A DNA stretch of 64,000 nucleotides from Deltaproteobacteria bacterium. GTDB lineage: Bacteria; Desulfobacterota; DSM-4660; Desulfatiglandales; Desulfatiglandaceae. A program made the position numbers and the translations under genes. The notes under the pieces are model-generated. The model saw only the letters and a program-made list of their open reading frames with translations, made no database searches and had not been told where the DNA came from. The stretch covers positions 1 to 64,000 of the forward strand of contig JAFDIS010000001.1 in NCBI GenBank assembly GCA_019307945.1, written 5' to 3'. Positions 1 to 64,000 of this stretch are shown here, in pieces (the first letter of the stretch is position 1; each line of letters begins with the position of its first letter).

Positions 1-681
1 CGCACCTGCTCCGGCTCCTGCTATACATCCGCCGTGGCCCAATACCGCATGGATGAAAGCTCCTGGACCGCGGGGCAGGCGGACGATGTTCAGGATTCTT
101 CCGGCAACGGGTACCACGGCACACCCTACGGGTCGGCAGCCGTGAATACCTCGGACAGCCATCTATGCTACGCCGGAGAGTTCAGCAACAACGACAGCTA
201 CGTGGCGGTGACGGGTCTTCCCGTCTCAACGACTTCCGGGGAACAGACCACCGTCTGCTTCTGGATGAAGTGGGCGGGGAACGGCTCGGAAATGCCCATC
301 GGCTGGGAGGGATACTACGACCTTTTTTTCAGGGGGACGACCCAGTTGGGATTCAATACCGGGGCCGGGGACCTCTTCGGGATATCCGGGGCCGACGCCC
401 TTGCAGGATCCTGGCACCATGTAGCAGCGGTCTTCAACAACAATGCCCCCTTGAAAAACCAACTCTACATTGACGGGGTACTCCAGCCCACCACGCTCCT
501 GGCAGGCACTCCCGTCAATCGCACGGTAAATTCCACTCTCTACTTGAGCGGCTGGGACACGGGGACGGACTACAAGTTCGACGGCCTCCTGGACGAGGTG
601 AACATCTATGCCAGAGGCCTTTCCACGAGCGAAATCGTGGATGACATGAACGGCACCCACACCTGCCCCGGGGGGCCATAG
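1..681 (+). CDS. LamG-domain surface protein, MshQ-like, 5' truncated by window edge
   Basis: The frame is open from base 1, so only the C-terminal 226 residues are present and the GTG at 34 is probably internal. The segment is a LamG/concanavalin-like domain: the opening AQYRMDESSW and DSSGNGYHG, a central SWHHVAAVF, the LYIDGVLQ strand and a closing FDGLLDEVNIYARGLS. This layout is typical of the MshQ protein at the end of MSHA pilus loci and of other secreted adhesin-like proteins. It converges on the pilus operon that begins at 1313 on the other strand, which supports an MshQ-like assignment by context. LamG domains bind carbohydrates or proteins outside the cell; the ligand cannot be told. 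It could equally be the tail of an unrelated large exoprotein. Confidence 0.75.
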   Translation, partial: RTCSGSCYTSAVAQYRMDESSWTAGQADDVQDSSGNGYHGTPYGSAAVNTSDSHLCYAGEFSNNDSYVAVTGLPVSTTSGEQTTVCFWMKWAGNGSEMPIGWEGYYDLFFRGTTQLGFNTGAGDLFGISGADALAGSWHHVAAVFNNNAPLKNQLYIDGVLQPTTLLAGTPVNRTVNSTLYLSGWDTGTDYKFDGLLDEVNIYARGLSTSEIVDDMNGTHTCPGGP

Positions 682-759
682 TCTGGATGAAGATCCCTCA
701 ACCCCGCTCTTCTCCTCTCGTTAGGGAGCCGCCCCCGCCGTGATGCGGGATCCCTCTTT

Positions 760-1287
760 CTAGGGTATCCGCCCCAGGTTTCCAGCCAATTCCTGAAGGT
801 CCCGTATGTCCACATCTCCGTCCGGTTCAAAGTCGGCCCTGCAATCGGCCGTGCAGAGGCCGAACTCAACGGCCATCACGGAGAGGTCCGCCCCGTCCAC
901 ATCCAAATCCCCGTCGGTGTCCCCCGGCACGGAGGGCGTAGAAGCGGTGACGAACAGGGGTTCAAAGGTTTCGTTGAAGGCAAGCACGGTCACGGTTTGC
1001 CCCGGAGGAAACGAGTAGCCCGTGGCCTCCACGTTAACGGCCCAAGTACCGGAAGGCAGGGTCGCGCGGTAATAACCGCTGTCCAGGCTGGGCGTACCCA
1101 CGGTGGTTTCATTGACCTGGATCCTGAAATTTCCACGGTCGCCCACGTACACTCTGCCCCTTTGACCATCCAGGGCAATGCCTACCGGCTTGTCGAAAAG
1201 GCCTGCGGAGGAACCACTCCCCCCCATGAGGTGATGAACCCGCCGGAGGGCCCGAAGACCGGCACAAAGTGTGTAATATATTACCAT
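760..1287 (-). pseudogene. Remnant of an NHL-repeat / dockerin-like exoprotein
   Basis: The 175-residue reading frame starts abruptly in a single NHL repeat (FDKPVGIALDGQRGRVYVGDRGNFRIQV). It passes straight into a carboxypeptidase-regulatory-like beta segment (YYRATLPSGTWAVNVEATGYSF) and ends in two dockerin-like calcium loops (DTDGDLDVDGADL and DFEPDGDVDIRDL). There is no signal peptide, although all three modules are normally extracellular, and NHL repeats normally come in sets of five or six. I read it as the 3' end of a gene whose 5' part was lost when it was joined to the end of the pilus operon. The start at 1287 is arbitrary and has no good ribosome site. It could still be expressed as a readthrough product of the operon. 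Confidence 0.5.
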
Positions 1288-1300
1288 TTGTTGATAACAA
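1273..1300. repeat. AT-rich palindrome pair at operon end
   Basis: A perfect 12-bp palindrome (GTAATATATTAC, 1273–1284) is followed by a short inverted repeat, TTGTT/AACAA with a three-base loop (1288–1300). They sit just past the stop codon of the mshG-like gene in otherwise GC-rich DNA, at the junction with the exoprotein remnant. They may mark an old rearrangement joint or aid transcript ending; there is no T-run of classic terminator type. Confidence 0.4.
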
Positions 1301-1312
1301 TTTACATACCTA

Positions 1313-2548
1313 CTACCTTCCGGCCACACTGGTGATAAGGTCATAGATGGGCAGAAAAAGACCTCCCACGATCACCGCGAACATGGCGCCTGCCACGATG
1401 AGCACCACGGGTTCGATCATTTTGCCCATGGTGGCCACCAGGAGGGAGAGTCGTTTGCGGTAATCCTGGGCGATGTAATTGAGCTGTTCGGGCAATGTAC
1501 CGCTTTGCTCACCAACGTTGATCATCCTTACGATGAATGGAGGAAAGACCGGCACACGCTTGAAGGAGTCGGCGATCCCCTCGCCCCGGGAAAACCCTTC
1601 CTTTACTTCCTCCAGTTTCTCCCGGAATACCTCGTTCCTGATCGACTCTTTCAGGATCTGCATGGCCTGAATGATGTCGATCCCCACGTTGAGAAGAAGA
1701 CTGAAATATTCCGTCACGAAGGCCAACGTGGAGGTCTTGATAATGGTCCCGGACAGGGGGAGCCGAAGGAGCAAACCATCAGCCGCACGACGAAACCTAC
1801 GCTCGCCTTTGTACAGAAGTACCATGGAGCCGACCGTGAGGATCATCACGCCCAAAATCAAGAGGATATAGGTCTCCACGAACCGTGAAACATGAAGCAG
1901 TATTACGGTAAGGGTGGGCAGGGTGACGTCCATCTCCTGGAACAGGGTGATGATCTTGGGGACCACGTAATAGAACCAGAAAATGAGTCCCCCGCCCATG
2001 GAAAGAAAAACAAAGGAAGGATAGATGAGTGCCTGCTTAGTGTCGCTTATGATATCGTGAATCCTCTTAAGATGCCCCGAGGCGTCCATCAGGGTCTGAT
2101 CCATTTTCCCTGTCTCTTCTCCCAGGCGAATCAGGTGGACCACGGTCTTTGGGAAGACGTGGGGGTAGTTGTCCGCCGCCTCGGAGAAAGAGGAACCTGC
2201 CTGGATGCTCATGATGATGTCGCGAATGTCCTGCTCGAAGTCCGGGCGCTCCGAACTGAGTGCCGCCTCTTCCAGGGCGGTTGTGAGAGTCATACCGGAT
2301 CTGAGCATCATGGATATGTTGTTGAGAAATTCGGCCATGAAGGGGCGGGGCATCTTTCTCCGGAATCGGAACGTTGCAAGCTCCAGCAAGGAAGAAAGAG
2401 CCCGCCCCGCCTTCTTGACGTATACGGTGGTGCTTCCGTCCCGTTCCAGGTGAGAGATGGCGGAAGTAACTTCCTGATAGGGCAGTTTGGCTATCCCGGA
2501 AGAAATCTCACCCGTTGGTTCGATGAGTTTGTATCGAAAGTAGTTCAT
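1313..2548 (-). CDS. mshG: MSHA-type pilus platform protein (GspF/PilC family)
   Basis: This is the polytopic inner-membrane platform protein on which the assembly ATPase acts to push pilin subunits into the fibre. The 411-residue length matches the family. Two T2SSF domains are visible: an N-terminal one (about residues 70–195, FLNNISMMLRSGMTLTTALEEAA) and a C-terminal one (about 270–400, FSLLLNVGIDIIQAMQILKES). Hydrophobic segments lie near 170–195, 220–245 and 380–400. It is the last gene of the pilus operon, 7 bp after the ATPase gene, as MshE and MshG are paired in MSHA loci. A second, clearly different GspF lies at 36036–37265 in the T2SS operon. Confidence 0.88.
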   Translation of the reverse strand: MNYFRYKLIEPTGEISSGIAKLPYQEVTSAISHLERDGSTTVYVKKAGRALSSLLELATFRFRRKMPRPFMAEFLNNISMMLRSGMTLTTALEEAALSSERPDFEQDIRDIIMSIQAGSSFSEAADNYPHVFPKTVVHLIRLGEETGKMDQTLMDASGHLKRIHDIISDTKQALIYPSFVFLSMGGGLIFWFYYVVPKIITLFQEMDVTLPTLTVILLHVSRFVETYILLILGVMILTVGSMVLLYKGERRFRRAADGLLLRLPLSGTIIKTSTLAFVTEYFSLLLNVGIDIIQAMQILKESIRNEVFREKLEEVKEGFSRGEGIADSFKRVPVFPPFIVRMINVGEQSGTLPEQLNYIAQDYRKRLSLLVATMGKMIEPVVLIVAGAMFAVIVGGLFLPIYDLITSVAGR

Positions 2549-2555
2549 CGGTGGT

Positions 2556-4244
2556 TTATGCCCGCCTGATGTGCCCCAGCACGCGCATCGCCTCGTCCGC
2601 GCTGGTGACGCCCTGCTTCACCTTGGCAACAGTCGTGTCAAAGATATCCACATACCCGCCCCCCTCCCTTGCCTTCTCCGCAATTACGCTGAGGTCCTCC
2701 TCGCGGTCGATGAGACGGGCGAGATCCCGGTCTACGGTGAGTAGTTCATAAACCAGAGTCCGGCCGAAATACCCGGAACCATTGCACGCGTCGCACCCGC
2801 GCCCCCGGTGGAGTTCATCGATGGAGTCATCCTTGAGGTATCGTTTCTCAGCTTCCGACGGCCTGTACACCTCCCTGCACCCGTTGCAAATCTTTCTCAC
2901 AAGGCGCTGACTCACCACGCCGATGAGCGAATCGGCGATTAGGAAAGGCCGCACACCCAAGTCGCGGAGGCGGGGGATGGCCCCCACCGCGCTGTTCGTG
3001 TGCAGGGTGGACAGAACCAGATGGCCGGTGGTGGAGGCGCTCACCGCCGTGGCCGCAGTCTCGGAGTCACGAATCTCTCCCACCAGGATCACGTCGGGGT
3101 CGTGTCGCAAGAAATACCGCACGGCATTGGCGAAGGTGTATCCCGCCTTTTCATTCACCTGGGTCTGCCGAAGAAGCGGTATGTCGTATTCGATAGGTTC
3201 TTCCACTGTGATAACGTTCTTCTGGATCAGGTTCAGGCTACGGATACCTGCATACAGGGTGGTGGATTTTCCGGAGCCCGTCGGGCCCGTGAGCAGAATT
3301 ATGCCGAACGGCTCGTTGAACATCTCTTCCACCAGTCTTATGTGTTCTTCGAAAAAGCCCAATTGGGCCATGCCCATGACCGCGGATTCCATGGGCAGGA
3401 TTCGCAGAACCAGGTTTTCTCCCTGGGGAGAGACGATGGTGGAGGCCCTGAAGTCATAGATATTGTTGAGTATCGTTTCAGAGAAACGGCCGTCCTGGGG
3501 AAGACGCTGCTCGGCGATATCCATGTCGGCCTTCATCTTCAGGCTCGCGATGATTCTGTTCATGGACGTGGGCAGTGACAGCACCGAGGTCAACACTCCG
3601 TCCACCCGGAAAGAGACGTTGGTGGAAAACTCCAGGGGCCTGATGTGAATGTCCGTAGCCCGCATCTTTACCGCGAGATGGAGGATATGCTTGATCAGAT
3701 TATCCATGCTTCTCGCCATCTCCCGGTCCTTGGAGAGCACGGAGATTTCTTTGCGGATCAATTCCTCCACCGGGTGCTCCACAAAATAGTAGAGCTTGTG
3801 AATCGCGTTTATGATCTTTTTTCTCTCCGAGAGAAAGAATTGGGGGGAAAGTCCCGTGTGGCGACTGATCATTTGACCCAACTTGGGGTCGCCCACGGAG
3901 GAGGTGGCCACCTCGATGGTCTGCCCCTTTATCGCCACGGGAAGGAACTTGTTAGTCAGGCAGAAATTCTTGTTGAAAAGCCTGAGCGTGCTCTCCCGGG
4001 GAAAGACCTCGTCCACATCCAGATATGGTATCCCCTCCTGCTCGGACAGGGTAGTCATCACATCGTATTCAGTGACGAAACAGAGGCGCTCGAGTATCTC
4101 TCCGATCTTCTCCCCTGAGATCTTCTGCTCCTGAATGGCGAACTCGATGTGGTCCTGGGAAATCAGGCCCTTGCTCTTGAGCAGTTCGCCCAGGGGTCTT
4201 TTTGATCTTTGGGGCGTATTGGGGCCCAATGACGTTTCACTCAT
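2556..4244 (-). CDS. mshE: MSHA-type pilus extension ATPase (GspE/PilB family)
   Basis: This is the hexameric cytoplasmic motor ATPase that powers pilus assembly. The start is taken as the ATG at 4244 because it overlaps the stop of the preceding gene as ATGA; this gives 562 residues. The N-terminus (about 16–70) holds two copies of an MshEN-like pattern, LGELLKSKGLIS…AIQEQ and IGEILERLCFVT…LSEQ. In relatives this pattern binds c-di-GMP, though here the usual leading Arg is replaced (PLG and KIG). The motor domain shows Walker A GPTGSGKST (about 320), a Walker B/His region with HDPDVILVGEIRD, and a zinc tetracysteine (CNGC…CDAC) near the C-terminus. It sits directly upstream of its platform protein. 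Confidence 0.9.
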   Translation of the reverse strand: MSETSLGPNTPQRSKRPLGELLKSKGLISQDHIEFAIQEQKISGEKIGEILERLCFVTEYDVMTTLSEQEGIPYLDVDEVFPRESTLRLFNKNFCLTNKFLPVAIKGQTIEVATSSVGDPKLGQMISRHTGLSPQFFLSERKKIINAIHKLYYFVEHPVEELIRKEISVLSKDREMARSMDNLIKHILHLAVKMRATDIHIRPLEFSTNVSFRVDGVLTSVLSLPTSMNRIIASLKMKADMDIAEQRLPQDGRFSETILNNIYDFRASTIVSPQGENLVLRILPMESAVMGMAQLGFFEEHIRLVEEMFNEPFGIILLTGPTGSGKSTTLYAGIRSLNLIQKNVITVEEPIEYDIPLLRQTQVNEKAGYTFANAVRYFLRHDPDVILVGEIRDSETAATAVSASTTGHLVLSTLHTNSAVGAIPRLRDLGVRPFLIADSLIGVVSQRLVRKICNGCREVYRPSEAEKRYLKDDSIDELHRGRGCDACNGSGYFGRTLVYELLTVDRDLARLIDREEDLSVIAEKAREGGGYVDIFDTTVAKVKQGVTSADEAMRVLGHIRRA

Positions 4245-5782
4245 GACACGGCATTCCTCTCTTCTGAATGACACAACAGGAAAAGGGTTGCAGGATCGGG
4301 GAATCCTGTCTTGGGAAGGCCCATGGAGGCCTGGAACGCCAGTATTGCCTTCCAGGTCTTGCCCCCGAAAATTCCGTCCACGGCCTCTGCGTACAGCCCC
4401 GTTTCCTTCAGGAGTTCCTGCAGGCGGGCCACCCCCGCGCCCCTCCGGCCGAAATGAAGGGAGGGCAGCAGGAAAGGAGGCTTCCAGAACAAAAGGTAAG
4501 TCTCTTTTCCGCTGGTCCCGGCCGGAACGACGAAGATGCCGTAGCGGGCCCTCACATGCGCGGGCAGTGAGGAGAGTACCACCAAACGAAGCCCCGTTTC
4601 CTCAAAGATTTTATCCGCCGGCATCTCGAATCGCCCTGATGCAAGCGCCTTCGTGAGGTCGTCGGCGTAGTGCAGGAGCCCGTAGCTCTTCAGAAATTCA
4701 TTCAGCGGGCTCGGAGTCTCGGCTCGATCTGCAAAGACCGGGGTCCTTTTGGATGCCGCAGGCCTTTCACGGGCCCCCGTTCCACCCTTGACGGGTTGAG
4801 ACGTCTCCAATGCCACAGCCCCGGTCCTTCCCGCCGAGCCAGAAGAAGCCATCACCGGCGGCGTCCTCGACTCATTCCAGTAAAGGGCCCCGATCAGGGA
4901 AAGCGCCGCCAGGAATGCCGCCCCCGTCCAGGCAAGGCCTCTGCGCGTCAACACCGACCTTTCTCCCTCAAGGTCACGATACGCCGCACTCACCACATTG
5001 CGGTCTATGACCGTGGTGTCCTGAAGAAACGCGGCGTAAAGACATCGATCCATCAACATGTTGATCTTTCGGAAATTTCCCCTGGTGATCCGATGGATGT
5101 TCCGGGTCGCGCTTTTTCGTATCACGGTCCTGCCCCGGCTGCCTGCTGCGTTCAGTTTAAAGAGGAGGTAATCGTGCAATTCGCCCCGGTCCAGAGGAGA
5201 TGTTTCCTTTTGAATGACGACACGGCTCTTGAGTTGTCGCAATTCAGGCCTCTCGAGCTTCCGGATAAGTTCCGGCTGTCCCACGAAGAGGATCTGCACG
5301 AGTTTCCGCCGGTCGGTTTCCAGGTTGGAAATCATGCGCACCAGTTCAAAACTCTCCAGATCAAGGTTCTGGGCATCGTCAATAATAACGGCACAATTTT
5401 TCCCTTGCCTGTTCCTCTCCAGGAGAAAGTCATTGAGAAGCCTCATCTGTTCGGCAAAACCGGTGCCCTCGGATTGTAGCCCGAAATCCAGGTTGATTTC
5501 CCGGAGAAGTTCCGCGTCTTTGTAAGCCGTATGGAACACGAGGGAAGTTTCCACACCTTTTTCCTTGAGAATTCCCAGGATCTTGCGGCTGATAGTGGTT
5601 TTCCCGAGGCCCACCTCACCCGTGAGGACCATAAACCCTTTCCGCGTGAGTACACCGTGCACGATCTCGGTGATAAGTCGGTCGATGGTGTGGGAGAGAA
5701 AAAAATTCTCCACATCCGGGGCCACCGGAAACGGATTGAAACTCAACCCGAGGTGTTCAAGATATCTGCTCTCCATGTCCAT
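4241..5782 (-). CDS. mshM: ExeA/MshM-like AAA ATPase with peptidoglycan-binding tail
   Basis: This is a membrane-anchored AAA ATPase of the ExeA/GspA/MshM family, which helps a secretin pass through or assemble in the peptidoglycan layer. The 513 residues show the family opening (YLEHLGLSFNPFPVAPD), Walker A GEVGLGKTT (55–63), Walker B CAVIIDDAQNL (about 138–147), one transmembrane helix (about 283–303), a Pro/Ala/Thr-rich periplasmic linker and a C-terminal peptidoglycan-binding fold (about 440–505, GVARLQELLKETGLYAEAVDGIFGGKTWKAILAFQ). The ribosome site GGGAGG lies 6 bases before the ATG. The stop overlaps the mshE start as ATGA, so the two are probably translationally coupled. Confidence 0.88.
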   Translation of the reverse strand: MDMESRYLEHLGLSFNPFPVAPDVENFFLSHTIDRLITEIVHGVLTRKGFMVLTGEVGLGKTTISRKILGILKEKGVETSLVFHTAYKDAELLREINLDFGLQSEGTGFAEQMRLLNDFLLERNRQGKNCAVIIDDAQNLDLESFELVRMISNLETDRRKLVQILFVGQPELIRKLERPELRQLKSRVVIQKETSPLDRGELHDYLLFKLNAAGSRGRTVIRKSATRNIHRITRGNFRKINMLMDRCLYAAFLQDTTVIDRNVVSAAYRDLEGERSVLTRRGLAWTGAAFLAALSLIGALYWNESRTPPVMASSGSAGRTGAVALETSQPVKGGTGARERPAASKRTPVFADRAETPSPLNEFLKSYGLLHYADDLTKALASGRFEMPADKIFEETGLRLVVLSSLPAHVRARYGIFVVPAGTSGKETYLLFWKPPFLLPSLHFGRRGAGVARLQELLKETGLYAEAVDGIFGGKTWKAILAFQASMGLPKTGFPDPATLFLLCHSEERNAVS

Positions 5783-5794
5783 GATCAGCCTCCC

Positions 5795-6295
5795 TTACAT
5801 GGTCCACCTGGCGATATAGCCTCTGCCCACGCCTGTTGATCTCCCCGTCAGTCTTCCGCGCCGCGCGTCCACTCGGCCGTCTATGTCCCTGTCCAGGCGT
5901 TCGAAGGTTTTCCGCGAGATCCCATACAAGACAAGCGAATGCTCGTACCAAAGCAGGAATACATCCTCGTTCGGGGACCACAGCCTTCGAAGGCGATAAA
6001 TAAAGGGTATCTCGGTATTGGAGCGGGGAACACCCATCCCCCGCTCTTTCATCATCTGCTCCAATCGCTCCATGTAGGCCGAATGATCGGTCCCGGAAAA
6101 GGGTGGAATCCGGCCTCCTTCACTCTCGTATTTGACCAGCACGGCCCGCCAGGGAACGAGGTAATCTCTGTAAAACTTCGAATACAGCGCACGGTCAAGC
6201 AATGCCGAGCCCGCCCACAGGGTGAGGACCCCTATACCCACATAGACCACGAAGGCACCGAAGCGGTCCACGTCTCTGGGCGGCATGGGCGTCAA
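5795..6295 (-). CDS. Pilus-operon protein with one N-terminal membrane helix
   Basis: I do not recognise a family. The 166-residue protein has one hydrophobic helix near residues 15–33 (FVVYVGIGVLTLWAGSALL) and a soluble, Arg-rich remainder with no cysteines. Its place between the TPR gene and the mshM gene matches the slot of small MSHA accessory proteins such as MshF, but I see no sequence support for that name. The TTG start at 6295 is favoured because AGGA lies 7 bases before it and the start overlaps the upstream stop as TTGA; an ATG at 6286 is the alternative. The tight packing implies co-translation with its neighbours. Confidence 0.65.
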   Translation of the reverse strand: MTPMPPRDVDRFGAFVVYVGIGVLTLWAGSALLDRALYSKFYRDYLVPWRAVLVKYESEGGRIPPFSGTDHSAYMERLEQMMKERGMGVPRSNTEIPFIYRLRRLWSPNEDVFLLWYEHSLVLYGISRKTFERLDRDIDGRVDARRGRLTGRSTGVGRGYIARWTM

Positions 6296-7494
6296 GGTTT
6301 CATCCTGGCCAACAGCTCGGCCACCCTTTCGTCTTCAGGGTAAAGATTCCGTATCTTTTTGAGCCTTCTCAACGCATTCGAACGTCTTCCGGATCGGAAC
6401 TCCAGGACCGCCATATTGAGGCCCGCAACGAGATTTTCCGGGTCTCTCTGCAGGAGGCGTCCGAGCAAAGAACTTGCCCTTTCCAGATCACCCAGCTTCA
6501 TTCGCCAGTAGGCCGTGATCTGCAAAACATAAGGATCGTCTCGCCCCTTTAGAGAAACCAGTTCCCTGAGGCGATCCTCCACCAGGCCTTCATTACCCGG
6601 CGAAGACATATCTCGGCGGAGGGCTTCCACGATTTTTGCGATCCTTGCTCTCCTGCGGTAAACGGCTTTCCGTTCACCGGACGGACCGCCGGATTCGTCC
6701 GGGGAAGGGAGGCCGATAACTTGCGGTGCGGAACCGGCAGGCCCCATGGCCGGTTTCGGCACTTCCGCAACCGTTTCATCCCTATTCTGCGGCGAAGGCC
6801 TCTCAGCTTCGCGCGCCGGTGCCGAGGACGAACCGGTCCCGGTGGACCCGCCCGGCCTCGGCCTTTTCATACCTCTTTTGCTCATGGAGGCTTCGACAGG
6901 TCCTTTTGGGGGCCCGGAGAGTACTGAAGCAGGGCTTGCGGCAACGGAATTGTTCGGTAGAGCACCCCCTGAAGCATATCGTGATGCCTCCCGCCTTGTG
7001 CGCCCAGGCCCGGCCTTCTTCGGCCCTGCGGCGGCCACCGGCAAGGGCGGCAGGTAACGGGACCTTGCTCGTGCTTCCGATTTATGCGGCCTTGCCGCTG
7101 CGGCCGGGAGGTAGAGCTTGCCGGGCTCGGCCTCTCGCACAGGTATTGCGGCGGGAGGAGGCGGGATCTTCATGGGGGCCGGCCCCCGGTCCCCTTCTTT
7201 TGGCCTGGCGGCCGCGGCATTTCCGGGGTTCTTTTCTTCCCCGGCCGAGGAAGAATCAGCTTGTCTGGTTTTCGCGGAGGAGGACGTCATTGCGGCCCCC
7301 CGGTATTGCTCTATGCCATAGAGGACGCCCAGCACGCCCACGGCAACCGCTGTTGCCGATATCACAAGTGCCAGCATGGAGAAAAAGAGCCTCTGAAACG
7401 TGTACACGTTGGCTCGCCTGCGGATCGGCGATGACCTCCCGCCTTCCTTGTGGCTCTTTTTCAGCTTCTGGAGCGTATCGAAAATGACACTCAT
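6292..7494 (-). CDS. MshN-like TPR protein of the pilus operon
   Basis: The 400-residue protein has a short cytoplasmic start (MSVIFDTLQKLKKSHKEGG) and one membrane helix (about 34–60). A long low-complexity periplasmic stretch rich in Pro, Ala, Arg and Ser follows (about 70–280), then C-terminal TPR-like repeats (about 300–400), including YWRMKLGDLERASSLLGRLLQRDPENLVAGLNMAVLEFRSGR. This is the architecture of MshN in MSHA loci, and the gene lies next to mshL and mshM homologues as expected. TPRs probably mediate contacts within the assembly machine. The disordered linker is weakly conserved by nature, so the assignment rests on architecture and context more than on similarity. Confidence 0.72.
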   Translation of the reverse strand: MSVIFDTLQKLKKSHKEGGRSSPIRRRANVYTFQRLFFSMLALVISATAVAVGVLGVLYGIEQYRGAAMTSSSAKTRQADSSSAGEEKNPGNAAAARPKEGDRGPAPMKIPPPPAAIPVREAEPGKLYLPAAAARPHKSEARARSRYLPPLPVAAAGPKKAGPGRTRREASRYASGGALPNNSVAASPASVLSGPPKGPVEASMSKRGMKRPRPGGSTGTGSSSAPAREAERPSPQNRDETVAEVPKPAMGPAGSAPQVIGLPSPDESGGPSGERKAVYRRRARIAKIVEALRRDMSSPGNEGLVEDRLRELVSLKGRDDPYVLQITAYWRMKLGDLERASSLLGRLLQRDPENLVAGLNMAVLEFRSGRRSNALRRLKKIRNLYPEDERVAELLARMKP

Positions 7495-7569
7495 CTCTAA
7501 TCAAGGCAGGCGGCCGAAAGCAATCTTGCCGCCTTCAACATTTCTTCCCGTCTACCCGCGCCCCCGGAT

Positions 7570-9087
7570 TCATACACCCTGAACCCGGAGTACGATAACC
7601 AGTTCTCTCGTCTCATCTCTCATGGACTCGTTCTTAAAAAGGTAACCCAATAGGGGGATGGAGGAGAGAAAAGGCACCCCCTTCTCCTCGGTCTGCCTCT
7701 TCCTGTCGATCAATCCGCCTAGAAAAATCACGTCTCCGCTGTGGACCCCGATGGTCGTGCTGATCTCCTTGATGCTTACCTTGGGAAGGCTAATGCTGTC
7801 AGCCGAATTGCTTGTTACCGATACGGGCACGATGCTGTCCGGATCCACGTCGCTCTTGATGGGATTAATGAGAAGCGTGATCCCGCCGTTCTCTTCGATG
7901 AAGGGAACCAGCCCCAGAATAAGCCCGTCGAACACCGTGGAGACCTCCACATCCGTAGATTCCTCGGTGGTCGTGGTGCTGGCGCTGGTCGTGGTAGTCA
8001 CGCTCTTCTTGTAGCTGATGGATGTACCGACACTGATTAACGCCGGCTTTCCATGCTTGGCACGAATACTGGGGTTGGACACGATCTTGGCGTCTCCGAA
8101 GGTCCGCAAGGCATTGAGGGTGGCTGCCAGGGAAAAGGCTCCGTGCACCCCGCTCAACACAAGCCCTTTTCCCAGTGCCCAGGAGGCGCTCTCCACCCGG
8201 GTGCCGGAGGAAAAGGAGCGTCTCAAGGCGGTCCAATCGATTCCATATGAATATGCGTCCGAAAGACTCACTTCGATGATCTGCGCCTCGATGAGGATCT
8301 GCCTGGACATCACCTCCTTGAGCTGGTGCACCAGCCTGGAGACCGCGCGAATCACGGCAGGCCTGTCTTTCACATAGAGGCTTCCGGATAACCTATTCAG
8401 GGAGTATTTGCCCTGTCTGGAAATGATTCTCTTGATGGCGGTTTCCAGGATGTCATAGGCGTTCCCCTGGTTGGCGCCTTTCCCGGAGAGCTTGAAGGTC
8501 CCGGCGAGTCCCGCAGCCGACTCCGTTTGCCCCGCGCCCAGCACATCGCCTCCCATATCGAATGACATGATCACGCTGGCGTCCAGAAAATTCAGGTTGT
8601 AAAACCTTTCGTCAAAGGGCCGAACCCGAATTACGTTCTTTTCCACCTGGTAGTAAAGATTGTAGGTCTCAAGTATCTCTTTGAGCACCGTGGAGGCGGG
8701 CACATTCCGAAAGTTAAGTGTGATAAGGCGCTTTTCCTCGCCCAGGGCCGGATCCAAAATCAGGTTCATGCCCACGGACTGCGCGAGTGAATAGAGCACG
8801 AGCCGGAGGTCTTCGTCCACCATGGAAAATGAGACGATCTGATCTTCCAACGGATCATACCGGGGCATGACCGGTTCCACATCCAGCGGTCGAGGCGCTT
8901 TCTTTTCCAGACTATCCACAAGGGTTTCCTGCTCGCGCTGCACCCGGTCCGCTTCTGCCGATGTCCTTCGGGATACGATGGAGGCCGGAGGTCTTTTGGG
9001 GTCCAGGACCGAAGAGGGTCCAAGGCTGCAGCCACCGGCCCCGACGCATATTATGATAAGAATGATCAGAAACGTGTAACTTTTCAC
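7570..9087 (-). CDS. mshL: MSHA-type pilus secretin (lipoprotein)
   Basis: This outer-membrane secretin channel lets the pilus leave the cell. The 505-residue protein starts with a lipoprotein signal (hydrophobic run ending GAGGC, Cys20). An STN/N0-type domain follows (about 70–150, SFSMVDEDLRLVLYSLAQSVGMNLILDP), then a ring-forming region and the secretin domain (about 265–503), with VSNPSIRAKHGKPALISVGTSISYK and the terminal GDVIFLGGLIDRKRQTEEKGVPFLSSIPLLGYLFKNES. The GTG start overlaps the stop of the upstream gene as GTGA. It is distinct from the GspD secretin at 38997–40991, which carries several N-domains and no lipobox. Confidence 0.9.
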   Translation of the reverse strand: MKSYTFLIILIIICVGAGGCSLGPSSVLDPKRPPASIVSRRTSAEADRVQREQETLVDSLEKKAPRPLDVEPVMPRYDPLEDQIVSFSMVDEDLRLVLYSLAQSVGMNLILDPALGEEKRLITLNFRNVPASTVLKEILETYNLYYQVEKNVIRVRPFDERFYNLNFLDASVIMSFDMGGDVLGAGQTESAAGLAGTFKLSGKGANQGNAYDILETAIKRIISRQGKYSLNRLSGSLYVKDRPAVIRAVSRLVHQLKEVMSRQILIEAQIIEVSLSDAYSYGIDWTALRRSFSSGTRVESASWALGKGLVLSGVHGAFSLAATLNALRTFGDAKIVSNPSIRAKHGKPALISVGTSISYKKSVTTTTSASTTTTEESTDVEVSTVFDGLILGLVPFIEENGGITLLINPIKSDVDPDSIVPVSVTSNSADSISLPKVSIKEISTTIGVHSGDVIFLGGLIDRKRQTEEKGVPFLSSIPLLGYLFKNESMRDETRELVIVLRVQGV

Positions 9088-9629
9088 GGTTTTTCTCCAG
9101 TCGATTTGGGCTTTGGGGAGGCCTCTTTCCTCCTGCCTGCTACGGGCACCCAGTTCCGAATACGTCCCTTTTCCATGAGTACACGATCGTACTCCACGCG
9201 AACGATTCTGGCGCCGTCGGCCAATCGCGCTCCTTCCGGGTAAAACGTTCCATCCACCACGCAGAAACGCTGTTTTCCAGCGGAAAATGCCATGGTGATC
9301 AGATAATGAATCCTGGGTTTGAGAACGACCCTCTTTCCCCGGGCTCCAATCCGCGATTCACGCAGGGGTTCGTAACCGAACAGTTCCAGCCCGACGGTGG
9401 GGGACATGCCGGGCTTTGGGTATGCGATGGCGCCCATGCGCGCAGTAAGGCGTTCCATTTCATCGAGGACCTCCGGATCAGGGACTTTGATGGCAGCGAT
9501 CTGAACGACTGGTGCCGGGGGTGCGGGGCGCGCCCTGGGCTCGGATCTTTTCACCAGCATCCCCGTAACGACGATGCCCGATGAAATCAGGAGGGCGCAG
9601 GCCCAGAGGGGATAAAATTTTTTCTTCAT
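9084..9629 (-). CDS. MshK/PilP-like pilus accessory protein
   Basis: The 181-residue protein has an N-terminal membrane anchor (about 5–25, YPLWACALLISSGIVVTGMLV), a Pro/Ala linker and a small beta-rich C-terminal domain (about 85–165, with FCVVDGTFYPEGARLADGARIVRVEYDRVLMEKG). That pattern resembles PilP, GspC and MshK, periplasmic proteins that link the inner-membrane platform to the secretin. It lies just before mshL, where MshK is expected. Its start overlaps the upstream stop as ATGA and its own stop overlaps the secretin start. Sequence similarity is weak, so the name rests mainly on position and fold pattern. Confidence 0.65.
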   Translation of the reverse strand: MKKKFYPLWACALLISSGIVVTGMLVKRSEPRARPAPPAPVVQIAAIKVPDPEVLDEMERLTARMGAIAYPKPGMSPTVGLELFGYEPLRESRIGARGKRVVLKPRIHYLITMAFSAGKQRFCVVDGTFYPEGARLADGARIVRVEYDRVLMEKGRIRNWVPVAGRRKEASPKPKSTGEKP

Positions 9630-10906
9630 TTGATCCCCTTCTCAAGGCGCAGCAGAAACCGCGACCGGTTTATGGTGGTGTCAAATTCCTCGGTTTCCAC
9701 CTGGTAGCCCATTCTTCGCAACCCGCGGCACAGGCGCTGATACCCCTTGTAGGCGTTGAGAAACGGTGCCTGGATGCGGGCGTAGAGCTTCACTTCCACC
9801 CTTCCCTTCCCGTAGGAGGCCTCCAGCAGTTCAACCGCCATTCCATCCGGATGAAAACGGTCCAGATCGTCGAGTATCTCACCGAAAGAGGGGGCCTTTG
9901 CATAATCGTCCAGTTCACGGATGAAGCGGTAGATACCTTCGTATTCAACCGTCGGCACCGTCGCCGGGACGCCGATCCCGGCAAGGCGGGTCCGGGCTGA
10001 TCGGAGTTGGGCCCGAATTCTTTCCGATCGCGTCTCGGCCCAGAAGCCCGCCCCCAGGAGGACCAGGGCGGCCAGCAGGGCCGCTCCGTTCACAAAGGGT
10101 AATGCTTTCTTTCCGAGGAATGCGGTTTTCTCCGCTCGTCCTGAAACGGACATGCCGGACCGCAGGGTACGAACCGCCCCGAGAAATGAGACCGATGACG
10201 GCCGACCCTCGAAACGGACCGCCTCCCCTTCCAGGGCTTCCAGGTCCCAGGGTAAGTCTCCGGGCAGGCGGTCTTCCGAAACCGTGTCCACCCACGTGAT
10301 CGGCAGGACTCTTTTCACCTGGATCCGGTGATCCGACTCCGTATTTCGAATGTCCTCCCGTACCGTATGCCAGAGGGATTCGATCTGCTCGGGCCCCTCG
10401 TCAAAGGCGACGCAGCGATTTGAGTAATACGTGCGCTTCGGGGTCCCGATGACCATGTCCGCAAAGCGGCCGTGCTGGAACACGACGGCGCAAGGTCCTT
10501 TGGCGGCCGCCTTTTTCAGCACTCCGAACAGCACCGCGTAGAGGGGAAAAATCAGCATGGAGGCTTCCCTGCTCCTGGCATCCTCCAGGTATTGATAGTA
10601 TCGCCGCGTGGGAAGCGCAGTGTAGAAGATGTCCGTGGCCCGGGGACCCTTTTTCTTTTTCCAGTGCGTCACCACGGAGACCGGCTCGTCGAATTCCCCT
10701 GCTTCCTGAAGACTCTTGCGTACCATCACTTCCACATACTTGGGGGCCGATTCCACTGTGGCGGTCCTGCTCACGGATTCCCCGAAATCGGTAATAAACC
10801 AGCAGTCATCTTCGATCTCTTTGAGATCCACGATGCTCTCGATCTCGCGGCCTGTCACGCGGTAAAAGATGCCCGCCAATTCTATTACGAGGCTACGTTC
10901 CATCAT
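9626..10906 (-). CDS. MshI-like fused PilM/PilN-type pilus assembly protein
   Basis: The 426-residue protein has an N-terminal soluble half (about 1–265) that looks like a diverged actin-like PilM/GspL domain, with no clear phosphate-binding motif visible. One membrane helix follows (about 268–290, FVNGAALLAALVLLGAGFWA), then a coiled-coil and a PilN-like periplasmic domain (about 295–426) with GEILDDLDRFHPDGMAVELLEASYGKGRVEVKL. This PilM–PilN fusion is the architecture of MshI and GspL, which recruit the ATPase on the inner face and align the platform. The start (ATGATGG) overlaps the upstream stop by one base; either ATG is possible. Confidence 0.7.
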   Translation of the reverse strand: MMERSLVIELAGIFYRVTGREIESIVDLKEIEDDCWFITDFGESVSRTATVESAPKYVEVMVRKSLQEAGEFDEPVSVVTHWKKKKGPRATDIFYTALPTRRYYQYLEDARSREASMLIFPLYAVLFGVLKKAAAKGPCAVVFQHGRFADMVIGTPKRTYYSNRCVAFDEGPEQIESLWHTVREDIRNTESDHRIQVKRVLPITWVDTVSEDRLPGDLPWDLEALEGEAVRFEGRPSSVSFLGAVRTLRSGMSVSGRAEKTAFLGKKALPFVNGAALLAALVLLGAGFWAETRSERIRAQLRSARTRLAGIGVPATVPTVEYEGIYRFIRELDDYAKAPSFGEILDDLDRFHPDGMAVELLEASYGKGRVEVKLYARIQAPFLNAYKGYQRLCRGLRRMGYQVETEEFDTTINRSRFLLRLEKGIK

Positions 10907-11397
10907 TACTTGCGCCTGACCAGGAATGTGCCTTCCAATCCCAGCAGCACATCTCCCTCTTCTTCGGGGGTACCGGAACGAAGTTCCCTGTGACCCCCTT
11001 TGAATTGTTCCTTGCGCTCCTCATCAAAATCTTTCTTGATACGCAGAGAATGCGGCACGAAATAATACTCCGCCGTATTGACGGTCTGGCCGAGTATGCC
11101 CCGAAGCCGCTCGAAACTGACCGGCTTTTCGAGCCGTACACGGTATCTGTCCCACCGGCTTTCCTCCAGCCCAAGGGCCCTAGCCCGTTCCACAAAGGCA
11201 TGGGCCTTTTCCAAAATCCGCTGTTTGCGAAGTGCCTCGGCTCTGGTCCGCTCCATAATTCGGATCCGTGTTTTGACGCTCTCGAGCTCCGATGCGGCAT
11301 CTGCAAGGTTCCGTCGGGCTCTCACCGCCACATGGGCGGACCCCAGCAGCAAGACCACAAGGATAACGGCCGCAATGCTGTGAAACGATCTGGCGAT
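10906..11397 (-). CDS. MshJ/PilO-like pilus protein, possible non-canonical ATC start
   Basis: The frame encodes a short membrane-anchored coiled-coil protein of PilO/GspM/MshJ type: a hydrophobic segment, a helix (RARRNLADAASELESVKTRIRIMERTRAEAL) and a small C-terminal domain. The nearest standard start, GTG at 11358, would cut the membrane helix to about 12 residues (VLLLGSAHVAV). The frame is open further upstream, and a strong ribosome site AAGGAGGT lies 6–7 bases before an in-frame ATC at 11397. Starting there restores a normal N-terminus (ARSFHSIAAVILVVLLLGSAHVAV). Either an ATC start is used, a base is wrong in the sequence, or the shorter form is made. Position between pilin and the MshI-like gene supports the role. 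Confidence 0.6.
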   Translation of the reverse strand: MARSFHSIAAVILVVLLLGSAHVAVRARRNLADAASELESVKTRIRIMERTRAEALRKQRILEKAHAFVERARALGLEESRWDRYRVRLEKPVSFERLRGILGQTVNTAEYYFVPHSLRIKKDFDEERKEQFKGGHRELRSGTPEEEGDVLLGLEGTFLVRRK

Positions 11398-11458
11398 GGG
11401 TCCACCTCCTTCCTGCCATTTCCCCCGGAAGGCCCCTGAGAATTTGCGGTTTCGTATC

Positions 11459-12097
11459 TCAGAAACCCAGAATCAGCCTGGCGGCAAATACTGTTTGGCT
11501 CGTGGTGACATTGGGCCAGGCGATCCGGGGGCCCCCGTTTCCACTAACCGCAATAAAACTGCCCGCCGTACCATCCATCTCTTCATCCTTGATCCGATCA
11601 AAGGCGATTCCGAGTTCCGTGGGCATTCCCAGTATCTCGATACAGTTGTAATTGCTTGCAGTGCCGTCCGATCGTGACCGGAAAGAGATGGTCAGGGTGT
11701 ACTGCGTTCCGTTGGAAGCGGAATACCGCCGTGTGGCAGAACTCCCTGTGGGGCCCGGAGCAGGAGGATCCAGCCCAACCGCACGTAACTGGGCCTCCAG
11801 GTTGGCCAACGTGAGATCATTGGCGCACCTGCCGTCTCGAGTGCCGCTGTTATCGGGCGTATTGGTATCTCCCAGGATCCGTCCCGTTCGCTCGTAGTAG
11901 TTGACATAAGCCAATTCCCACGCACTCAGGAACTGGTTGTAGAGCTTTTTCTGCTCCGCGCTGCGAATCAGGTCTTTCCCTTTCACCACTGCACCAATGA
12001 TGATCCCGATGATGATGAGCACGATGGCCATTTCGATGAGAGTGAAACCCCTCTGACCCCCCATGCGCCCCCCCGTCCGGCTGAACTTTCCCGACAT
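11459..12097 (-). CDS. Type IV-like prepilin (MSHA-type pilin)
   Basis: This is the probable structural or priming pilin of the locus. It has a short leader, a class III prepilin cleavage site (QRG/FTLIEMAIVLIIIG) with Glu at +5, and the long hydrophobic N-terminal helix expected of pilins. A globular domain of about 160 residues follows; it contains an alpha-helical tail (KKLYNQFLSAWELAYVNYYERTG) and three cysteines. A strong ribosome site (AAGGAGG) precedes the ATG by 5–6 bases, and a sigma-54 type promoter lies about 35 bases further upstream. It is the first gene of the operon, separated from the next by some 60 bp, which would allow higher pilin expression than of the assembly genes. Whether it is the major pilin is not certain. 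Confidence 0.82.
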   Translation of the reverse strand: MSGKFSRTGGRMGGQRGFTLIEMAIVLIIIGIIIGAVVKGKDLIRSAEQKKLYNQFLSAWELAYVNYYERTGRILGDTNTPDNSGTRDGRCANDLTLANLEAQLRAVGLDPPAPGPTGSSATRRYSASNGTQYTLTISFRSRSDGTASNYNCIEILGMPTELGIAFDRIKDEEMDGTAGSFIAVSGNGGPRIAWPNVTTSQTVFAARLILGF

Positions 12098-12139
12098 GAT
12101 TTCCTCCTTACGGAATTATAGACAACTTCCACTCTTCTC

Positions 12140-12158
12140 AAAGCAATAGCCGTGCCGG
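12140..12158 (-). promoter_or_regulatory. Sigma-54 (-24/-12) promoter of the pilin operon
   Basis: Read on the minus strand the site is CCGGCACGGCTATTGCTTT. The GG of the -24 element (12156–12155) and the GC of the -12 element (12144–12143) are ten bases apart, and the flanks match GGCAC and TTGCT of the sigma-54 consensus. The transcript would begin near 12131 and give a leader of about 34 bases containing the pilin ribosome site. Pilin genes in several proteobacteria are sigma-54 dependent, so the location makes sense. An NtrC-type activator gene occurs in this window at 28431, but a link between them is not shown. Confidence 0.7.
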
Positions 12159-12525
12159 AGCGTTACCGATCGCGGATTTTCGGGGGCTCCATCACCTTTT
12201 CAGGGTCCTGCACGGGTAGGCGTAAGACATTCAAAAACATATATATTTCACCATTTTACCCTTTTTGACTGATTCACCCAAAACGCATTGCCACAGATAC
12301 CCGCCCGAACTTCAACCGGACCTTCACATGGTGCGGCAAGATCTTGTGATCGTCCGATAAGCGTCAATTTTTTAGGCACTTACGCCATAAACCTGACGAT
12401 TGAAGGTTACGCCGACACGCTGCTCTGATTTCCATTGATTTATTCGGGCGATGGGATTAGTAAATGATGGTCATTCAGTGAGGCGTACGCGATCCGGCCG
12501 GAACATCAAAATGTAAGGAGTTCAC
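12159..12525. other. Divergent intergenic region between pilin operon and plsB
   Basis: No gene is seen. An AT-rich block near 12235–12275 (AACATATATATTTCACC) may be an activator or IHF-type site for the sigma-54 promoter. A perfect 10-bp palindrome CAAGATCTTG is at 12337–12346. A weak sigma-70 like pair, TTGATT (12435–12440) and TAGTAA (12458–12463) with 17 bases between, could serve plsB. Confidence 0.35.
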
Positions 12526-15096
12526 TTGCCAGGCATGCAGCCGAAAACAAAAATTCCATATACCTGCGCTTTCGATTTCAAGCCGGGATTTTTTCTGACG
12601 GCATACCTCTACCGCCTTTTCAGGCACATGAAGTTCGGCCAGGACGTCTCTGAAGAACTCAGGCGCCTGCATAGGGACGGAACCCTGGTATATGCCGTCA
12701 AGTATGGAAGCAGGCTTGATTTTTTGTTATACCACTATCGGTTCCGGAGCGCACGGATTCCTCATCCCGCCATTGCTTTCGGATTGAATTTCTCTCCGCT
12801 CCTGCCCCTGTCGCATTTGTTTAAGGTCGCAAAAAGCCGCGTGTCTCATTATTTCAGAGGACAGGGCTTGCCCGGTCCCTATGAGAGCGGATACTTCAAG
12901 GAGGCCATCACCGCCGGGGTGCCGTTCCTTTTGCCGCTCGTAGATCCCAGGAGTTTCCGGCGGGAATTCGTTCACGAAGAAAAGGACAGCATTCTTTTTC
13001 TCCTGGAAACCCAAAAGGAGTCCGACCGGCCCATCTACCTCGTCCCTCAACTGGTCCTGTATAGGAGGGCGCCGGAACGGGACCCTTCGGCCCTCTCCAA
13101 CATTCTTTTCGGGGCCAAAGACAATGCCGGGCTCATCCGCAAGACGGCCCTTCTGCTCAGGTATCGCCGGGAGGCCTTCATCGATTTCGGAGCGCCCTTG
13201 GATCTGAAGGCGTACCTGGCGAATCAGCCGCCCGACAGGCCCCTGGAGGAGATGGCCTTTGAGATCCGTCACAGGCTCGTGGAGGCCATCGACGCGCAGA
13301 AACGTGTGGTACTGGGTCCCATACTGAAGTCACGCCAGCAGCTCAAGGAGATAGTACTGAAGGACCCGGAAATCACTCGAACCATCGACCGCCTTTCCAA
13401 GGGGGATCCCAAAAAGCGCAAGCAGACGCGGAAAAAGGCCGGTGATTACTTCGATGAGATCGCCGCCGATTACAACATCGCCTACGTCCAACTCTTCCAC
13501 CGTTCCCTCGGCTGGCTCTGGAACAGGATCTTCGAAGGAATCGACGTGGTGGGAACAGAACTGTCGGCCCTCAGGAATTGGGCTCGACACGGCACCATGA
13601 TCTATGTGCCCTCCCACAAGAGCCATGTGGATTATCTGGTCCTCAACGACATCCTTTACCGCAACAATCTCTACCTTCCCCGGATCGCGGCCGGGAAGAA
13701 CCTCGCTTTCTGGCCCATGGGACACATCTTCAGAAAATCCGGGGCCTTTTTCATACGGCGCTCTTTCCAGGGGGCGCGCCTCTACAGCAAAGTCTTTTCG
13801 CGATACATCAAGGCCCTGATCGAAGAAGGATACCCCATAGAATTTTTTCTCGAAGGGGGACGCAGTCGCAGCGGCAAACTGGTGCTTCCCAAGACCGGAT
13901 TCCTGAACCTCCTCGTACAGGCCTTCCGCGAGGGGGCTTGCGATGACCTGATCTTCGTGCCGGCAGCCATCACCTACGACCGAATTCTCGAGGAAAAGTC
14001 CATGCTCAAGGAAGTGGAAGGGGGCGAGAAGGAGTCGGAAAATCTCAAGCAAATCCTGGAAGCGAGACGCTTCCTGAAGCGAAAATATGGAAAAGTATAT
14101 ATCCGTTTCGGCACACCGGTACCCCTGAGGGAGTATCTGGCTTCATATGAAGGAGGGCACGGCCAGGCGGTAGACAACCTGGCATACCTCCTGGTCAAGG
14201 AGATCAACGGCGCCACCCTGGTCACGCCCCTGGCCCTGGTTGCTTCCGCAATTCTTTCGAAGCACCGGCGCGGTTTCAGTCAGTCCGAACTCACCGCCAC
14301 CGCGAAGGTTATCAAGGAATTCTTGAAAACCCAGGGAGCACCCATGGCCTCCACCTTGCAGGACACGAATCAGGCCGTCGCCGATACCCTGAATCTCCTT
14401 CAGAGTTGGAAGGTGGTGGATTTCCTGGAGGACATCGGAGGGTCGGAACGGTTCTACTTCGTTGAGGACGAAAAAAAGAAGGAACTCGAGTATTATAAGA
14501 ACAGCATTATTCACTTCTCCATCTCACATGCCTTTGTGGCCATCTCCCTGCTCGCAAGAGGCAAGGAGCCCGTGGCTGCGCCCACCCTGGAGACGGATTA
14601 TCGGTTCCTTCAAAACCTCCTCAGGTATGAGTTTCTTTTCGACACCGAAACGGATGTGGCCCTCACGGTTCGACGCTGTTTGAATTTTTTCATCGACTCG
14701 GCATGTATTGCGCCAGAACCCTCAGGAGCAATGAAACTCACCATGGTGGGCTTTGATCAGCTTCCCATCTGGGCCGCGCTGGTCAAGACCTTTCTGGAGG
14801 CCTACTGGATCGCCACGCGCGCTTTCCTGAAGCGCGAGGGAAAAGCCCGTAAACGGGCCGAACTGCTCAAGACCATGAACTACCAGGGTCGACAATTCCA
14901 CAAGCTCGGCCTGATCGACCACGTGGAGGCGGTTAGCCAGATCACGTTTCAAAATGCTTTCCAGCTCATCCACGAACAAATCCCCGGCCTGAAGACAAAA
15001 GATGAAAAGGCCCGGGCCTCGGCCCTCAAGGAACTGGGCGATCTGTCACAGCGCCTCTACGACCTCCTGAAGTATCCCCAGTGGGTGGGAGCTTAA
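12526..15096 (+). CDS. plsB: Glycerol-3-phosphate 1-O-acyltransferase
   Basis: This enzyme acylates the sn-1 position of glycerol 3-phosphate with acyl-CoA or acyl-ACP at the inner membrane, the first step of phospholipid synthesis. The protein has 856 residues, close to other PlsB proteins. It shows the four acyltransferase motifs in order: HKSHVDY (catalytic His and Asp, about 364–369), GAFFIRRSF, FFLEGGRSRSGK and FVPAAITYDR. The start is taken as TTG at 12526 because AAGGAG sits 5 bases before it; an ATG at 12535 is 14 bases from that site and less likely. It stands alone between divergent and convergent neighbours, so it is probably monocistronic. Confidence 0.93.
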   Translation: MPGMQPKTKIPYTCAFDFKPGFFLTAYLYRLFRHMKFGQDVSEELRRLHRDGTLVYAVKYGSRLDFLLYHYRFRSARIPHPAIAFGLNFSPLLPLSHLFKVAKSRVSHYFRGQGLPGPYESGYFKEAITAGVPFLLPLVDPRSFRREFVHEEKDSILFLLETQKESDRPIYLVPQLVLYRRAPERDPSALSNILFGAKDNAGLIRKTALLLRYRREAFIDFGAPLDLKAYLANQPPDRPLEEMAFEIRHRLVEAIDAQKRVVLGPILKSRQQLKEIVLKDPEITRTIDRLSKGDPKKRKQTRKKAGDYFDEIAADYNIAYVQLFHRSLGWLWNRIFEGIDVVGTELSALRNWARHGTMIYVPSHKSHVDYLVLNDILYRNNLYLPRIAAGKNLAFWPMGHIFRKSGAFFIRRSFQGARLYSKVFSRYIKALIEEGYPIEFFLEGGRSRSGKLVLPKTGFLNLLVQAFREGACDDLIFVPAAITYDRILEEKSMLKEVEGGEKESENLKQILEARRFLKRKYGKVYIRFGTPVPLREYLASYEGGHGQAVDNLAYLLVKEINGATLVTPLALVASAILSKHRRGFSQSELTATAKVIKEFLKTQGAPMASTLQDTNQAVADTLNLLQSWKVVDFLEDIGGSERFYFVEDEKKKELEYYKNSIIHFSISHAFVAISLLARGKEPVAAPTLETDYRFLQNLLRYEFLFDTETDVALTVRRCLNFFIDSACIAPEPSGAMKLTMVGFDQLPIWAALVKTFLEAYWIATRAFLKREGKARKRAELLKTMNYQGRQFHKLGLIDHVEAVSQITFQNAFQLIHEQIPGLKTKDEKARASALKELGDLSQRLYDLLKYPQWVGA

Positions 15097-15161
15097 GGAA
15101 CCCCTGCCCGGCCCGCCATTTACACGGTTTACCGCTTCCAGCTTCCGGGATCTCCGCCCCA

Positions 15162-17946
<2,785 letters not shown>

Positions 17947-17954
<8 letters not shown>

Positions 17955-18138
17955 GGCCTTTCCCTCCGTTTCCATTCCTTTTTCTCGCGTATTCAAAGAC
18001 ATAGGCAAGACCCAGCAGTACGGCCGCAAAAAGCATGACACGCCCGGGGGAAACCGATCCAAAGTAGACCCTGCAGGCCAGCAAGGAAAAGAGCACCGCG
18101 GCCACGAGCCGGATTGCGAACACTACGGTACGATTCAT
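17947..18138 (-). CDS. Small two-helix membrane protein upstream of ppdK
   Basis: The 63-residue frame begins MNRTVVFAIRLVAAVLF and has two hydrophobic helices (about 3–20 and 30–50) with a basic, glycine-rich C-terminus (YARKRNGNGGKGHA). The ATG at 18138 has GAGG about 11 bases upstream. The gene overlaps the ppdK start by 8 bp and contains its ribosome site, so both are likely on one transcript. I do not recognise a family. Hydrophobicity pattern and positive-inside charge make it a plausible real protein, but short length keeps confidence moderate. Confidence 0.55.
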
Positions 18139-18347
18139 ATGATGGCTATCCTCGCTATTATGGAGCGGTGTCCCCGCCCCCCCCGCCCCGGCAGGCGTTG
18201 GTCCCACACTTGAATATTGATCCTCAACATCTTGAAAGATAAGGCATCTTCAAGGGAACAACGAAACTCTTTCCGGAAAAGCGGCCATCGGGAATCAGGA
18301 CCGATTCGGCCTGATGGGGGCAGGCCCTGACGAGGCACGATCCGCCC

Positions 18348-18674
18348 TCACCTGCCCTCCGGCCTCCTGAAGGGAATGACCCTTCCCCCCGCGCCGCCCG
18401 ATTCCCGGTCGGATCGGGGCTCTTCCCGTCGTCTCGGCGGTCCAACCCTTTCCACTCCCTCGAGCCTCATGGGTCTCCCGCCCATGGTGAAGGGCTCTCC
18501 GTCTATATAGGCCTCGCGCAGGATCCAGGTGACCACCTGGGTGGGGATGGTCAACAGCAAGAGGGTAAGATGGTACCAGTCCTTCTTTACATCCGGTTCG
18601 ATGGCCTCAATCCGCCCATAGACGGCAGGCTTGTCCTCGTAATATACCAGGACGACCTCTCCGAGTTCGCGCAT
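18348..18674 (-). CDS. Conserved-looking hypothetical protein (108 aa)
   Basis: The protein starts MRELGEVVLVYYEDKPAVYGRIEAIEPDVKKDWYHLTLLLLTIPTQ, which reads like a compact beta-barrel fold, followed by WILREAYIDGEPFTMGGRPMRLEGVERV and a charged, Arg-rich disordered tail. There is no signal peptide, membrane helix or metal motif. It lies 35 bp downstream of an FmdB-type zinc-ribbon gene on the same strand, so the two are probably co-transcribed. No function can be assigned from sequence alone. Confidence 0.65.
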   Translation of the reverse strand: MRELGEVVLVYYEDKPAVYGRIEAIEPDVKKDWYHLTLLLLTIPTQVVTWILREAYIDGEPFTMGGRPMRLEGVERVGPPRRREEPRSDRESGGAGGRVIPFRRPEGR

Positions 18675-18708
18675 CAGCTTTCAGATCCTCACTCGTACCG
18701 GCGTGCCG

Positions 18709-19050
18709 TTACTCGGAATCCCTGAGAACGCTTCCCGGGTCGGTTCGGAGCTTTTCGACTTTCTCCTCGAAGCTGCTCCCGAGATCGATTCCCATTTGTT
18801 GTGCTCTTTTCTTTGCATGGAGCCCGATGTTTCGGCTGTCCCTGTAAAAACTTTCGTCCTGCTTGGCGGAAGGATCGTAAGAAGCGAGTCGATCCTGCTC
18901 CGAGATGTGATAAACCGTCCGTGATATCAACCTCTTCAACTGCTTTTCGCCGCACGCGGGACACCGCAGATCATTTTCCTCGTCCCGCTTCATGATGAGG
19001 GCCTGAAGCTGTCGACCGCACCTGAGGCATTCATATTCGAAAATGGGCAT
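18709..19050 (-). CDS. FmdB-family zinc-ribbon protein
   Basis: The N-terminus MPIFEYECLRCGRQLQALI with CxxC at residues 8–11 and a second CPAC at 30–33 is the FmdB/CxxC_CXXC_SSSS zinc-ribbon family, often annotated as putative regulatory protein. The 113 residues are longer than the ribbon alone; the rest (about 45–113) is a charged helical extension with ISEQDRLASYDPSAKQDESFYRDSRNIGLHAKKRAQQMG. The family has no settled function. It probably forms a small operon with the downstream 108-residue protein. Confidence 0.8.
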   Translation of the reverse strand: MPIFEYECLRCGRQLQALIMKRDEENDLRCPACGEKQLKRLISRTVYHISEQDRLASYDPSAKQDESFYRDSRNIGLHAKKRAQQMGIDLGSSFEEKVEKLRTDPGSVLRDSE

Positions 19051-19210
19051 GACGAATCTCCCTACCCTCCCTCAATTCTACGTGATTAAACCTCTGAAAA
19101 ACGGACATTCTCCCCCGATTTTTCGGTTTCGCCGGCTCCATGGTCGGCGAATCCGTCAGCGGCTAGTCCCCCTCGGTCAAAATGGAACATTCTTCAAAGG
19201 TGTGGTGGTG

Positions 19211-19405
19211 TCAATAAAAACGTTCCCGGTAGTTTCGGCACAGGTATCCGGGCGGCGTGGGGCATGCCCGTTCCGCCCAGTTGCCTTCCTCGTCCTCATG
19301 TTCGTCAAAGGTACAGACGTTGGAGAGCGCACCGGCCAAAAGCGCGGGCTCATTGTCTCCCCGCGCCACATAATACCGGCAGTTCCAGCAGCAATCCCTG
19401 GCCAT
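19211..19405 (-). CDS. Small cysteine-rich protein (64 aa)
   Basis: The frame MARDCCWNCRYYVARGDNEPALLAG…VCTFDEHEDEEGN…ACPTPPGYLCRNYRERFY has six cysteines in a spacing that could bind zinc or an iron-sulfur cluster (CC-x2-C, then three single Cys). GAGG lies about 12 bases before the ATG, a long but possible spacing. It is upstream of the FmdB-type gene on the same strand. The alternative frame over the same DNA has no such pattern. I cannot name it. Confidence 0.5.
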   Translation of the reverse strand: MARDCCWNCRYYVARGDNEPALLAGALSNVCTFDEHEDEEGNWAERACPTPPGYLCRNYRERFY

Positions 19406-19727
19406 CTTTCAGGATACCTCAAAGGCCTTGAAATTTCCCTCGTATTTCCCCTGGAGTATCATTCCGAACCGCAAAATTTCTGGAGGAACCTATCTTTTCA
19501 ATGTTATCGTAAATATTAATTTTATCAAAGATGGGCACTGTAATCAAGCCCCTAAATATAGGGCCCTCAAAGCAGAGCGCAATATTTTCCTTGACACTCA
19601 AACAGCCCTGTGGCATGTAAACTTTTTCACAAGATGGAAAAAAGGGGGCAGTGTGCGGTGTTGTTGCGTTGCCCCTTTTGCCTGGAGCGAAAATCGATCT
19701 TTTCCGAAAAGTCAGGAGTCTGGTCTC
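19406..19727. other. Divergent intergenic region before the hdrA cluster
   Basis: No gene is seen. The stretch is much more AT-rich than its neighbours (for example GTAAATATTAATTTTATC near 19510). It contains a small hairpin CCCTA/TAGGG (19550–19563). It is the likely promoter region for the hdrA–metF operon and for the minus-strand small genes. Confidence 0.5.
19591..19621 (+). promoter_or_regulatory. Candidate sigma-70 promoter for hdrA–mvhD–metV–metF
   Basis: A perfect -35 hexamer TTGACA (19591–19596) is followed, 19 bases later, by TGTAAA (19616–19621), a four-of-six match to the -10 box. The spacing is longer than ideal and no other good pair was seen. A transcript from here would have a leader of about 100 bases before the hdrA start at 19728. 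Confidence 0.35.
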
Positions 19728-22472
19728 ATGAATCAGGAAAAACCAAGAGGCAAGGTGTTGGTGCTCGGAGGCGGCATTGCAGGTATTGAGGCGGCCATGG
19801 GCCTTTCCGAGGCGGGTTACGGTGTTTACCTCGTGGAGCGCTCCGCGGCCCTCGGGGGCATGATGCCGTCGCTTCATCGGATCTATCCCCTCTGCTCCTG
19901 CTGCAAGCTGGAACCCCGGGTGGCTGCATGTGAACAGGACCCGAACATACAGGTGCTGCTCAACACCACCGTGACCAGCATCACGGGCGAAGCGGGCCGC
20001 TTTCAGGTGATGGTGAAGCAGGGAACGGAAGACACGGCCCTGGAGGTGGGCGCAGTGCTCATCGCAGCGGGGATGGAGACCTTTGATCCCTCGGGTGTCG
20101 ATTCCTATGCCTACGGAAAGCATGCCAACGTGCTCACCAGCGTGGAATATGAACAGATACAGAAGCCCACGGGCCCCCAATCGGGTCGTGTGAAGCGCCC
20201 CTCGGATGGGCGGCCGCCGCGGAAAATCGCGTGGCTTCAGTGTGTGGGCTCCAGGGACATAAACCTTTGTGACGCGCCGTATTGCTCATCCGTGTGTTGC
20301 ATGTATGCCCTGAAAGAAGCGGTGAACACGAAGGATATGGACGAGGAGGTGGAAACCACCATCTTTTATATGGACATGCGCGCCCACGGAAAGGGATTCG
20401 AAGAGTACCTCAACCGTGCCCTTGACCGCGGCGTTCGACTAGTTAGGAGCCGGGTCCACACGATCGAGGAGGACCAGGACACGAAAGATCTTGAGATCGT
20501 CTTTGCGGACGAGGCGGGTGAACTGCAGCGCGAGCAGTTCGATATGGTGGTCCTGTCCGTGGGTCTGAGGCCTTCACAGGAGGCCGTGGATTTGGCCCGT
20601 CGGATGGATCTTGGAATCACGGAAGAACAATATCTGGCGACCCTTCCATTTTCCCCACTATGCACCACGATTCCCGGGATTTACGTCTGTGGAGGCGTCA
20701 AGGGTCCCAACGACATCGGACAATCCGTGGTAGAGGCCTCGGCGGCGGTGGCGGAGATTGCCGCCACCCTGGCGCCCGAACCCTTTTCAGAGGCCCCTTC
20801 CGCCCCCGCGCCGTCTTCGCCGTCCGCAGGCGAACCCGCTATCCTTTTCGCCTACCATCTCTGCGAGGGAATGGATCAAGACCTGGGAGATGGGATGAAG
20901 CAATACGCCGAAGGGCTGCCCGGCGTGGTCGGCACACTACGGGTGGACGGCGATATGGTCAAACAGATCTCGGAAAAAATCAAGGAATACGGCGCCGACC
21001 GCCTCGTGTTCGCTAGTTGCACTCCCGTGATCCACAAGAATCTGCTGGAACAGGCCTTGAGGGCCGCAGGCCTTAATCCTTATCTGGCCGAGACCGTGGA
21101 CCTGCGGGCCCTTTCTCCGGAAGGAGCGACGGTACAGCTCCAGGACCGGGTGAGGATGGCGGTGGCACGGGCCGCGTTTCTCTCCCCTCCCGCACTCAAG
21201 GATGTGCCGGTGGTAAAACACGCCCTCGTGGTGGGGGGCGGCATCTCGGGCATGGAAAGCGCCCTTGCCCTGGCCCGTGAGGGCTACCCCGTCACCCTCG
21301 TGGAAAGCGAAGAGCAACTGGGAGGCCACGGACGACACCTGCGTACCACCTGGGACGGTCACGACGGGCAGGCCTACCTGCAAGACCTCCTTTCCCGAGT
21401 AAAGGAAGAGGAACGGATCACGGTGATGACGGGGACACGCGTGAAGGAGAACCGCGGCTTTGCGGGCAGCTTCGTGACAACGCTGGACAGTGGAGGCCGG
21501 GAAACGACGCTGACCCACGGTGTGACCATCCTGGCCACTGGAGCCCAACCCTACAAGCCGGAGGAGTACCTTTACGGCAGTTCGGAGCACGTCTACCTCT
21601 GGTCCGAACTGAGTGAGAAGCTGATCCGGGACCCGGCGGCCGTCTACGAGGCCGACACCACGGTCTTCATCCAGTGCGTGGGTTCCAGGGGAGATGCCCA
21701 TCCCCATTGCAGCAATCTCTGTTGCACTTTTGCCGTGAGAACCGCCGTGGACCTCAAAGCGAAAAAGCCTGAAATGAACGTATATATCCTCTATCGTGAT
21801 ATGCGGACCTTCGGAGAGCGCGAGAAACTTTACCGTGAGGCCCGTCAGAAGGGCGTAATCTTTATCCGCTATGAACCCGACAACCGCCCGCAGGTGGAGG
21901 CGTCCAAGAAAGGGACCGTCAAGGTGACCGTGTACGAACCGATCCTCCGGAAGCCGGTGGTCATTGAGGCGGACCTGGTTTCGCTTCAGACGGCCATCGT
22001 GGGAACTGGCAACCGGGAAGTGGCGGATCTATTTCGAGTGGACCTGGATCAACAGGGGTTTTTGGTCGAATCGCCCGAGAAACTCAAACCCCTGGATACC
22101 ACTATCCAGGGTGTGTTCATGGCGGGCCTGGCCGCCTTTCCCAAGGACTCGGTGGAAAGTATCGCCCAGGCCAGGGGCGCTGCGGCCCGGGCCCTGGAGT
22201 TTCTAGCAAAGGACTCGGTCCAGGTGGGAGGTCTAAAAGCGGAGGTCATTAGCGAGAAATGCGCGGTCTGCTGCACCTGCGTTCGGACCTGCCCGTTCCA
22301 GGTACCTTTTATCGACGGGAGCCGAGGCGCGGCCTTCATAGACCCGGCGCTCTGCCAGGGATGCGGCATGTGCGTGGCGGAGTGTCCCGGCAAGGCCATC
22401 GTGATGTCCATGTGCAGTGATGACATGTTGAAGGGAGCGCCTTCCGTCCTCCTGGACACATCGTTGGCATAA
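19728..22472 (+). CDS. hdrA: Double-module HdrA-like flavin/iron-sulfur protein
   Basis: HdrA is the FAD and iron-sulfur subunit of heterodisulfide-reductase type electron-bifurcating complexes. The ATG at 19728 has CAGGAG 9 bases upstream, giving 914 residues. Two HdrA-like modules are fused. Module one has GGGIAGIEAA (about 14), LCSCCKLEP and QCVGSRDINLCDAPYCSSVCCMYALKEA. Module two has VVGGGISGMESALALAREG (about 502) and QCVGSRGDAHPHCSNLCCTFAVRTA. A two-cluster ferredoxin tail (about 843–905) shows CAVCCTCVRTCP and CQGCGMCVAECP. It heads an operon with mvhD, metV and metF, 12 bp before mvhD, so it probably passes electrons to or from the methylene-tetrahydrofolate reductase. No hdrB or hdrC is in the window. 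Confidence 0.9.
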   Translation: MNQEKPRGKVLVLGGGIAGIEAAMGLSEAGYGVYLVERSAALGGMMPSLHRIYPLCSCCKLEPRVAACEQDPNIQVLLNTTVTSITGEAGRFQVMVKQGTEDTALEVGAVLIAAGMETFDPSGVDSYAYGKHANVLTSVEYEQIQKPTGPQSGRVKRPSDGRPPRKIAWLQCVGSRDINLCDAPYCSSVCCMYALKEAVNTKDMDEEVETTIFYMDMRAHGKGFEEYLNRALDRGVRLVRSRVHTIEEDQDTKDLEIVFADEAGELQREQFDMVVLSVGLRPSQEAVDLARRMDLGITEEQYLATLPFSPLCTTIPGIYVCGGVKGPNDIGQSVVEASAAVAEIAATLAPEPFSEAPSAPAPSSPSAGEPAILFAYHLCEGMDQDLGDGMKQYAEGLPGVVGTLRVDGDMVKQISEKIKEYGADRLVFASCTPVIHKNLLEQALRAAGLNPYLAETVDLRALSPEGATVQLQDRVRMAVARAAFLSPPALKDVPVVKHALVVGGGISGMESALALAREGYPVTLVESEEQLGGHGRHLRTTWDGHDGQAYLQDLLSRVKEEERITVMTGTRVKENRGFAGSFVTTLDSGGRETTLTHGVTILATGAQPYKPEEYLYGSSEHVYLWSELSEKLIRDPAAVYEADTTVFIQCVGSRGDAHPHCSNLCCTFAVRTAVDLKAKKPEMNVYILYRDMRTFGEREKLYREARQKGVIFIRYEPDNRPQVEASKKGTVKVTVYEPILRKPVVIEADLVSLQTAIVGTGNREVADLFRVDLDQQGFLVESPEKLKPLDTTIQGVFMAGLAAFPKDSVESIAQARGAAARALEFLAKDSVQVGGLKAEVISEKCAVCCTCVRTCPFQVPFIDGSRGAAFIDPALCQGCGMCVAECPGKAIVMSMCSDDMLKGAPSVLLDTSLA

Positions 22473-22484
22473 GGAGATGGAATA

Positions 22485-22892
22485 ATGAGTGAATTCAAAC
22501 CTCGAATTTTGGCCTTTTATTGCGCCAACTGCGCATCTTCGGCCGCAAACGTCTCGGAAAGCATGAGCCTGGGCGTGCCGGCGGGAGTAAAAATGGTACA
22601 GGTGCCCTGCACGGGACGCATCGAGACCCTTCATCTGCTCAAACCGTTCGAGGAGGGGGCCGACGGCGTGTACGTTGCAGGCTGCCAGGAAGACAGTTGC
22701 CGATACATGAGCGGCATCCTCAAGGCCGAAAAGAGGGTGGCGCAGGTGAAACGCATCTTGGAGGAACTGGACATAGAGCCCGGCCGGATCGAAACATTCA
22801 AACTGTCGGCGGGGAAGGGCTTTCGGTTCGCCGAAATCGCCTCGGAAATGATGAAACGCGTGCAGGAGCTTGGCCCCATATCCGGAGGCTGA
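22485..22892 (+). CDS. mvhD: MvhD/FlpD-type [2Fe-2S] electron-transfer subunit
   Basis: The 135-residue protein is the MvhD (F420-non-reducing hydrogenase delta) family, a small [2Fe-2S] protein that links an electron donor to HdrA. It has the expected cysteines: CANC near residue 13, VPCTGR, and GCQEDSC in VYVAGCQEDSCRYMSGILKAEKRV. A ribosome site (AAGGAG) lies just after the hdrA stop. It sits between hdrA and metV, the arrangement reported for MTHF reductase complexes of acetogens and predicted in Desulfobacterota. Confidence 0.9.
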   Translation: MSEFKPRILAFYCANCASSAANVSESMSLGVPAGVKMVQVPCTGRIETLHLLKPFEEGADGVYVAGCQEDSCRYMSGILKAEKRVAQVKRILEELDIEPGRIETFKLSAGKGFRFAEIASEMMKRVQELGPISGG

Positions 22893-22925
22893 CACCTGAC
22901 AGATACTTGGGCGAGGTACAACCAA

Positions 22926-23594
22926 ATGATAGTTGCTGAGCAGAAACCGATCAGAGAATTGGTGGAGATGGTCAAGGATTTCCAGAAGATCCTTGTGCTT
23001 GGATGCAAAGGATGCGTGACGGTGTGCAACGTGGGGGGGGCCAAAGAGGTGGGCGTGCTGGCCTCGGCTCTGAGGATTTGGGGCCGCAAGACGGGTCGGG
23101 ACCTCCAGGTGGGCGAGCACACTCTGGAGCGGCAGTGCGACCCGGAGTACATTGAAGAACTCCGCGGAATCGTGGGTGAATACGACGCGGTGATATCAAT
23201 TGCCTGCGGCGTGGGCCCGCAATTCGTTTCGGAACGCTATCCCACCGCCAGGGTTTTCCCGGGCGTGAATACGAAGTTCATGGGAGGCGCCGTCGCGCAT
23301 GGGATCTGGTCCGAACGATGTGCAGGGTGCGGGCAATGCGTGGTCCATTATTTCGGCGGACTCTGCCCCATCGCGCGGTGCTCAAAGAGTCTCATGAACG
23401 GCCCCTGCGGCGGCTCAGCGGACGGCCGGTGCGAAATCCATAAGGAAGTGGAGTGTATCTGGGACACCATCGTCCGTAAAATGACGGAACAGGGACGGTT
23501 GAACGAACTGATTGAATTCAAACCACCCAAAAGCTGGACCACGGCGCGCGACGGAGGCCCCAGAAGCATGATCAGGGAGGAACTGGTAAAATGA
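22926..23594 (+). CDS. metV: MetV: zinc/iron-sulfur subunit of methylene-THF reductase
   Basis: The 222-residue protein belongs to the MTHFR C-terminal/MetV family. The N-terminal part (FQKILVLGCKGCVTVCNVGGAKEV) and the cysteine-rich C-terminal part (CAGCGQCVVHYFGGLCPIARCSKSLMNGPCGGSADGRCEI, about 124–163) bind zinc or iron-sulfur clusters in the family. MetV pairs with the short MetF found in anaerobes and is needed for activity. The stop overlaps the metF start (ATGA), which signals coupled synthesis at equal amounts. Confidence 0.9.
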   Translation: MIVAEQKPIRELVEMVKDFQKILVLGCKGCVTVCNVGGAKEVGVLASALRIWGRKTGRDLQVGEHTLERQCDPEYIEELRGIVGEYDAVISIACGVGPQFVSERYPTARVFPGVNTKFMGGAVAHGIWSERCAGCGQCVVHYFGGLCPIARCSKSLMNGPCGGSADGRCEIHKEVECIWDTIVRKMTEQGRLNELIEFKPPKSWTTARDGGPRSMIREELVK

Positions 23595-24523
23595 GCGAAT
23601 TCAAATCGGGAAGCAATCTGGAAAAGGTCCTGAAGGCTGGGCATTTCGCTTTTACCGGTGAATGCGGACCTCCTCAAGGCGCCAACCTGGAGGTACTCAA
23701 GGAAAAGGCGCGGCACCTGAAGGGATGCGTGGACGCGGTGAACGTGACCGACAACCAGACAGCCGTGGTCCGCATGTCCAGTTGGGCCGCCTCGTTGGTC
23801 CTGATTCAGGAGGGATTGGAGCCCAATTACCAGATGGTTTGCCGCGATCGAAACAGGCTCGCAATGCAAAGCGATATCCTCGGGGCTTATGCCCATGGCA
23901 TTCGCAACATGCTCTGCCTTTCCGGTGACCACCAGAAATTCGGTAACCATCCTGAATCGAAAAACGTCTTTGATATCGACTCCATGCAATTGATCCACAT
24001 GGTCAAGGAAATGCGGGACCAAGGCGTTTTCCTCAACGGCCAGGAGATCGACGAGGCGCCCAGGATGTTCATCGGAGCGGCGAGCAATCCCTTCGCAGAT
24101 CCCTTTGAGTTCAGGGTCCATCGGCTGGCCAAAAAGGTGGCCGCCGGGGCGGATTTCATACAGACCCAGTGCATTTATAACATGCCCAAGTTCAAAGAGT
24201 TCATGAAACAGGCCGTGGATATGGGACTCACGGAAAAATGCTATTTGTTGGCCGGCGTAACCCCGATGAAAAGCGTAGGTATGGCACGGTACATGGCCAC
24301 CCAGGTCCCGGGCATGGATGTGCCCGACGAACTGATCAAGCGCCTGAAGGGGGCCGGCAAGGGCAAGGTGGCCGAAGAAGGCATCAAGTTCGCCTTGGAA
24401 CAGATAGAAGAATTCCGGGAAATGGAAGGGGTGGCGGGGGTCCATCTGATGGCCATAGAATGGGAGCATCGCGTACCTGAAATCGCGGAACGAGCCGGAA
24501 TGCTGCCGCGTCCTCAGATCTGA
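23591..24523 (+). CDS. metF: 5,10-methylenetetrahydrofolate reductase, MetF
   Basis: MetF reduces methylene- to methyl-tetrahydrofolate using FAD, in the methyl branch of the Wood–Ljungdahl pathway or for methionine synthesis. The 310 residues cover the complete barrel: FAFTGECGPPQGANLEVLKEKA at the start, VNVTDNQTAVVRMSSWAAS, a conserved CLSGDHQKFGNHP and GADFIQTQCIYNM in the second half. Context (hdrA, mvhD, metV) indicates the electron donor is an Hdr-type complex rather than free NADH. The gene overlaps metV by 4 bp and is followed by a strong terminator. Confidence 0.93.
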   Translation: MSEFKSGSNLEKVLKAGHFAFTGECGPPQGANLEVLKEKARHLKGCVDAVNVTDNQTAVVRMSSWAASLVLIQEGLEPNYQMVCRDRNRLAMQSDILGAYAHGIRNMLCLSGDHQKFGNHPESKNVFDIDSMQLIHMVKEMRDQGVFLNGQEIDEAPRMFIGAASNPFADPFEFRVHRLAKKVAAGADFIQTQCIYNMPKFKEFMKQAVDMGLTEKCYLLAGVTPMKSVGMARYMATQVPGMDVPDELIKRLKGAGKGKVAEEGIKFALEQIEEFREMEGVAGVHLMAIEWEHRVPEIAERAGMLPRPQI

Positions 24524-24545
24524 TCCTCAGACACCGAACTTCAAT

Positions 24546-24585
24546 GCCCGCGGGAGGGGGATACCTCTTTCCGCGGGCTTTTTTT
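24546..24585 (+). terminator. Rho-independent terminator of the hdrA–metF operon
   Basis: An 8-bp perfect stem GCCCGCGG (24546–24553) / CCGCGGGC (24571–24578), with an inner GAGG/CCTC pairing, is followed directly by seven T (24579–24585). It lies 22 bp after the metF stop. This is the clearest terminator in the window. Confidence 0.92.
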
Positions 24586-24675
24586 CTTGATTTTGACCAC
24601 TTATTCCCCCTATGATTGAGAAGAACGAGGGCCCCCCGAGGCCCCGGGGATACTCCTTCTGACGGCGGAATACGC

Positions 24676-24927
24676 ATGATCTTCAACACCGGTGATGGGA
24701 GAACGATAGATACGGACCGTGATCTGGGCCCCGAGGAAAGACATGTGCTTCAGAAACTCTTCGCGTGGGAGGCCCTGGCGGAATCTTTGGATCAGTTCCG
24801 CGCGAAAAAGGCCGAGGCGCTGGAAAGAGGTTGGAACGGATCGGGTCCGGTAAATCCCGGCACCGCCTTTTCCGCCGTCGTAAGGGTACTGGAACAGCGG
24901 CTTAGAAAACGGCTGGGGATCTCGTGA
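24676..24927 (+). CDS. Small hypothetical protein before the sensor-kinase operon
   Basis: The 83-residue frame starts MIFNTGDGRTIDTDRDLGPEERHVLQKLFAWEALAESLDQFRAKKAEALERGWNGSGPV and looks like a soluble helical protein with no metal, membrane or DNA-binding signature. The stop overlaps the GTG of the next gene as GTGA, which supports it being real and co-translated with the kinase. The ribosome site is weak. I do not recognise the family. Confidence 0.6.
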   Translation: MIFNTGDGRTIDTDRDLGPEERHVLQKLFAWEALAESLDQFRAKKAEALERGWNGSGPVNPGTAFSAVVRVLEQRLRKRLGIS

Positions 24928-26951
24928 AACGGCCCCAGGGTCGAATGCGCCCGCAGGGGGGCGAAGTCAATCCCCGATCACCCATGAAACAGCAACACGG
25001 CCCATTCCCAGGGCTTGAAACGAACCCCGAAAGACCTTCTTTGGCTCCCTCCTCCCCCTTGAAGGTGGTTGTGATTGGTGCCGGATCAACCTGCTTTCGC
25101 CTCCTCAAGGTCCTTACGGAGGGCCATGCAAAGCGAATTCCCGTTGCGGTCTTGGGCGTTGCGGACCTTCGGAAAGACGCCCCCGGATTCGAGTATGCCG
25201 TACGCTGCGGGATTTTCGCCACCACTGACGTGAAGCGGCTGCTCCGAGTGGAAGGCCTGGAGGCCGTGCTGGACCTTACGGGTTCCAGGGAGGCGGGGAA
25301 AAAATGGATGGCCGCCCTGCCCCCGGGTGTCTCCTGGCTTGATCGGCGAACTGTGGAGGCCTTGATCCTTCCGTTCGTGACACGCACTGTTGATCCTGAA
25401 GCTTCCGCGCTGACCGAGCCCCGGCTCTCACCGCCGACAGGCGACATTCAGACCATACTGGACTCCCTCCCCTATCGCATCATGGTTGTCAATCCCGACA
25501 AGACCATCGCCACCGTGAACCGCACTTTTCTTCGTGAAAACGGGCTGGATTACGACGAAGTGTTGGGAAAGCAGTGTTACGAGGTGCGCTACGGCCTGCA
25601 CGCCCCCTGCAAGGAATTCGGCAGGCCATGTTACATGGAGGATTTGCGGGAAAAAGGCGAGATTATCTCCACATACCATGAATACCAGGACGAAGAAGGC
25701 GAAACCCGTTATGACGTTATCACCGTGTCTCCCATCTTTGACGAGAATGGACGGATAGTTCAAATCCTGGAGGCCTCACGGGACGTGACGGACCGTATCC
25801 TGCTTCAGCGAAAGGCTCAAGAAACCAGCATTTTTCTCAATCAGATCATTCAGAGCACGGTGGATGGAATTGTGGTGGTGGACACAAAAGGTCGAGTGCT
25901 CCTCTTCAATCCGGGCATGGAACGGTTGACCGGTTATCGGGTGGAAGAAATCATGGAACACGGCCACTTGACCAGCTTCTACAATATCGACGTGGCCAAG
26001 GAAAACATGCGGAAGATGCGCAGCGAAGAAAACGGGCCCCTGGACAAACTCAATCCCACGAGCATGAGCATCACCACAAAATACGGTGAGGAGATCCCCG
26101 TGACGCTTTCGGCCTCCATTATCCGTATCGACGGCAAGGAAGTGGGCAGTGTCGGAGTATTCCGGGATATGCGTGAGATCCTGAAGATGCGAAGGGATCT
26201 CGAAGAGGCCCACTTACAATTGGTCCAGTCGGAAAAGATCGCCTCAGTGGGGAGAATGGCGGCGGGAGTTGCCCATGAAATCAACAATCCCCTGTCGGGT
26301 ATCCTCATTTTTGCGGAGCTGTTGAAGGAGACTCTTGAAGGGGACCGGCAGAAGATCCAGGATATCCAAGAAATAATCGATCAAACCCTCAGGTGCAAAC
26401 AGATCGTCAGCGATCTTCTGGAATTCAGCCGGCAGTCCATCGGCAAGGCCACATCCTTCAGCCTGAACCGGCTCATAGAAAAATGCCTCGATCTCCTGGT
26501 CAACCAGGCCATCTTTCACGACATCGAGGTGGTAAGGGACCTGGATCCGGACATGCCGGAGATGGTGGGCGACATGGGACAGCTCCAGCAGGTCTTTACC
26601 AACCTGTTCCTCAATGCGGCCGACGCCATGGACGGAAAGGGTCGGCTGGAGATACAGTTGAGATTCGACCCGACCCGATCTCGGTTTTTCATCCGCGTCT
26701 CGGATACAGGCCCGGGCATCCCCCCGGAGCACCGGCACAAGATCTTCGACATCTTTTTCACCACCAAACCCGTGGGCAAAGGCACGGGGTTGGGGTTGAG
26801 CATCTCCCAAAATATCATCAAACTGCATGGAGGAAGCATTACCTTTCGTTGTCCTCCGGGCGGCGGAACCACCTTTATCATCGAGCTACCCCTGGAATAT
26901 CAGGAAGAGGAAATGGACGAACCCGTCTTTGTGGGGTTGAACGAATCATGA
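24924..26951 (+). CDS. PAS-domain sensor histidine kinase with Rossmann-like N-terminal domain
   Basis: The protein (up to 675 residues) begins with a nucleotide-binding-like domain (about 48–155): LKVVVIGAGSTCFRLLKVL, then VLGVADLRKDAPGFEYAVRCGI and VLDLTGSREAGKKW. Two PAS domains follow (about 175–295 and 300–420). The first carries a three-cysteine pattern, CYEVRYGLHAPCKEFGRPCYMEDL. The kinase core has HisKA AAGVAHEINNPLSG (phospho-acceptor His about 450) and a HATPase with NAADAM, DTGPGIPPEHR and GTGLGLSIS. No membrane helix is seen, so sensing is cytoplasmic. The GTG at 24924 overlaps the previous stop; ATGs at 24945 and 24984 are alternatives. The stop overlaps the next gene as ATGA. 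Confidence 0.88.
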   Translation: MKRPQGRMRPQGGEVNPRSPMKQQHGPFPGLETNPERPSLAPSSPLKVVVIGAGSTCFRLLKVLTEGHAKRIPVAVLGVADLRKDAPGFEYAVRCGIFATTDVKRLLRVEGLEAVLDLTGSREAGKKWMAALPPGVSWLDRRTVEALILPFVTRTVDPEASALTEPRLSPPTGDIQTILDSLPYRIMVVNPDKTIATVNRTFLRENGLDYDEVLGKQCYEVRYGLHAPCKEFGRPCYMEDLREKGEIISTYHEYQDEEGETRYDVITVSPIFDENGRIVQILEASRDVTDRILLQRKAQETSIFLNQIIQSTVDGIVVVDTKGRVLLFNPGMERLTGYRVEEIMEHGHLTSFYNIDVAKENMRKMRSEENGPLDKLNPTSMSITTKYGEEIPVTLSASIIRIDGKEVGSVGVFRDMREILKMRRDLEEAHLQLVQSEKIASVGRMAAGVAHEINNPLSGILIFAELLKETLEGDRQKIQDIQEIIDQTLRCKQIVSDLLEFSRQSIGKATSFSLNRLIEKCLDLLVNQAIFHDIEVVRDLDPDMPEMVGDMGQLQQVFTNLFLNAADAMDGKGRLEIQLRFDPTRSRFFIRVSDTGPGIPPEHRHKIFDIFFTTKPVGKGTGLGLSISQNIIKLHGGSITFRCPPGGGTTFIIELPLEYQEEEMDEPVFVGLNES

Positions 26952-28426
26952 GCGAAGCGTTGACCGTGCTCGTAGTGGATGATGAGAAGACGATCCGTGA
27001 GGGCTGTCGCAGGGTCCTGACGGGCAAGGGCTATGCGGTGCAGACTGCAGACACCGGCCGGAGCTGCCTCGAGGCCATGTCTCGCTCCGGCGCGGACGTG
27101 GTCCTCCTGGACCTCAAAATGCCGCAACTGAGCGGGGAGGAGGCCCTTGAGATCCTCTGCCGGGACTATCCCCAAATCCCTGTCATCATCATTACCGGCC
27201 ATGGCACCGTGGACAAGGCCGTGGAGTGCATGAAGAAGGGTGCTTATGATTTCATCACCAAGCCCTTTCAGATCGACCAGTTCCTCCTGGCCGTGGAGCG
27301 GGCGGGTGAAAAACGCAGACTGGAGCTCAAGGCCAGGCAGTACGAAAAGGAAAACATACGAAACCTCTATGATCTGCACCTGGAAAAGAGCCGCCTTCGC
27401 ACGATCATGAACTTCATGGCCAACGGGGTGATGGTCACGAACAGAAACATGGAAGTGGTTCTTCACAATGCGGCCCTGATGCAACTGATGGGCCTCACGG
27501 AACGAAAGAAAAACCCCTTTCCGGTAAGTGAGATTCTACAGGATCAGGAACTCATCGAAACCATCCGGGACATTCAGCAGGGCGACCCGGCCGAACATCG
27601 CTCCATCTCCCTGGAAACCAGGGCGGGGAACAATGTGCTTCGGGCAATCTCAGCCCCCGCCCTAGACGGAGAAGGCGACATCGTGGGTACGGTAACGGTC
27701 CTGGAAAACATCACCGCCTTCAAACAGCTCGATCGTATGAAGACCGATTTCGTCAACATGGTGGCCCACGAGCTGCGGAGCCCCCTTGTCTCTCTCAAGC
27801 AAATCCTGAACGTGCTCCTGGAGGGCCTTGCAGGAGCCCTGGCCGAAAAACAGGAGGAATTCCTCACGCGGGGCTCTTCCAAGATCGACGCCCTCCTGGA
27901 ATTGATCAACGATCTGCTGGACGTCTCCCGGATCGAGGCGGGGGCGCATATCCAGGAGGAAGTACCCACGGACCTGGAGAAGATCATAGCCGAAACCGTC
28001 GTATTCATGGAGCCTCGGGCACGCGCCAAAGGTCTGCGCATCGCGTATGAATGCAAGGACATGAAACCGATCCAGGCCGACCCGCGGGGTATGGAGGAGG
28101 TATTCCACAATCTCATCGGCAACGCCGTCAACTACTCCCCGAACGGGGGGGAAATCCGCATCGTGGGCCGCGGCCGCGGCGAATATCTGGAGGTCTCGGT
28201 CACGGACGAGGGTATCGGAATCCCCGAGGAAGAACTCCCCAAGATCTTCGACAAGTTCTACCGTGTCAAGGACCCCAGGACACGGTCGGTGGTGGGAACA
28301 GGTCTGGGCCTTTCCATTGTCAAGGGCATCGTGGAAGCGCACCGGGGCACCATCGACGTGGAAAGCAACGAAGGGGTCGGCACCACATTTCGAATCCGCC
28401 TGCCCCTGTCATCTCAGGCCGCATGA
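26948..28426 (+). CDS. Receiver–PAS–histidine kinase hybrid
   Basis: The 492-residue protein has an N-terminal receiver domain (VLVVDDEKTIREG, acceptor Asp about 54 in VVLLDLKMPQLSG, then IITGHGTVDKAVECMKKGAYDFITKPF). A PAS-like domain follows (about 150–255), then HisKA HELRSPLVSLKQIL (His about 275) and HATPase with NAVNYSPNGG, DEGIGIPEEEL and GTGLGLSIVKG. The receiver-first order suits a phosphorelay middle step: it could take phosphate from the upstream kinase and then act on the downstream NtrC-type regulator. The ATG overlaps the upstream stop as ATGA. No membrane segment is seen. Confidence 0.88.
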   Translation: MSEALTVLVVDDEKTIREGCRRVLTGKGYAVQTADTGRSCLEAMSRSGADVVLLDLKMPQLSGEEALEILCRDYPQIPVIIITGHGTVDKAVECMKKGAYDFITKPFQIDQFLLAVERAGEKRRLELKARQYEKENIRNLYDLHLEKSRLRTIMNFMANGVMVTNRNMEVVLHNAALMQLMGLTERKKNPFPVSEILQDQELIETIRDIQQGDPAEHRSISLETRAGNNVLRAISAPALDGEGDIVGTVTVLENITAFKQLDRMKTDFVNMVAHELRSPLVSLKQILNVLLEGLAGALAEKQEEFLTRGSSKIDALLELINDLLDVSRIEAGAHIQEEVPTDLEKIIAETVVFMEPRARAKGLRIAYECKDMKPIQADPRGMEEVFHNLIGNAVNYSPNGGEIRIVGRGRGEYLEVSVTDEGIGIPEEELPKIFDKFYRVKDPRTRSVVGTGLGLSIVKGIVEAHRGTIDVESNEGVGTTFRIRLPLSSQAA

Positions 28427-28430
28427 CCCC

Positions 28431-29792
28431 ATGAAGAAGCAGACGGCGATCAAAAATGTGCTGGTAGTGGACGACGAGGCGGTGGTGCGCACGGGGATCA
28501 GCCGTGCCCTGGAAAATCGGGGAATACGGTCCCGTCAGGCCGCAGACGGCAAAGAGGCCCTCGGCTTACTGGCACACCAGCGCTTCGATCTGGTACTGCT
28601 GGACATCAGAATGCCAGAGCTGGATGGAATTTCCCTTCTGCGAATGATACGGACGGATTACCCGGATACCCGCGTAGTCATGATCACGGGGTATCCCACC
28701 ATTGATACGGCCGTCCATTGCGTCAAGCTGGGAGCTCTCGATTACCTGGTGAAGCCCTTCAGCCTGGATGACCTGGAAGCGGCCCTGAAAAAGTCCGAAC
28801 CCCGGAGTCCGGGTACCGAAAAGGCCGCCGTCTCCAGCCGCGGTCTCGAGATCGACTCTCCGGACAACTTGATCATCGGCCGCAGCCGCGAGATGCGGAA
28901 GATCTTCGACAAGATCCGAAAGGTGGCCCCCACGGACAGCACTGTCCTGATCACCGGCGAGAGCGGAACCGGAAAGGAATTGGTGGCTCAGGCCATTCAT
29001 GCCAAGAGCAAAAGAAGAGATAGGGAATTCGTGGCTGTAGATTGCTCAGCGCTCGTGGAAACCCTTCTGGAAAGCGAGCTTTTCGGCCACGTAAAGGGCT
29101 CTTTCACGGGCGCTCACCAGACCAAGCACGGCTTCTTCGAACTGGCCAACCACGGGACGTTTTTCTTCGATGAGATCGCCAACCTGAGCCTGCGGATTCA
29201 GGCGAAACTCCTGCGGGTGATCCAGGAACGGGAATTCATGAAGGTAGGAGACAAGAAACGCATCCGTCTCGATATCCGGATCATCTCCGCCTCCAACCGG
29301 GACCTCAAGACCTCCGTGGAGTCGGGAGATTTCCGCGAAGACCTCTACTATCGTCTCAGCGTGGTCCCCATACACCTGCCCCCGCTACGGAAACGGAAAG
29401 AGGATATCCCACTCCTGATCAAGCACTTTTTGGAAAAATTCAGCACAAGATTAAAACGCCCCCTCCCCGCGGTCTCAGACGACGCCATGGACATCCTGAC
29501 GGAATATGCGTGGCCCGGCAATGTCAGGGAATTGGAACACTGCATTGAACGGATCCTGATCCTGGAGGACACGAACGTCATCCGCGCGCGGGACCTGCCC
29601 TCCTTCATTACACAGCGCCAGGGTGAATTCCCGATGTTTTCCGAAGAACCCTATTCCCTGGAGGAGTTGGAGAAAAAATACATCCGCTTCGTGCTTCGCA
29701 GGACAAAGGGCCGAAAGAAACAGGCCGCTGAAATTCTCGGGATCAACCGCAAGACCCTGGGCCTCAAGATAAAGAAATACGGCCTGTATTGA
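28431..29792 (+). CDS. NtrC-family sigma-54 activator (response regulator)
   Basis: The 453-residue protein has a receiver domain (VLVVDDEAVVRTG, acceptor Asp about 57 in LVLLDIRMPELDG). A sigma-54 AAA+ domain follows, with Walker A GESGTGKELVAQAIH (about 177) and the GAFTGA loop as GSFTGA (Ala to Ser, with the sigma-contacting Phe-Thr kept). The C-terminal Fis-type helix-turn-helix is KKQAAEILGINRKTLGLKIKKYGL. The start is the ATG at 28431, 4 bp after the hybrid kinase gene. It should activate sigma-54 promoters; one such promoter is seen at the pilin gene, but targets cannot be deduced. Confidence 0.92.
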   Translation: MKKQTAIKNVLVVDDEAVVRTGISRALENRGIRSRQAADGKEALGLLAHQRFDLVLLDIRMPELDGISLLRMIRTDYPDTRVVMITGYPTIDTAVHCVKLGALDYLVKPFSLDDLEAALKKSEPRSPGTEKAAVSSRGLEIDSPDNLIIGRSREMRKIFDKIRKVAPTDSTVLITGESGTGKELVAQAIHAKSKRRDREFVAVDCSALVETLLESELFGHVKGSFTGAHQTKHGFFELANHGTFFFDEIANLSLRIQAKLLRVIQEREFMKVGDKKRIRLDIRIISASNRDLKTSVESGDFREDLYYRLSVVPIHLPPLRKRKEDIPLLIKHFLEKFSTRLKRPLPAVSDDAMDILTEYAWPGNVRELEHCIERILILEDTNVIRARDLPSFITQRQGEFPMFSEEPYSLEELEKKYIRFVLRRTKGRKKQAAEILGINRKTLGLKIKKYGLY

Positions 29793-29831
29793 AACCATGC
29801 CTTTGAACGGGCTCTGATGGGAAAGGAAGCC

Positions 29832-30914
29832 ATGGAAAAAGAGGATCTCACGCTGCTGGTCACGGGTGGGGCGGGTTTCATCGGCAGCAATTTCATACGC
29901 ACCGCCCTGGAGGCAAGGCCACTCTGGCGTATCGTCAACCTGGACGCCCTCACTTACGCGGGAAACCCCGGCAATCTGAGGGATCTGCCCGCCATGGCAT
30001 CCTCCCGGCACACCTTTGTACATGGCGACATACGGGACGGCGCCCTTGTGGATCACCTGTTCGAGGAACACCACTTCGACGGCGTGATTCACTTCGCCGC
30101 CGAGAGCCATGTTGATCGATCCATCCTTGGCCCCGAGGCCTTTGTGGAGACGAACGTGGTGGGCACTTTCAGACTCCTGGAATCAAGCCTCCGCTTCTGG
30201 GAATCCGCGGGACGCCCACGGGGCTTTCGGTTTCTTCATGTGTCAACGGATGAGGTATATGGAAGTCTGGGGCCCGAGGGCTATTTCACCGAGGAGACAC
30301 CCTATGACCCCTCAAGCCCTTATTCGGCTTCCAAGGCCGCCTCGGATCACTTCGTAAGGGCATATTACAGGACCTATGGACTGCCCACCGTAGTCACCAA
30401 CTGCACTAACAACTACGGCCCCTACCAGTTCCCGGAAAAATTGATCCCGCTGATGATCCTCAACATCCTGGAGGAAAAGCCGCTTCCCGTTTACGGAGAT
30501 GGTCTTCACGTAAGGGACTGGCTATACGTGGTGGACCACTGCGAGGCCCTGGTGACCGTCCTGGAGAGAGGTTTGCCGGGAGAGACTTACAACATCGGCG
30601 GTGGCGAGGAAAAGACGAACATCGACATGGTCCACCTGCTGTGCGACATCGTGGACGAACGACGCGGTCGCAATAGCGGTGAGGCGGAAAGCAGAAAACT
30701 CGTCCGGTTCGTCACGGACCGCCCCGGTCATGATCGTCGCTACGCCATCAGCATTTCAAAAATCCGGGAAGCCCTGGGCTGGTCGCCGCGATACAGCCTC
30801 AGAGAAGCGCTCTCCCGCACCGTGGACTGGTATCTCCAACACATGGACTGGGTCGAGCAGGTCCGAACCGGTGAATACCGCAAGTGGATCGGGCGCAACT
30901 ACGAGGACCGCTAG
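29832..30914 (+). CDS. rmlB: dTDP-glucose 4,6-dehydratase
   Basis: This NAD-dependent short-chain dehydrogenase makes dTDP-4-keto-6-deoxyglucose for surface deoxysugars. It has TGGAGFIGSNFIR at the N-terminus, HFAAESHVDRSI, the STDEVYGSLG motif, catalytic YSASKAASDH, TNCTNNYGPYQFPEKLIP and GDGLHVRDWLYV, all typical of RmlB/RfbB. I prefer the ATG at 29832, preceded by AAGGA at 5 bases, giving 360 residues; an in-frame ATG at 29817 is possible. No other rml or glycosyltransferase gene is nearby, so it may be a lone duplicate. It ends 11 bp from the convergent gspM. Confidence 0.92.
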   Translation: MEKEDLTLLVTGGAGFIGSNFIRTALEARPLWRIVNLDALTYAGNPGNLRDLPAMASSRHTFVHGDIRDGALVDHLFEEHHFDGVIHFAAESHVDRSILGPEAFVETNVVGTFRLLESSLRFWESAGRPRGFRFLHVSTDEVYGSLGPEGYFTEETPYDPSSPYSASKAASDHFVRAYYRTYGLPTVVTNCTNNYGPYQFPEKLIPLMILNILEEKPLPVYGDGLHVRDWLYVVDHCEALVTVLERGLPGETYNIGGGEEKTNIDMVHLLCDIVDERRGRNSGEAESRKLVRFVTDRPGHDRRYAISISKIREALGWSPRYSLREALSRTVDWYLQHMDWVEQVRTGEYRKWIGRNYEDR

Positions 30915-30925
30915 TGTGGCAGTCC

Positions 30926-31459
30926 TCACGCGCTCCTCACATAGGTTCGTATCCTGAGGATCACCCGCAACGAAGAAGATCCGTCCCGCCTTTCCACGCG
31001 CTGGACCTTGATCTTTTCGATATCCAGGAGCTTGCCCGCATATTCGATCCTGTACAGATATGCCACGAGCTGCGATAGATCGATATCCTCCAGTTTGACC
31101 TCCATCCCCACCTGCTTCAGGGACCCTGATTCTTCCGCGTACTGGATCGGCTTGACGTACTGGAGTTTATCGGCGATTCCCACTTGCCTTGAAATGCCTT
31201 CCAGGTAAGAAAGCAGAGAAAACTTCCCACCACGCTTTTCCAGGGCCGCTTCCGCCTCCTGGAAGGCCTTTTTCATTCCTTTCCACTGTGACTCCAGTCG
31301 CTTTAGTTCGGCAAGGTCTCTGGTCTTGGATGCGATATAGCGCTTCAGGTCCCGTTCCCGCTCCAGGGCCGGGGAAACGATCAGGAAGTAGTAGATCAGT
31401 CCGGCCACGGCAACCCCGGCCAGTGCCAATATGATCATTTCCCTTTTTCCAATTCTCAT
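30926..31459 (-). CDS. gspM: Type II secretion protein M (PilO-like)
   Basis: The 177-residue inner-membrane protein has one N-terminal helix (about 8–28, MIILALAGVAVAGLIYYFLIVSP), a coiled coil (ERERDLKRYIASKTRDLAELKRLESQWKGMKKAFQEAEAALEKR) and a small ferredoxin-like periplasmic domain (about 85–177). GspM works with GspL to position the ATPase at the platform. It is the last gene of the operon and overlaps the gspL stop as ATGA. It converges on rmlB with only 11 bp between. Confidence 0.82.
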   Translation of the reverse strand: MRIGKREMIILALAGVAVAGLIYYFLIVSPALERERDLKRYIASKTRDLAELKRLESQWKGMKKAFQEAEAALEKRGGKFSLLSYLEGISRQVGIADKLQYVKPIQYAEESGSLKQVGMEVKLEDIDLSQLVAYLYRIEYAGKLLDIEKIKVQRVERRDGSSSLRVILRIRTYVRSA

Positions 31460-32910
31460 CGTTTCTTCTCCAGCCCGAAGTTGAAGCGGACCGCACCGAT
31501 CTTCTTGTCCATTTTGGCACCGGACAGTTTCACGGTGTCAAACACACCGTGGGCCGAGAGTTTTTCCTTGAGCTTGTCCACCGTCTCAAAGGAAGAAGCC
31601 CTCCCGTCCAGGCGGACTTCTCGGCCCTCGACCGAGAAATCTTCGATCAGCACGTCCGTGAAACCGCTCACGATCCCGGTCAATGCGGAGAGCGTTTCCA
31701 GGACCGTTCCATGCCCCGAAAGATCCTCCAGCCAGGAGAACTTTTCCCTCTCTGCATCGATCTTTTGACGCATTTGAACCAGTTCCCGCCCCTTCACAAC
31801 TGTCCTGACGTCAGGGAACGCCGCGGAAAAACCGGATTGTATCTCTCTTTTCAGTGTTTCATACCGGGCCTCCTGAATAGCAACCCGTAGATGGAGGTGG
31901 ACCCCGAAGATAAAACCCAGGATCAGGAGTCCCGAAACCAGGGTCAACATCATCCGGCGAAGATCCATTGCAGAATCGGTACGAAACTCTTCTCGGCGCA
32001 GGTCGGGCACCCGCTCTTTCTCGTCGCACATGCTGAGCGCAAGCCCGAGGGCCACGCTCAAGCGTCCCTGGAGTGCGGGGTCAAAGGAACCCAGACTGTG
32101 GGAGAAGGCATCGAAAGGGCTCCATGTCTGGACCTGTATTCCCTCCGGGGACACCGGCCGGGCCGCTGAATCATGGGAGTCCCCAAGGTCTGTGAGGTCC
32201 CCTGCCACGAGAATACGTCTCACCTCGCTCTCGGGATTCTTGAAGCGATACAACTTCAAAGTCTCGGCCAGCACTTCCTCCGCATCCGATCGGTTGGAGA
32301 CCACTCTGAGGAGTTCCTGTCGCCCTTGTCGGATCACCTGCACGCCCAGTTTTCCCGGACTCCGGTGCACGATCGCCGTGGGAGAGTCGTCCCCATAGGG
32401 ATCGATCCTTCGATAAAGAAAATAGAGCGCCAGATCGTCCAGAGTGACCACGTCCGGATTCAGACCCGCCTCTTGGAGGGTTTCAAGATGTTCCGCAACA
32501 GATGCCTTTTCCACTCCCACTGCGGTGGTCAGGCCGTTGTCGCCTGGCTGAAGATAGTCCACCACCAGCCTGTCGATGCCCACCGGGAGGTACGGTTCCA
32601 TCTGGAATTTGATGATACGATCCAATTTCCGCGGCTTTCTAAAGGGGATGGGGACTTGACGAAAGAATGCCTTGCCACCGGACAGGCATGTGACCAGCAT
32701 CTCGTGCTTCAGGTCCTCCCGGGCGAAAAGTTCCCTGCAGGCGTCGACCACTTCATCCGGATTTCCGATCTCCCTGTGGGCCACACACCCCAATTCAGGC
32801 CCTTTCAGCGTATTGATAACCTGAACGGCGGCGATATATGTTTCGGAAACCTCCAGGCCCACCACCGCCCTGGGTTGAAAAAAGGCCTTGAAGGCTTTAG
32901 AGACGTTCAT
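31456..32910 (-). CDS. gspL: Type II secretion protein L (PilM–PilN-like)
   Basis: The 484-residue protein has a cytoplasmic actin-like domain (about 15–305, VVGLEVSETYIAAVQVINTLKGPELGCVAHREI; KFQMEPYLPVGIDRLVVDYLQ). A membrane helix follows (about 320–342), then a coiled coil and a PilN-like periplasmic domain (about 395–484, TDVLIEDFSVEGREVRLDGRASSFETVDKLKEKL). GspL anchors the GspE ATPase to the membrane platform. It overlaps gspK upstream and gspM downstream by 4 bp each, so the three are translationally coupled. Confidence 0.85.
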   Translation of the reverse strand: MNVSKAFKAFFQPRAVVGLEVSETYIAAVQVINTLKGPELGCVAHREIGNPDEVVDACRELFAREDLKHEMLVTCLSGGKAFFRQVPIPFRKPRKLDRIIKFQMEPYLPVGIDRLVVDYLQPGDNGLTTAVGVEKASVAEHLETLQEAGLNPDVVTLDDLALYFLYRRIDPYGDDSPTAIVHRSPGKLGVQVIRQGRQELLRVVSNRSDAEEVLAETLKLYRFKNPESEVRRILVAGDLTDLGDSHDSAARPVSPEGIQVQTWSPFDAFSHSLGSFDPALQGRLSVALGLALSMCDEKERVPDLRREEFRTDSAMDLRRMMLTLVSGLLILGFIFGVHLHLRVAIQEARYETLKREIQSGFSAAFPDVRTVVKGRELVQMRQKIDAEREKFSWLEDLSGHGTVLETLSALTGIVSGFTDVLIEDFSVEGREVRLDGRASSFETVDKLKEKLSAHGVFDTVKLSGAKMDKKIGAVRFNFGLEKKR

Positions 32911-33863
32911 GACACCTGCCAGTAAACCAGATTGAGGCCTTCGCCGACTCTACGGGCCACGGCCCTCACCCTGGAAGAGGCCTCACCGCAAACTCCCTCG
33001 ATTTCGAAGGAAAAGGCGGAACTCTTCACTGTGAGCATTGATGCGATCCGGCTAAACAATTCACCGCTCATTCCGGGGATCGCCCTCAGATCCTGAATAC
33101 TCATGAAGTCCTCTTCGGCCCGGTACGTGATGATGGCTTCCGCGAGGTTTGCGTCCAATTCATCGTCCAGGCTCTGCAGCACCTCGCGGGATGCAGTATT
33201 GATGTTGATCTTACCGTCGGTATAAACGGTGAAATAATCCGCAAGGTTTATCTTCCCCGCACCTTGCTGCACGTTCCTGACAAGGTACATCTGTGCCGTC
33301 GTGAGAAAAGGCCCGTTTGCACACTCGTAGGGAGGCTCACGGCCTTGATAGTAAAGATTCTCGGCCCCGTCGAGACGGGTATGATCATCCGCATCGAGCC
33401 AGTCCAGTACGGGGTTCAATTGCTCCTCCCCCATGCCGAGGATCTTAAGCAGCCGTTCGACGCAGTCGCGGTATTTCTCGTCGATCTCGCCCGCGGCGGT
33501 GCGAAGCGCATTGATGTTGATTTTACCGTTTTCATCAACCACACGACATCGAACCGTGACGTCCGGGAAAAGCTCCTTGGGCAGCCCCTCCGTTTCCAGA
33601 AGCCCCCAGTCTTCCCTAAGGCTGTCCATGGCGCGGTTTTCATCGGACGCAAGGATCCCCACTGCATATTGAACCGCTCCGGAGGCGGCGGCCATGGCCC
33701 GGTATCCGTCCCTGGAATAGGCGGCAAGACTCATTTCCACCCCCGCATCGTCCGAAAAGCCCACGGCAAGCCCCACCAGTGTGGTGATGATCAGGAGTGT
33801 GACAACGAGGGCCGCGCCTTTTTCCTGTTTGCGTCGTTGCATGCTCGCCTGCCCTGAGACCAC
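32907..33863 (-). CDS. gspK: Type II secretion minor pseudopilin K
   Basis: GspK caps the pseudopilus tip. The 318-residue size is right for this large minor pseudopilin. The N-terminus EKGAALVVTLLIITTLVGLAVGF is the expected hydrophobic helix. The body carries INDENGKININ-type signatures (VDENGKININALR; DGKININTASREVLQSL) and a helix-hairpin-helix like segment. A GTG start at 33863 is preceded by GGGGAG at 4–5 bases; an ATG at 33842 is possible. The stop overlaps gspL as ATGA. Confidence 0.88.
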   Translation of the reverse strand: MVSGQASMQRRKQEKGAALVVTLLIITTLVGLAVGFSDDAGVEMSLAAYSRDGYRAMAAASGAVQYAVGILASDENRAMDSLREDWGLLETEGLPKELFPDVTVRCRVVDENGKININALRTAAGEIDEKYRDCVERLLKILGMGEEQLNPVLDWLDADDHTRLDGAENLYYQGREPPYECANGPFLTTAQMYLVRNVQQGAGKINLADYFTVYTDGKININTASREVLQSLDDELDANLAEAIITYRAEEDFMSIQDLRAIPGMSGELFSRIASMLTVKSSAFSFEIEGVCGEASSRVRAVARRVGEGLNLVYWQVS

Positions 33864-33872
33864 GATTCTCCC

Positions 33873-34517
33873 CTACCCCGACAAGGGAGGATGAACACTC
33901 GTCGTGAAGATGTGGGACCTGCCTTCATCGTCCAGCACACCAAGTGTGATTGCCACCAATCGCGGCAACAGCGGCCCGGGCGATCCCTCCAGGGTGTTCC
34001 ACGCCTCGTGTTCGGTTCCTTCCGCGTCCAGGAAAACGAATTCGAGTCGCTCGATCCCCTTGGCCAGTTCAAGAGACAGGCCCCCTTCGGTCAAGTCATC
34101 GTCCGGTGTGGGATCGTCCCTCCGGTAGAGGATCATCCCTTCATGATCCGGGTCCTTTTCCAAATGGTATCCGATTTCACACAAATCCGTTCTGGGTTCA
34201 GTGGGCCTCAGGGCCAGGTGGGCCGTGGAGGTAAAATGAATCCGATCCGCAGGCGCCCCTTCGATCTCGCCGTTCTCGGCCACAAAGCCCACCTCGGCGG
34301 CGGTTTCCATCAGTGATGCCCGGCCCACGGCGCCCATAAGGTCCATGGTCATTCTCTCCAGCACCACCCTGGCCACCTGATCCACCCGACCGTACCTTTC
34401 GGCCTGTTGGATCGTATCCAGGTTTGATGTGTATGCGCCGTATACCACGGAGAGAATGATCACGAGAATCGAAACGGCCACCAGCACCTCGATCAGAGTG
34501 AAACCCTTCCTCGGCAC
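33873..34517 (-). CDS. gspJ: Type II secretion minor pseudopilin J
   Basis: GspJ is a minor pseudopilin of the tip complex. I place the start at the GTG at 34517 (encoding PRKGFTLIEVLVAVSILVI after the initiator), because GGGGAG sits 5 bases upstream and prepilins have short leaders. This gives 214 residues, normal for GspJ; the open frame upstream to 34697 overlaps gspI and is spurious. The protein has the prepilin cleavage site G/FTLIEV and the family features VVLERMTMDLMGAVGR and GIERLEFVFLD. An unusual 73-bp spacer separates it from gspI. Confidence 0.86.
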   Translation of the reverse strand: MPRKGFTLIEVLVAVSILVIILSVVYGAYTSNLDTIQQAERYGRVDQVARVVLERMTMDLMGAVGRASLMETAAEVGFVAENGEIEGAPADRIHFTSTAHLALRPTEPRTDLCEIGYHLEKDPDHEGMILYRRDDPTPDDDLTEGGLSLELAKGIERLEFVFLDAEGTEHEAWNTLEGSPGPLLPRLVAITLGVLDDEGRSHIFTTSVHPPLSG

Positions 34518-34590
34518 GGATGCTCCCCGGGCGGTTAACGTATCCGACGCCCGAAGTGCCGCACTCGCTCCGGGATGGCACCCCCATCCG

Positions 34591-34989
34591 CTACTTGTAC
34601 TTGGGTCTCCGGTATATGAGGGTTTCCAGTACCAGCCCAACGTCTGAAGAATTCCCCTCCTCGAACACCCTGACTTTGACGCGATAAAATCCTTCAAGAT
34701 TGCCTTCCTGTTCGCTCACTTCCTCCTCGAACCGGAATCCGGGCATCTCCGGTTCGAAGTCCCCTGAACGACCTCCGATCTCCTCGGTACCTTGGGCCAG
34801 GATTCGGGAAAGCCTGTCCTGGGCAAGGAAAAGGGCGGTCGTATTAAAACGGGATTCCGTTTGCAGGCGTAGGCTCTGGCCCTGAAGTTGAAAGACCCCC
34901 AGGAGGGCCACCAGAATCAGCGCCATGGAGACCAGTACCTCCAGAAGAGTGAAACCCCTATTTCGATTTCTGTTCGATGTAGCCTTCAT
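34591..34989 (-). CDS. gspI: Type II secretion minor pseudopilin I
   Basis: The 132-residue protein has a short basic leader (MKATSNRNRNRG), the prepilin site G/FTLLEVLVSMALILVALLGV and the compact GspI body (LRLQTESRFNTTALFLAQDRLSRI). It overlaps the end of gspH by about 30 bp. GspI starts assembly of the pseudopilus tip with GspJ and GspK, and the order H-I-J-K here is the standard one. Confidence 0.87.
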   Translation of the reverse strand: MKATSNRNRNRGFTLLEVLVSMALILVALLGVFQLQGQSLRLQTESRFNTTALFLAQDRLSRILAQGTEEIGGRSGDFEPEMPGFRFEEEVSEQEGNLEGFYRVKVRVFEEGNSSDVGLVLETLIYRRPKYK

Positions 34990-35512
34990 AAATGGTCACA
35001 CGACCCGTGAGCGGGTTGACCTCCAGCGAGTACGCCTCCCCTTCCTCGTTCTCAAGGTGGATCAGGGTCCGATCAACGCAGCCGTTGGGATAAAACCTCA
35101 TATCGGCAACGCCGTCCTGGACCTTTCCGGTGGGAAACAGGACCACGTCCTTCAGCATGACCCCTCTGGGCAGGGGAATCCTCTTTTCACCGCTCCCACC
35201 TTCCATGATCCCGGATCCAGGGACGCTTTCCCCGTCGTCGGCCTCAGGCCCCGCGTACAGTACGTTTTCATCTACTTGAAACCGGAGCGATCTTTCCCTG
35301 TGCGTGGCTGCCGCCAGGCCCCGAAGGCGGGTGATTTCACCTATGACAATGCGACTGGCCAGGCGGAGGTCTCCTCCCGAAAAGATCCCTTCAACGCGGA
35401 GGGCAAGGAGCGAGGCGAAAAGCCCCACGACGAACAATACCATGAGGAGTTCCAGCAAGGTAAATCCCCGAAGGTCATTCGCCCTGCTCCTCCCAGTTCG
35501 TGATGTCCGCAT
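34958..35512 (-). CDS. gspH: Type II secretion minor pseudopilin H
   Basis: The ATG at 35512 gives 184 residues with a short Arg-rich leader (MRTSRTGRSRANDLRG) and the prepilin site G/FTLLELLMVLFVVGLFASLLAL. The rest is a GspH/FimT-like domain (IVIGEITRLRGLAAATHRERSLRFQVDEN). The open frame extends 120 bp further upstream into gspG, which I reject because prepilin leaders are short. The gene overlaps gspG by 38 bp and gspI by about 30 bp. Confidence 0.85.
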   Translation of the reverse strand: MRTSRTGRSRANDLRGFTLLELLMVLFVVGLFASLLALRVEGIFSGGDLRLASRIVIGEITRLRGLAAATHRERSLRFQVDENVLYAGPEADDGESVPGSGIMEGGSGEKRIPLPRGVMLKDVVLFPTGKVQDGVADMRFYPNGCVDRTLIHLENEEGEAYSLEVNPLTGRVTIYEGYIEQKSK

Positions 35513-35921
35513 CCTCACCCTCTCCGCCTTCCTCGCCGTCAGCACCGTAGGACCACAGATCGAAATCCTTATTGTGCACGCCGGGCGAAAGGTACAGATA
35601 CTCATTCCCCCACGGATCCTTAGGAACCACACCCTTTTCCAGGTAACCCTCTTCCCGGTATTTCCTGGGAATTCTTCCCGTTGTGGGAGGCTCCACCAGA
35701 GCCCTCAGGCCCTGTTCCGTGGATGGGTAAAAGGATGTGTCGAGCTTGAACAGCCGAAGGGCCTGCTCCAGAGTCTGGATGTCCACCCTCGCCTTCATGG
35801 CCCTCGCCTCCCCCGGCCTGTCCATAACACGGACGGCCACGAGACTCGCCAGAATTCCGAGAATCGTAATCACGATCAGAATCTCCAGCAAGGTGAAACC
35901 CGCTTCCCTTTTTCGTCCCAT
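35475..35921 (-). CDS. gspG: Type II secretion major pseudopilin G
   Basis: GspG forms the pseudopilus shaft. The start at 35921 (MGRKREAGFTLLEILIV) is preferred over 35954 since GGAGAAGG lies 7 bases before it; this gives 148 residues. It has the prepilin site G/FTLLEI and the hallmark GspG body: YPSTEQGLRALV, VPKDPWGNEYLYLSPG and DLWSYGADGEEGGEG, the calcium-binding loop region. The gene follows gspF by about 114 bp and precedes gspH in standard order. Confidence 0.93.
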   Translation of the reverse strand: MGRKREAGFTLLEILIVITILGILASLVAVRVMDRPGEARAMKARVDIQTLEQALRLFKLDTSFYPSTEQGLRALVEPPTTGRIPRKYREEGYLEKGVVPKDPWGNEYLYLSPGVHNKDFDLWSYGADGEEGGEGEDADITNWEEQGE

Positions 35922-36035
35922 CCGAAAACCTTCTCCGAGGTCCTTTGTCGTCATTCGAAACCACCCACCTTTTCGATCGAGTTCAAAAACGAAAAAGACC
36001 GGAGAGCGCAGGGGAATCCCCCCATCCCTTTCCGG

Positions 36036-37265
36036 CTAGCGCACCCCGCCCGTCATATCGAAAATGGGCAGCAGGATTGCCATTACGATGAAAGCCACCA
36101 CAAAACCCATCATAAGGATGATGCCGGGTTCCAGCACGGACGTGAGGGAGGCGATGGTGGCCTCAACGTCATCCTCATAGACCTCCGCCGCCTTTTCCAG
36201 CATTTCCTCCAGTTCACCGCTCTGCTCTCCGGCTCTCACGAGTTGCACCACGAGCGGCGGAAAGACACCGGTGGATTTGAGAGGCGCGGCAAAATCAGAT
36301 CCTTCGCCGATCCGTTGGGCGGTCTTGCTGACCGCCTCCTCGATGACGCGATTGCCCGCTGAGAGCCTTGCCGTCTCCAATGCCTGAACCAGGGGCAGGC
36401 CGCTCTTGAGCAGGATGGCGAGAGTACGGGTGAACCGGGCAACCGCTCCTCTATGGTGAAGTCTCCCGAAAAGGGGGGCCTTGAGGCGGATTCGGTCCCA
36501 GATCCATCCCCCCTGGTCCGTCCGAAGCCATGCGGAAATTCCGGCCACCACCGCCGCCGTCGTCAATCCCAGGAGCCACCAGGAGCGCTTCAGTTCGTCC
36601 GTTATCCAAATCAACGCCCGGGTGGCCCAGGGTAGCGCCAATTCAGCTCCCCTGAAGATCGCCACCACCTTCGGCATCACAAAGGTCATGAGAAAGATCA
36701 GGATGATCGTGCTGATCAGAGTCAGCAGGACCGGATAGGTCATGGCCGCGGAAATCTTCTTCTTCAGTTTGATGGACTTTTCCGAAAATTCCGCCAGCCG
36801 CTTCAGAATGATATCCAGGGCTCCTCCCTGCTCAGCAGCGCGAACCATGTTGATGAAAATCGGATTGAACACCTCCGTATGTTCCGCCATCGCCCGGGAG
36901 AGGGACTGGCCTTCCACTACCTTTTCCCGGATCTGGGTGAAAATCCTTTTCAACTGGGCCTGATCGGTCTGCTCGATCAGCGCGGTGAGGCATTCCACAA
37001 GGGGAAGACCAGAAGAAACCAGTGTGGCCAACTGCCTGAGGGCTGCGCTGACCTCTGCGGCGTCCACCCGCTTGAGGCCATGGAACCCTGCAAGAAATCG
37101 CCCGAAGAATGACCGACCCACAACCTCCCGGACCTCTTTGATTTCCCGGGGGAAGATGCGATCCCGAATCAGCCTGGCCCGGGCCGCCGATGGGCCCTCG
37201 GCTGTGATGATCCCAGAAACCCGCTTGCCGCGTTTGTCGTAGGCCTTGTATTCAAAGACGGGCAT
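36036..37265 (-). CDS. gspF: Type II secretion platform protein F
   Basis: The 409-residue protein is the polytopic platform protein. It opens with MPVFEYKAYDKRGKRVSGIITAEGPSAARARLI, the family start, and has two T2SSF domains (about 70–193 and 275–395; LRQLATLVSSGLPLVECLTALIEQ; FTRTLAILLKSGLPLVQALETARL) with three membrane segments. It is clearly more like canonical GspF than the mshG-type protein at 1313–2548. It lies between gspE and gspG. Confidence 0.93.
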   Translation of the reverse strand: MPVFEYKAYDKRGKRVSGIITAEGPSAARARLIRDRIFPREIKEVREVVGRSFFGRFLAGFHGLKRVDAAEVSAALRQLATLVSSGLPLVECLTALIEQTDQAQLKRIFTQIREKVVEGQSLSRAMAEHTEVFNPIFINMVRAAEQGGALDIILKRLAEFSEKSIKLKKKISAAMTYPVLLTLISTIILIFLMTFVMPKVVAIFRGAELALPWATRALIWITDELKRSWWLLGLTTAAVVAGISAWLRTDQGGWIWDRIRLKAPLFGRLHHRGAVARFTRTLAILLKSGLPLVQALETARLSAGNRVIEEAVSKTAQRIGEGSDFAAPLKSTGVFPPLVVQLVRAGEQSGELEEMLEKAAEVYEDDVEATIASLTSVLEPGIILMMGFVVAFIVMAILLPIFDMTGGVR

Positions 37266-37310
37266 GGCCGATCTTTCCCCCTCCCCCCGTCCTTCCGACC
37301 GGATGAGGCC

Positions 37311-38951
37311 CTATTCCTGGGTGACCCGCATCACCTCACTCATGGTGGTGATGCCTTCACGGACCTTTCGAAGACCATCTTCGAAAAGGGTCGTCATCCC
37401 GTTTTTCACCGCCGCCTCTTTGATGCTCACGGCGTCGGCCCCGGCGGCGAGAAGCCGCCTGCTGTCGTTGTCCATGACCAGAAGCTCAAAGATCCCGGTC
37501 CTTCCCCGATACCCGCTCTGCATGCATTGTTCACACCCTCTGCCGCGGTGAAATACCTCGTCTGGCGGAATTCCGAATTCCCGGAGCGTCTCGGGGTCGG
37601 GCCGGAAAGGCTCCTTGCACGCGGGGCAAACCGTGCGAACAAGACGCTGGGCCATCACCGCCAGGAGGGAAGAGGCGATAAGAAAAGGCTCCACTCCCAT
37701 GTCCACCAGCCGGGTAAGGGCGCCTGCCGCGTCGTTCGTATGCAACGTACTGAACACGAGGTGACCGGTGAGGGACGCCTGGATAGCGATTTCCACCGTC
37801 TCGAGATCCCGAATCTCCCCAACCATGATTATGTCGGGATCGTGTCGCAGGACGGAACGGAGGCCTCTCGCGAATGTGAGTTCCGTTTTTGGGTTGACCT
37901 GAATCTGCCCCACCGACTTCAATTCGTATTCTATGGGGTCTTCAATAGTGATAATATTCTTTTCTCTGGAATTGATCCGATTCAGCGACGCATACAGTGT
38001 GGTGGTCTTTCCGCTTCCCGTCGGTCCGGTCACCAATATGATGCCGCTGTTGCGGTTGATGAGTTTTTCATATATTTTCAGCTTTTCTTGTCCCAGCCCC
38101 ATATCACTCAGGCCCATCAACGACACCGTCTTATCCAGCAGTCGCAGGACGATTCGCTCCCCGAAGGCCATGGGGATCACCGAGACACGAATATCCACAC
38201 TCCGATTCGCCACCTTGATCTTCATGCGGCCATCCTGGGGCACCCGCTTTTCCGCGATGTCCAGGTTGGCCATCACTTTGATCCGGGAAATGATATGCGG
38301 GTGGAATCGCTTGGGAAGCGAATAGATCTCATAGAGTACCCCGTCCAGCCGAAAACGCACTTTTACTTCCTTGAAATAGGGCTCGATGTGCACGTCGCTG
38401 GCCTTGCGCTTGAGGGCCTGGGTGAGAATAATGTTGACCAGCCGGATGATGGGGGCCTCATGGTTGACGTCCATGAGGTCTTCCACCTCCTCCAAATCAC
38501 TCATCACCTGTTCGTCCAACTGGTACTCTTCCAGGTCCTGGACCATCTTTTCGGCATCATCGCTGGACTGATCGAAAAGAATGTTGATGGCCGAATGGAT
38601 CTCTTCGATCGGACTCAATACGAGTCGAACGCCGCTCGCACCCACGTGCCGCGCCAGATCATCCGCCGCCTGGAAATTGAAGGGGTCGTTGATGGCCACT
38701 TTCAAGATCTCATCTTCCGCTTTCAGGGGCACAAGACCCATGCGTTTGAAATAGTGGATGGGGATATCAAAGGTTTCCCTAAGCTCAAGGTCGTTCAGCA
38801 GTTCTCTCTGGATGGGCAATCCGAGCTTCGAGGACAGGGACGCCAAGCGCGCTTCCTCTCCCGCGGGGCTCTCCGGATCAAGGGGGCTGCCGTCTTCTCC
38901 CTGGACGAAATATCCTGCGGTCTCATTCGCTTCCTTCACGCCTTGTCGCAT
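37311..38951 (-). CDS. gspE: Type II secretion ATPase E
   Basis: The 546-residue hexameric ATPase drives pseudopilus assembly. It has an N-terminal GspE domain (about 45–170, with MGLVPLKAEDEILKVAINDPFNF) and then the motor domain with Walker A GPTGSGKTT (about 315). The Walker B/His region is HDPDIIMVGEIRDLETVEIAIQASLTGHLVFSTLHTNDA, and a zinc tetracysteine (CPAC…CEQC) lies near residue 470. It lacks the MshEN-type repeats of the pilus ATPase at 2556, so the two motors appear differently regulated. Confidence 0.94.
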   Translation of the reverse strand: MRQGVKEANETAGYFVQGEDGSPLDPESPAGEEARLASLSSKLGLPIQRELLNDLELRETFDIPIHYFKRMGLVPLKAEDEILKVAINDPFNFQAADDLARHVGASGVRLVLSPIEEIHSAINILFDQSSDDAEKMVQDLEEYQLDEQVMSDLEEVEDLMDVNHEAPIIRLVNIILTQALKRKASDVHIEPYFKEVKVRFRLDGVLYEIYSLPKRFHPHIISRIKVMANLDIAEKRVPQDGRMKIKVANRSVDIRVSVIPMAFGERIVLRLLDKTVSLMGLSDMGLGQEKLKIYEKLINRNSGIILVTGPTGSGKTTTLYASLNRINSREKNIITIEDPIEYELKSVGQIQVNPKTELTFARGLRSVLRHDPDIIMVGEIRDLETVEIAIQASLTGHLVFSTLHTNDAAGALTRLVDMGVEPFLIASSLLAVMAQRLVRTVCPACKEPFRPDPETLREFGIPPDEVFHRGRGCEQCMQSGYRGRTGIFELLVMDNDSRRLLAAGADAVSIKEAAVKNGMTTLFEDGLRKVREGITTMSEVMRVTQE

Positions 38952-38996
38952 TCCCCTTGCCTCCGGAACATCGTGCCCTTGTCGCGCCCGCCAACC

Positions 38997-40991
38997 TTAC
39001 TCCATACCCTTGCGGCGGATATACCCCCGGGCATCCCGGCGGTCCGCCTTTTCCTGCTCCCGGTCAAGCTGCCGTCTCTTCTCTTCGTACAGTGCCCGCC
39101 CCTCCTCCGGGTTTTCAACGATATGGGGGGTGAGAAACACGAGCAGGTTGGTCTTGACGTTCTTGTCGCTCAACTCCTTGAAAAGCCACCCCAGGACTGG
39201 AATGTTTCCCAGGCAAGGGGTCTGGGTCTTGGAGCGATTCATGGTCTTCTCTATCAATCCGCCGATTACCGCCGTCTCATTATCCTTCACCGTAATGGTC
39301 GTTTTGGCGGTACGGAACGTGGTGGTGGGCGCGAGCACCGTTCCACCAAGGGCGGTGCTCTCCACGACGTTTCTCACACTCTCCTCGATCTTGAGCCTCA
39401 CGAAACGGTTTTGGTTGATCTGGGGGGTGACCTTCAGCGTTACTCCCACGTCCTTGTATTCGAAACTCTGGATTGCCCGGTCCGTAGTGCTGGTTCCCTC
39501 GTCGATTCGGGTGACGAAGGGGATGTTTTGTCCCACCTCTATGGTGGCCTCCTCGTTGTCCAGAGTCAGGATCTGAGGGGTGGAAATAATGTTGAAATCA
39601 CTGTCCGAACGCACCGCCTTGATGAAGGCTCCGATGCTGGGGAAGGTGACACCGCCCAGGGAGATGGCCCTTCCCACCACCCCTGCGGCAAAACCGGCCG
39701 GAAGGGACCCGGAGGCCAGGTTTTCAAGCCCGCCGCCTCCGCCGGCGGTGCCGCCCACCCAGACCCCGCCTCTCTTGTCGGTCCCGTATCCGGAATGGTA
39801 TTTGTTTCCCACCCGCCATTCCACACCCAGTTCCAGGGCCCGGTCCGCGGATACTTCCATTATCAAGGCCTCAACGTAGACCATGGTCCTGGGGACATCC
39901 AGTTTCTTGATCACATCTTCCAATATTTCATATTCTTCGGGTTCCGCAATGATCACCAGGGAATTGGTGGCCTTGTCCGCCGAGATCTGCACCTCCTTGG
40001 AGATCAAAGGGGCCTTTCCCTTTTTTCCTTTGGCACCCTTGCCGGGAATCTCGGAAAGGACATTCACAAGATCCTCCGCCACTGCATTTTCCAGTGTATA
40101 GATGTGGATGGTGGCCCTGGGTCTGGTCTCCCTTCGGTCCAGTTTTTCGATCAGCATCTGAACATCCGTCGTGGTCTTCGGATTGGCCAGGACTACGAGG
40201 GAGTTGGTCCTCTCATCGGCGATGATCTTCAGGACATGCTTCCCGAGCCGCTTTTTTCCCTTTTCCTGAAGCACTTCCTTGATCTTGGGTCCCAATTTCT
40301 CGGCCCTTGCATACTCCAGGGTGAAGACACGGATCTCTTCCACGCCCCGCACGTCCAGCTCGTCCACGATGCGGACCAGTCGATGGATATTGGACGACAC
40401 ATCGATGACGATCAGGGTGTTGGTTTCCTGATATGGAATAAGTAAGCCGGTCTTTGCGGTCAATGGTTTGAGCAATTTGGCAAGGTCCGTGGCGGCTGCG
40501 TATTTGAGCGGATAAAGCTGGGTGATCACCTTGTCTTCCACGCCCCGGGGTCCTTTTTCGAAGAAGGTTTCAACCCCCTTGCCCTTGGCCTCCGATGCGC
40601 GAATGATCTTGATCACCTTCCCCGCCTTGACCGTGGTAAAACCATTGACCTCCAAAACAGAGAGAAAGACCCTGTATGCCTCGTCGATGGTGACCTTTTC
40701 AGGCGAGAGGATGGTCACTTGGCCCTTGACGGCCGGATCCACCACAAAATTTCTTCCTGTGATCTCACTGATGAACTTGATCAGAACGCCCAGGTCCACG
40801 TCCTTGAAGTTCATGGTGATGAGTCCGGCTTTGCGCGGAGCTTTTCCTTTCTTCTCCGACGCGTTGAGCTCAGAGGCGAAACCGCCCGCCAAAAGGAAGC
40901 AGAGCAGTAACAGGAAAACGACCCCCCGCCCTTTTCCATAAACCACGGGCCTTTTCCAGATGCCAGAAAGATCCGCTTTTCCCAAGGCCAC
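38997..40991 (-). CDS. gspD: Type II secretion outer-membrane secretin D
   Basis: GspD forms the outer-membrane gate for folded exoproteins. The 664-residue protein has an N-terminal hydrophobic signal (VVFLLLLCFLLAGGFASELNA), an N0 domain (about 57–125, LITMNFKDVDLGVLIKFISEITGRNFVVDP), N1–N3 repeats and the secretin domain (about 385–620), with VESTALGG and ETAVIGGLIEKTMNRSKTQTPCLGNIPVLGWLFK. The tail is charged and helical. The GTG start uses the last base of the gspC stop (TAG), with GGAGG 4–5 bases ahead. A glycine-rich loop (GGTAGGGGGLENLASG) lies near residue 435, as in many GspDs. Confidence 0.94.
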   Translation of the reverse strand: MALGKADLSGIWKRPVVYGKGRGVVFLLLLCFLLAGGFASELNASEKKGKAPRKAGLITMNFKDVDLGVLIKFISEITGRNFVVDPAVKGQVTILSPEKVTIDEAYRVFLSVLEVNGFTTVKAGKVIKIIRASEAKGKGVETFFEKGPRGVEDKVITQLYPLKYAAATDLAKLLKPLTAKTGLLIPYQETNTLIVIDVSSNIHRLVRIVDELDVRGVEEIRVFTLEYARAEKLGPKIKEVLQEKGKKRLGKHVLKIIADERTNSLVVLANPKTTTDVQMLIEKLDRRETRPRATIHIYTLENAVAEDLVNVLSEIPGKGAKGKKGKAPLISKEVQISADKATNSLVIIAEPEEYEILEDVIKKLDVPRTMVYVEALIMEVSADRALELGVEWRVGNKYHSGYGTDKRGGVWVGGTAGGGGGLENLASGSLPAGFAAGVVGRAISLGGVTFPSIGAFIKAVRSDSDFNIISTPQILTLDNEEATIEVGQNIPFVTRIDEGTSTTDRAIQSFEYKDVGVTLKVTPQINQNRFVRLKIEESVRNVVESTALGGTVLAPTTTFRTAKTTITVKDNETAVIGGLIEKTMNRSKTQTPCLGNIPVLGWLFKELSDKNVKTNLLVFLTPHIVENPEEGRALYEEKRRQLDREQEKADRRDARGYIRRKGME

Positions 40992-41626
40992 TATTCCTCC
41001 CTTTTTGAATGGGTCCCATCACGCCTGCCCGAGAATCTATGGATGGATCTCTTTGTCCTGGCGGCCGAAGGTCTCCGGATTATAGGCCTTCGCGGTCTCC
41101 TCCTCGGGGTTATTCGCCTTCTCCTGGGCGCGGGACCCCGCTCATAGGATATCACAAGGGCTTCCTCTCGTCCTTTCAGGGAGAGGATCACGCGATCGGA
41201 AAGAATCTTTGTGATCTTTGCACCACCCACCGTGTCATTCAGATAATAGATATCCTGTTTTCGGGTCTTACCGTCCTGGATTACGGCAAAGGATTCGCTG
41301 TTTTCCCCTATGACCGTACCCTGAAGGCTGAGATTGAGGTCCGTCAGCTTAATCTCTTCCCCCTTTTCCGGTTCCGCCTTTTTGGGCCTGGCCGGCGCAG
41401 GCGCTGTCTTAAAGATGTTCTTTTGTACTATTCCCTGAAAATCCCCGATCCGTTCCGTTCCACGCCGGGGCTTTCGGTTACCGGTTTCCCTCTCCACGCG
41501 TGCAAGCGCACCGGTTTTCTCCCCGTTCCGGCTATCATGCCATGTCAACGCGATATCGACGCCCACGAGCAATATCAATCCAACGATCAGCGCATTGAGC
41601 AGTATGAATATTTTCCTCAAATTCAC
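40991..41626 (-). CDS. gspC: Type II secretion inner-membrane protein C
   Basis: GspC links the platform to GspD. I choose GTG at 41626 (NLRKIFILLNALIVGLILLVGVDIAL follows), as GGGGAGG lies 5 bases upstream; this gives 211 residues. One N-terminal helix is followed by a linker and the homology-region domain (about 60–150, FQGIVQKNIFK…DLNLSLQGTVIGENSESFAVIQDGKTRKQDIYYLNDTV). There is no PDZ domain; the C-terminus is a very basic Arg/Pro tail (RRRRITPRRRPRRPIIRRP). It is the first gene of the T2SS operon. Confidence 0.85.
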   Translation of the reverse strand: MNLRKIFILLNALIVGLILLVGVDIALTWHDSRNGEKTGALARVERETGNRKPRRGTERIGDFQGIVQKNIFKTAPAPARPKKAEPEKGEEIKLTDLNLSLQGTVIGENSESFAVIQDGKTRKQDIYYLNDTVGGAKITKILSDRVILSLKGREEALVISYERGPAPRRRRITPRRRPRRPIIRRPSAARTKRSIHRFSGRRDGTHSKREE

Positions 41627-41991
41627 GCGGACCTCCCCTTTAAAGCGGGAGACGGCCCCGCCAGCCGGTTTCAGCACGGCAAGGATCGCCTTCGACCTGC
41701 GTGTGAGATACTATGATTTCCATGCCCTGTCAAAGTATTTGAAATACGCAAAATTATCGCAGATCTCCGAGCCTGGGAAACTCCTGCCGGTCTCATAACC
41801 CACGCTCTCAGAATTAGGCATCTCCGTCCCCCGTATGGAGGGAAGAAACCTTTGGCCGGATCGAAAAGCCGCCGGCCGACCCCTCGGAAGCTACATCGGG
41901 ACACCACTCGCGGATCCCGCCGGTCCGAATCTCGCCCTTTAAGGGAAAGCCTTCCGGATCAAGAAATACTAGCACCTTGCCGCGCCAACGG

Positions 41992-42097
41992 CAACGGTGA
42001 GCACCCTCGGTCCCCTCAAGGTTCTTAACGCCCCCTCCGCTGTTCAACGGTGAGCACCCTCGGTCCCCTCAAGGTTCTTAACGCCCCCTCCGCTGTT
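41992..42097. repeat. Tandem duplication, 2 × 53 bp
   Basis: Two adjacent copies (41992–42044 and 42045–42097) look identical. Each begins CAACGGTGAGCACCCTCGG and ends CCCTCCGCTGTT. The perfect identity suggests a recent slip or recombination event in non-coding DNA. Confidence 0.85.
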
Positions 42098-42272
42098 AGT
42101 CCCCTACACCAGAATGCCGGAGGAGATCAGGACCTGCTCCTAGAGATATGCAATTTCAGCGCCAAAAGTCTTACCGCTAGTGGAACCATGTCAGTATACA
42201 GCACAAGTGATCCCCCGGATTGAGGCCGCCTGTCCCGGCGTAGCCTTGGCGGAGTCGGAAGATTGTGAAACT

Positions 42273-42470
42273 GGGGACCCACTCGGAGAGTGGGGAGTCC
42301 GAGCCTGCGGGCGAGGACAAATTGGGGACCCGCCCGAAGGGTGGGGAGTCCGAGCCTGCGGGCGAGGACAAACCGGGGACCCGCCCGAAGGGTGGGGAGT
42401 CCGAGCCTGCGGGCGAGGACAAATTGGGGACCCACTCGGAGAGTGGGGAGTCCGAGCGGAGCGCGGACAA
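42273..42470. repeat. Tandem repeat, 4 × 51 bp, each unit with two hairpins
   Basis: Units start with GGGGACCC at 42273, 42324, 42375 and 42426. Hairpin 1 is CCCACTC-GGA-GAGTGGG in units 1 and 4 and CCCGCCC-GAA-GGGTGGG in units 2 and 3, so one base pair changed on both sides and one A-T became a G·T wobble. Hairpin 2 in units 1–3 has outer stem GTCC/GGAC, a GA/GA internal loop, inner stem GCC/GGC and a TGCG loop. Unit 4 has a different sequence that still folds (GTCCG/CGGAC). Pairing is kept while sequence changes, which points to a structured nucleic acid rather than a protein. Confidence 0.88.
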
Positions 42471-42848
42471 AAAGAACCATTTATGGATGCAAACTACTTC
42501 GAAATAGAGCTCTATTTTCAAAGAGCTAACGAGTCCAAGGGTGCAGTGCAGAACACGCACGGCAGATACTCCGGGCCCCCCATGATATGGCATCTTTTTC
42601 CATGGAGTGGAAAAGTTTTACATACATTCGCCCCCCCAGCCTTGAACAAGGAAAGGCGTCTGTATTATAGTCATAGTCATCCTGGTCGCATAATGAAGAG
42701 AGACCGAACGGGAATTTCTTCGGCGCAACCGCCATTGGCGGTCGCGCAAGGGTGATTTTTTGTTCTTGAGCCGAAGTGGAAAAAGACCCCGGCCAAAAGG
42801 GGTGTAGCGCATCCCACGAAACGGGAAACCTGACAGAGGAAGGCCTGC

Positions 42849-43733
42849 ATGGACGACTTCAAGCCGATCGCACTGGAAGACAAGAACATCATCAACGAGG
42901 TCTTTGCGGCCGACCCACCAGCCATCTCGGAGTTTACGTTCACCAACCTCTTCATCTGGCGACACCGCTACAAACCCCGTTGGAAATTGCGGAAGGATTG
43001 TCTCTTTATCATTTTCGAACCCAGTCCCGGAAAACCGGTGGGACTCCCCCCGGTAGGTCCCGGAGACAAGAGGGCCGCGGTGGCAGAGCTCATGGATTTT
43101 CTCCAAGAAACGACATCAAGACCACGAATCGAACGGGTGCCGGAGGTCTACCTCGAAGCCCATGTGGATCAGAAGAGATTCCTGGCCGTAGAGGACCCGG
43201 ACAACAGCGACTATGTCTACCTTGCAGGAGACCTCATCAATCTCTCCGGTCGAAAGTACCATAGCAAGAGGAATCACCTGAATCGGTTCCTCAGGACCTA
43301 CAGATACAGCTACCGGAACCTTGATCCCGAATTCATCGAGTGCTTCCTGGAATTGCAGGAGCAGTGGTGCCAGCTGAAAAACTGCGCCCAGGACCCTTCT
43401 CTTCTCACGGAGGACTACGCAGTGCGCGAGGCACTGACCCATTTCGAGGATCTGGACTACGTGGGAGGGGCGATCCTGGTGGAAGACAAGGTGGAGGCCT
43501 TTTCCCTGGGCGAACTCCTGAATCCGGACACCGCTGTCATTCATATAGAGAAGGCCAACCCGAAAATTCCGGGGTTATATGCCGCCATCAATCAAATGTT
43601 CTGTAAGAATGCGTGGTCCGGGGCCACTTATATCAATCGGGAGCAGGACCTGGGGATCGACGGCCTAAGAAGGGCAAAGAGATCCTATCACCCGCACCAA
43701 ATGGTACGAAAGTTCACCCTCATTCCTGCCTGA
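42849..43733 (+). CDS. DUF2156 family protein (LPG-synthase C-terminal-like)
   Basis: The 294-residue protein is a DUF2156 member, a GNAT-like fold related to the C-terminal domain of lysylphosphatidylglycerol synthase. It begins FKPIALEDKNIINEVFAADPPAISEFTFTNLFIWRHRYKPRWK, has LINLSGRKYHSKRNHLNRFLRTYRYSYRNLDPE in the middle and ends with AINQMFCKNAWSGATYINREQDLGIDGLRRAKRSYHPHQMVRKFTL, all family marks. There is no membrane domain, so it is a soluble stand-alone form. The substrate is unknown; an aminoacyl or acyl transfer role is only a family-level guess. A ribosome site GAGGAAGG lies before the ATG. Confidence 0.88.
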   Translation: MDDFKPIALEDKNIINEVFAADPPAISEFTFTNLFIWRHRYKPRWKLRKDCLFIIFEPSPGKPVGLPPVGPGDKRAAVAELMDFLQETTSRPRIERVPEVYLEAHVDQKRFLAVEDPDNSDYVYLAGDLINLSGRKYHSKRNHLNRFLRTYRYSYRNLDPEFIECFLELQEQWCQLKNCAQDPSLLTEDYAVREALTHFEDLDYVGGAILVEDKVEAFSLGELLNPDTAVIHIEKANPKIPGLYAAINQMFCKNAWSGATYINREQDLGIDGLRRAKRSYHPHQMVRKFTLIPA

Positions 43734-43971
43734 GATACACGCGAAATGATGCGGTCCCCATGGCGCGAGATTGAAAAGAAAACCGCTGCACCACCCTGCG
43801 TCCCCCCACAGGGTGTGGAACCACTACTGGGCTCATGGATGCTTTGGAAGCCGGGACTCGCCGATCCAGGGGAGTGACTGCGGGCTTTCAAGCACAGGGA
43901 GGTCATGGATAGGCTGGAAGGGCCCAGGCGGGCATTGTGTACCCACTCACTAATCGTTCGGTCCCGGACCC

Positions 43972-44562
43972 TTACACGGGCTTGTTATTCCCCGTTCCGT
44001 AATGTGCCAGAATCTCTTCGATTTCCCTTATGAGCGAATCCGGATCTTCCGGAGAGGATTCGGCCCCTATAATCACCTGCCCCGTTTCGTCTTTCTCCAC
44101 CAGCGTAAGTCCGGGATATTTCTCCTCCAGCTCCTCGATGAAGGCCTTCTGCCGTCGCGCGATGCGAAGGAGCTTTCGGCTTTCCCGCACGAGAGCGCGT
44201 TGCTGAAGCGCCTGTCGGACCGTAAGGGCCAGGTCGAAGGGATTGCAGGGCTTGGTGAAAAAACGGTAGATCTCACCCTCGTTGATGGCGCGGATCGCCC
44301 CGTCCAGGCTGGCATATCCGGTAAGGATGATGCGAATGGTGTCCGGGTACTTGCGGTTCACGACCGTGAGAAATTCGGACCCGGACATGCCGGGCATACG
44401 CTCGTCGGAAATTACCACATCGACGGTCTCTCTTTGCAGGAGCGAAAGGGCATCCTCTGCCCTCGGCGCAAGCAGTACCTCGTGTCCCTGGGTCTCGAGG
44501 ACCTCCTTGAGAAGATTTCCCAGGGATTGATCATCATCTACCACCAGGACTTTGGATGACAT
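43972..44562 (-). CDS. Orphan response regulator, RpfG-like receiver without output domain
   Basis: The 196-residue protein has a receiver domain (VLVVDDDQSLGNLLKEVLETQGHEVLLAPRAEDA; acceptor Asp in VVISDERMPGMSGSEFL; IILTGYASLDGAIRAINEGEIYRFFTKPCNPFDL). This type is usually fused to HD-GYP or similar domains. Here it is followed only by a helical linker (about 120–160) and a short acidic tail (SSPEDPDSLIREIEEILAHYG). It resembles the receiver of the HD-GYP protein at 46830. It may be a phosphate sink or a protein-interaction switch. An HTH gene follows upstream on the same strand. Confidence 0.85.
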   Translation of the reverse strand: MSSKVLVVDDDQSLGNLLKEVLETQGHEVLLAPRAEDALSLLQRETVDVVISDERMPGMSGSEFLTVVNRKYPDTIRIILTGYASLDGAIRAINEGEIYRFFTKPCNPFDLALTVRQALQQRALVRESRKLLRIARRQKAFIEELEEKYPGLTLVEKDETGQVIIGAESSPEDPDSLIREIEEILAHYGTGNNKPV

Positions 44563-44630
44563 AAACCGGGCCTCCTTTTAAGGCCTCAGGGACAGGCGGA
44601 CGAGAAGTGCCGTCAACTCCGCTGCCCGCC

Positions 44631-44837
44631 CTACGCCCCTTCAAGCCACGAGGGGACGGGTTGTTGGTATTGCCTGAGGATCCTTACGGCCTCGGAGCTT
44701 GGAATCTTCAGATTGTGGCCTATCCTGTAGGCCTGAATTTCGCCCTTGAGAATCCAGTTCCTGACGGTCTGTCTCGTGACACCCAACAACTCCCCCAGCT
44801 CTTTTGTGGAAATGAAGCGTCTATTGGTTGCAGGCAT
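44631..44837 (-). CDS. Excisionase/MerR-type HTH DNA-binding protein
   Basis: The 68-residue protein MPATNRRFISTKELGELLGVTRQTVRNWILKGEIQAYRIGHNLKIPSSEAVRILRQYQQ is a single winged helix of the HTH_17/excisionase family. The start at 44837 has GGAG 7 bases upstream; a longer in-frame reading to 45029 is rejected because the family starts near this Met. Such proteins act as small regulators or recombination directionality factors. No integrase or att site is near, so a stand-alone regulator is more likely. It lies 68 bp upstream of the orphan receiver gene. Confidence 0.82.
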   Translation of the reverse strand: MPATNRRFISTKELGELLGVTRQTVRNWILKGEIQAYRIGHNLKIPSSEAVRILRQYQQPVPSWLEGA

Positions 44838-45635
44838 TATCGGCTCCGGTTGAATTTCACACATTGGAAACAAGTCTATGCAATAAAAATGCCAAATCGC
44901 AGGGGAAGGCTCCGGGCAATAGTATCTCACGAATTCCCGGAATCGCCGCCTCATCTTCCACAACCCTCGTTTACATGCCGGCTGCTCAGCTCCCGTCCCG
45001 GGCCGGTCAATGAAGGCCTCTCGGAACAAAGTTTTTCCAGGTAAATCTGGTGTGACATCAGCTAATTATGCTACATTCAGCCGTCCCCGCACATGAAAAC
45101 AGCCGCAGCATGCATCCTTACCATTACCAGAAATCGCCGGTTCGTCGCATTCTCGGACCACGATTTTCAGGATTCGGGAAAATTCCGCCGATAACGGTGT
45201 ACCAGTGCCAACTCTTTGACGGCCCCCTGCTGGTACCGTTCGGAACAGGATGAGACAAGGCATGTGTCGTGGTAAGGGGAAAGAGGGCCGAATCAGGGAA
45301 TCGATCTTTCACAATTTTCAGCCCGCCTGGAAAGATGTGTCGGTCGAGGGTAAATCAGTGGAGACCGGGCCAGGGCACTCTGTGGAACGATCTTCACATA
45401 TCACCGCCCTACCCCGTCCGGCAACAGACCCGGGTGAGAATTACCGTGAGGAGACGGCAGGGACCTCCTCTTGGCGGCAGACGTGGTGGTATGCCGCACC
45501 GGCCGAGCCACACCTTCCCACGCACCGATCTCAACGGGGTCCTGGCGCATGGCAATGGGGAAGCGGCGATCCCTCCACGGTGTCAGCGGGAGGTGGGCGA
45601 CCGAGGTATTTGGGATCCCTTGGGAGGACGGCTCT
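44838..45635. other. Gene-poor region, 0.8 kb
   Basis: I see no supportable gene. Open frames present lack ribosome sites and family features. The one structural feature is an imperfect inverted repeat at 45193–45240, listed separately. The region must hold the promoter for the HTH gene. Confidence 0.45.
45193..45240. repeat. Imperfect inverted repeat (possible operator or RNA hairpin)
   Basis: AACGGTGTACCAG (45193–45205) pairs with CTGGTACCGTT (45230–45240) except for a two-base TG bulge, giving 11 base pairs around a loop of 24 bases. No T-run follows, so it is not a standard terminator. It is about 360 bp upstream of the HTH gene. Confidence 0.35.
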
Positions 45636-46205
45636 TCAGAGATACCGCGTCTTCTTTTGTACGGACTTCCGGGGGATATCCACCTGATCACCGGCGGGCT
45701 TTCCGAGGCAGACCAGGGCCAGCACCTGTTTTTCAGGTTCCACACCCAGGATTTCTCCCATGTTGGCCCTATCGAAAAAGGTGAACCACAGGGAACCCAA
45801 TCCCAGGGCGTGGGCCGCCAGGAGCATGTTCTGAACCGCGGCGGCACAACCGTGCTCGTAGCCCCGGGGACCTCCCTCCATGAAGGAGTCCACACCGCTC
45901 TTGCGGGGATCGCCCACAACGGCCACGATGACCGGCACGCTCTTGAGAAAATCGGCCTTGTATTTTTCGAGCCAGTTCCACCCGCTCTTTTCCAGGGCCC
46001 AGCCTTTGCATCGTTCGGCCTCGCGGAAGATTTTCTCCTTCACCTCCGCGCTCGTCACCACCACGAATTCCCAAGGCTGGGTGTTCAGCGGGGAAGGCGC
46101 CCAGGTGCCGGCTTCCAGGATCTTGAGGACTACATCTTCATCCACCGGGTCGGGTGAATAGGCCCGGCAGCTCCTCCTCTCCTTTACGGCTTCAAACAGG
46201 TCCAT
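45636..46205 (-). CDS. Nitroreductase-family FMN oxidoreductase
   Basis: The 189-residue protein starts MDLFEAVKERRSCRAYSPDPVDEDVVLKILEAGTWAPSPLNTQPWEFVVVTS, the FMN-binding start of the nitroreductase fold (Arg-Ser-x-Arg and the Pro-Ser-x-x-Asn-x-Gln-Pro-Trp loop). It ends with GLGSLWFTFFDRANMGEILGVEPEKQVLALVCLGKP, the dimer and FMN phosphate region. GGAGG is 6 bases before the ATG at 46205. These flavoproteins reduce nitro groups, quinones or flavins with NAD(P)H; the true substrate is unknown. Confidence 0.9.
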   Translation of the reverse strand: MDLFEAVKERRSCRAYSPDPVDEDVVLKILEAGTWAPSPLNTQPWEFVVVTSAEVKEKIFREAERCKGWALEKSGWNWLEKYKADFLKSVPVIVAVVGDPRKSGVDSFMEGGPRGYEHGCAAAVQNMLLAAHALGLGSLWFTFFDRANMGEILGVEPEKQVLALVCLGKPAGDQVDIPRKSVQKKTRYL

Positions 46206-46292
46206 TCGGTCCTCCTTTGGTTGAAGCGGCTTGCGATGAAGTCCTTGGCTCCGGGGTTTCACGCGCTCGGCAGAGCCACATCATGGCGGCGT

Positions 46293-46709
46293 TCATTCCC
46301 ATTTTCCCCGCTCTCTTTCGCGGAGTTCGATGATATCCCCCCCGAAAGGGCGGCGTTCGAAACGGCCCCGTGTATTTATGAAGCCGTTGAGCAGCCAGCT
46401 CGCCACCCCCACCACCAAAGCGCCGAAGACCGCAGTCCAGAAACCTCGCACTTCGAAGCCGGGGATGAGCCCTGAAGCCATTTTGAGCAGCAGGGCGTTG
46501 ATCACGAAGGTGAAAAGCCCCAGGGTCATCACGTTGATGGGAAGCGTCACCAGAATCAGGAGCGGCCGCAGAAAAGCATTGAGGATCGCAAGGGCGGCAG
46601 CCGCTCCCAGGGCGCTGAAAAATCCCGCCACCCTGATTCCATCCATCAGATAAGAGGCCGCCAGGACGGCCCCGGTCAATATCCACCATCGCATCAAGAT
46701 TCCGGGCAT
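46293..46709 (-). CDS. Phage-holin-family (PF04020-type) small membrane protein
   Basis: The 138-residue protein has four hydrophobic helices (about 8–24, 28–50, 56–80 and 88–112) and a charged tail rich in Arg and Glu. The pattern LAILNAFLRPLLILVTLPINVMTLGLFTFVINALLLKMASGLIPGFEVRGFWTAVFGALVVGVASWLLN is characteristic of the PF04020 family (YvlD-like), often labelled phage holin though most members are chromosomal and of unknown role. It is not evidence of a prophage here. Confidence 0.88.
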   Translation of the reverse strand: MPGILMRWWILTGAVLAASYLMDGIRVAGFFSALGAAAALAILNAFLRPLLILVTLPINVMTLGLFTFVINALLLKMASGLIPGFEVRGFWTAVFGALVVGVASWLLNGFINTRGRFERRPFGGDIIELRERERGKWE

Positions 46710-46829
46710 GATTTCCGTTCCCCTTTTCGTAAGAACGCGGTCCCATGGACCATGTGCCTATTTCATGACTTCCAAAAGAAATTCGGCCCTCAAAGCTTCT
46801 CAATTCTCACGGGCCCGGCGGGCCAGGGT

Positions 46830-47924
46830 TCAGAAGGCGAACCCCGGCTCCTGAACCACTTCGAGACACGCATCCACCACATCCGGGTCGAACCTCACGC
46901 CCCGGTTCCTGCGCAACTCTTCCACGGCCATCTCCACTCCCAGGGCGGGCCGGTAAGGCCTGTGAGAGGCTATGGCCTCCACCACGTCCGCCACGGCGAC
47001 TATTCTGGCCTCCAGGAGGATGTCATGACCTTTGAGTCCCAAGGGATATCCGGACCCGTCCAACCGCTCGTGATGCTGATGGACGATCCCTGCAATAGGC
47101 CAGGGAAACTCGATCCTCTTAAGGATATCATAGCCCACCTGAGGATGGGTCTTGATCAACTCAAATTCCAGATCGGTCAACCGGCCGGGACGATTCAAGA
47201 TCTCGGCGGGGACGTAGATCTTGCCCAGATCGTGAAGGGAACCTGCCAGCCCTATTCCTTCCACACGGTCCTCCGAAAGGCCCATGCGTTGTGCCACGCT
47301 CCTTGCCAGACGGCCCACCCTCTCCTGGTGCCCCGCCGTATATGGATCACGGGTCTCCACCGTCAGGGCCATGGCCCCCACGATGCCGTGAATGGTACGT
47401 TTTAGGCGTTCCAGTGCGGCCTTGAGTGCACGTTCGTTTTCCCCGATCAGGCGTGTTCTTTCCCGCACCTTGCGTTCAAGGTTCCTGTTCAGATCGCGGA
47501 GCGTGGCATTTTGTTGCCGTGTGAGATCCAGGAGGCGTCGGTTTTCAAGGATCAGCTCGCGGTGCCTCACCGCCTCATGAACAGCAAGTCTGAGTTCTCG
47601 ATCATCCCACGGCTTGCTGATGAAACGGAACACATTCCCCTGATTGATGGCGGCCACGGCGGCATCCAGGTCGGTCTGTCCCGTGAGCATGAGGCGCACC
47701 GTATCGGGTCGAAGGGCCTTGACTCTTGCCAGGAATTCCGATCCGGGCATCTCCGGCATCCGTTGATCGGACACCACCACATCGGCCTCCCGGATTTTCA
47801 TCTTTGCCAGCGCCGATTGCGGGCTCTGGAAGAGTGTTACTTCATAGGGTTCTTTCCTGAAAACACGATCGAGGGATTTGAGGACCAGCGGCTCGTCGTC
47901 CACAAAAAAGATGATCGGCCTCAT
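46830..47924 (-). CDS. RpfG-like response regulator with HD-GYP phosphodiesterase domain
   Basis: The ATG at 47924 (MRPIIFFVDDEPLVLKSLDRVF) gives 363 residues. A receiver domain (acceptor Asp in VVVSDQRMPEMPGSEFL) is followed by a coiled coil (about 125–185, QNATLRDLNRNLERKVRERTRLIGENERALKAAL). The HD-GYP domain (about 190–355) has all key residues: GSLHDLGKIYVP, KTHPQVGYDIL, VHQHHERLDGSGYPLGL and ARIVAVADVVEA. HD-GYP enzymes hydrolyse c-di-GMP. This could influence the pilus motor MshE in this window, which bears an MshEN-like region, but that is speculation from co-location. Confidence 0.9.
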   Translation of the reverse strand: MRPIIFFVDDEPLVLKSLDRVFRKEPYEVTLFQSPQSALAKMKIREADVVVSDQRMPEMPGSEFLARVKALRPDTVRLMLTGQTDLDAAVAAINQGNVFRFISKPWDDRELRLAVHEAVRHRELILENRRLLDLTRQQNATLRDLNRNLERKVRERTRLIGENERALKAALERLKRTIHGIVGAMALTVETRDPYTAGHQERVGRLARSVAQRMGLSEDRVEGIGLAGSLHDLGKIYVPAEILNRPGRLTDLEFELIKTHPQVGYDILKRIEFPWPIAGIVHQHHERLDGSGYPLGLKGHDILLEARIVAVADVVEAIASHRPYRPALGVEMAVEELRRNRGVRFDPDVVDACLEVVQEPGFAF

Positions 47925-48718
47925 AAAAAACACCTGCAGGAACTGTGCACTCGACAAATGGGAAGTCCTCCCTCAACCGGGAGGGGGATCTTTCCGCGTC
48001 AGGACAGGGGGTACCCATCCCCCCTGCAGACGATTTACCTCTCTCCCCGGCAAACTCAATAGTCACCGAATTCTGAATTCAGCACGGTTGCGCCGAGCTG
48101 AGGCCCGCCATGACGATAGCCGGGAGCCGGTCCCCGGGACTCGCGTGCGTATTCCACGGGCGGTTCATGGACTCATCCCCCCCTCCGAAGGCGGTATCTC
48201 GGCCCCCCATAGCAGACGCGATCTAGGTCTTGCTAGTCCTCCGGCAGGGTGTAATCCCGCTCCCACTCCGCTAAGGCGTGGTGGACTTCGCGCTGACCGG
48301 TAATGACGCAGCCAAGCATTTCACCAGCGGCCCTCGCGAGACGGGCCGAAGTGCATCGGCCCGTCTCGTTCACGAAGTGGATGACAAGCCCTTCTTGGCC
48401 TCACGGATTACCCGCCGCCGCCTCTCCGGTGAGACGCCCACGGATGAGAAACCGAAATATCCACGGGAACGCCTCGCCAGGACCGCTGACAGGCCTTGTT
48501 ACGGTCTCGTTTTCGGCCTGCTGTGAAAAATAGAAATATCAGACACACATGGCAAAGTCAATGAATGAGCCCGGATCGCCGAAGCCCAAAACAGGCCGCC
48601 CCTCTACCGGCCCGAGGCGGAATACTTGGGCTAGTACTGCGGGCCGGCGGGGTGTGCACCTACCAGGCACTCTACCAGCAGCGATAGTAAACCAGTGCGG
48701 GGTTATCCTTCGTCGCCT
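47925..48718. other. Gene-poor region with a possible decayed gene
   Basis: No intact gene is visible. On the minus strand between about 48229 and 48500, two short frames joined by a one-base shift read GYFGFSSVGVSPERRRRVIREAKKGL and then VIHFVNETGRCTSARLARAAGEMLGCVITGQREVHHALAEWERDY, ending at a TAG. They could be remnants of one small protein, but no family is recognised. A strong inverted repeat (48337–48368) lies inside. Confidence 0.35.
48337..48368. repeat. Perfect 13-bp inverted repeat with 6-base loop
   Basis: CGAGACGGGCCGA (48337–48349) and TCGGCCCGTCTCG (48356–48368) flank AGTGCA. The stem is very stable, but no T-run follows on either strand. It may be a rho-independent-like pause hairpin, a palindromic element or a relic. 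Confidence 0.6.
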
Positions 48719-51700
48719 TTACCGGTCTGAAGGAGGGTTCTTCTTTCCCGCCGTTTCGTGCCCGTGGGAAAATTCCCAACGTTTGTCCAAATAATAGAGG
48801 ATCGGCACGGTCATCCTGGAAAAGAGGAGTGAGGCGACCTCCCCGGCCATGAGGGAAAGGGCCAGTCCCTGAAAAATGGGGTCGAAAAGAATGACCGAGG
48901 CTCCCACCACGACGGCCGCCGCCGTCAGCATCATCGGCCTGAACCGTACGGCGCCTGCGTCTATAACCGCCAGATCAAGGGGCATCCCCTCCCGGAGCCG
49001 CAGTTCTATGAAGTCCACCAGGATGATGGAGTTTCGCACCACGATGCCCGCCCCGGCGATGAATCCGATCATGGAGGTGGCCGTGAAAAAGGCGCCCAGG
49101 CCCCAGTGCGCCGGCAGGATGCCGATGAGCGAGAAAGGAATGGCGGCCATGATCACCACGGGCGTGGAGAACGACTGAAACCAGCCCACCACCAGGACGA
49201 AAATCAGCACGAGCACCACGCCAAAGGCCAGCCCCAGATCCCGGAATACCTCGTAGGTTATGTGCCATTCCCGGTCCCATTTTATGGCGAAACGGCGGTC
49301 GGTCTTGGGAAGACCCGCTGTGTGCTGGGTGATTCTGTATCCTTCGGGCAGGCTGATGGCATCAATCTTTTTCCGCATTTCCAGGATGGCATAAACAGGG
49401 CTTTCCTTTTCCCCGGCCACGTCACCGATCACGTACACCACGGGCATGAGGTTCTTGTGGTAGATGCTTCGATCGGGTACGGTCATCCGGGCGCGGACCA
49501 GCGATGAAAGCGGGATAAGCCTCCCATCGGCCGCTTTCAGTTTTATGGCCTCCAGGCGTTTGACATCGGCCCGCTCTCCCATAGGTAATCGCACTAGGAT
49601 CGGTACATCCTCCCTTTCCGCGGGCTGATGCAGCAAACCCACCTGCCTTCCCGATAGGGCCAGTTCCAGATTCCCGGCCACATCGGAGACACTGATGCCG
49701 TGAAGGGCCGCTGTTTCGCGGTCGATTTCCAGGTCGTATCGCGGCTGATCATCTTCCATGAACCAATCCACATCCACGACACCGGGGGTTTGTTCAAAGA
49801 TTTTCATGATTTTGGCCGCTAGTTCCCGCTGGCGGTCGTAGTCGGGGCCGTAGACCTCCGCAACGAGAGTAGACAGCACGGGCGGGCCGGGGGGCACTTC
49901 GGCCACCTTGATCCGCGCCTGATGGCGCAGGGCTATGGCATCGAGAATGGGGCGCACGCGCTTGGCGATGTCATGACTCTGGAGGCGGCGGGCGCCCTTT
50001 TCCACAAGGTTGACCTGGATGTCGGCCACGTTCGGTCCCCGCCTCAGGTAATAATGTCTCACCAGACCATTGAAATTGAAAGGTCCCGCCGTACCCACGT
50101 AGACCTGGTAATCGGTCACCTCATTGACCGTAGCCAGGGCCTCGGCCATTTCCATGGCCGCCCCGGCTGTCTGCTCCAGGGTGGCCCACTCGGGCATATC
50201 CACGATCACCTGGAACTCGCTCTTGTTGTCGAAGGGCAGCATTTTCACCTTTACCAGGCCCGACACCACCATGCCGACGGCCGCCATGAGCAGGATCACC
50301 ACCGTGAACAGGAAGGTCCAACGTGGAAAGGCCTTCTCGATCAGCGGCGTCATGACCCTGCGGTAGATCCTGGTGGCCCAACCCTCCTTCGCCTCGCTCT
50401 CACCGCTCTTTTCAGAATCTTTCTTGAGCAGACGCACCGAGGCCCAGGGGGTGACGATGAACGCCACCAGGAGGGAGAAGACCATGGCCGCAGAGGAGCC
50501 CACAGGGATGGGGCGCATGTAGGGACCCATGAGCCCGCCCACGAAGGCCTGGCAGGATTGCGGCGATCACCGTCAGAGTGGCCAGGATCGTTGGATTTCC
50601 CACCTCGCTCACCGCCTCCAGGGCCACTTCAAACCTGGACCGCCCCCTGTTTTCAGGCAACTGGTAATGGCGCACCACGTTTTCCACCACCACGATGGCA
50701 TCGTCCACGAGGATCCCGATGGAGAAAATCAGGGCAAAGAGCGTGATCCGGTTCAGCGTGTACCCGTACAGGTAGAAAACCGCCATGGTCAGGGCCAGTG
50801 TGACGGGGATGGCCAAGGCCACCACGCCCGACTCCCGACGTCCCAGGGTGAGCCATATGAGAAAGGTAACCGACAGAACGGCGATGGCCATGTGAAGTAG
50901 GAGTTCGTCCGACTTTTCCTTGGCCGTCTCCCCGTAATGCCGTGTCACGGTCATGTGGATATTGTCGGGCCAGAATACTCCCCGTGCATTCTCCACCCGT
51001 CGCAAGACCCTGTTAGCCACTGCCACGGCATTGGTCCCTTTTCGCTTTGCCAGGGTGAGGGTCACGGCGGGATACGCCCTTCCCGGCGCACCCCCCGCCC
51101 GAATACCCTTGTGCGCGGCGGCTGGACCCTTGCCGAAAAAGACATACTGGTCCGGCTCCTCCGGGCCGTCCACGATTCGTGCCACGTCCTCCAGGTACAC
51201 CGGTCTTCCCTGGTGGACCCCCACCACCACGCGCCTCACTTCCTCTTCGCTCTTGAGAAACCCTCCCACGTGTACCAGCACTTGGCCTTCAGGAGAAGGA
51301 TACGCGCCCGCATCGCTTTCTTGGTTCGCGGCCTGGATCATGCGGGCCGTACGCTCAGGATCAATGCCGTGGGCCGCGAGGCGCGCCGGATCCAGAAACA
51401 CCTGCACCTGCCTGCGGCTTCCGCCTATCAGCCGGGTCAGGGAGACGTCGGGTTCCCGTTTGACCACGTTTTCGATTTCCGCCGCCACCCGGCGCAGCAT
51501 GTAATGGTCTTCCTCCTCGCTCCAAAAAGTGAGCGCCAGTATGGGGACATCGTCGATATAACGGGGCTTTATGAGGGGGGGGCTTGCAGCCCAGGGAATC
51601 CTGTCCATGTTGGCCGAGAGCTTGGACTGTAGCGTCACGATGGATTCCTCCTCATCCCGGCCCACATAGAAACGCACCACCGCCATGGAAAGCCCGGGAC

Positions 51701-51974
51701 TGGACGTGGAGTAGACGTATTCGACACCAGGAATCTCCCAGAGGAGCTTTTCCATAGGGCTCGTGACCCGCTGTTCCACCTCCTTTGCCGTGGCCCCCGG
51801 CATGGCCACGAAAATGTCTATCATGGGCACAACGATCTGAGGCTCCTCTTCCCGGGGTAGCGCCACCACTGCGGCCACCCCCAGGAGAATGGAAGCGATG
51901 ATCACCAACGGGGTCAGCTTGGAGTCGATGAACAGACGGGCGATGCGGCCCGCCGGACCGGTGACCTTCTTCAT
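48719..51974 (-). pseudogene. RND-family efflux transporter (AcrB/CzcA type) with frameshift
   Basis: This is an inner-membrane RND pump of about 1,080 codons. The N-terminal part (from 51974) has [33 protein letters not shown] and the TM2–TM4 region with [18 protein letters not shown]. It then leaves frame after TVIAAILP near 50548–50553. The next frame continues as [29 protein letters not shown] to the C-terminus at 48719. Family proteins read [13 protein letters not shown] here, so two bases appear lost (or one gained). It may be a pseudogene or a sequencing error; both halves are otherwise intact with no other stops. The adaptor gene precedes it with an ATGA overlap. No TolC-type gene is in the window. 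Confidence 0.85.
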
Positions 51975-53149
51975 TCCTTCACCTCCACGACCTTTACCCC
52001 GTCTTCCATACCCACCGGCACCTCCGCCAGGTAGCGCCGCCCGGCGGTAAGACCTGAAAGGATTTCCACCCGGTCGCCGTAGTCCTTTCCGATCCGCACC
52101 AATCGAAACCGGGCCCGGTTTTCCTCATCCAGCAGGTAGACTCCGGTCAACTGGCCCCGTGCGACCACCGCCTTTCGGGGTACCAGCAGGAGCCCCTTAC
52201 CACCCACCGGGATCTGGACCCTCGCGAACATTCCTGAGCGTAGATCCAGTCCTTCGGGCATGGCCACCTTGACCTGGAAGGACCGGCTCCGCGGGTCGGC
52301 CGAAGGTATAATCCTGCCGATGGTCCCCTTGACCTTTAGATAGTTCAGTGCAGGGATCACCACATCCACGAGGTCTCCCACCTTCACCGCTCTGATGTGC
52401 CGTTCCGGCAGCTCAAGGTCCGTGCAGTAGACCCCCTTTCTTTCGATCACCAGAAAAGGCGTCCCGGGTGAGGCGAGATCCCCCACGTCGACCATCTTGG
52501 CGGTAATTTTCCCGTCATAAGGCGCGCGGACAACCGCGTCCTTCCGGCTCACCGCCGCATCCGAAAGGGCGGCCCGGGCCTCCGCCACCCTGGAGCCTGC
52601 GGCCTCCAGTCGTGCTTCGGCCTCTGCAAGGGCTGCGGCGGCCTGGTGGTAACGCGCCTCCACCTCGTCGAATTCCTGCTGGGAGATCAGCTTATCGCGG
52701 CGGAGAACCCGGTACCGCTCGTAGGTACTCCTGGCAAGTCGGGCAGCGGCCTTCGCGGCATCCCGCGCAGAGCGAGCGGATGTTTCGGACTGCCGTGCCT
52801 CCGCCAAGGCCGCCTTGGCCCGATTGAGCTGGGCCGCCACTTGGCGTTTGTCGATCACCACCAGGGGATCGCCCTTTTTCACGCGGTCCCCTTCCTTGAC
52901 CCGCACCTCACGAACGACGCCCAGAAGCTTGCTCGAAAGGGTACTGGCAGTCCGGGCGGAGATGGTTCCCACGGCCTCGTATATGAAAGGTTCCCGGGAG
53001 ACTCGTGCCGTCGCCACACGGGCCTTCACCGTCCGCCCCGGGGCGGCTTCATGTATGCCCGGCTCGATCTTTTCTTCGCAGCCGGTGAAAAATCCAGCCG
53101 CAAGGATCAGTACGGCCAAGGACAAAATCCGCATTTTGCGACTATGCAT
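51971..53149 (-). CDS. RND efflux periplasmic adaptor (membrane-fusion lipoprotein)
   Basis: This HlyD/AcrA-type adaptor joins the RND pump to an outer-membrane channel. It starts at the ATG at 53149 (GGAGG 5 bases upstream), giving 392 residues. A lipoprotein signal ends in AAGFFTGC. The lipoyl halves flank a long alpha-helical hairpin (about 95–190, Ala/Arg/Glu rich), with [27 protein letters not shown] and [28 protein letters not shown]; then come beta-barrel and membrane-proximal domains. Its stop overlaps the pump start as ATGA. It is complete, even though the pump gene is frameshifted. Confidence 0.92.
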
Positions 53150-53259
53150 GGACACCTCCCAACGTTCAATTCGACTCGAAATGGAAAGCCACCCCCCTTT
53201 TTAGGCTGAAGCAGGTAGATCGAGGCACCAAAGGCACGGAGCCTTTTGCTCCCTACTCA

Positions 53260-54288
53260 TTACCCTTCGAGACCGTTTTCCTCCCGCAGCCTGCGGGATA
53301 GGGCCGTCACCATGCCGAAGGCCTTTTCCACGGTCTTTTCACCGTCGGGGTTTACCAGGCAACAGGTGGCAGGCGAGATCAGGCTCCTCGACAGGAGGAA
53401 CTCTCTGTCGATCCCGCTTTTTCCCAGTGTCTTCCAGATTTCCTCCAGGCGCGCGGCCATGGAGTCCATGTCCTCCTTTTCAAATGGTTCGAAATTGGTG
53501 GGCACCATACCCCAGACAAGCACGCCCCCACGGTCCAGAAACCTGGAGATCGCCTTGGCGTAGCTGGCGAAGATCTCGCCGTTGCTGTACACATCCAGGG
53601 AGAGGATGTCCAAGTCCAGGCTCAGAAGAAAGTCCCAGTCCGGGTTTCCGCACAAGTGGACACCCCGGGGTCGATCGATCATCCCGAAAAACATCTCCAT
53701 GTCAGCATGGGCGTCCACGTCGTTGTAGCCCGACATGGCGCTGAAGAGGTACTGGAGGCCCGGCTCGTCCACGAACATGAAGGCGTTCGGGTTGCGCTTC
53801 TTGAGCCTGAGGAGCTGGACGTTGATGCGCCGGGCCATGAACTCGTAAAGAAAGGGCCTGACGGTGTCGTCGAACAGGATCGGACGGTCGTTTTCATTGA
53901 CCACATTGAATCCGAAACTGATAGGGCCTTCCAGTTGGCCTCTGATGGCGGCCCTTTTAGATAGATCCATATCCAGGAAACGGTGGTAGACCACGGAATA
54001 GATGTTGCTGATATCGAAATACTCGGGCTCTTCGAAATGGTTCATGGCCTCTTCCACTTCGGACATGAATTTTTCCGTGGAAAAACGCAGGGTTCGCTTT
54101 TCCATGTCCAGCATGATGCCGGGGAAGTGCTCCGAAGCCTGCACATACATGTCCTCGTAGTAGCTGTAAAGGGGGAGCTGAGGCCAGAAAGGAATATCCA
54201 GTGACAAGGCCATGGACAGGGCCCGGTCCACGTTTTTGTGGGGCATCACGGCCATGGCGGTGGTCAGAAGATTTCCGGGGATGGGCAT
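53260..54288 (-). CDS. Core-MetE / UROD-like methyltransferase family protein
   Basis: The 342-residue protein has the MetE C-terminal/uroporphyrinogen-decarboxylase barrel fold. It carries the zinc ligand pattern of methionine synthases: HLCGN (His-x-Cys) in the middle and ISPATCCLVNPDGEKTVEKAF (Cys) near the end, plus VDEPGLQYL and VLVWGMVPT. It lacks the N-terminal half of plant/E. coli MetE, as do the short core-MetE proteins of anaerobes, which take methyl from a corrinoid protein. The methyl donor here is not known. It lies 54 bp downstream of a cupin gene on the same strand. Confidence 0.8.
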   Translation of the reverse strand: MPIPGNLLTTAMAVMPHKNVDRALSMALSLDIPFWPQLPLYSYYEDMYVQASEHFPGIMLDMEKRTLRFSTEKFMSEVEEAMNHFEEPEYFDISNIYSVVYHRFLDMDLSKRAAIRGQLEGPISFGFNVVNENDRPILFDDTVRPFLYEFMARRINVQLLRLKKRNPNAFMFVDEPGLQYLFSAMSGYNDVDAHADMEMFFGMIDRPRGVHLCGNPDWDFLLSLDLDILSLDVYSNGEIFASYAKAISRFLDRGGVLVWGMVPTNFEPFEKEDMDSMAARLEEIWKTLGKSGIDREFLLSRSLISPATCCLVNPDGEKTVEKAFGMVTALSRRLREENGLEG

Positions 54289-54342
54289 GCCTTGCCTCCG
54301 TGATCAACGATAAGGCGTGGTTCGAACCCGACGATTGCGTGG

Positions 54343-54657
54343 CTATATGGGAGGTGCAATGGTGACCAGGACGCGCATGTCTGTGCGGGCCCTGATCCCG
54401 TGGGGCTCGCTGATGTCGGAAATCAATACATCTCCCGTATCGGCAGGCAGGCTGGTTCCCGTTCCCAGAAATTCCCCTTCCCCTTCCAGGACCGCAATGC
54501 TCACCTGTCCCTCGAGGTCATGGGAGTGGATCGGAAGCTCCTGGCCCGCCTTGAAATTGAAATTGAGGATTTTGAAATAGGGGGAATCGTGCACCAGAAG
54601 CCTGCTCATGTGAAGGTCGTTGAATCGTCCTTGTTCGTAGAGATTTATCTTCTTCAT
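54343..54657 (-). CDS. Cupin-domain protein
   Basis: The 104-residue protein begins MKKINLYEQGRFNDLHMSRLLVHDSPYFKILNFNFKAGQELPIHSHDLEGQVSIAVLEGEGEFLG, a single cupin barrel with metal ligands His-x-His and a downstream His in EPHGIRA. GAGGT lies about 6 bases before the ATG at 54657; the frame upstream is not coding. Small cupins bind ligands or act as regulators; no substrate can be assigned. Probably co-transcribed with the core-MetE-like gene. Confidence 0.88.
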   Translation of the reverse strand: MKKINLYEQGRFNDLHMSRLLVHDSPYFKILNFNFKAGQELPIHSHDLEGQVSIAVLEGEGEFLGTGTSLPADTGDVLISDISEPHGIRARTDMRVLVTIAPPI

Positions 54658-55153
54658 CGGGTTACCTCGCTGCGGCGAAAGAGTTGGCAAGAGGGGTGGC
54701 GGGGAGAAAAGGACGTCGTCAACCAGCCCTGGCTTCCTGAATGAGTTGACTTTCTTATAGCCCAAATTCCGCCATTTTGCCACATATTTACCTTGTCCGG
54801 CTCTTTGCATCCGGCGTTGAGATATGCCTCCGGCAGCATCCCGAGGTATGAAATTCCCCACCACTTAAGAAAAATATTTTATCACGGCTGCACCAAAACG
54901 GTAAATCCTTAGGATAAGCCCCAGGCCCACTTGGTGCCGAATTACTTTGCGGTAGGCCTGTCCCGTGTGGCACGATCGACCCGCTGCTTCCGCTTCAGGT
55001 CGGAGAATCGACGCCAGAGCCCGTATAAAGACTGAGGGCGAACCCCGCCGGGGAAGCATCGGATCTTCCCTTGTGGGTTCGCCCTTTTCTCGCCAGGTCA
55101 TAAAAAAACGGAATAATCCGGCGGACACCTTCACATACAGCGTTCCTGACGGA
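54658..55153. other. Intergenic region between livK and cupin gene
   Basis: No gene is seen. It contains the terminator-like structure at 55035–55088 and an AT-rich tract near 54868–54885 (AAGAAAAATATTTTATC). It is likely to hold the promoter of the cupin operon on the minus strand. Confidence 0.45.
55035..55088. terminator. Long hairpin with T-run, probably ending the liv operon
   Basis: An 11-bp stem AGGGCGAACCC (55035–55045) / GGGTTCGCCCT (55075–55085) encloses an inner GGGAAG/CTTCCC hairpin. On the plus strand it is followed by TTTT (55085–55088). The minus strand, in which livK is read, has a weaker T-rich tail (CAGTCTTTATA). It lies about 70 bp after the livK stop and may work in both directions. 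Confidence 0.6.
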
Positions 55154-56362
55154 TCATCTTACACTTGGGCTCCTATAATCAGTCACCGGCACCCATAACT
55201 TCCTGGCCAAATCAGCCTTGAAAATTCTTCCCTCACATCTAGGTGAGTGCATTTTGGGACCGAAGGAAATCACCCCCGCGAGACCTTGAGTGTCAAAGCC
55301 CTTGATGCTCTCCATGGCCTTGACCCATCCTTTTCGGGTCAAGTCCCTTCCGGCCCTCTTGAGTGCCTCATGAAATATCATACTGTTGACGTATCCAAGG
55401 ATGTGGTAATGCATGAGTTCCTTGATATCCGGCCTGTACTTGCGAAATACCTTTTTAAGCCGGTTCATACCGGGGGATTCCTCCCAAAAGCGAGCAATGT
55501 AATTCACGGTGTAAAGGTTCCTTGCCTTGCTCCCTAGGAGCTCAATGATCTTTTCATCGCATACGGCCGCTGTGGAAAAACAGGGCGGGTACCATCCCAG
55601 CTTATCTGTTTCCTTTAGGAAGGCTGTTGTCTCACGGGTAACGGTGGCCATGATAACCAGGTCAGGGTCTGCGCGTTTCAAATTCATCGCCTGAGAACTG
55701 AAATCCACGGCCCCCCTCTTGTAGGCTTCTTTACGCACGATTTTCAAACCATACTCTCTAGCAACCAGCTCAACCCCTCGTATATTTTCCTTACCATATG
55801 CATCGTCCTGGTAAACTATCCCAATGGTGGCCTTCCTCATCCCAAGATCCTTCACCGCATAGTCGATCGCCAGGATCATCTGCTCCCCATATGGCATACC
55901 GAATGTAAACAACATAGGCATTTCCTTCATAAGTCCGGGAAAAGAAGGGATAATCCCCGACAACGCAGGTATCTTCTCCTTATCGAGAATAGGTATCAAC
56001 TGCAAAGTTTGAGGTGTCCCGGAAGTGGTCAGGAATGCGAAAATCTTGTCACGATCGATCAGCTTCTTAGCCGCAGCCACGGATCTCGTTGGATTGTACC
56101 CGTCATCCTCCAAGAGGCATATCACTTTACGTCCATGCACCCCTCCCTGGTCATTAACCCACTTCCAATAAATCGAAAGTCCGTCTGCGGCTGCCGTGCC
56201 GAGCTTGGCGATAGGCCCTGTAATGAGCATGGGGCCACCGATTTTAACGGTGGTATCCGTGACACCACGCACTTCACTACCGGCAAAGGCGCTCGTCATC
56301 AAACCCAGCAGAATAGTGACAACGAGGCTCATAACAAAGACCCGAGCTTGTTTCCTTTTCAC
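55154..56362 (-). CDS. livK: Branched-chain amino-acid-type ABC substrate-binding protein
   Basis: This periplasmic binding protein captures the transported solute. I place the start at GTG 56362 because AAGGAGG is 5–6 bases upstream; this gives 402 residues with a signal peptide (VFVMSLVVTILLGLMTSAFAG) cut before GSEVRGVTD. The mature protein has the LivJ/LivK fold (ITGPIAKLGTAAADGLSIYWKWVNDQGGVHGRKV, PTRSVAAAKKLIDRDKIFAF). Family members bind amino acids, amides, aromatic acids or carboxylates. With an acyl-CoA synthetase in the same operon, a carboxylic acid is the likelier solute, but that is inference. Confidence 0.9.
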   Translation of the reverse strand: MKRKQARVFVMSLVVTILLGLMTSAFAGSEVRGVTDTTVKIGGPMLITGPIAKLGTAAADGLSIYWKWVNDQGGVHGRKVICLLEDDGYNPTRSVAAAKKLIDRDKIFAFLTTSGTPQTLQLIPILDKEKIPALSGIIPSFPGLMKEMPMLFTFGMPYGEQMILAIDYAVKDLGMRKATIGIVYQDDAYGKENIRGVELVAREYGLKIVRKEAYKRGAVDFSSQAMNLKRADPDLVIMATVTRETTAFLKETDKLGWYPPCFSTAAVCDEKIIELLGSKARNLYTVNYIARFWEESPGMNRLKKVFRKYRPDIKELMHYHILGYVNSMIFHEALKRAGRDLTRKGWVKAMESIKGFDTQGLAGVISFGPKMHSPRCEGRIFKADLARKLWVPVTDYRSPSVR

Positions 56363-56871
56363 GATTTCCTCCTTTTCATTTGACAAAAACAAATTCATCG
56401 CAAAAATCCACTCCCAATAAGCCCGGTCGATCAGCTCCCTCCTTACAACCAAGGTGTTAAGCAACAACAAATGATGTCAGGCACCAGCTGCTACTCACTG
56501 TTCACGGTTTGCAGCAACCTGTCCGCACCCTCCGCCGCAGCCATGGAGCCCATCATGACACAAACGGGATCCCTGAACACCTAACTCCACCGCATATCGC
56601 GGATAAAGCCTCCGGTTCAGGGCCACCAAGGTCTTGGCGCAAAACGACCGATACTCTGCCACAAGCCTGGCGGCGTTTCTGAAAGTATGTCCCACCTCCC
56701 TTATCTGCAAAAGGTCCAGTCCGATGAGACCGCCATCTGAAACCGGACTGGTCCCGAAAACGAGGTGTAACCACCACATAACCACCCAACAACTCTCTCA
56801 CGATTTCGGTTTTTCGGTCTCCCTGCCTGCACTGCCCTCTACGAAACTTTCCTTGCCAAGCTTAACTCCGA
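56363..56871. other. Intergenic region between livM and livK
   Basis: About 0.5 kb with no convincing gene. A minus-strand frame (roughly 56495–56785) encodes a fragment (SDGGLIGLDLLQIREVGHTFRNAARLVAEYRSFCAKTLVALNRR) without a good ribosome site; it could be a decayed gene but I cannot name it. The gap suggests livK has its own promoter. Confidence 0.4.
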
Positions 56872-57915
56872 TTAATATGTAAAAGGCCAGTTGTACCAAT
56901 AGGCCTTGATTGTTTTCCACCTTCCATAAAATCCTTCAGGCTCGAAAACGAGGAACAAGACTATGATCAAACCATTTACTACAGTTGTCAGTGCGGCAAA
57001 TCTGGTCGTCAAGAGTGGGTATGTATCTCTCACCAAATCCGTTGCCAGTCTAATTCCTTCAGGCAGAAAAGTCATAAAGACGGCACCATATATGGAACCA
57101 AGTATACTTCCCATGCCCCCCACGATAATCATGGCCAGATATTCAATGGACAAATGTAACGTGAAATGCTCGAAAGTAATGAACTTTGTATACCCCGCCA
57201 ACAACGCCCCCGCGACACCCGCATAAAAAGAGCTTACACTGAACGAGAGGATCTTATACCTTGCGAGATCAATACCCATTACCTGCGCTGAAATGTCATG
57301 ATCACGAATGGCAACAAAAGCACGCCCTATTCTGGTTCGAAACAAGTTTCTGGCAAAAGCCGTCAGCACGACAACCATGACCAACAAGAAATAGAAAAAG
57401 CGCCTGTCCGTATCAAGCCCGAGGCCCGCAATTGACGCAGGAGGCAATGCGATCCCGTCAGGCCCTCCTGTTACCGCGTCCCAACGAACGATCACGTGCT
57501 CGACGATAAACCCGAAAGCGAACGTGGTAACAGCAATGTATAGCCCTCTCAGACGTAGGGAGGGAATGGCTACAATCAGACCGGCTAATGCTGCGGTCAC
57601 TCCCGCCACGGGGATGCTTGCTACAAAAGGAACATTCAACCTGGTAATGCACAAAGCGGAAGTGTAAGCACCTATGGCCACGAAAGCGGCATGCCCCAGG
57701 GAAATCAGGCCGGTATTACCCACTAGGATGTTGAGCCCCAAGGTCCCAATAATCGCGATGCCCGACAGGTTGGCCAGATAGATGAAATAGCGATCAAATA
57801 TGAGGGGGAATAGAATCAAAAAAACAAAAAACGCCAGGATCCAAAATTTAACAAGCTTAGTTTGAAAAAGCTTGATATCGTCTCTATAAGATACCCTGAA
57901 TGTCGCATTGAGCAT
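56872..57915 (-). CDS. livM: Branched-chain-type ABC transporter permease LivM
   Basis: The 347-residue permease has about nine hydrophobic segments and the family signatures GLNILVGNTGLISLGHAAFVAIGAYTSAL and IRDHDISAQVMGIDLARYKILSFSVSSFYAGVAGAL, with IVGGMGSILGSIYGAVF near the end. It forms the membrane channel with LivH, from which it is separated by 2 bp. Codon use in this and the next genes appears more AT-rich than in the left part of the window. Confidence 0.92.
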   Translation of the reverse strand: MLNATFRVSYRDDIKLFQTKLVKFWILAFFVFLILFPLIFDRYFIYLANLSGIAIIGTLGLNILVGNTGLISLGHAAFVAIGAYTSALCITRLNVPFVASIPVAGVTAALAGLIVAIPSLRLRGLYIAVTTFAFGFIVEHVIVRWDAVTGGPDGIALPPASIAGLGLDTDRRFFYFLLVMVVVLTAFARNLFRTRIGRAFVAIRDHDISAQVMGIDLARYKILSFSVSSFYAGVAGALLAGYTKFITFEHFTLHLSIEYLAMIIVGGMGSILGSIYGAVFMTFLPEGIRLATDLVRDTYPLLTTRFAALTTVVNGLIIVLFLVFEPEGFYGRWKTIKAYWYNWPFTY

Positions 57916-57917
57916 TC

Positions 57918-58802
57918 TTACACCCTTGTTATGATCGCCTTTCCAAAAAGTCCATACGGTCTAACCATAAGAATCGCAATAAGAACTATGAATGAGGAAA
58001 TTTCCTTGATTCCACCTCCAACAATTTGGTCAAGATATCCACCAGCCATTGTTTCACAAATGCCGATCAGAATGCCACCTGCTATCGCCCCGGGAATGCT
58101 GTCCAATCCTCCCAGGATGGCGGCGGGAAAAGCCTTGAGTCCTATATGACTCATATCCGGCGCGAGGAACAACACATTCGCATAACAGATCCCCGCAATC
58201 CCTGCTATGCTGGCCGCGATCGCCCAGGATAGGGAAAAAATCCTCTTTACATTGATTCCCATAAGCAGCGCTATATCCTGATTATTTGCCGTACCTCTCA
58301 TCGCAAGCCCAACTTTTGATTTCCTAAAGAACAAGAAAAAGCCGATAACGAGCAGTACCGTTGCGGCAAAAATCCATATGTCCGTGGGCTTCAGGGATAT
58401 TCCAATGAAGTGCAGTGTTCGGTCGGCAAAAAGGGGTGGAAAATTGTTGACATCGTCTCCCCATATCAACGAAACCGACCCCTGAAGGATGACCGCCAAT
58501 CCTACAGTGACCATAATTACCGAAAACACCGGCTTTCCCAGCAACGGCCTGAGTATCAGAACCTCGATTATGATTCCAAAGACGAAGCAGAAGCAGAGCG
58601 TAAGGAAGAGGGAAATCGCGTACCCTAATTTCAAATGTATAATGAGGGTATAACAGATGTAGGCGCCGATCATCATAAGTTCGCCCTGTGCAAAGTTAAA
58701 CACATCGGTAGCCTTATAAATTAGCACGAAACCCAATGCCACAATGGCATAAATGGATCCTAACGATACGCCGTTTAGGAGAATTTGCAGAAAGTCCGTC
58801 AT
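57918..58802 (-). CDS. livH: Branched-chain-type ABC transporter permease LivH
   Basis: The 294-residue permease has seven to eight hydrophobic segments and typical LivH features: LLNGVSLGSIYAIVALGFVLIYKATDVFNFAQGELMMIGAY and AVLGGLDSIPGAIAGGILIGICE, with RGTANNQDIALLMGINVKRIFSLSWAIAASIAGIAGI. The ATG overlaps the stop of the acyl-CoA synthetase gene (ATGA), a sign that these genes are expressed together. Confidence 0.92.
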   Translation of the reverse strand: MTDFLQILLNGVSLGSIYAIVALGFVLIYKATDVFNFAQGELMMIGAYICYTLIIHLKLGYAISLFLTLCFCFVFGIIIEVLILRPLLGKPVFSVIMVTVGLAVILQGSVSLIWGDDVNNFPPLFADRTLHFIGISLKPTDIWIFAATVLLVIGFFLFFRKSKVGLAMRGTANNQDIALLMGINVKRIFSLSWAIAASIAGIAGICYANVLFLAPDMSHIGLKAFPAAILGGLDSIPGAIAGGILIGICETMAGGYLDQIVGGGIKEISSFIVLIAILMVRPYGLFGKAIITRV

Positions 58803-60610
58803 GATTCTTCCTTTCCGTAAATCGTCTCGATCAAATCGCGGTATTTTTCCTCGATGGCTTGCCTGCGGACCTTCATAGTCGCCGTCAATTCTTCGTCATC
58901 GTGATCAAGCTCTTTTTCAAGGAGGACAAACTTCCTTATGTTTTCCACGGAGGCAAATTTCTTGTTTGATTTTTCGACTTCCTTTTGGATCAGTTCGTAA
59001 ACCTGCCTGTTCCGCGCAAGGCTTTTGAATGTCGTGTAGGGAATCTTCCTGTCTTGCGCCCATTTTGCCACATTTTCAAACTCGATCTGGATTAGGGCCG
59101 ACAGGAACTTTCTACCATCTCCTATAACAATGGCCTCATTTATGTATGGGCTGAATTTCAAAGAATTCTCCTGTTCGGAAGGAGCGATGTTCTTTCCTCC
59201 GGCAGTAACCAGAATGTCCTTTTTTCTGTCGGTGATCACCAGGTGACCGTCCTCATCCAGCCTTCCCACATCTCCAGAGCAAAGCCATCCATTAGAGAAT
59301 ATGCTTGCGGTTCCTTCGGGATCCTTGAAATAGCCCTGAAAAACACCGGGGCCCTTTTCCAGGATCTCACCGTCATCTGCAATTTTCAGCTCCACGCCGG
59401 GTATTGGTTTTCCTACTGTTCCGATTTTGACGTCCTCAAGATGGTGGATGCAGCAAATTCCTGATATTTCAGTCTGGCCGTACCCTTCTCGAATAAACAA
59501 CCGCATGGCATGAAAAAACTTGAGTAACTCCGGAGAGACCGGGGCCGCCCCGGAGATCGTGATCCGTGCTCTGGAAAGTCCCAGAAACCGGCGCAGGCTT
59601 CGGTAAATGATTAAATAGGAAAGCCAATAAAGCCCCATCAGGACAGGGCCGATCTTTTCCTTGGCAAGCCGTTTTTCGGTGATTCGGATTCCAACCGGCA
59701 TGAAGACCCTGTATGCCAGCCGCTTTAAAAGTGTAGCATCCTGAATCTTTATTACGATGGATGACTGCATCTTTTCCCAGATCCGGGGAACTCCCATGAA
59801 TAAAGTCGGCCCGATTTCCCTCAAGGCCTCCTGAACAGTGTTGATACTCTCCGAGAAATTGACGATACACCCTGACTTGAGAGGAATGAGGATGGAAAAA
59901 ATCCTTTCCGCCGCATGACATAGCGGAAGATAGGAGACAACCGAATCGTTATCGTTTACGGGCATAACCTGAAGAACCGAATCAACCATTGCCAACATAT
60001 TCCTGTGGCTAAGTATGGCGCCTTTCGGCGGGCCGGTCGTTCCGGATGTGTAAATAAGGACGGCAGGGTCCGATGGATCAGTGCACCGGATCATATTTTC
60101 GAACATGTCAGGGTTTTCGCGATGGTATCCGGCCCCGATCTCCTCCAGCCCATCAAAACTCATCAAAAGAGAAGATTCATAGTGCCTCATCCCCTTCATG
60201 TCTATGACGATGATCTTTTCCAAGAAAGGAAGTTCTCCGGCAACCTCGAGCACTTTGTCGGCCTGTTCTTGGTCTTCAACAATGATGAAACGTGATTCTG
60301 AATGACCGACTATATATTTTACCTGTTCAGGGGGATTCGTCGGATAGACTCCTACCGTCATGGCCCTTGCACTCTGAATGGCCAGGTCTCCGTACAACCA
60401 CTGTTGATTGTTTTCCGACAGGATGGAAACCTTTTCCCCCTTTTTCAGGCCCAGCTTAACAAAGCCAAGACTAACGTTACGAACGTGTTCGTAATACTCC
60501 CTCCAGGAAATTTCCTTCCAGATTCCCAACTCTTTCTCTCTGAGTGCCACCCGGGAACCAAACTTTCCGGCCTGGTCACGGAGCAACTTGGGCAGCGTGT
60601 CCGCACTCAT
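58799..60610 (-). CDS. AMP-forming long-chain-type acyl-CoA synthetase
   Basis: This adenylate-forming enzyme activates a carboxylic acid to its CoA thioester. The 603 residues show the P-loop YTSGTTGPPKGAILSHRN (about 188), the FadD-type core (GAAPVSPELLKFF, GYGQTEISGI), GWLCSGDVGRLDEDGHLVITDRKKDILVTAGGKNIAPSEQEN, and a C-terminal lysine region ELTATMKVRRQAIEEKY. This form is close to long-chain and aromatic acid synthetases of the AMP_bin family; the substrate is not resolved. It lies inside the liv operon between livF and livH, overlapping livH by 4 bp, which ties activation to transport. Confidence 0.9.
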   Translation of the reverse strand: MSADTLPKLLRDQAGKFGSRVALREKELGIWKEISWREYYEHVRNVSLGFVKLGLKKGEKVSILSENNQQWLYGDLAIQSARAMTVGVYPTNPPEQVKYIVGHSESRFIIVEDQEQADKVLEVAGELPFLEKIIVIDMKGMRHYESSLLMSFDGLEEIGAGYHRENPDMFENMIRCTDPSDPAVLIYTSGTTGPPKGAILSHRNMLAMVDSVLQVMPVNDNDSVVSYLPLCHAAERIFSILIPLKSGCIVNFSESINTVQEALREIGPTLFMGVPRIWEKMQSSIVIKIQDATLLKRLAYRVFMPVGIRITEKRLAKEKIGPVLMGLYWLSYLIIYRSLRRFLGLSRARITISGAAPVSPELLKFFHAMRLFIREGYGQTEISGICCIHHLEDVKIGTVGKPIPGVELKIADDGEILEKGPGVFQGYFKDPEGTASIFSNGWLCSGDVGRLDEDGHLVITDRKKDILVTAGGKNIAPSEQENSLKFSPYINEAIVIGDGRKFLSALIQIEFENVAKWAQDRKIPYTTFKSLARNRQVYELIQKEVEKSNKKFASVENIRKFVLLEKELDHDDEELTATMKVRRQAIEEKYRDLIETIYGKEES

Positions 60611-60663
60611 CTTATAAACCTCTCGAGGCCCAGAGGATTTTCATCGGCATCATACGGTAACCA

Positions 60664-61458
60664 TCAGGACAGCCATCGTTTACGACGCTTATAATGCTTG
60701 ACACTTCGATAACTCTTTTTCTCACCTACTTCCGTAAGGCCCAGGTAAAACTCCTTGATGTCATCGTTCTCTTTCACCTTCTCCGCCGGTCCGTCCAGTA
60801 CGATTTTCCCGTTTTCCATAATGTATCCGTATTGCGCGAAATTCAGAGCAAGATTGGCATTTTGTTCCACCAGAAGAATAGATACGTCTTCCTCTTGATT
60901 GACCTTTCTCACTATATTGAAGATGTCTGCAACCACTAAAGGGGCAAGGCCAAGGGAGGGCTCGTCCAGCATGAGAAGTCTGGGCCGCGACATGAGTCCC
61001 CGTCCAATGGCAAGCATCTGCTGTTCACCCCCGCTCAGATAAACGGACAAACCGTGCCTTCTCCCGCTCAATACCGGGAAATATTCGTAAATCTTATGCA
61101 AATCATCCCGTACATCAACAGGGTCCTTCCGAGTATAAGCCCCTATCCTGAGATTTTCGTCGACTGTTAGCTCATCGAAGATTTGCCTTCCCTCCGGTAC
61201 CTGACAGATCCCCAGACGCACTATCTGCTCCGGTGATAGATCGTTCAAAAAATGCTGGTCGAAGTAAATGGTACCATCTTCAATTTCCCCTTCTTCTGAG
61301 TAAAGCACTTTTGAGACGGCTCTTAGAAGTGTTGTTTTCCCGGCACCGTTGGAACCCAACAACGCCACGATTCCGGCATCGGGCACTTCCAGTGAAATAC
61401 CCTTCACCACGAGCACAACGTCGTTATAAACAACCTCCAGATTATTAATCCTGAGCAC
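60664..61458 (-). CDS. livF: ABC transporter ATPase LivF
   Basis: The 264-residue ATPase has Walker A GSNGAGKTTLLRAVS, the Q-loop region ICQVPEGRQIFDELTVDENL, signature LSGGEQQMLAIGRGLMSRP and Walker B LLMLDEPSLGLAPLV, typical of LivF. It overlaps the end of livG by 14 bp. The C-terminus has a basic extension (KSYRSVKHYKRRKRWLS) beyond the usual LivF end. Confidence 0.93.
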   Translation of the reverse strand: MLRINNLEVVYNDVVLVVKGISLEVPDAGIVALLGSNGAGKTTLLRAVSKVLYSEEGEIEDGTIYFDQHFLNDLSPEQIVRLGICQVPEGRQIFDELTVDENLRIGAYTRKDPVDVRDDLHKIYEYFPVLSGRRHGLSVYLSGGEQQMLAIGRGLMSRPRLLMLDEPSLGLAPLVVADIFNIVRKVNQEEDVSILLVEQNANLALNFAQYGYIMENGKIVLDGPAEKVKENDDIKEFYLGLTEVGEKKSYRSVKHYKRRKRWLS

Positions 61459-62242
61459 TTCGGTCTTCCCCTCCAGCCGAGCTCACTTCTCCCAGATAAG
61501 CCATGATCACTGCTGGATCCTTCCTGACTTCTTCAGGTTTTCCTTCGCAGATCATTTTTCCAAAATCCAAAACGCATACCCTATCGGAAAGGTCCATCAC
61601 GACCCCCATGTCATGCTCAATCATCAGGATCGTGGTCCCCATCTCCTCCTGTACATCTAAAATGAAACGAGCCATATCCTCTGTTTCTTCAACATTCATC
61701 CCGCCCATGGGTTCGTCCAGCAGCAAAAGTCTCGGCTCTGAAACGAGTGCCCGTCCTAACTCAACGCGCTTTTGCATTCCATAAGGTAATGAGGACACCA
61801 CCTTTTTCCGTGTATGTTCAATTTCAAGAAATTCTATGATTTGCTCGACCTGCTCCCGGGCCTTGAGTTCCTCTTTCATTGCTCTGCCATAAAAGAGGCC
61901 TGCCGACAGGACATCTGCTCTTAATCTTGAATGGCACCCCAAAAGCAAGTTTTCCAGAACCGTCATATGCTTGAAAAGAGCTATGTTCTGAAATGTCCTG
62001 GCAATGCCAAGCCTTGAGATATCACTGATGCTTTTTGCCAGCAGGTCCCGTCCTTCGAAATTGATTTCACCGGTGTCGGGCCTGTAAATCCGGCTGATCA
62101 GATTGAAGATGGTCGTCTTGCCTGCACCATTGGGCCCGATGATGGCATAAATTTCACCTTCCCTTACATTGAAATCAACTCCAGCCAACGCCTGAAGGCC
62201 TCCGAAATTGATGCTCAGATCCTTTACCTCTAATAATTCCAT
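61445..62242 (-). CDS. livG: ABC transporter ATPase LivG
   Basis: The 265-residue ATPase starts at ATG 62242 (MELLEVKDLSINFGGLQALAGVDFNV); an ATG at 62257 adds five residues but has a poorer ribosome site. It has Walker A GPNGAGKTTIFNLIS, the LivG-type RLGIARTFQNIALFKHMTVLENL, a signature region with LPYGMQKRVELGRALV and Walker B LLLLDEPMGGMN. It probably pairs with LivF on the LivHM channel. Confidence 0.93.
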   Translation of the reverse strand: MELLEVKDLSINFGGLQALAGVDFNVREGEIYAIIGPNGAGKTTIFNLISRIYRPDTGEINFEGRDLLAKSISDISRLGIARTFQNIALFKHMTVLENLLLGCHSRLRADVLSAGLFYGRAMKEELKAREQVEQIIEFLEIEHTRKKVVSSLPYGMQKRVELGRALVSEPRLLLLDEPMGGMNVEETEDMARFILDVQEEMGTTILMIEHDMGVVMDLSDRVCVLDFGKMICEGKPEEVRKDPAVIMAYLGEVSSAGGEDRSAQD

Positions 62243-62390
62243 GGCCGGCCTTTCCATGGATGGAAGCCACTCCCTCCCGGACTTGAAGAAATTCGTCCCC
62301 TTAAGCTATTGGCTGTCTGTATTGGCGCCAGCCGTCTTCCTTTGGTGATTTTATTGGTGTTGGTTGATACCTGCCATGGATCGGCGGCAC

Positions 62391-62798
62391 TCAAGGCCCT
62401 TTTGTTGAAAAGTAATCGTCGAGATATTCTATGACTTCTCTTGCCAGTGATCCACGAAAGACCCTGCTGACTCCCATTTCCAGAAGCTTTTCCTCGTCCT
62501 CGGGAGGAATGATGCCCCCGATGATGACCGGAAGATCATCCGCCTCCTGCTTATGGAGTTCCTGCATCACCAGGGGGGTCAGGGTTAGGTGCTCACCCGA
62601 GTGAAAGCTGATGCCAACCATGTCCACGTCTTCCTGGATAGCACTTTGAATCAGCATCTCTGGTGTATTATATAGGCCGAGATATATAACCTCATAGCCT
62701 TCTGCCCGAAGCAGTGATGCCAGGACCTTCGCCCCCCTGTCGTGGCCGTCGAGTCCAAGCTTGGCTATCATGATGCGAACGTGCCTTCCGGACGCCAT
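62391..62798 (-). CDS. B12-binding small subunit of an acyl-CoA mutase
   Basis: The 135-residue protein is the cobalamin-binding domain found as the small subunit or C-terminal part of methylmalonyl-CoA mutase-type enzymes. It has VRIMIAKLGLDGHDRGAKVLASLLRAEGYEVIYLGLYNTPEML (the DxHxxG cobalamin motif), VDMVGISFHSGEHL and VIIGGIIPPEDEEKLLEMGVSRVF. The ATG at 62798 has GGAG 8 bases upstream; the frame before it is not coding. The length matches stand-alone small subunits such as those of 2-hydroxyisobutyryl- or ethylmalonyl-type mutases. The catalytic large subunit is not in the window. Confidence 0.88.
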   Translation of the reverse strand: MASGRHVRIMIAKLGLDGHDRGAKVLASLLRAEGYEVIYLGLYNTPEMLIQSAIQEDVDMVGISFHSGEHLTLTPLVMQELHKQEADDLPVIIGGIIPPEDEEKLLEMGVSRVFRGSLAREVIEYLDDYFSTKGP

Positions 62799-62912
62799 CT
62801 CGCTGTCTCCCACATTTCGTTTTTCCCTGGAGGATCCAGGAAAACTCAAACCAGATCCCGGTGAGTCGCACCCCTGCGATAAACCGCAAGAAACCCCTTT
62901 CACGCCAATCTC

Positions 62913-64000
62913 TTAGTACCGCGAATACTCCGGCAAGATCTCACTAGCGTAGTCCCTATTACTTACCCGACTCGCGGCGATGATACCTGCGTGGACGGCA
63001 GCGTCATTGGCAGCCATGGAGCATTCCGAACTGTCCGATGCAAGATAGAGGCCTTTCACGTGGGGAGACTTGGCCCGCGGCCTGGCGTCCCCCACCTGAA
63101 ATGGGGCCTGAGCCACTGGAACCAAGCTGTCGGAGACCGTATACAATGTCCAGGAAAGAGCCTCTTTAAATCCCGGATAATGTTCGGTCATGAATGCCAA
63201 CATCCGGTCATAGGCCAAATTGACCAGCTCCGGGTTGTGCGCCTCCTTGTCCGTCAGGGATACATAGGCGTCCACCAACTGCTTTCCGGCAGGCGCGCGT
63301 TGAGGATCCATGCCCGAGCTGTCCCAAAACCCCATTCTCACGTCACTGTCAAATCCATGTTCCCTGCCCGCGATCTTTGGGATAAATGTCAAATGCTCCT
63401 GTACAATTTTCCGATCAAGCCCGAAATACACGGCTCCTATTCCGGCGCTCCAGAATCCCTTGACACGCTTGACGAAGGTATAGGGAAAGTGTTTTTCGGG
63501 AATATACTGGAACATTTCGTTTACCAATCCGGAATTGATCACAACAGGGCAATCGATCTTCTCTTCCCCTCCCTCCATGTCCACCAGCACACCTTTCACC
63601 CTGCCCGCCTCGATCAATACCTCTTTTACCCTGGCCCGGGTCACCACCCGGCCGCCATTCTCTTTGATCACGTCACAAAATGAGAGAGGAATCTGGACAA
63701 ACCCCGGCAACCCCGGCGTAGAACACCCTCCAAATGAAAAACGCTTCCCTGCGCGCGCTACCGCACGATTCATCAAGATATTGTCACCGGCCGAGATGTT
63801 GGCGGGATCATTGATGGTGCAATTCATGGTCGCATTGACATAGTGAAATTCTTTGGTATTGTTGTTGTCGGTTCTGGCCTCCATCCACTCTTTAAGGCTG
63901 ATATGGTCATAGGAATGGGCCTCTTGTGCGGACATCCTCACCATCAAGCTGTTGATTTTTCCGGTCTCAGCCCTGCCCTTTTCATCCATCCAGGGGAAAT
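62913..64000 (-). CDS. FAD-dependent oxidoreductase (phytoene-desaturase-like), 5' truncated
   Basis: The frame is open to the window edge, so the N-terminal FAD-binding part is missing; the ATG at 63989 is probably internal. The 362 visible residues contain FVQIPLSFCDVIKENGGRVVTRARVKEVLIEAGRVKGVLVDMEGGEEKIDCPVVINSG and the C-terminal FAD segment HVKGLYLASDSSECSMAANDAAVHAGIIAASRV, as in phytoene desaturase-like and related NAD(P)/FAD amine-oxidase-type proteins. The true substrate is unknown. It runs in the same direction as the mutase subunit, about 115 bp upstream of it, and may be co-transcribed with it. Confidence 0.8.
   Translation of the reverse strand, partial: FPWMDEKGRAETGKINSLMVRMSAQEAHSYDHISLKEWMEARTDNNNTKEFHYVNATMNCTINDPANISAGDNILMNRAVARAGKRFSFGGCSTPGLPGFVQIPLSFCDVIKENGGRVVTRARVKEVLIEAGRVKGVLVDMEGGEEKIDCPVVINSGLVNEMFQYIPEKHFPYTFVKRVKGFWSAGIGAVYFGLDRKIVQEHLTFIPKIAGREHGFDSDVRMGFWDSSGMDPQRAPAGKQLVDAYVSLTDKEAHNPELVNLAYDRMLAFMTEHYPGFKEALSWTLYTVSDSLVPVAQAPFQVGDARPRAKSPHVKGLYLASDSSECSMAANDAAVHAGIIAASRVSNRDYASEILPEYSRY

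Follow-up and report, generated by a model that had tools for sequence, protein, structure and literature searches.

A tandem two-hairpin repeat in a Desulfatiglandaceae genome as a probable BOX-type composite of MITE-type modules and a hairpin cassette

Why four neighbouring units should differ in sequence while keeping the same pair of stem-loops is the question raised by positions 42273-42470 of the 64,000-nucleotide stretch analysed here (the window). A sequence-only reading had proposed a selected structure and named a small RNA and a mobile palindromic repeat among the candidates. Coupling the anatomy of the array with its copies in the same genome and in relatives, we conclude that it is probably a BOX-type composite repeat, dispersed and non-coding, in which MITE-type outer modules are combined with a tandemly amplifying hairpin cassette. 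The repeat is a new family within the known REP/BOX-type kind.

The array consists of four head-to-tail units, each with two hairpins, of 51, 51, 51 and approximately 48 bp, with successive starts 51 bp apart (Table 1), and the repeat proposed from the letters was recovered by Tandem Repeats Finder (period 51, 3.7 copies, 90% matches). Each unit runs in the order GGGGA-hp1-GA-hp2-AAA, where hp1 has a 7-bp stem and a loop of 3 bases, and hp2 a GTCC/GGAC stem, a tandem GA/GA internal loop and then a short inner stem. The two hp1 stem types described previously, CCCACTC/GAGTGGG and CCCGCCC/GGGTGGG, belong to units 1 and 4 and to units 2 and 3, respectively. The hp2 form with a GA/GA loop and TGCG tip holds for units 1-3, and unit 4 is shortened, its hp2 of 19 nt rather than 22 nt being, as stated there, remade with other bases.

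Table 1. Positions of the array, its hairpins and its host element in the window, and of a sister cassette at other loci. R1, a covariance model, was derived from 53 distinct units.
Feature	Position	Strand	Details
Unit 1 (51 bp)	42273..42323	+	GGGGA, hp1, hp2, AAATT; R1 62.5 bits
Unit 1 hp1	42278-42294	+	CCCACTC-GGA-GAGTGGG
Unit 1 hp2	42297-42318	+	GTCC GA GCC TGCG GGC GA GGAC
Unit 2 (51 bp)	42324..42374	+	R1 65.5 bits
Unit 2 hp1	42329-42345	+	CCCGCCC-GAA-GGGTGGG
Unit 2 hp2	42348-42369	+	
Unit 3 (51 bp)	42375..42425	+	Both hairpins same as unit 2; R1 65.5 bits
Unit 3 hairpins	hp1 42380-42396, hp2 42399-42420	+	
Unit 4, short form	42426..42471	+	R1 68.3 bits
Unit 4 hairpins	hp1 42431-42447, hp2 42450-42468	+	hp2 GTCCG A GC GGA GC G CGGAC, 19 nt
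Host element, left part	42202..42272	+	CACAAGTGATCCC...GGCGGAGTCGGAAGATTGTGAAACT; by-eye comparison of L001, L002, L007, L015, L095
Host MITE-type element, right terminal repeat	42477-42496	+	CCATTTATGGATGCAAACTA; family consensus CCATTTATGGATGGAAACTA
Sister cassette	L005 1776-1826; L009 1448-1498; L146 1097-1146; L084; L178		

The covariation claimed for these hairpins is thin within the window. There, hp1 changes at pair 6 (T-A to C-G, a double change) and at pair 4 (A-T to a G·T wobble), which leaves a maximum of one compensatory event. As units 1 and 4 have one form of hp1 and units 2 and 3 have the other, the difference could be a single event. The + strand of the array folds at -116.6 kcal/mol as compared with -85.7 +/- 4.2 for shuffles, although the resulting z of -7.3 is in part inflated, as tandem repeats can pair between units. 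Across the family the claim is well founded: of the cells in an alignment of 53 distinct units, 95.0% are paired, versus 38-49% when the partners are slid by 1-3 columns, and 29 are double-changed, versus 10.1 in shuffles (0/500), counts that compare cells of units related by descent rather than compensatory events placed on a tree. The double changes fall in 5 pairs of the named two-hairpin structure; hp1 pair 5, for example, is C-G in 32 of the 53 units and T-A in 20. The GGAC and GTCC columns proposed to pair across hairpins are nearly invariant, and their alignment is neutral on that pairing. Of 97 distinct three-base hp1 loops, 83 are GNA, and every base occurs at N (GAA 49, GGA 16, GCA 14, GTA 4). 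In DNA mini-hairpins, triloops of the form C(GNA)G have unusual stability. The two-hairpin fold is thus conserved across the family, and with pairing kept through double changes and loops so largely GNA, the idea of a selected structure gains support at that level.

Complementary arms might also be kept without selection, through templated repair of quasi-palindromes during replication, which is known to copy one arm onto the other; the recent and clonal character of the copies would suit such a process. Repair would, however, erase mismatches, and hp1 pair 4 is G·T in 48 of 107 distinct units (A·C in 1), while many hp2 variants retain the tandem GA/GA loop and the loops are largely confined to GNA. 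Given these persistent features, quasi-palindrome repair alone is insufficient, and we regard it as distinctly unlikely to account for the fold. Among the variant forms, hp2 is reduced to GTCC-GAA-GGAC in G215, and in G018 paired bases take the place of the GA/GA loop (GTCCGTA...TACGGAC). Wobbles lie mostly on one strand, with G·T in 71 and A·C in 18 cells among the 107 distinct units, which share ancestry. The + strand was the more stable in 90 of 100 units with RNA energies and in 97 of 100 with DNA energies; since shuffles attribute most of this advantage to base composition, we did not use it as evidence.

A conserved fold with compensatory changes could also belong to a host-encoded structured RNA or mRNA element, such as a small RNA, stabiliser or attenuator, that is only incidentally repeated. 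The units are mostly intergenic, three genomes retain them at an orthologous locus, and the GGAC blocks could pair alternatively with GTCC. Their orientation relative to flanking ORFs is nevertheless random by crude ORF calls (both ORFs on the strand of the unit 18, both on the other strand 21, divergent 14, convergent 13), their presence is patchy, from 0 to at least 90 copies between relatives, and Rfam returned no family match at gathering score. Random orientation and patchy presence make a regulatory RNA very unlikely, and the small RNA suggested from the sequence is left without support. Apparent RNA covariation in tandem repeats can come from mobile DNA and not from regulatory RNA. It is barely conceivable that the array is a coding tandem repeat, even though the unit lengths of 51 and 48 bp are divisible by three, all frames are open, and ORFs of 117-191 aa cross the array in several frames. 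Lacking any stop codon, the unit leaves frames open on both strands, the period in G215 is 40, and what is conserved is the fold and not a reading frame; the coding reading was rejected on the period in G215 and the openness of both strands.

The search for other copies that the sequence-only reading called for turned up many, in the genome and in relatives, with the pairing conserved there, decisively contrary to its refuting outcome of neither further copies nor pairing kept in relatives. The array matched 32 places in its own genome by blastn, and R1 matched at least 69 units in it. Further counts, like this one minimal as draft assemblies break at repeats and as no more than 74 candidates were scored per genome, were at least 90 units in G055, 68 in G074, 51 in G037, and 20 each in G059 and G077. 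Within the order, 22 of 85 genomes gave R1 matches, with none in most others; in a phylum-wide sample of 395 genomes, 12 had units. With 0 to at least 90 units between relatives, the spread has the patchiness of mobile DNA. Phage and plasmid records gave no blastn match to the unit, and viral contigs no match to its core pattern. The exact unit strings were not found in the literature, which is weak evidence of novelty as sequences are rarely printed in running text.

The unit was found in plain intergenic DNA and in at least six unrelated repeat backbones, mostly MITEs, namely TAGTNTCCATCCATAAATGG, GAGACCTTTGAAAAACG, GTAACAGCTCAATA, TAGGAGGCTGTCGGAAAAC, the G009 element and the G215 AATATCGAACAAGG repeat; backbones were compared by eye on the sequences, except for the comparison of empty and filled copies in G037. 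In that genome, empty MITE copies (GGCTCAGATTTT) coexist with filled ones (GGCTCAAACC[unit]ACAAATTTT), which in a longer reading become ...GCGTCAGGCTCAGATTTTAATCC... and ...GCGTCAGGCTCAAACC[unit]ACAAATTTTAATCC..., and in a third rendering empty GGCTCAGATTTTAATCC and filled GGCTCAAACC[unit]ACAAATTTTAATCC. At site A of the source genome, empty copies read GATTGTGCAAAAAGGCCATT and filled copies GATTGTGAAA[CCGGGG...GGACAAA]AAGAGCCATT, or, in another rendering, GATTGTGCAAAAAGGCC and GATTGTGAAA[CCGGGG...GGACAAA]AAGAGCC. Insertion is beside (C/G)AAA, a motif that recurs at the opposite end of the unit; a 4-bp duplication, recombination between repeats or target-specific insertion could each give this arrangement.

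In the window, the left part of the host element is common to other copies in the genome, and its right terminal repeat has 24 genome matches with at most 3 mismatches, as compared with 0 for the reversed control pattern. No clean terminal repeat was recognisable at the left end of this copy and no target duplication was seen beside it; full-length elements elsewhere have the imperfect inverted ends TAGT(T/G)(T/C)CCATCCA.... The MITE backbone TAGTGTCCATCCATAAATGG...CCATTTATGGATGGACACTA, of approximately 146-310 bp, has terminal inverted repeats and no coding capacity, and copies in G037 and G006 are accompanied by target duplications of ATCT, AGCT or AGTT within TANNTA. The 3.4-Mb genome G006 (L076, L078, L269) carries approximately 449 terminal repeats, equal to approximately 220 closely similar 146-bp MITEs, nearly all of them unit-free, and R1 found only 4 units in it. 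The backbone resembles bacterial MITEs in its terminal inverted repeats, short target duplications and lack of coding capacity; it differs in carrying the hairpin unit as an additional cassette, one that also occurs in other repeat families.

The closest known systems are the BOX elements of Streptococcus pneumoniae and S. suis, built as boxA-boxB(n)-boxC, and the S. suis boxAC and boxEF elements, in which one inner module lies between different outer modules (PMC3049150). In both BOX and the present repeat, tandem inner modules vary in number between flanking outer modules, also at fixed loci, one inner module is combined with different outer modules, and elements insert into one another. The parsed set from the source genome comprises 28 arrays, each with 1-5 units, and many of these lie between a left module and the inverted terminal repeat. 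Copy number differs at an intergenic locus common to G023, G059 and G005, with two units in G023 and one in each of the others; the locus in G023 and G059, 93%-identical relatives, has the same two flanking genes. Tandem copies thus arise locally. Units are more similar within an array (0.913) than between arrays (0.852; 0/2000 permutations). The likeness to BOX was drawn on architecture, and the present repeat comes from a different phylum, has two hairpins with GNA loops as its module, and carries its cassette also outside any recognised backbone. Dispersal, empty and filled sites, several backbones and varying tandem number together support the mobile palindromic repeat that had been suggested. 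They document a high-copy BOX-like system in one order of Desulfobacterota, with a conserved two-hairpin fold, and offer a defined case in which to ask how very small hairpin repeats insert into bacterial genomes and multiply there.

We also considered whether the unit is a REP proper, that is, a palindrome mobilised on single-stranded DNA by a RAYT (REP-associated tyrosine transposase). As with REP sequences, the copies are small imperfect hairpins, mostly intergenic, in high and patchy copy number and with many lineage-specific families; non-Watson-Crick features are concentrated on one strand, and the unit adjoins a short (C/G)AAA motif that is repeated at its 3' end. REP sequences, however, fall into the GTAG and CGTC super-families (PMC3733652), and the present unit, which ends in AAAC(C/T)GGGGA and GGACAA, has neither tag at either end; it is a two-hairpin unit in head-to-tail arrays and not in inverted dimers. 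Nor does its distribution follow that of the enzyme: G215 has at least 15 units yet no Y1_Tnp match, the long-Y1-rich genomes G011, G070 and G030 have no units, and the Y1 genes of the source genome and G037 are IS200-type only. Among the Y1 loci searched, no RAYT gene was flanked by the unit, and one locus only had a complete unit nearby, which was degenerate. A REP proper is therefore an unlikely identity for the unit. The ends of IS200/IS605 elements similarly have strand-specific hairpins beside a short target-like motif; in contrast, no transposase was linked to the present unit or its backbone, and the Y1 matches in the source genome, only IS200-type gene fragments at contig ends (L087, L088; G000 C182, C71), have no hairpin units near them.

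For the composite of MITE-type modules and hairpin cassette, we envisage that the TAGT...ACTA-ended backbones would be moved in trans by a transposase, carrying the cassette along. Entry of the cassette into backbones would be at (C/G)AAA sites, through recombination between repeats or through mobilisation of the cassette itself as a folded single strand, and arrays would then lengthen through unequal exchange or replication slippage. The fold may be kept because a cellular or transposon enzyme recognises the single strand, as DNA during mobilisation or as RNA. No autonomous transposon partner was seen among the MITE copies inspected, and in G006 two of five fetched intervals between terminal repeats were read, both of which hold ordinary genes. 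We put forward only tentatively the stronger proposal that the 45-51 bp cassette is itself mobile, inserting at (C/G)AAA as a folded single strand independently of MITEs and multiplying in tandem thereafter; it would then be among the smallest mobile DNA units known. Mobilisation of lagging-strand single-stranded DNA might give a bias relative to GC skew, and the lack of a significant one (14 of 20 units in G000 and 10 of 27 in G037, with weak skew and low power) counts against the composite reading.

Related cassettes were also observed. A sister cassette, GGGGACCC-hp-GGGG(T)CTGAGC...GCGAAGAA, has an identical first hairpin and GA/GA motif with a different outer stem (Table 1), and in G238 a GTCATTGCGAGC...AATCTC repeat contains it. 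At one fixed point of the same MITE, another hairpin cassette, TCCGNCTTCGCNANGGCTACG...GACA, shows presence and absence (L050 and L101 versus L047 and L090), and this holds in two separate families within the order. The nesting of cassettes may be a general phenomenon.

Elsewhere in the window, approximately 100 bp to the left of the element, positions 41992-42097 hold a perfect 53-bp tandem duplication of two identical copies, of which no further copies were found in the genome. Beyond it, three minus-strand ORFs at 37311-41677 were read, from their translations only, as type II secretion genes encoding a GspE-like ATPase, a GspD-like secretin and a GspC-like protein.
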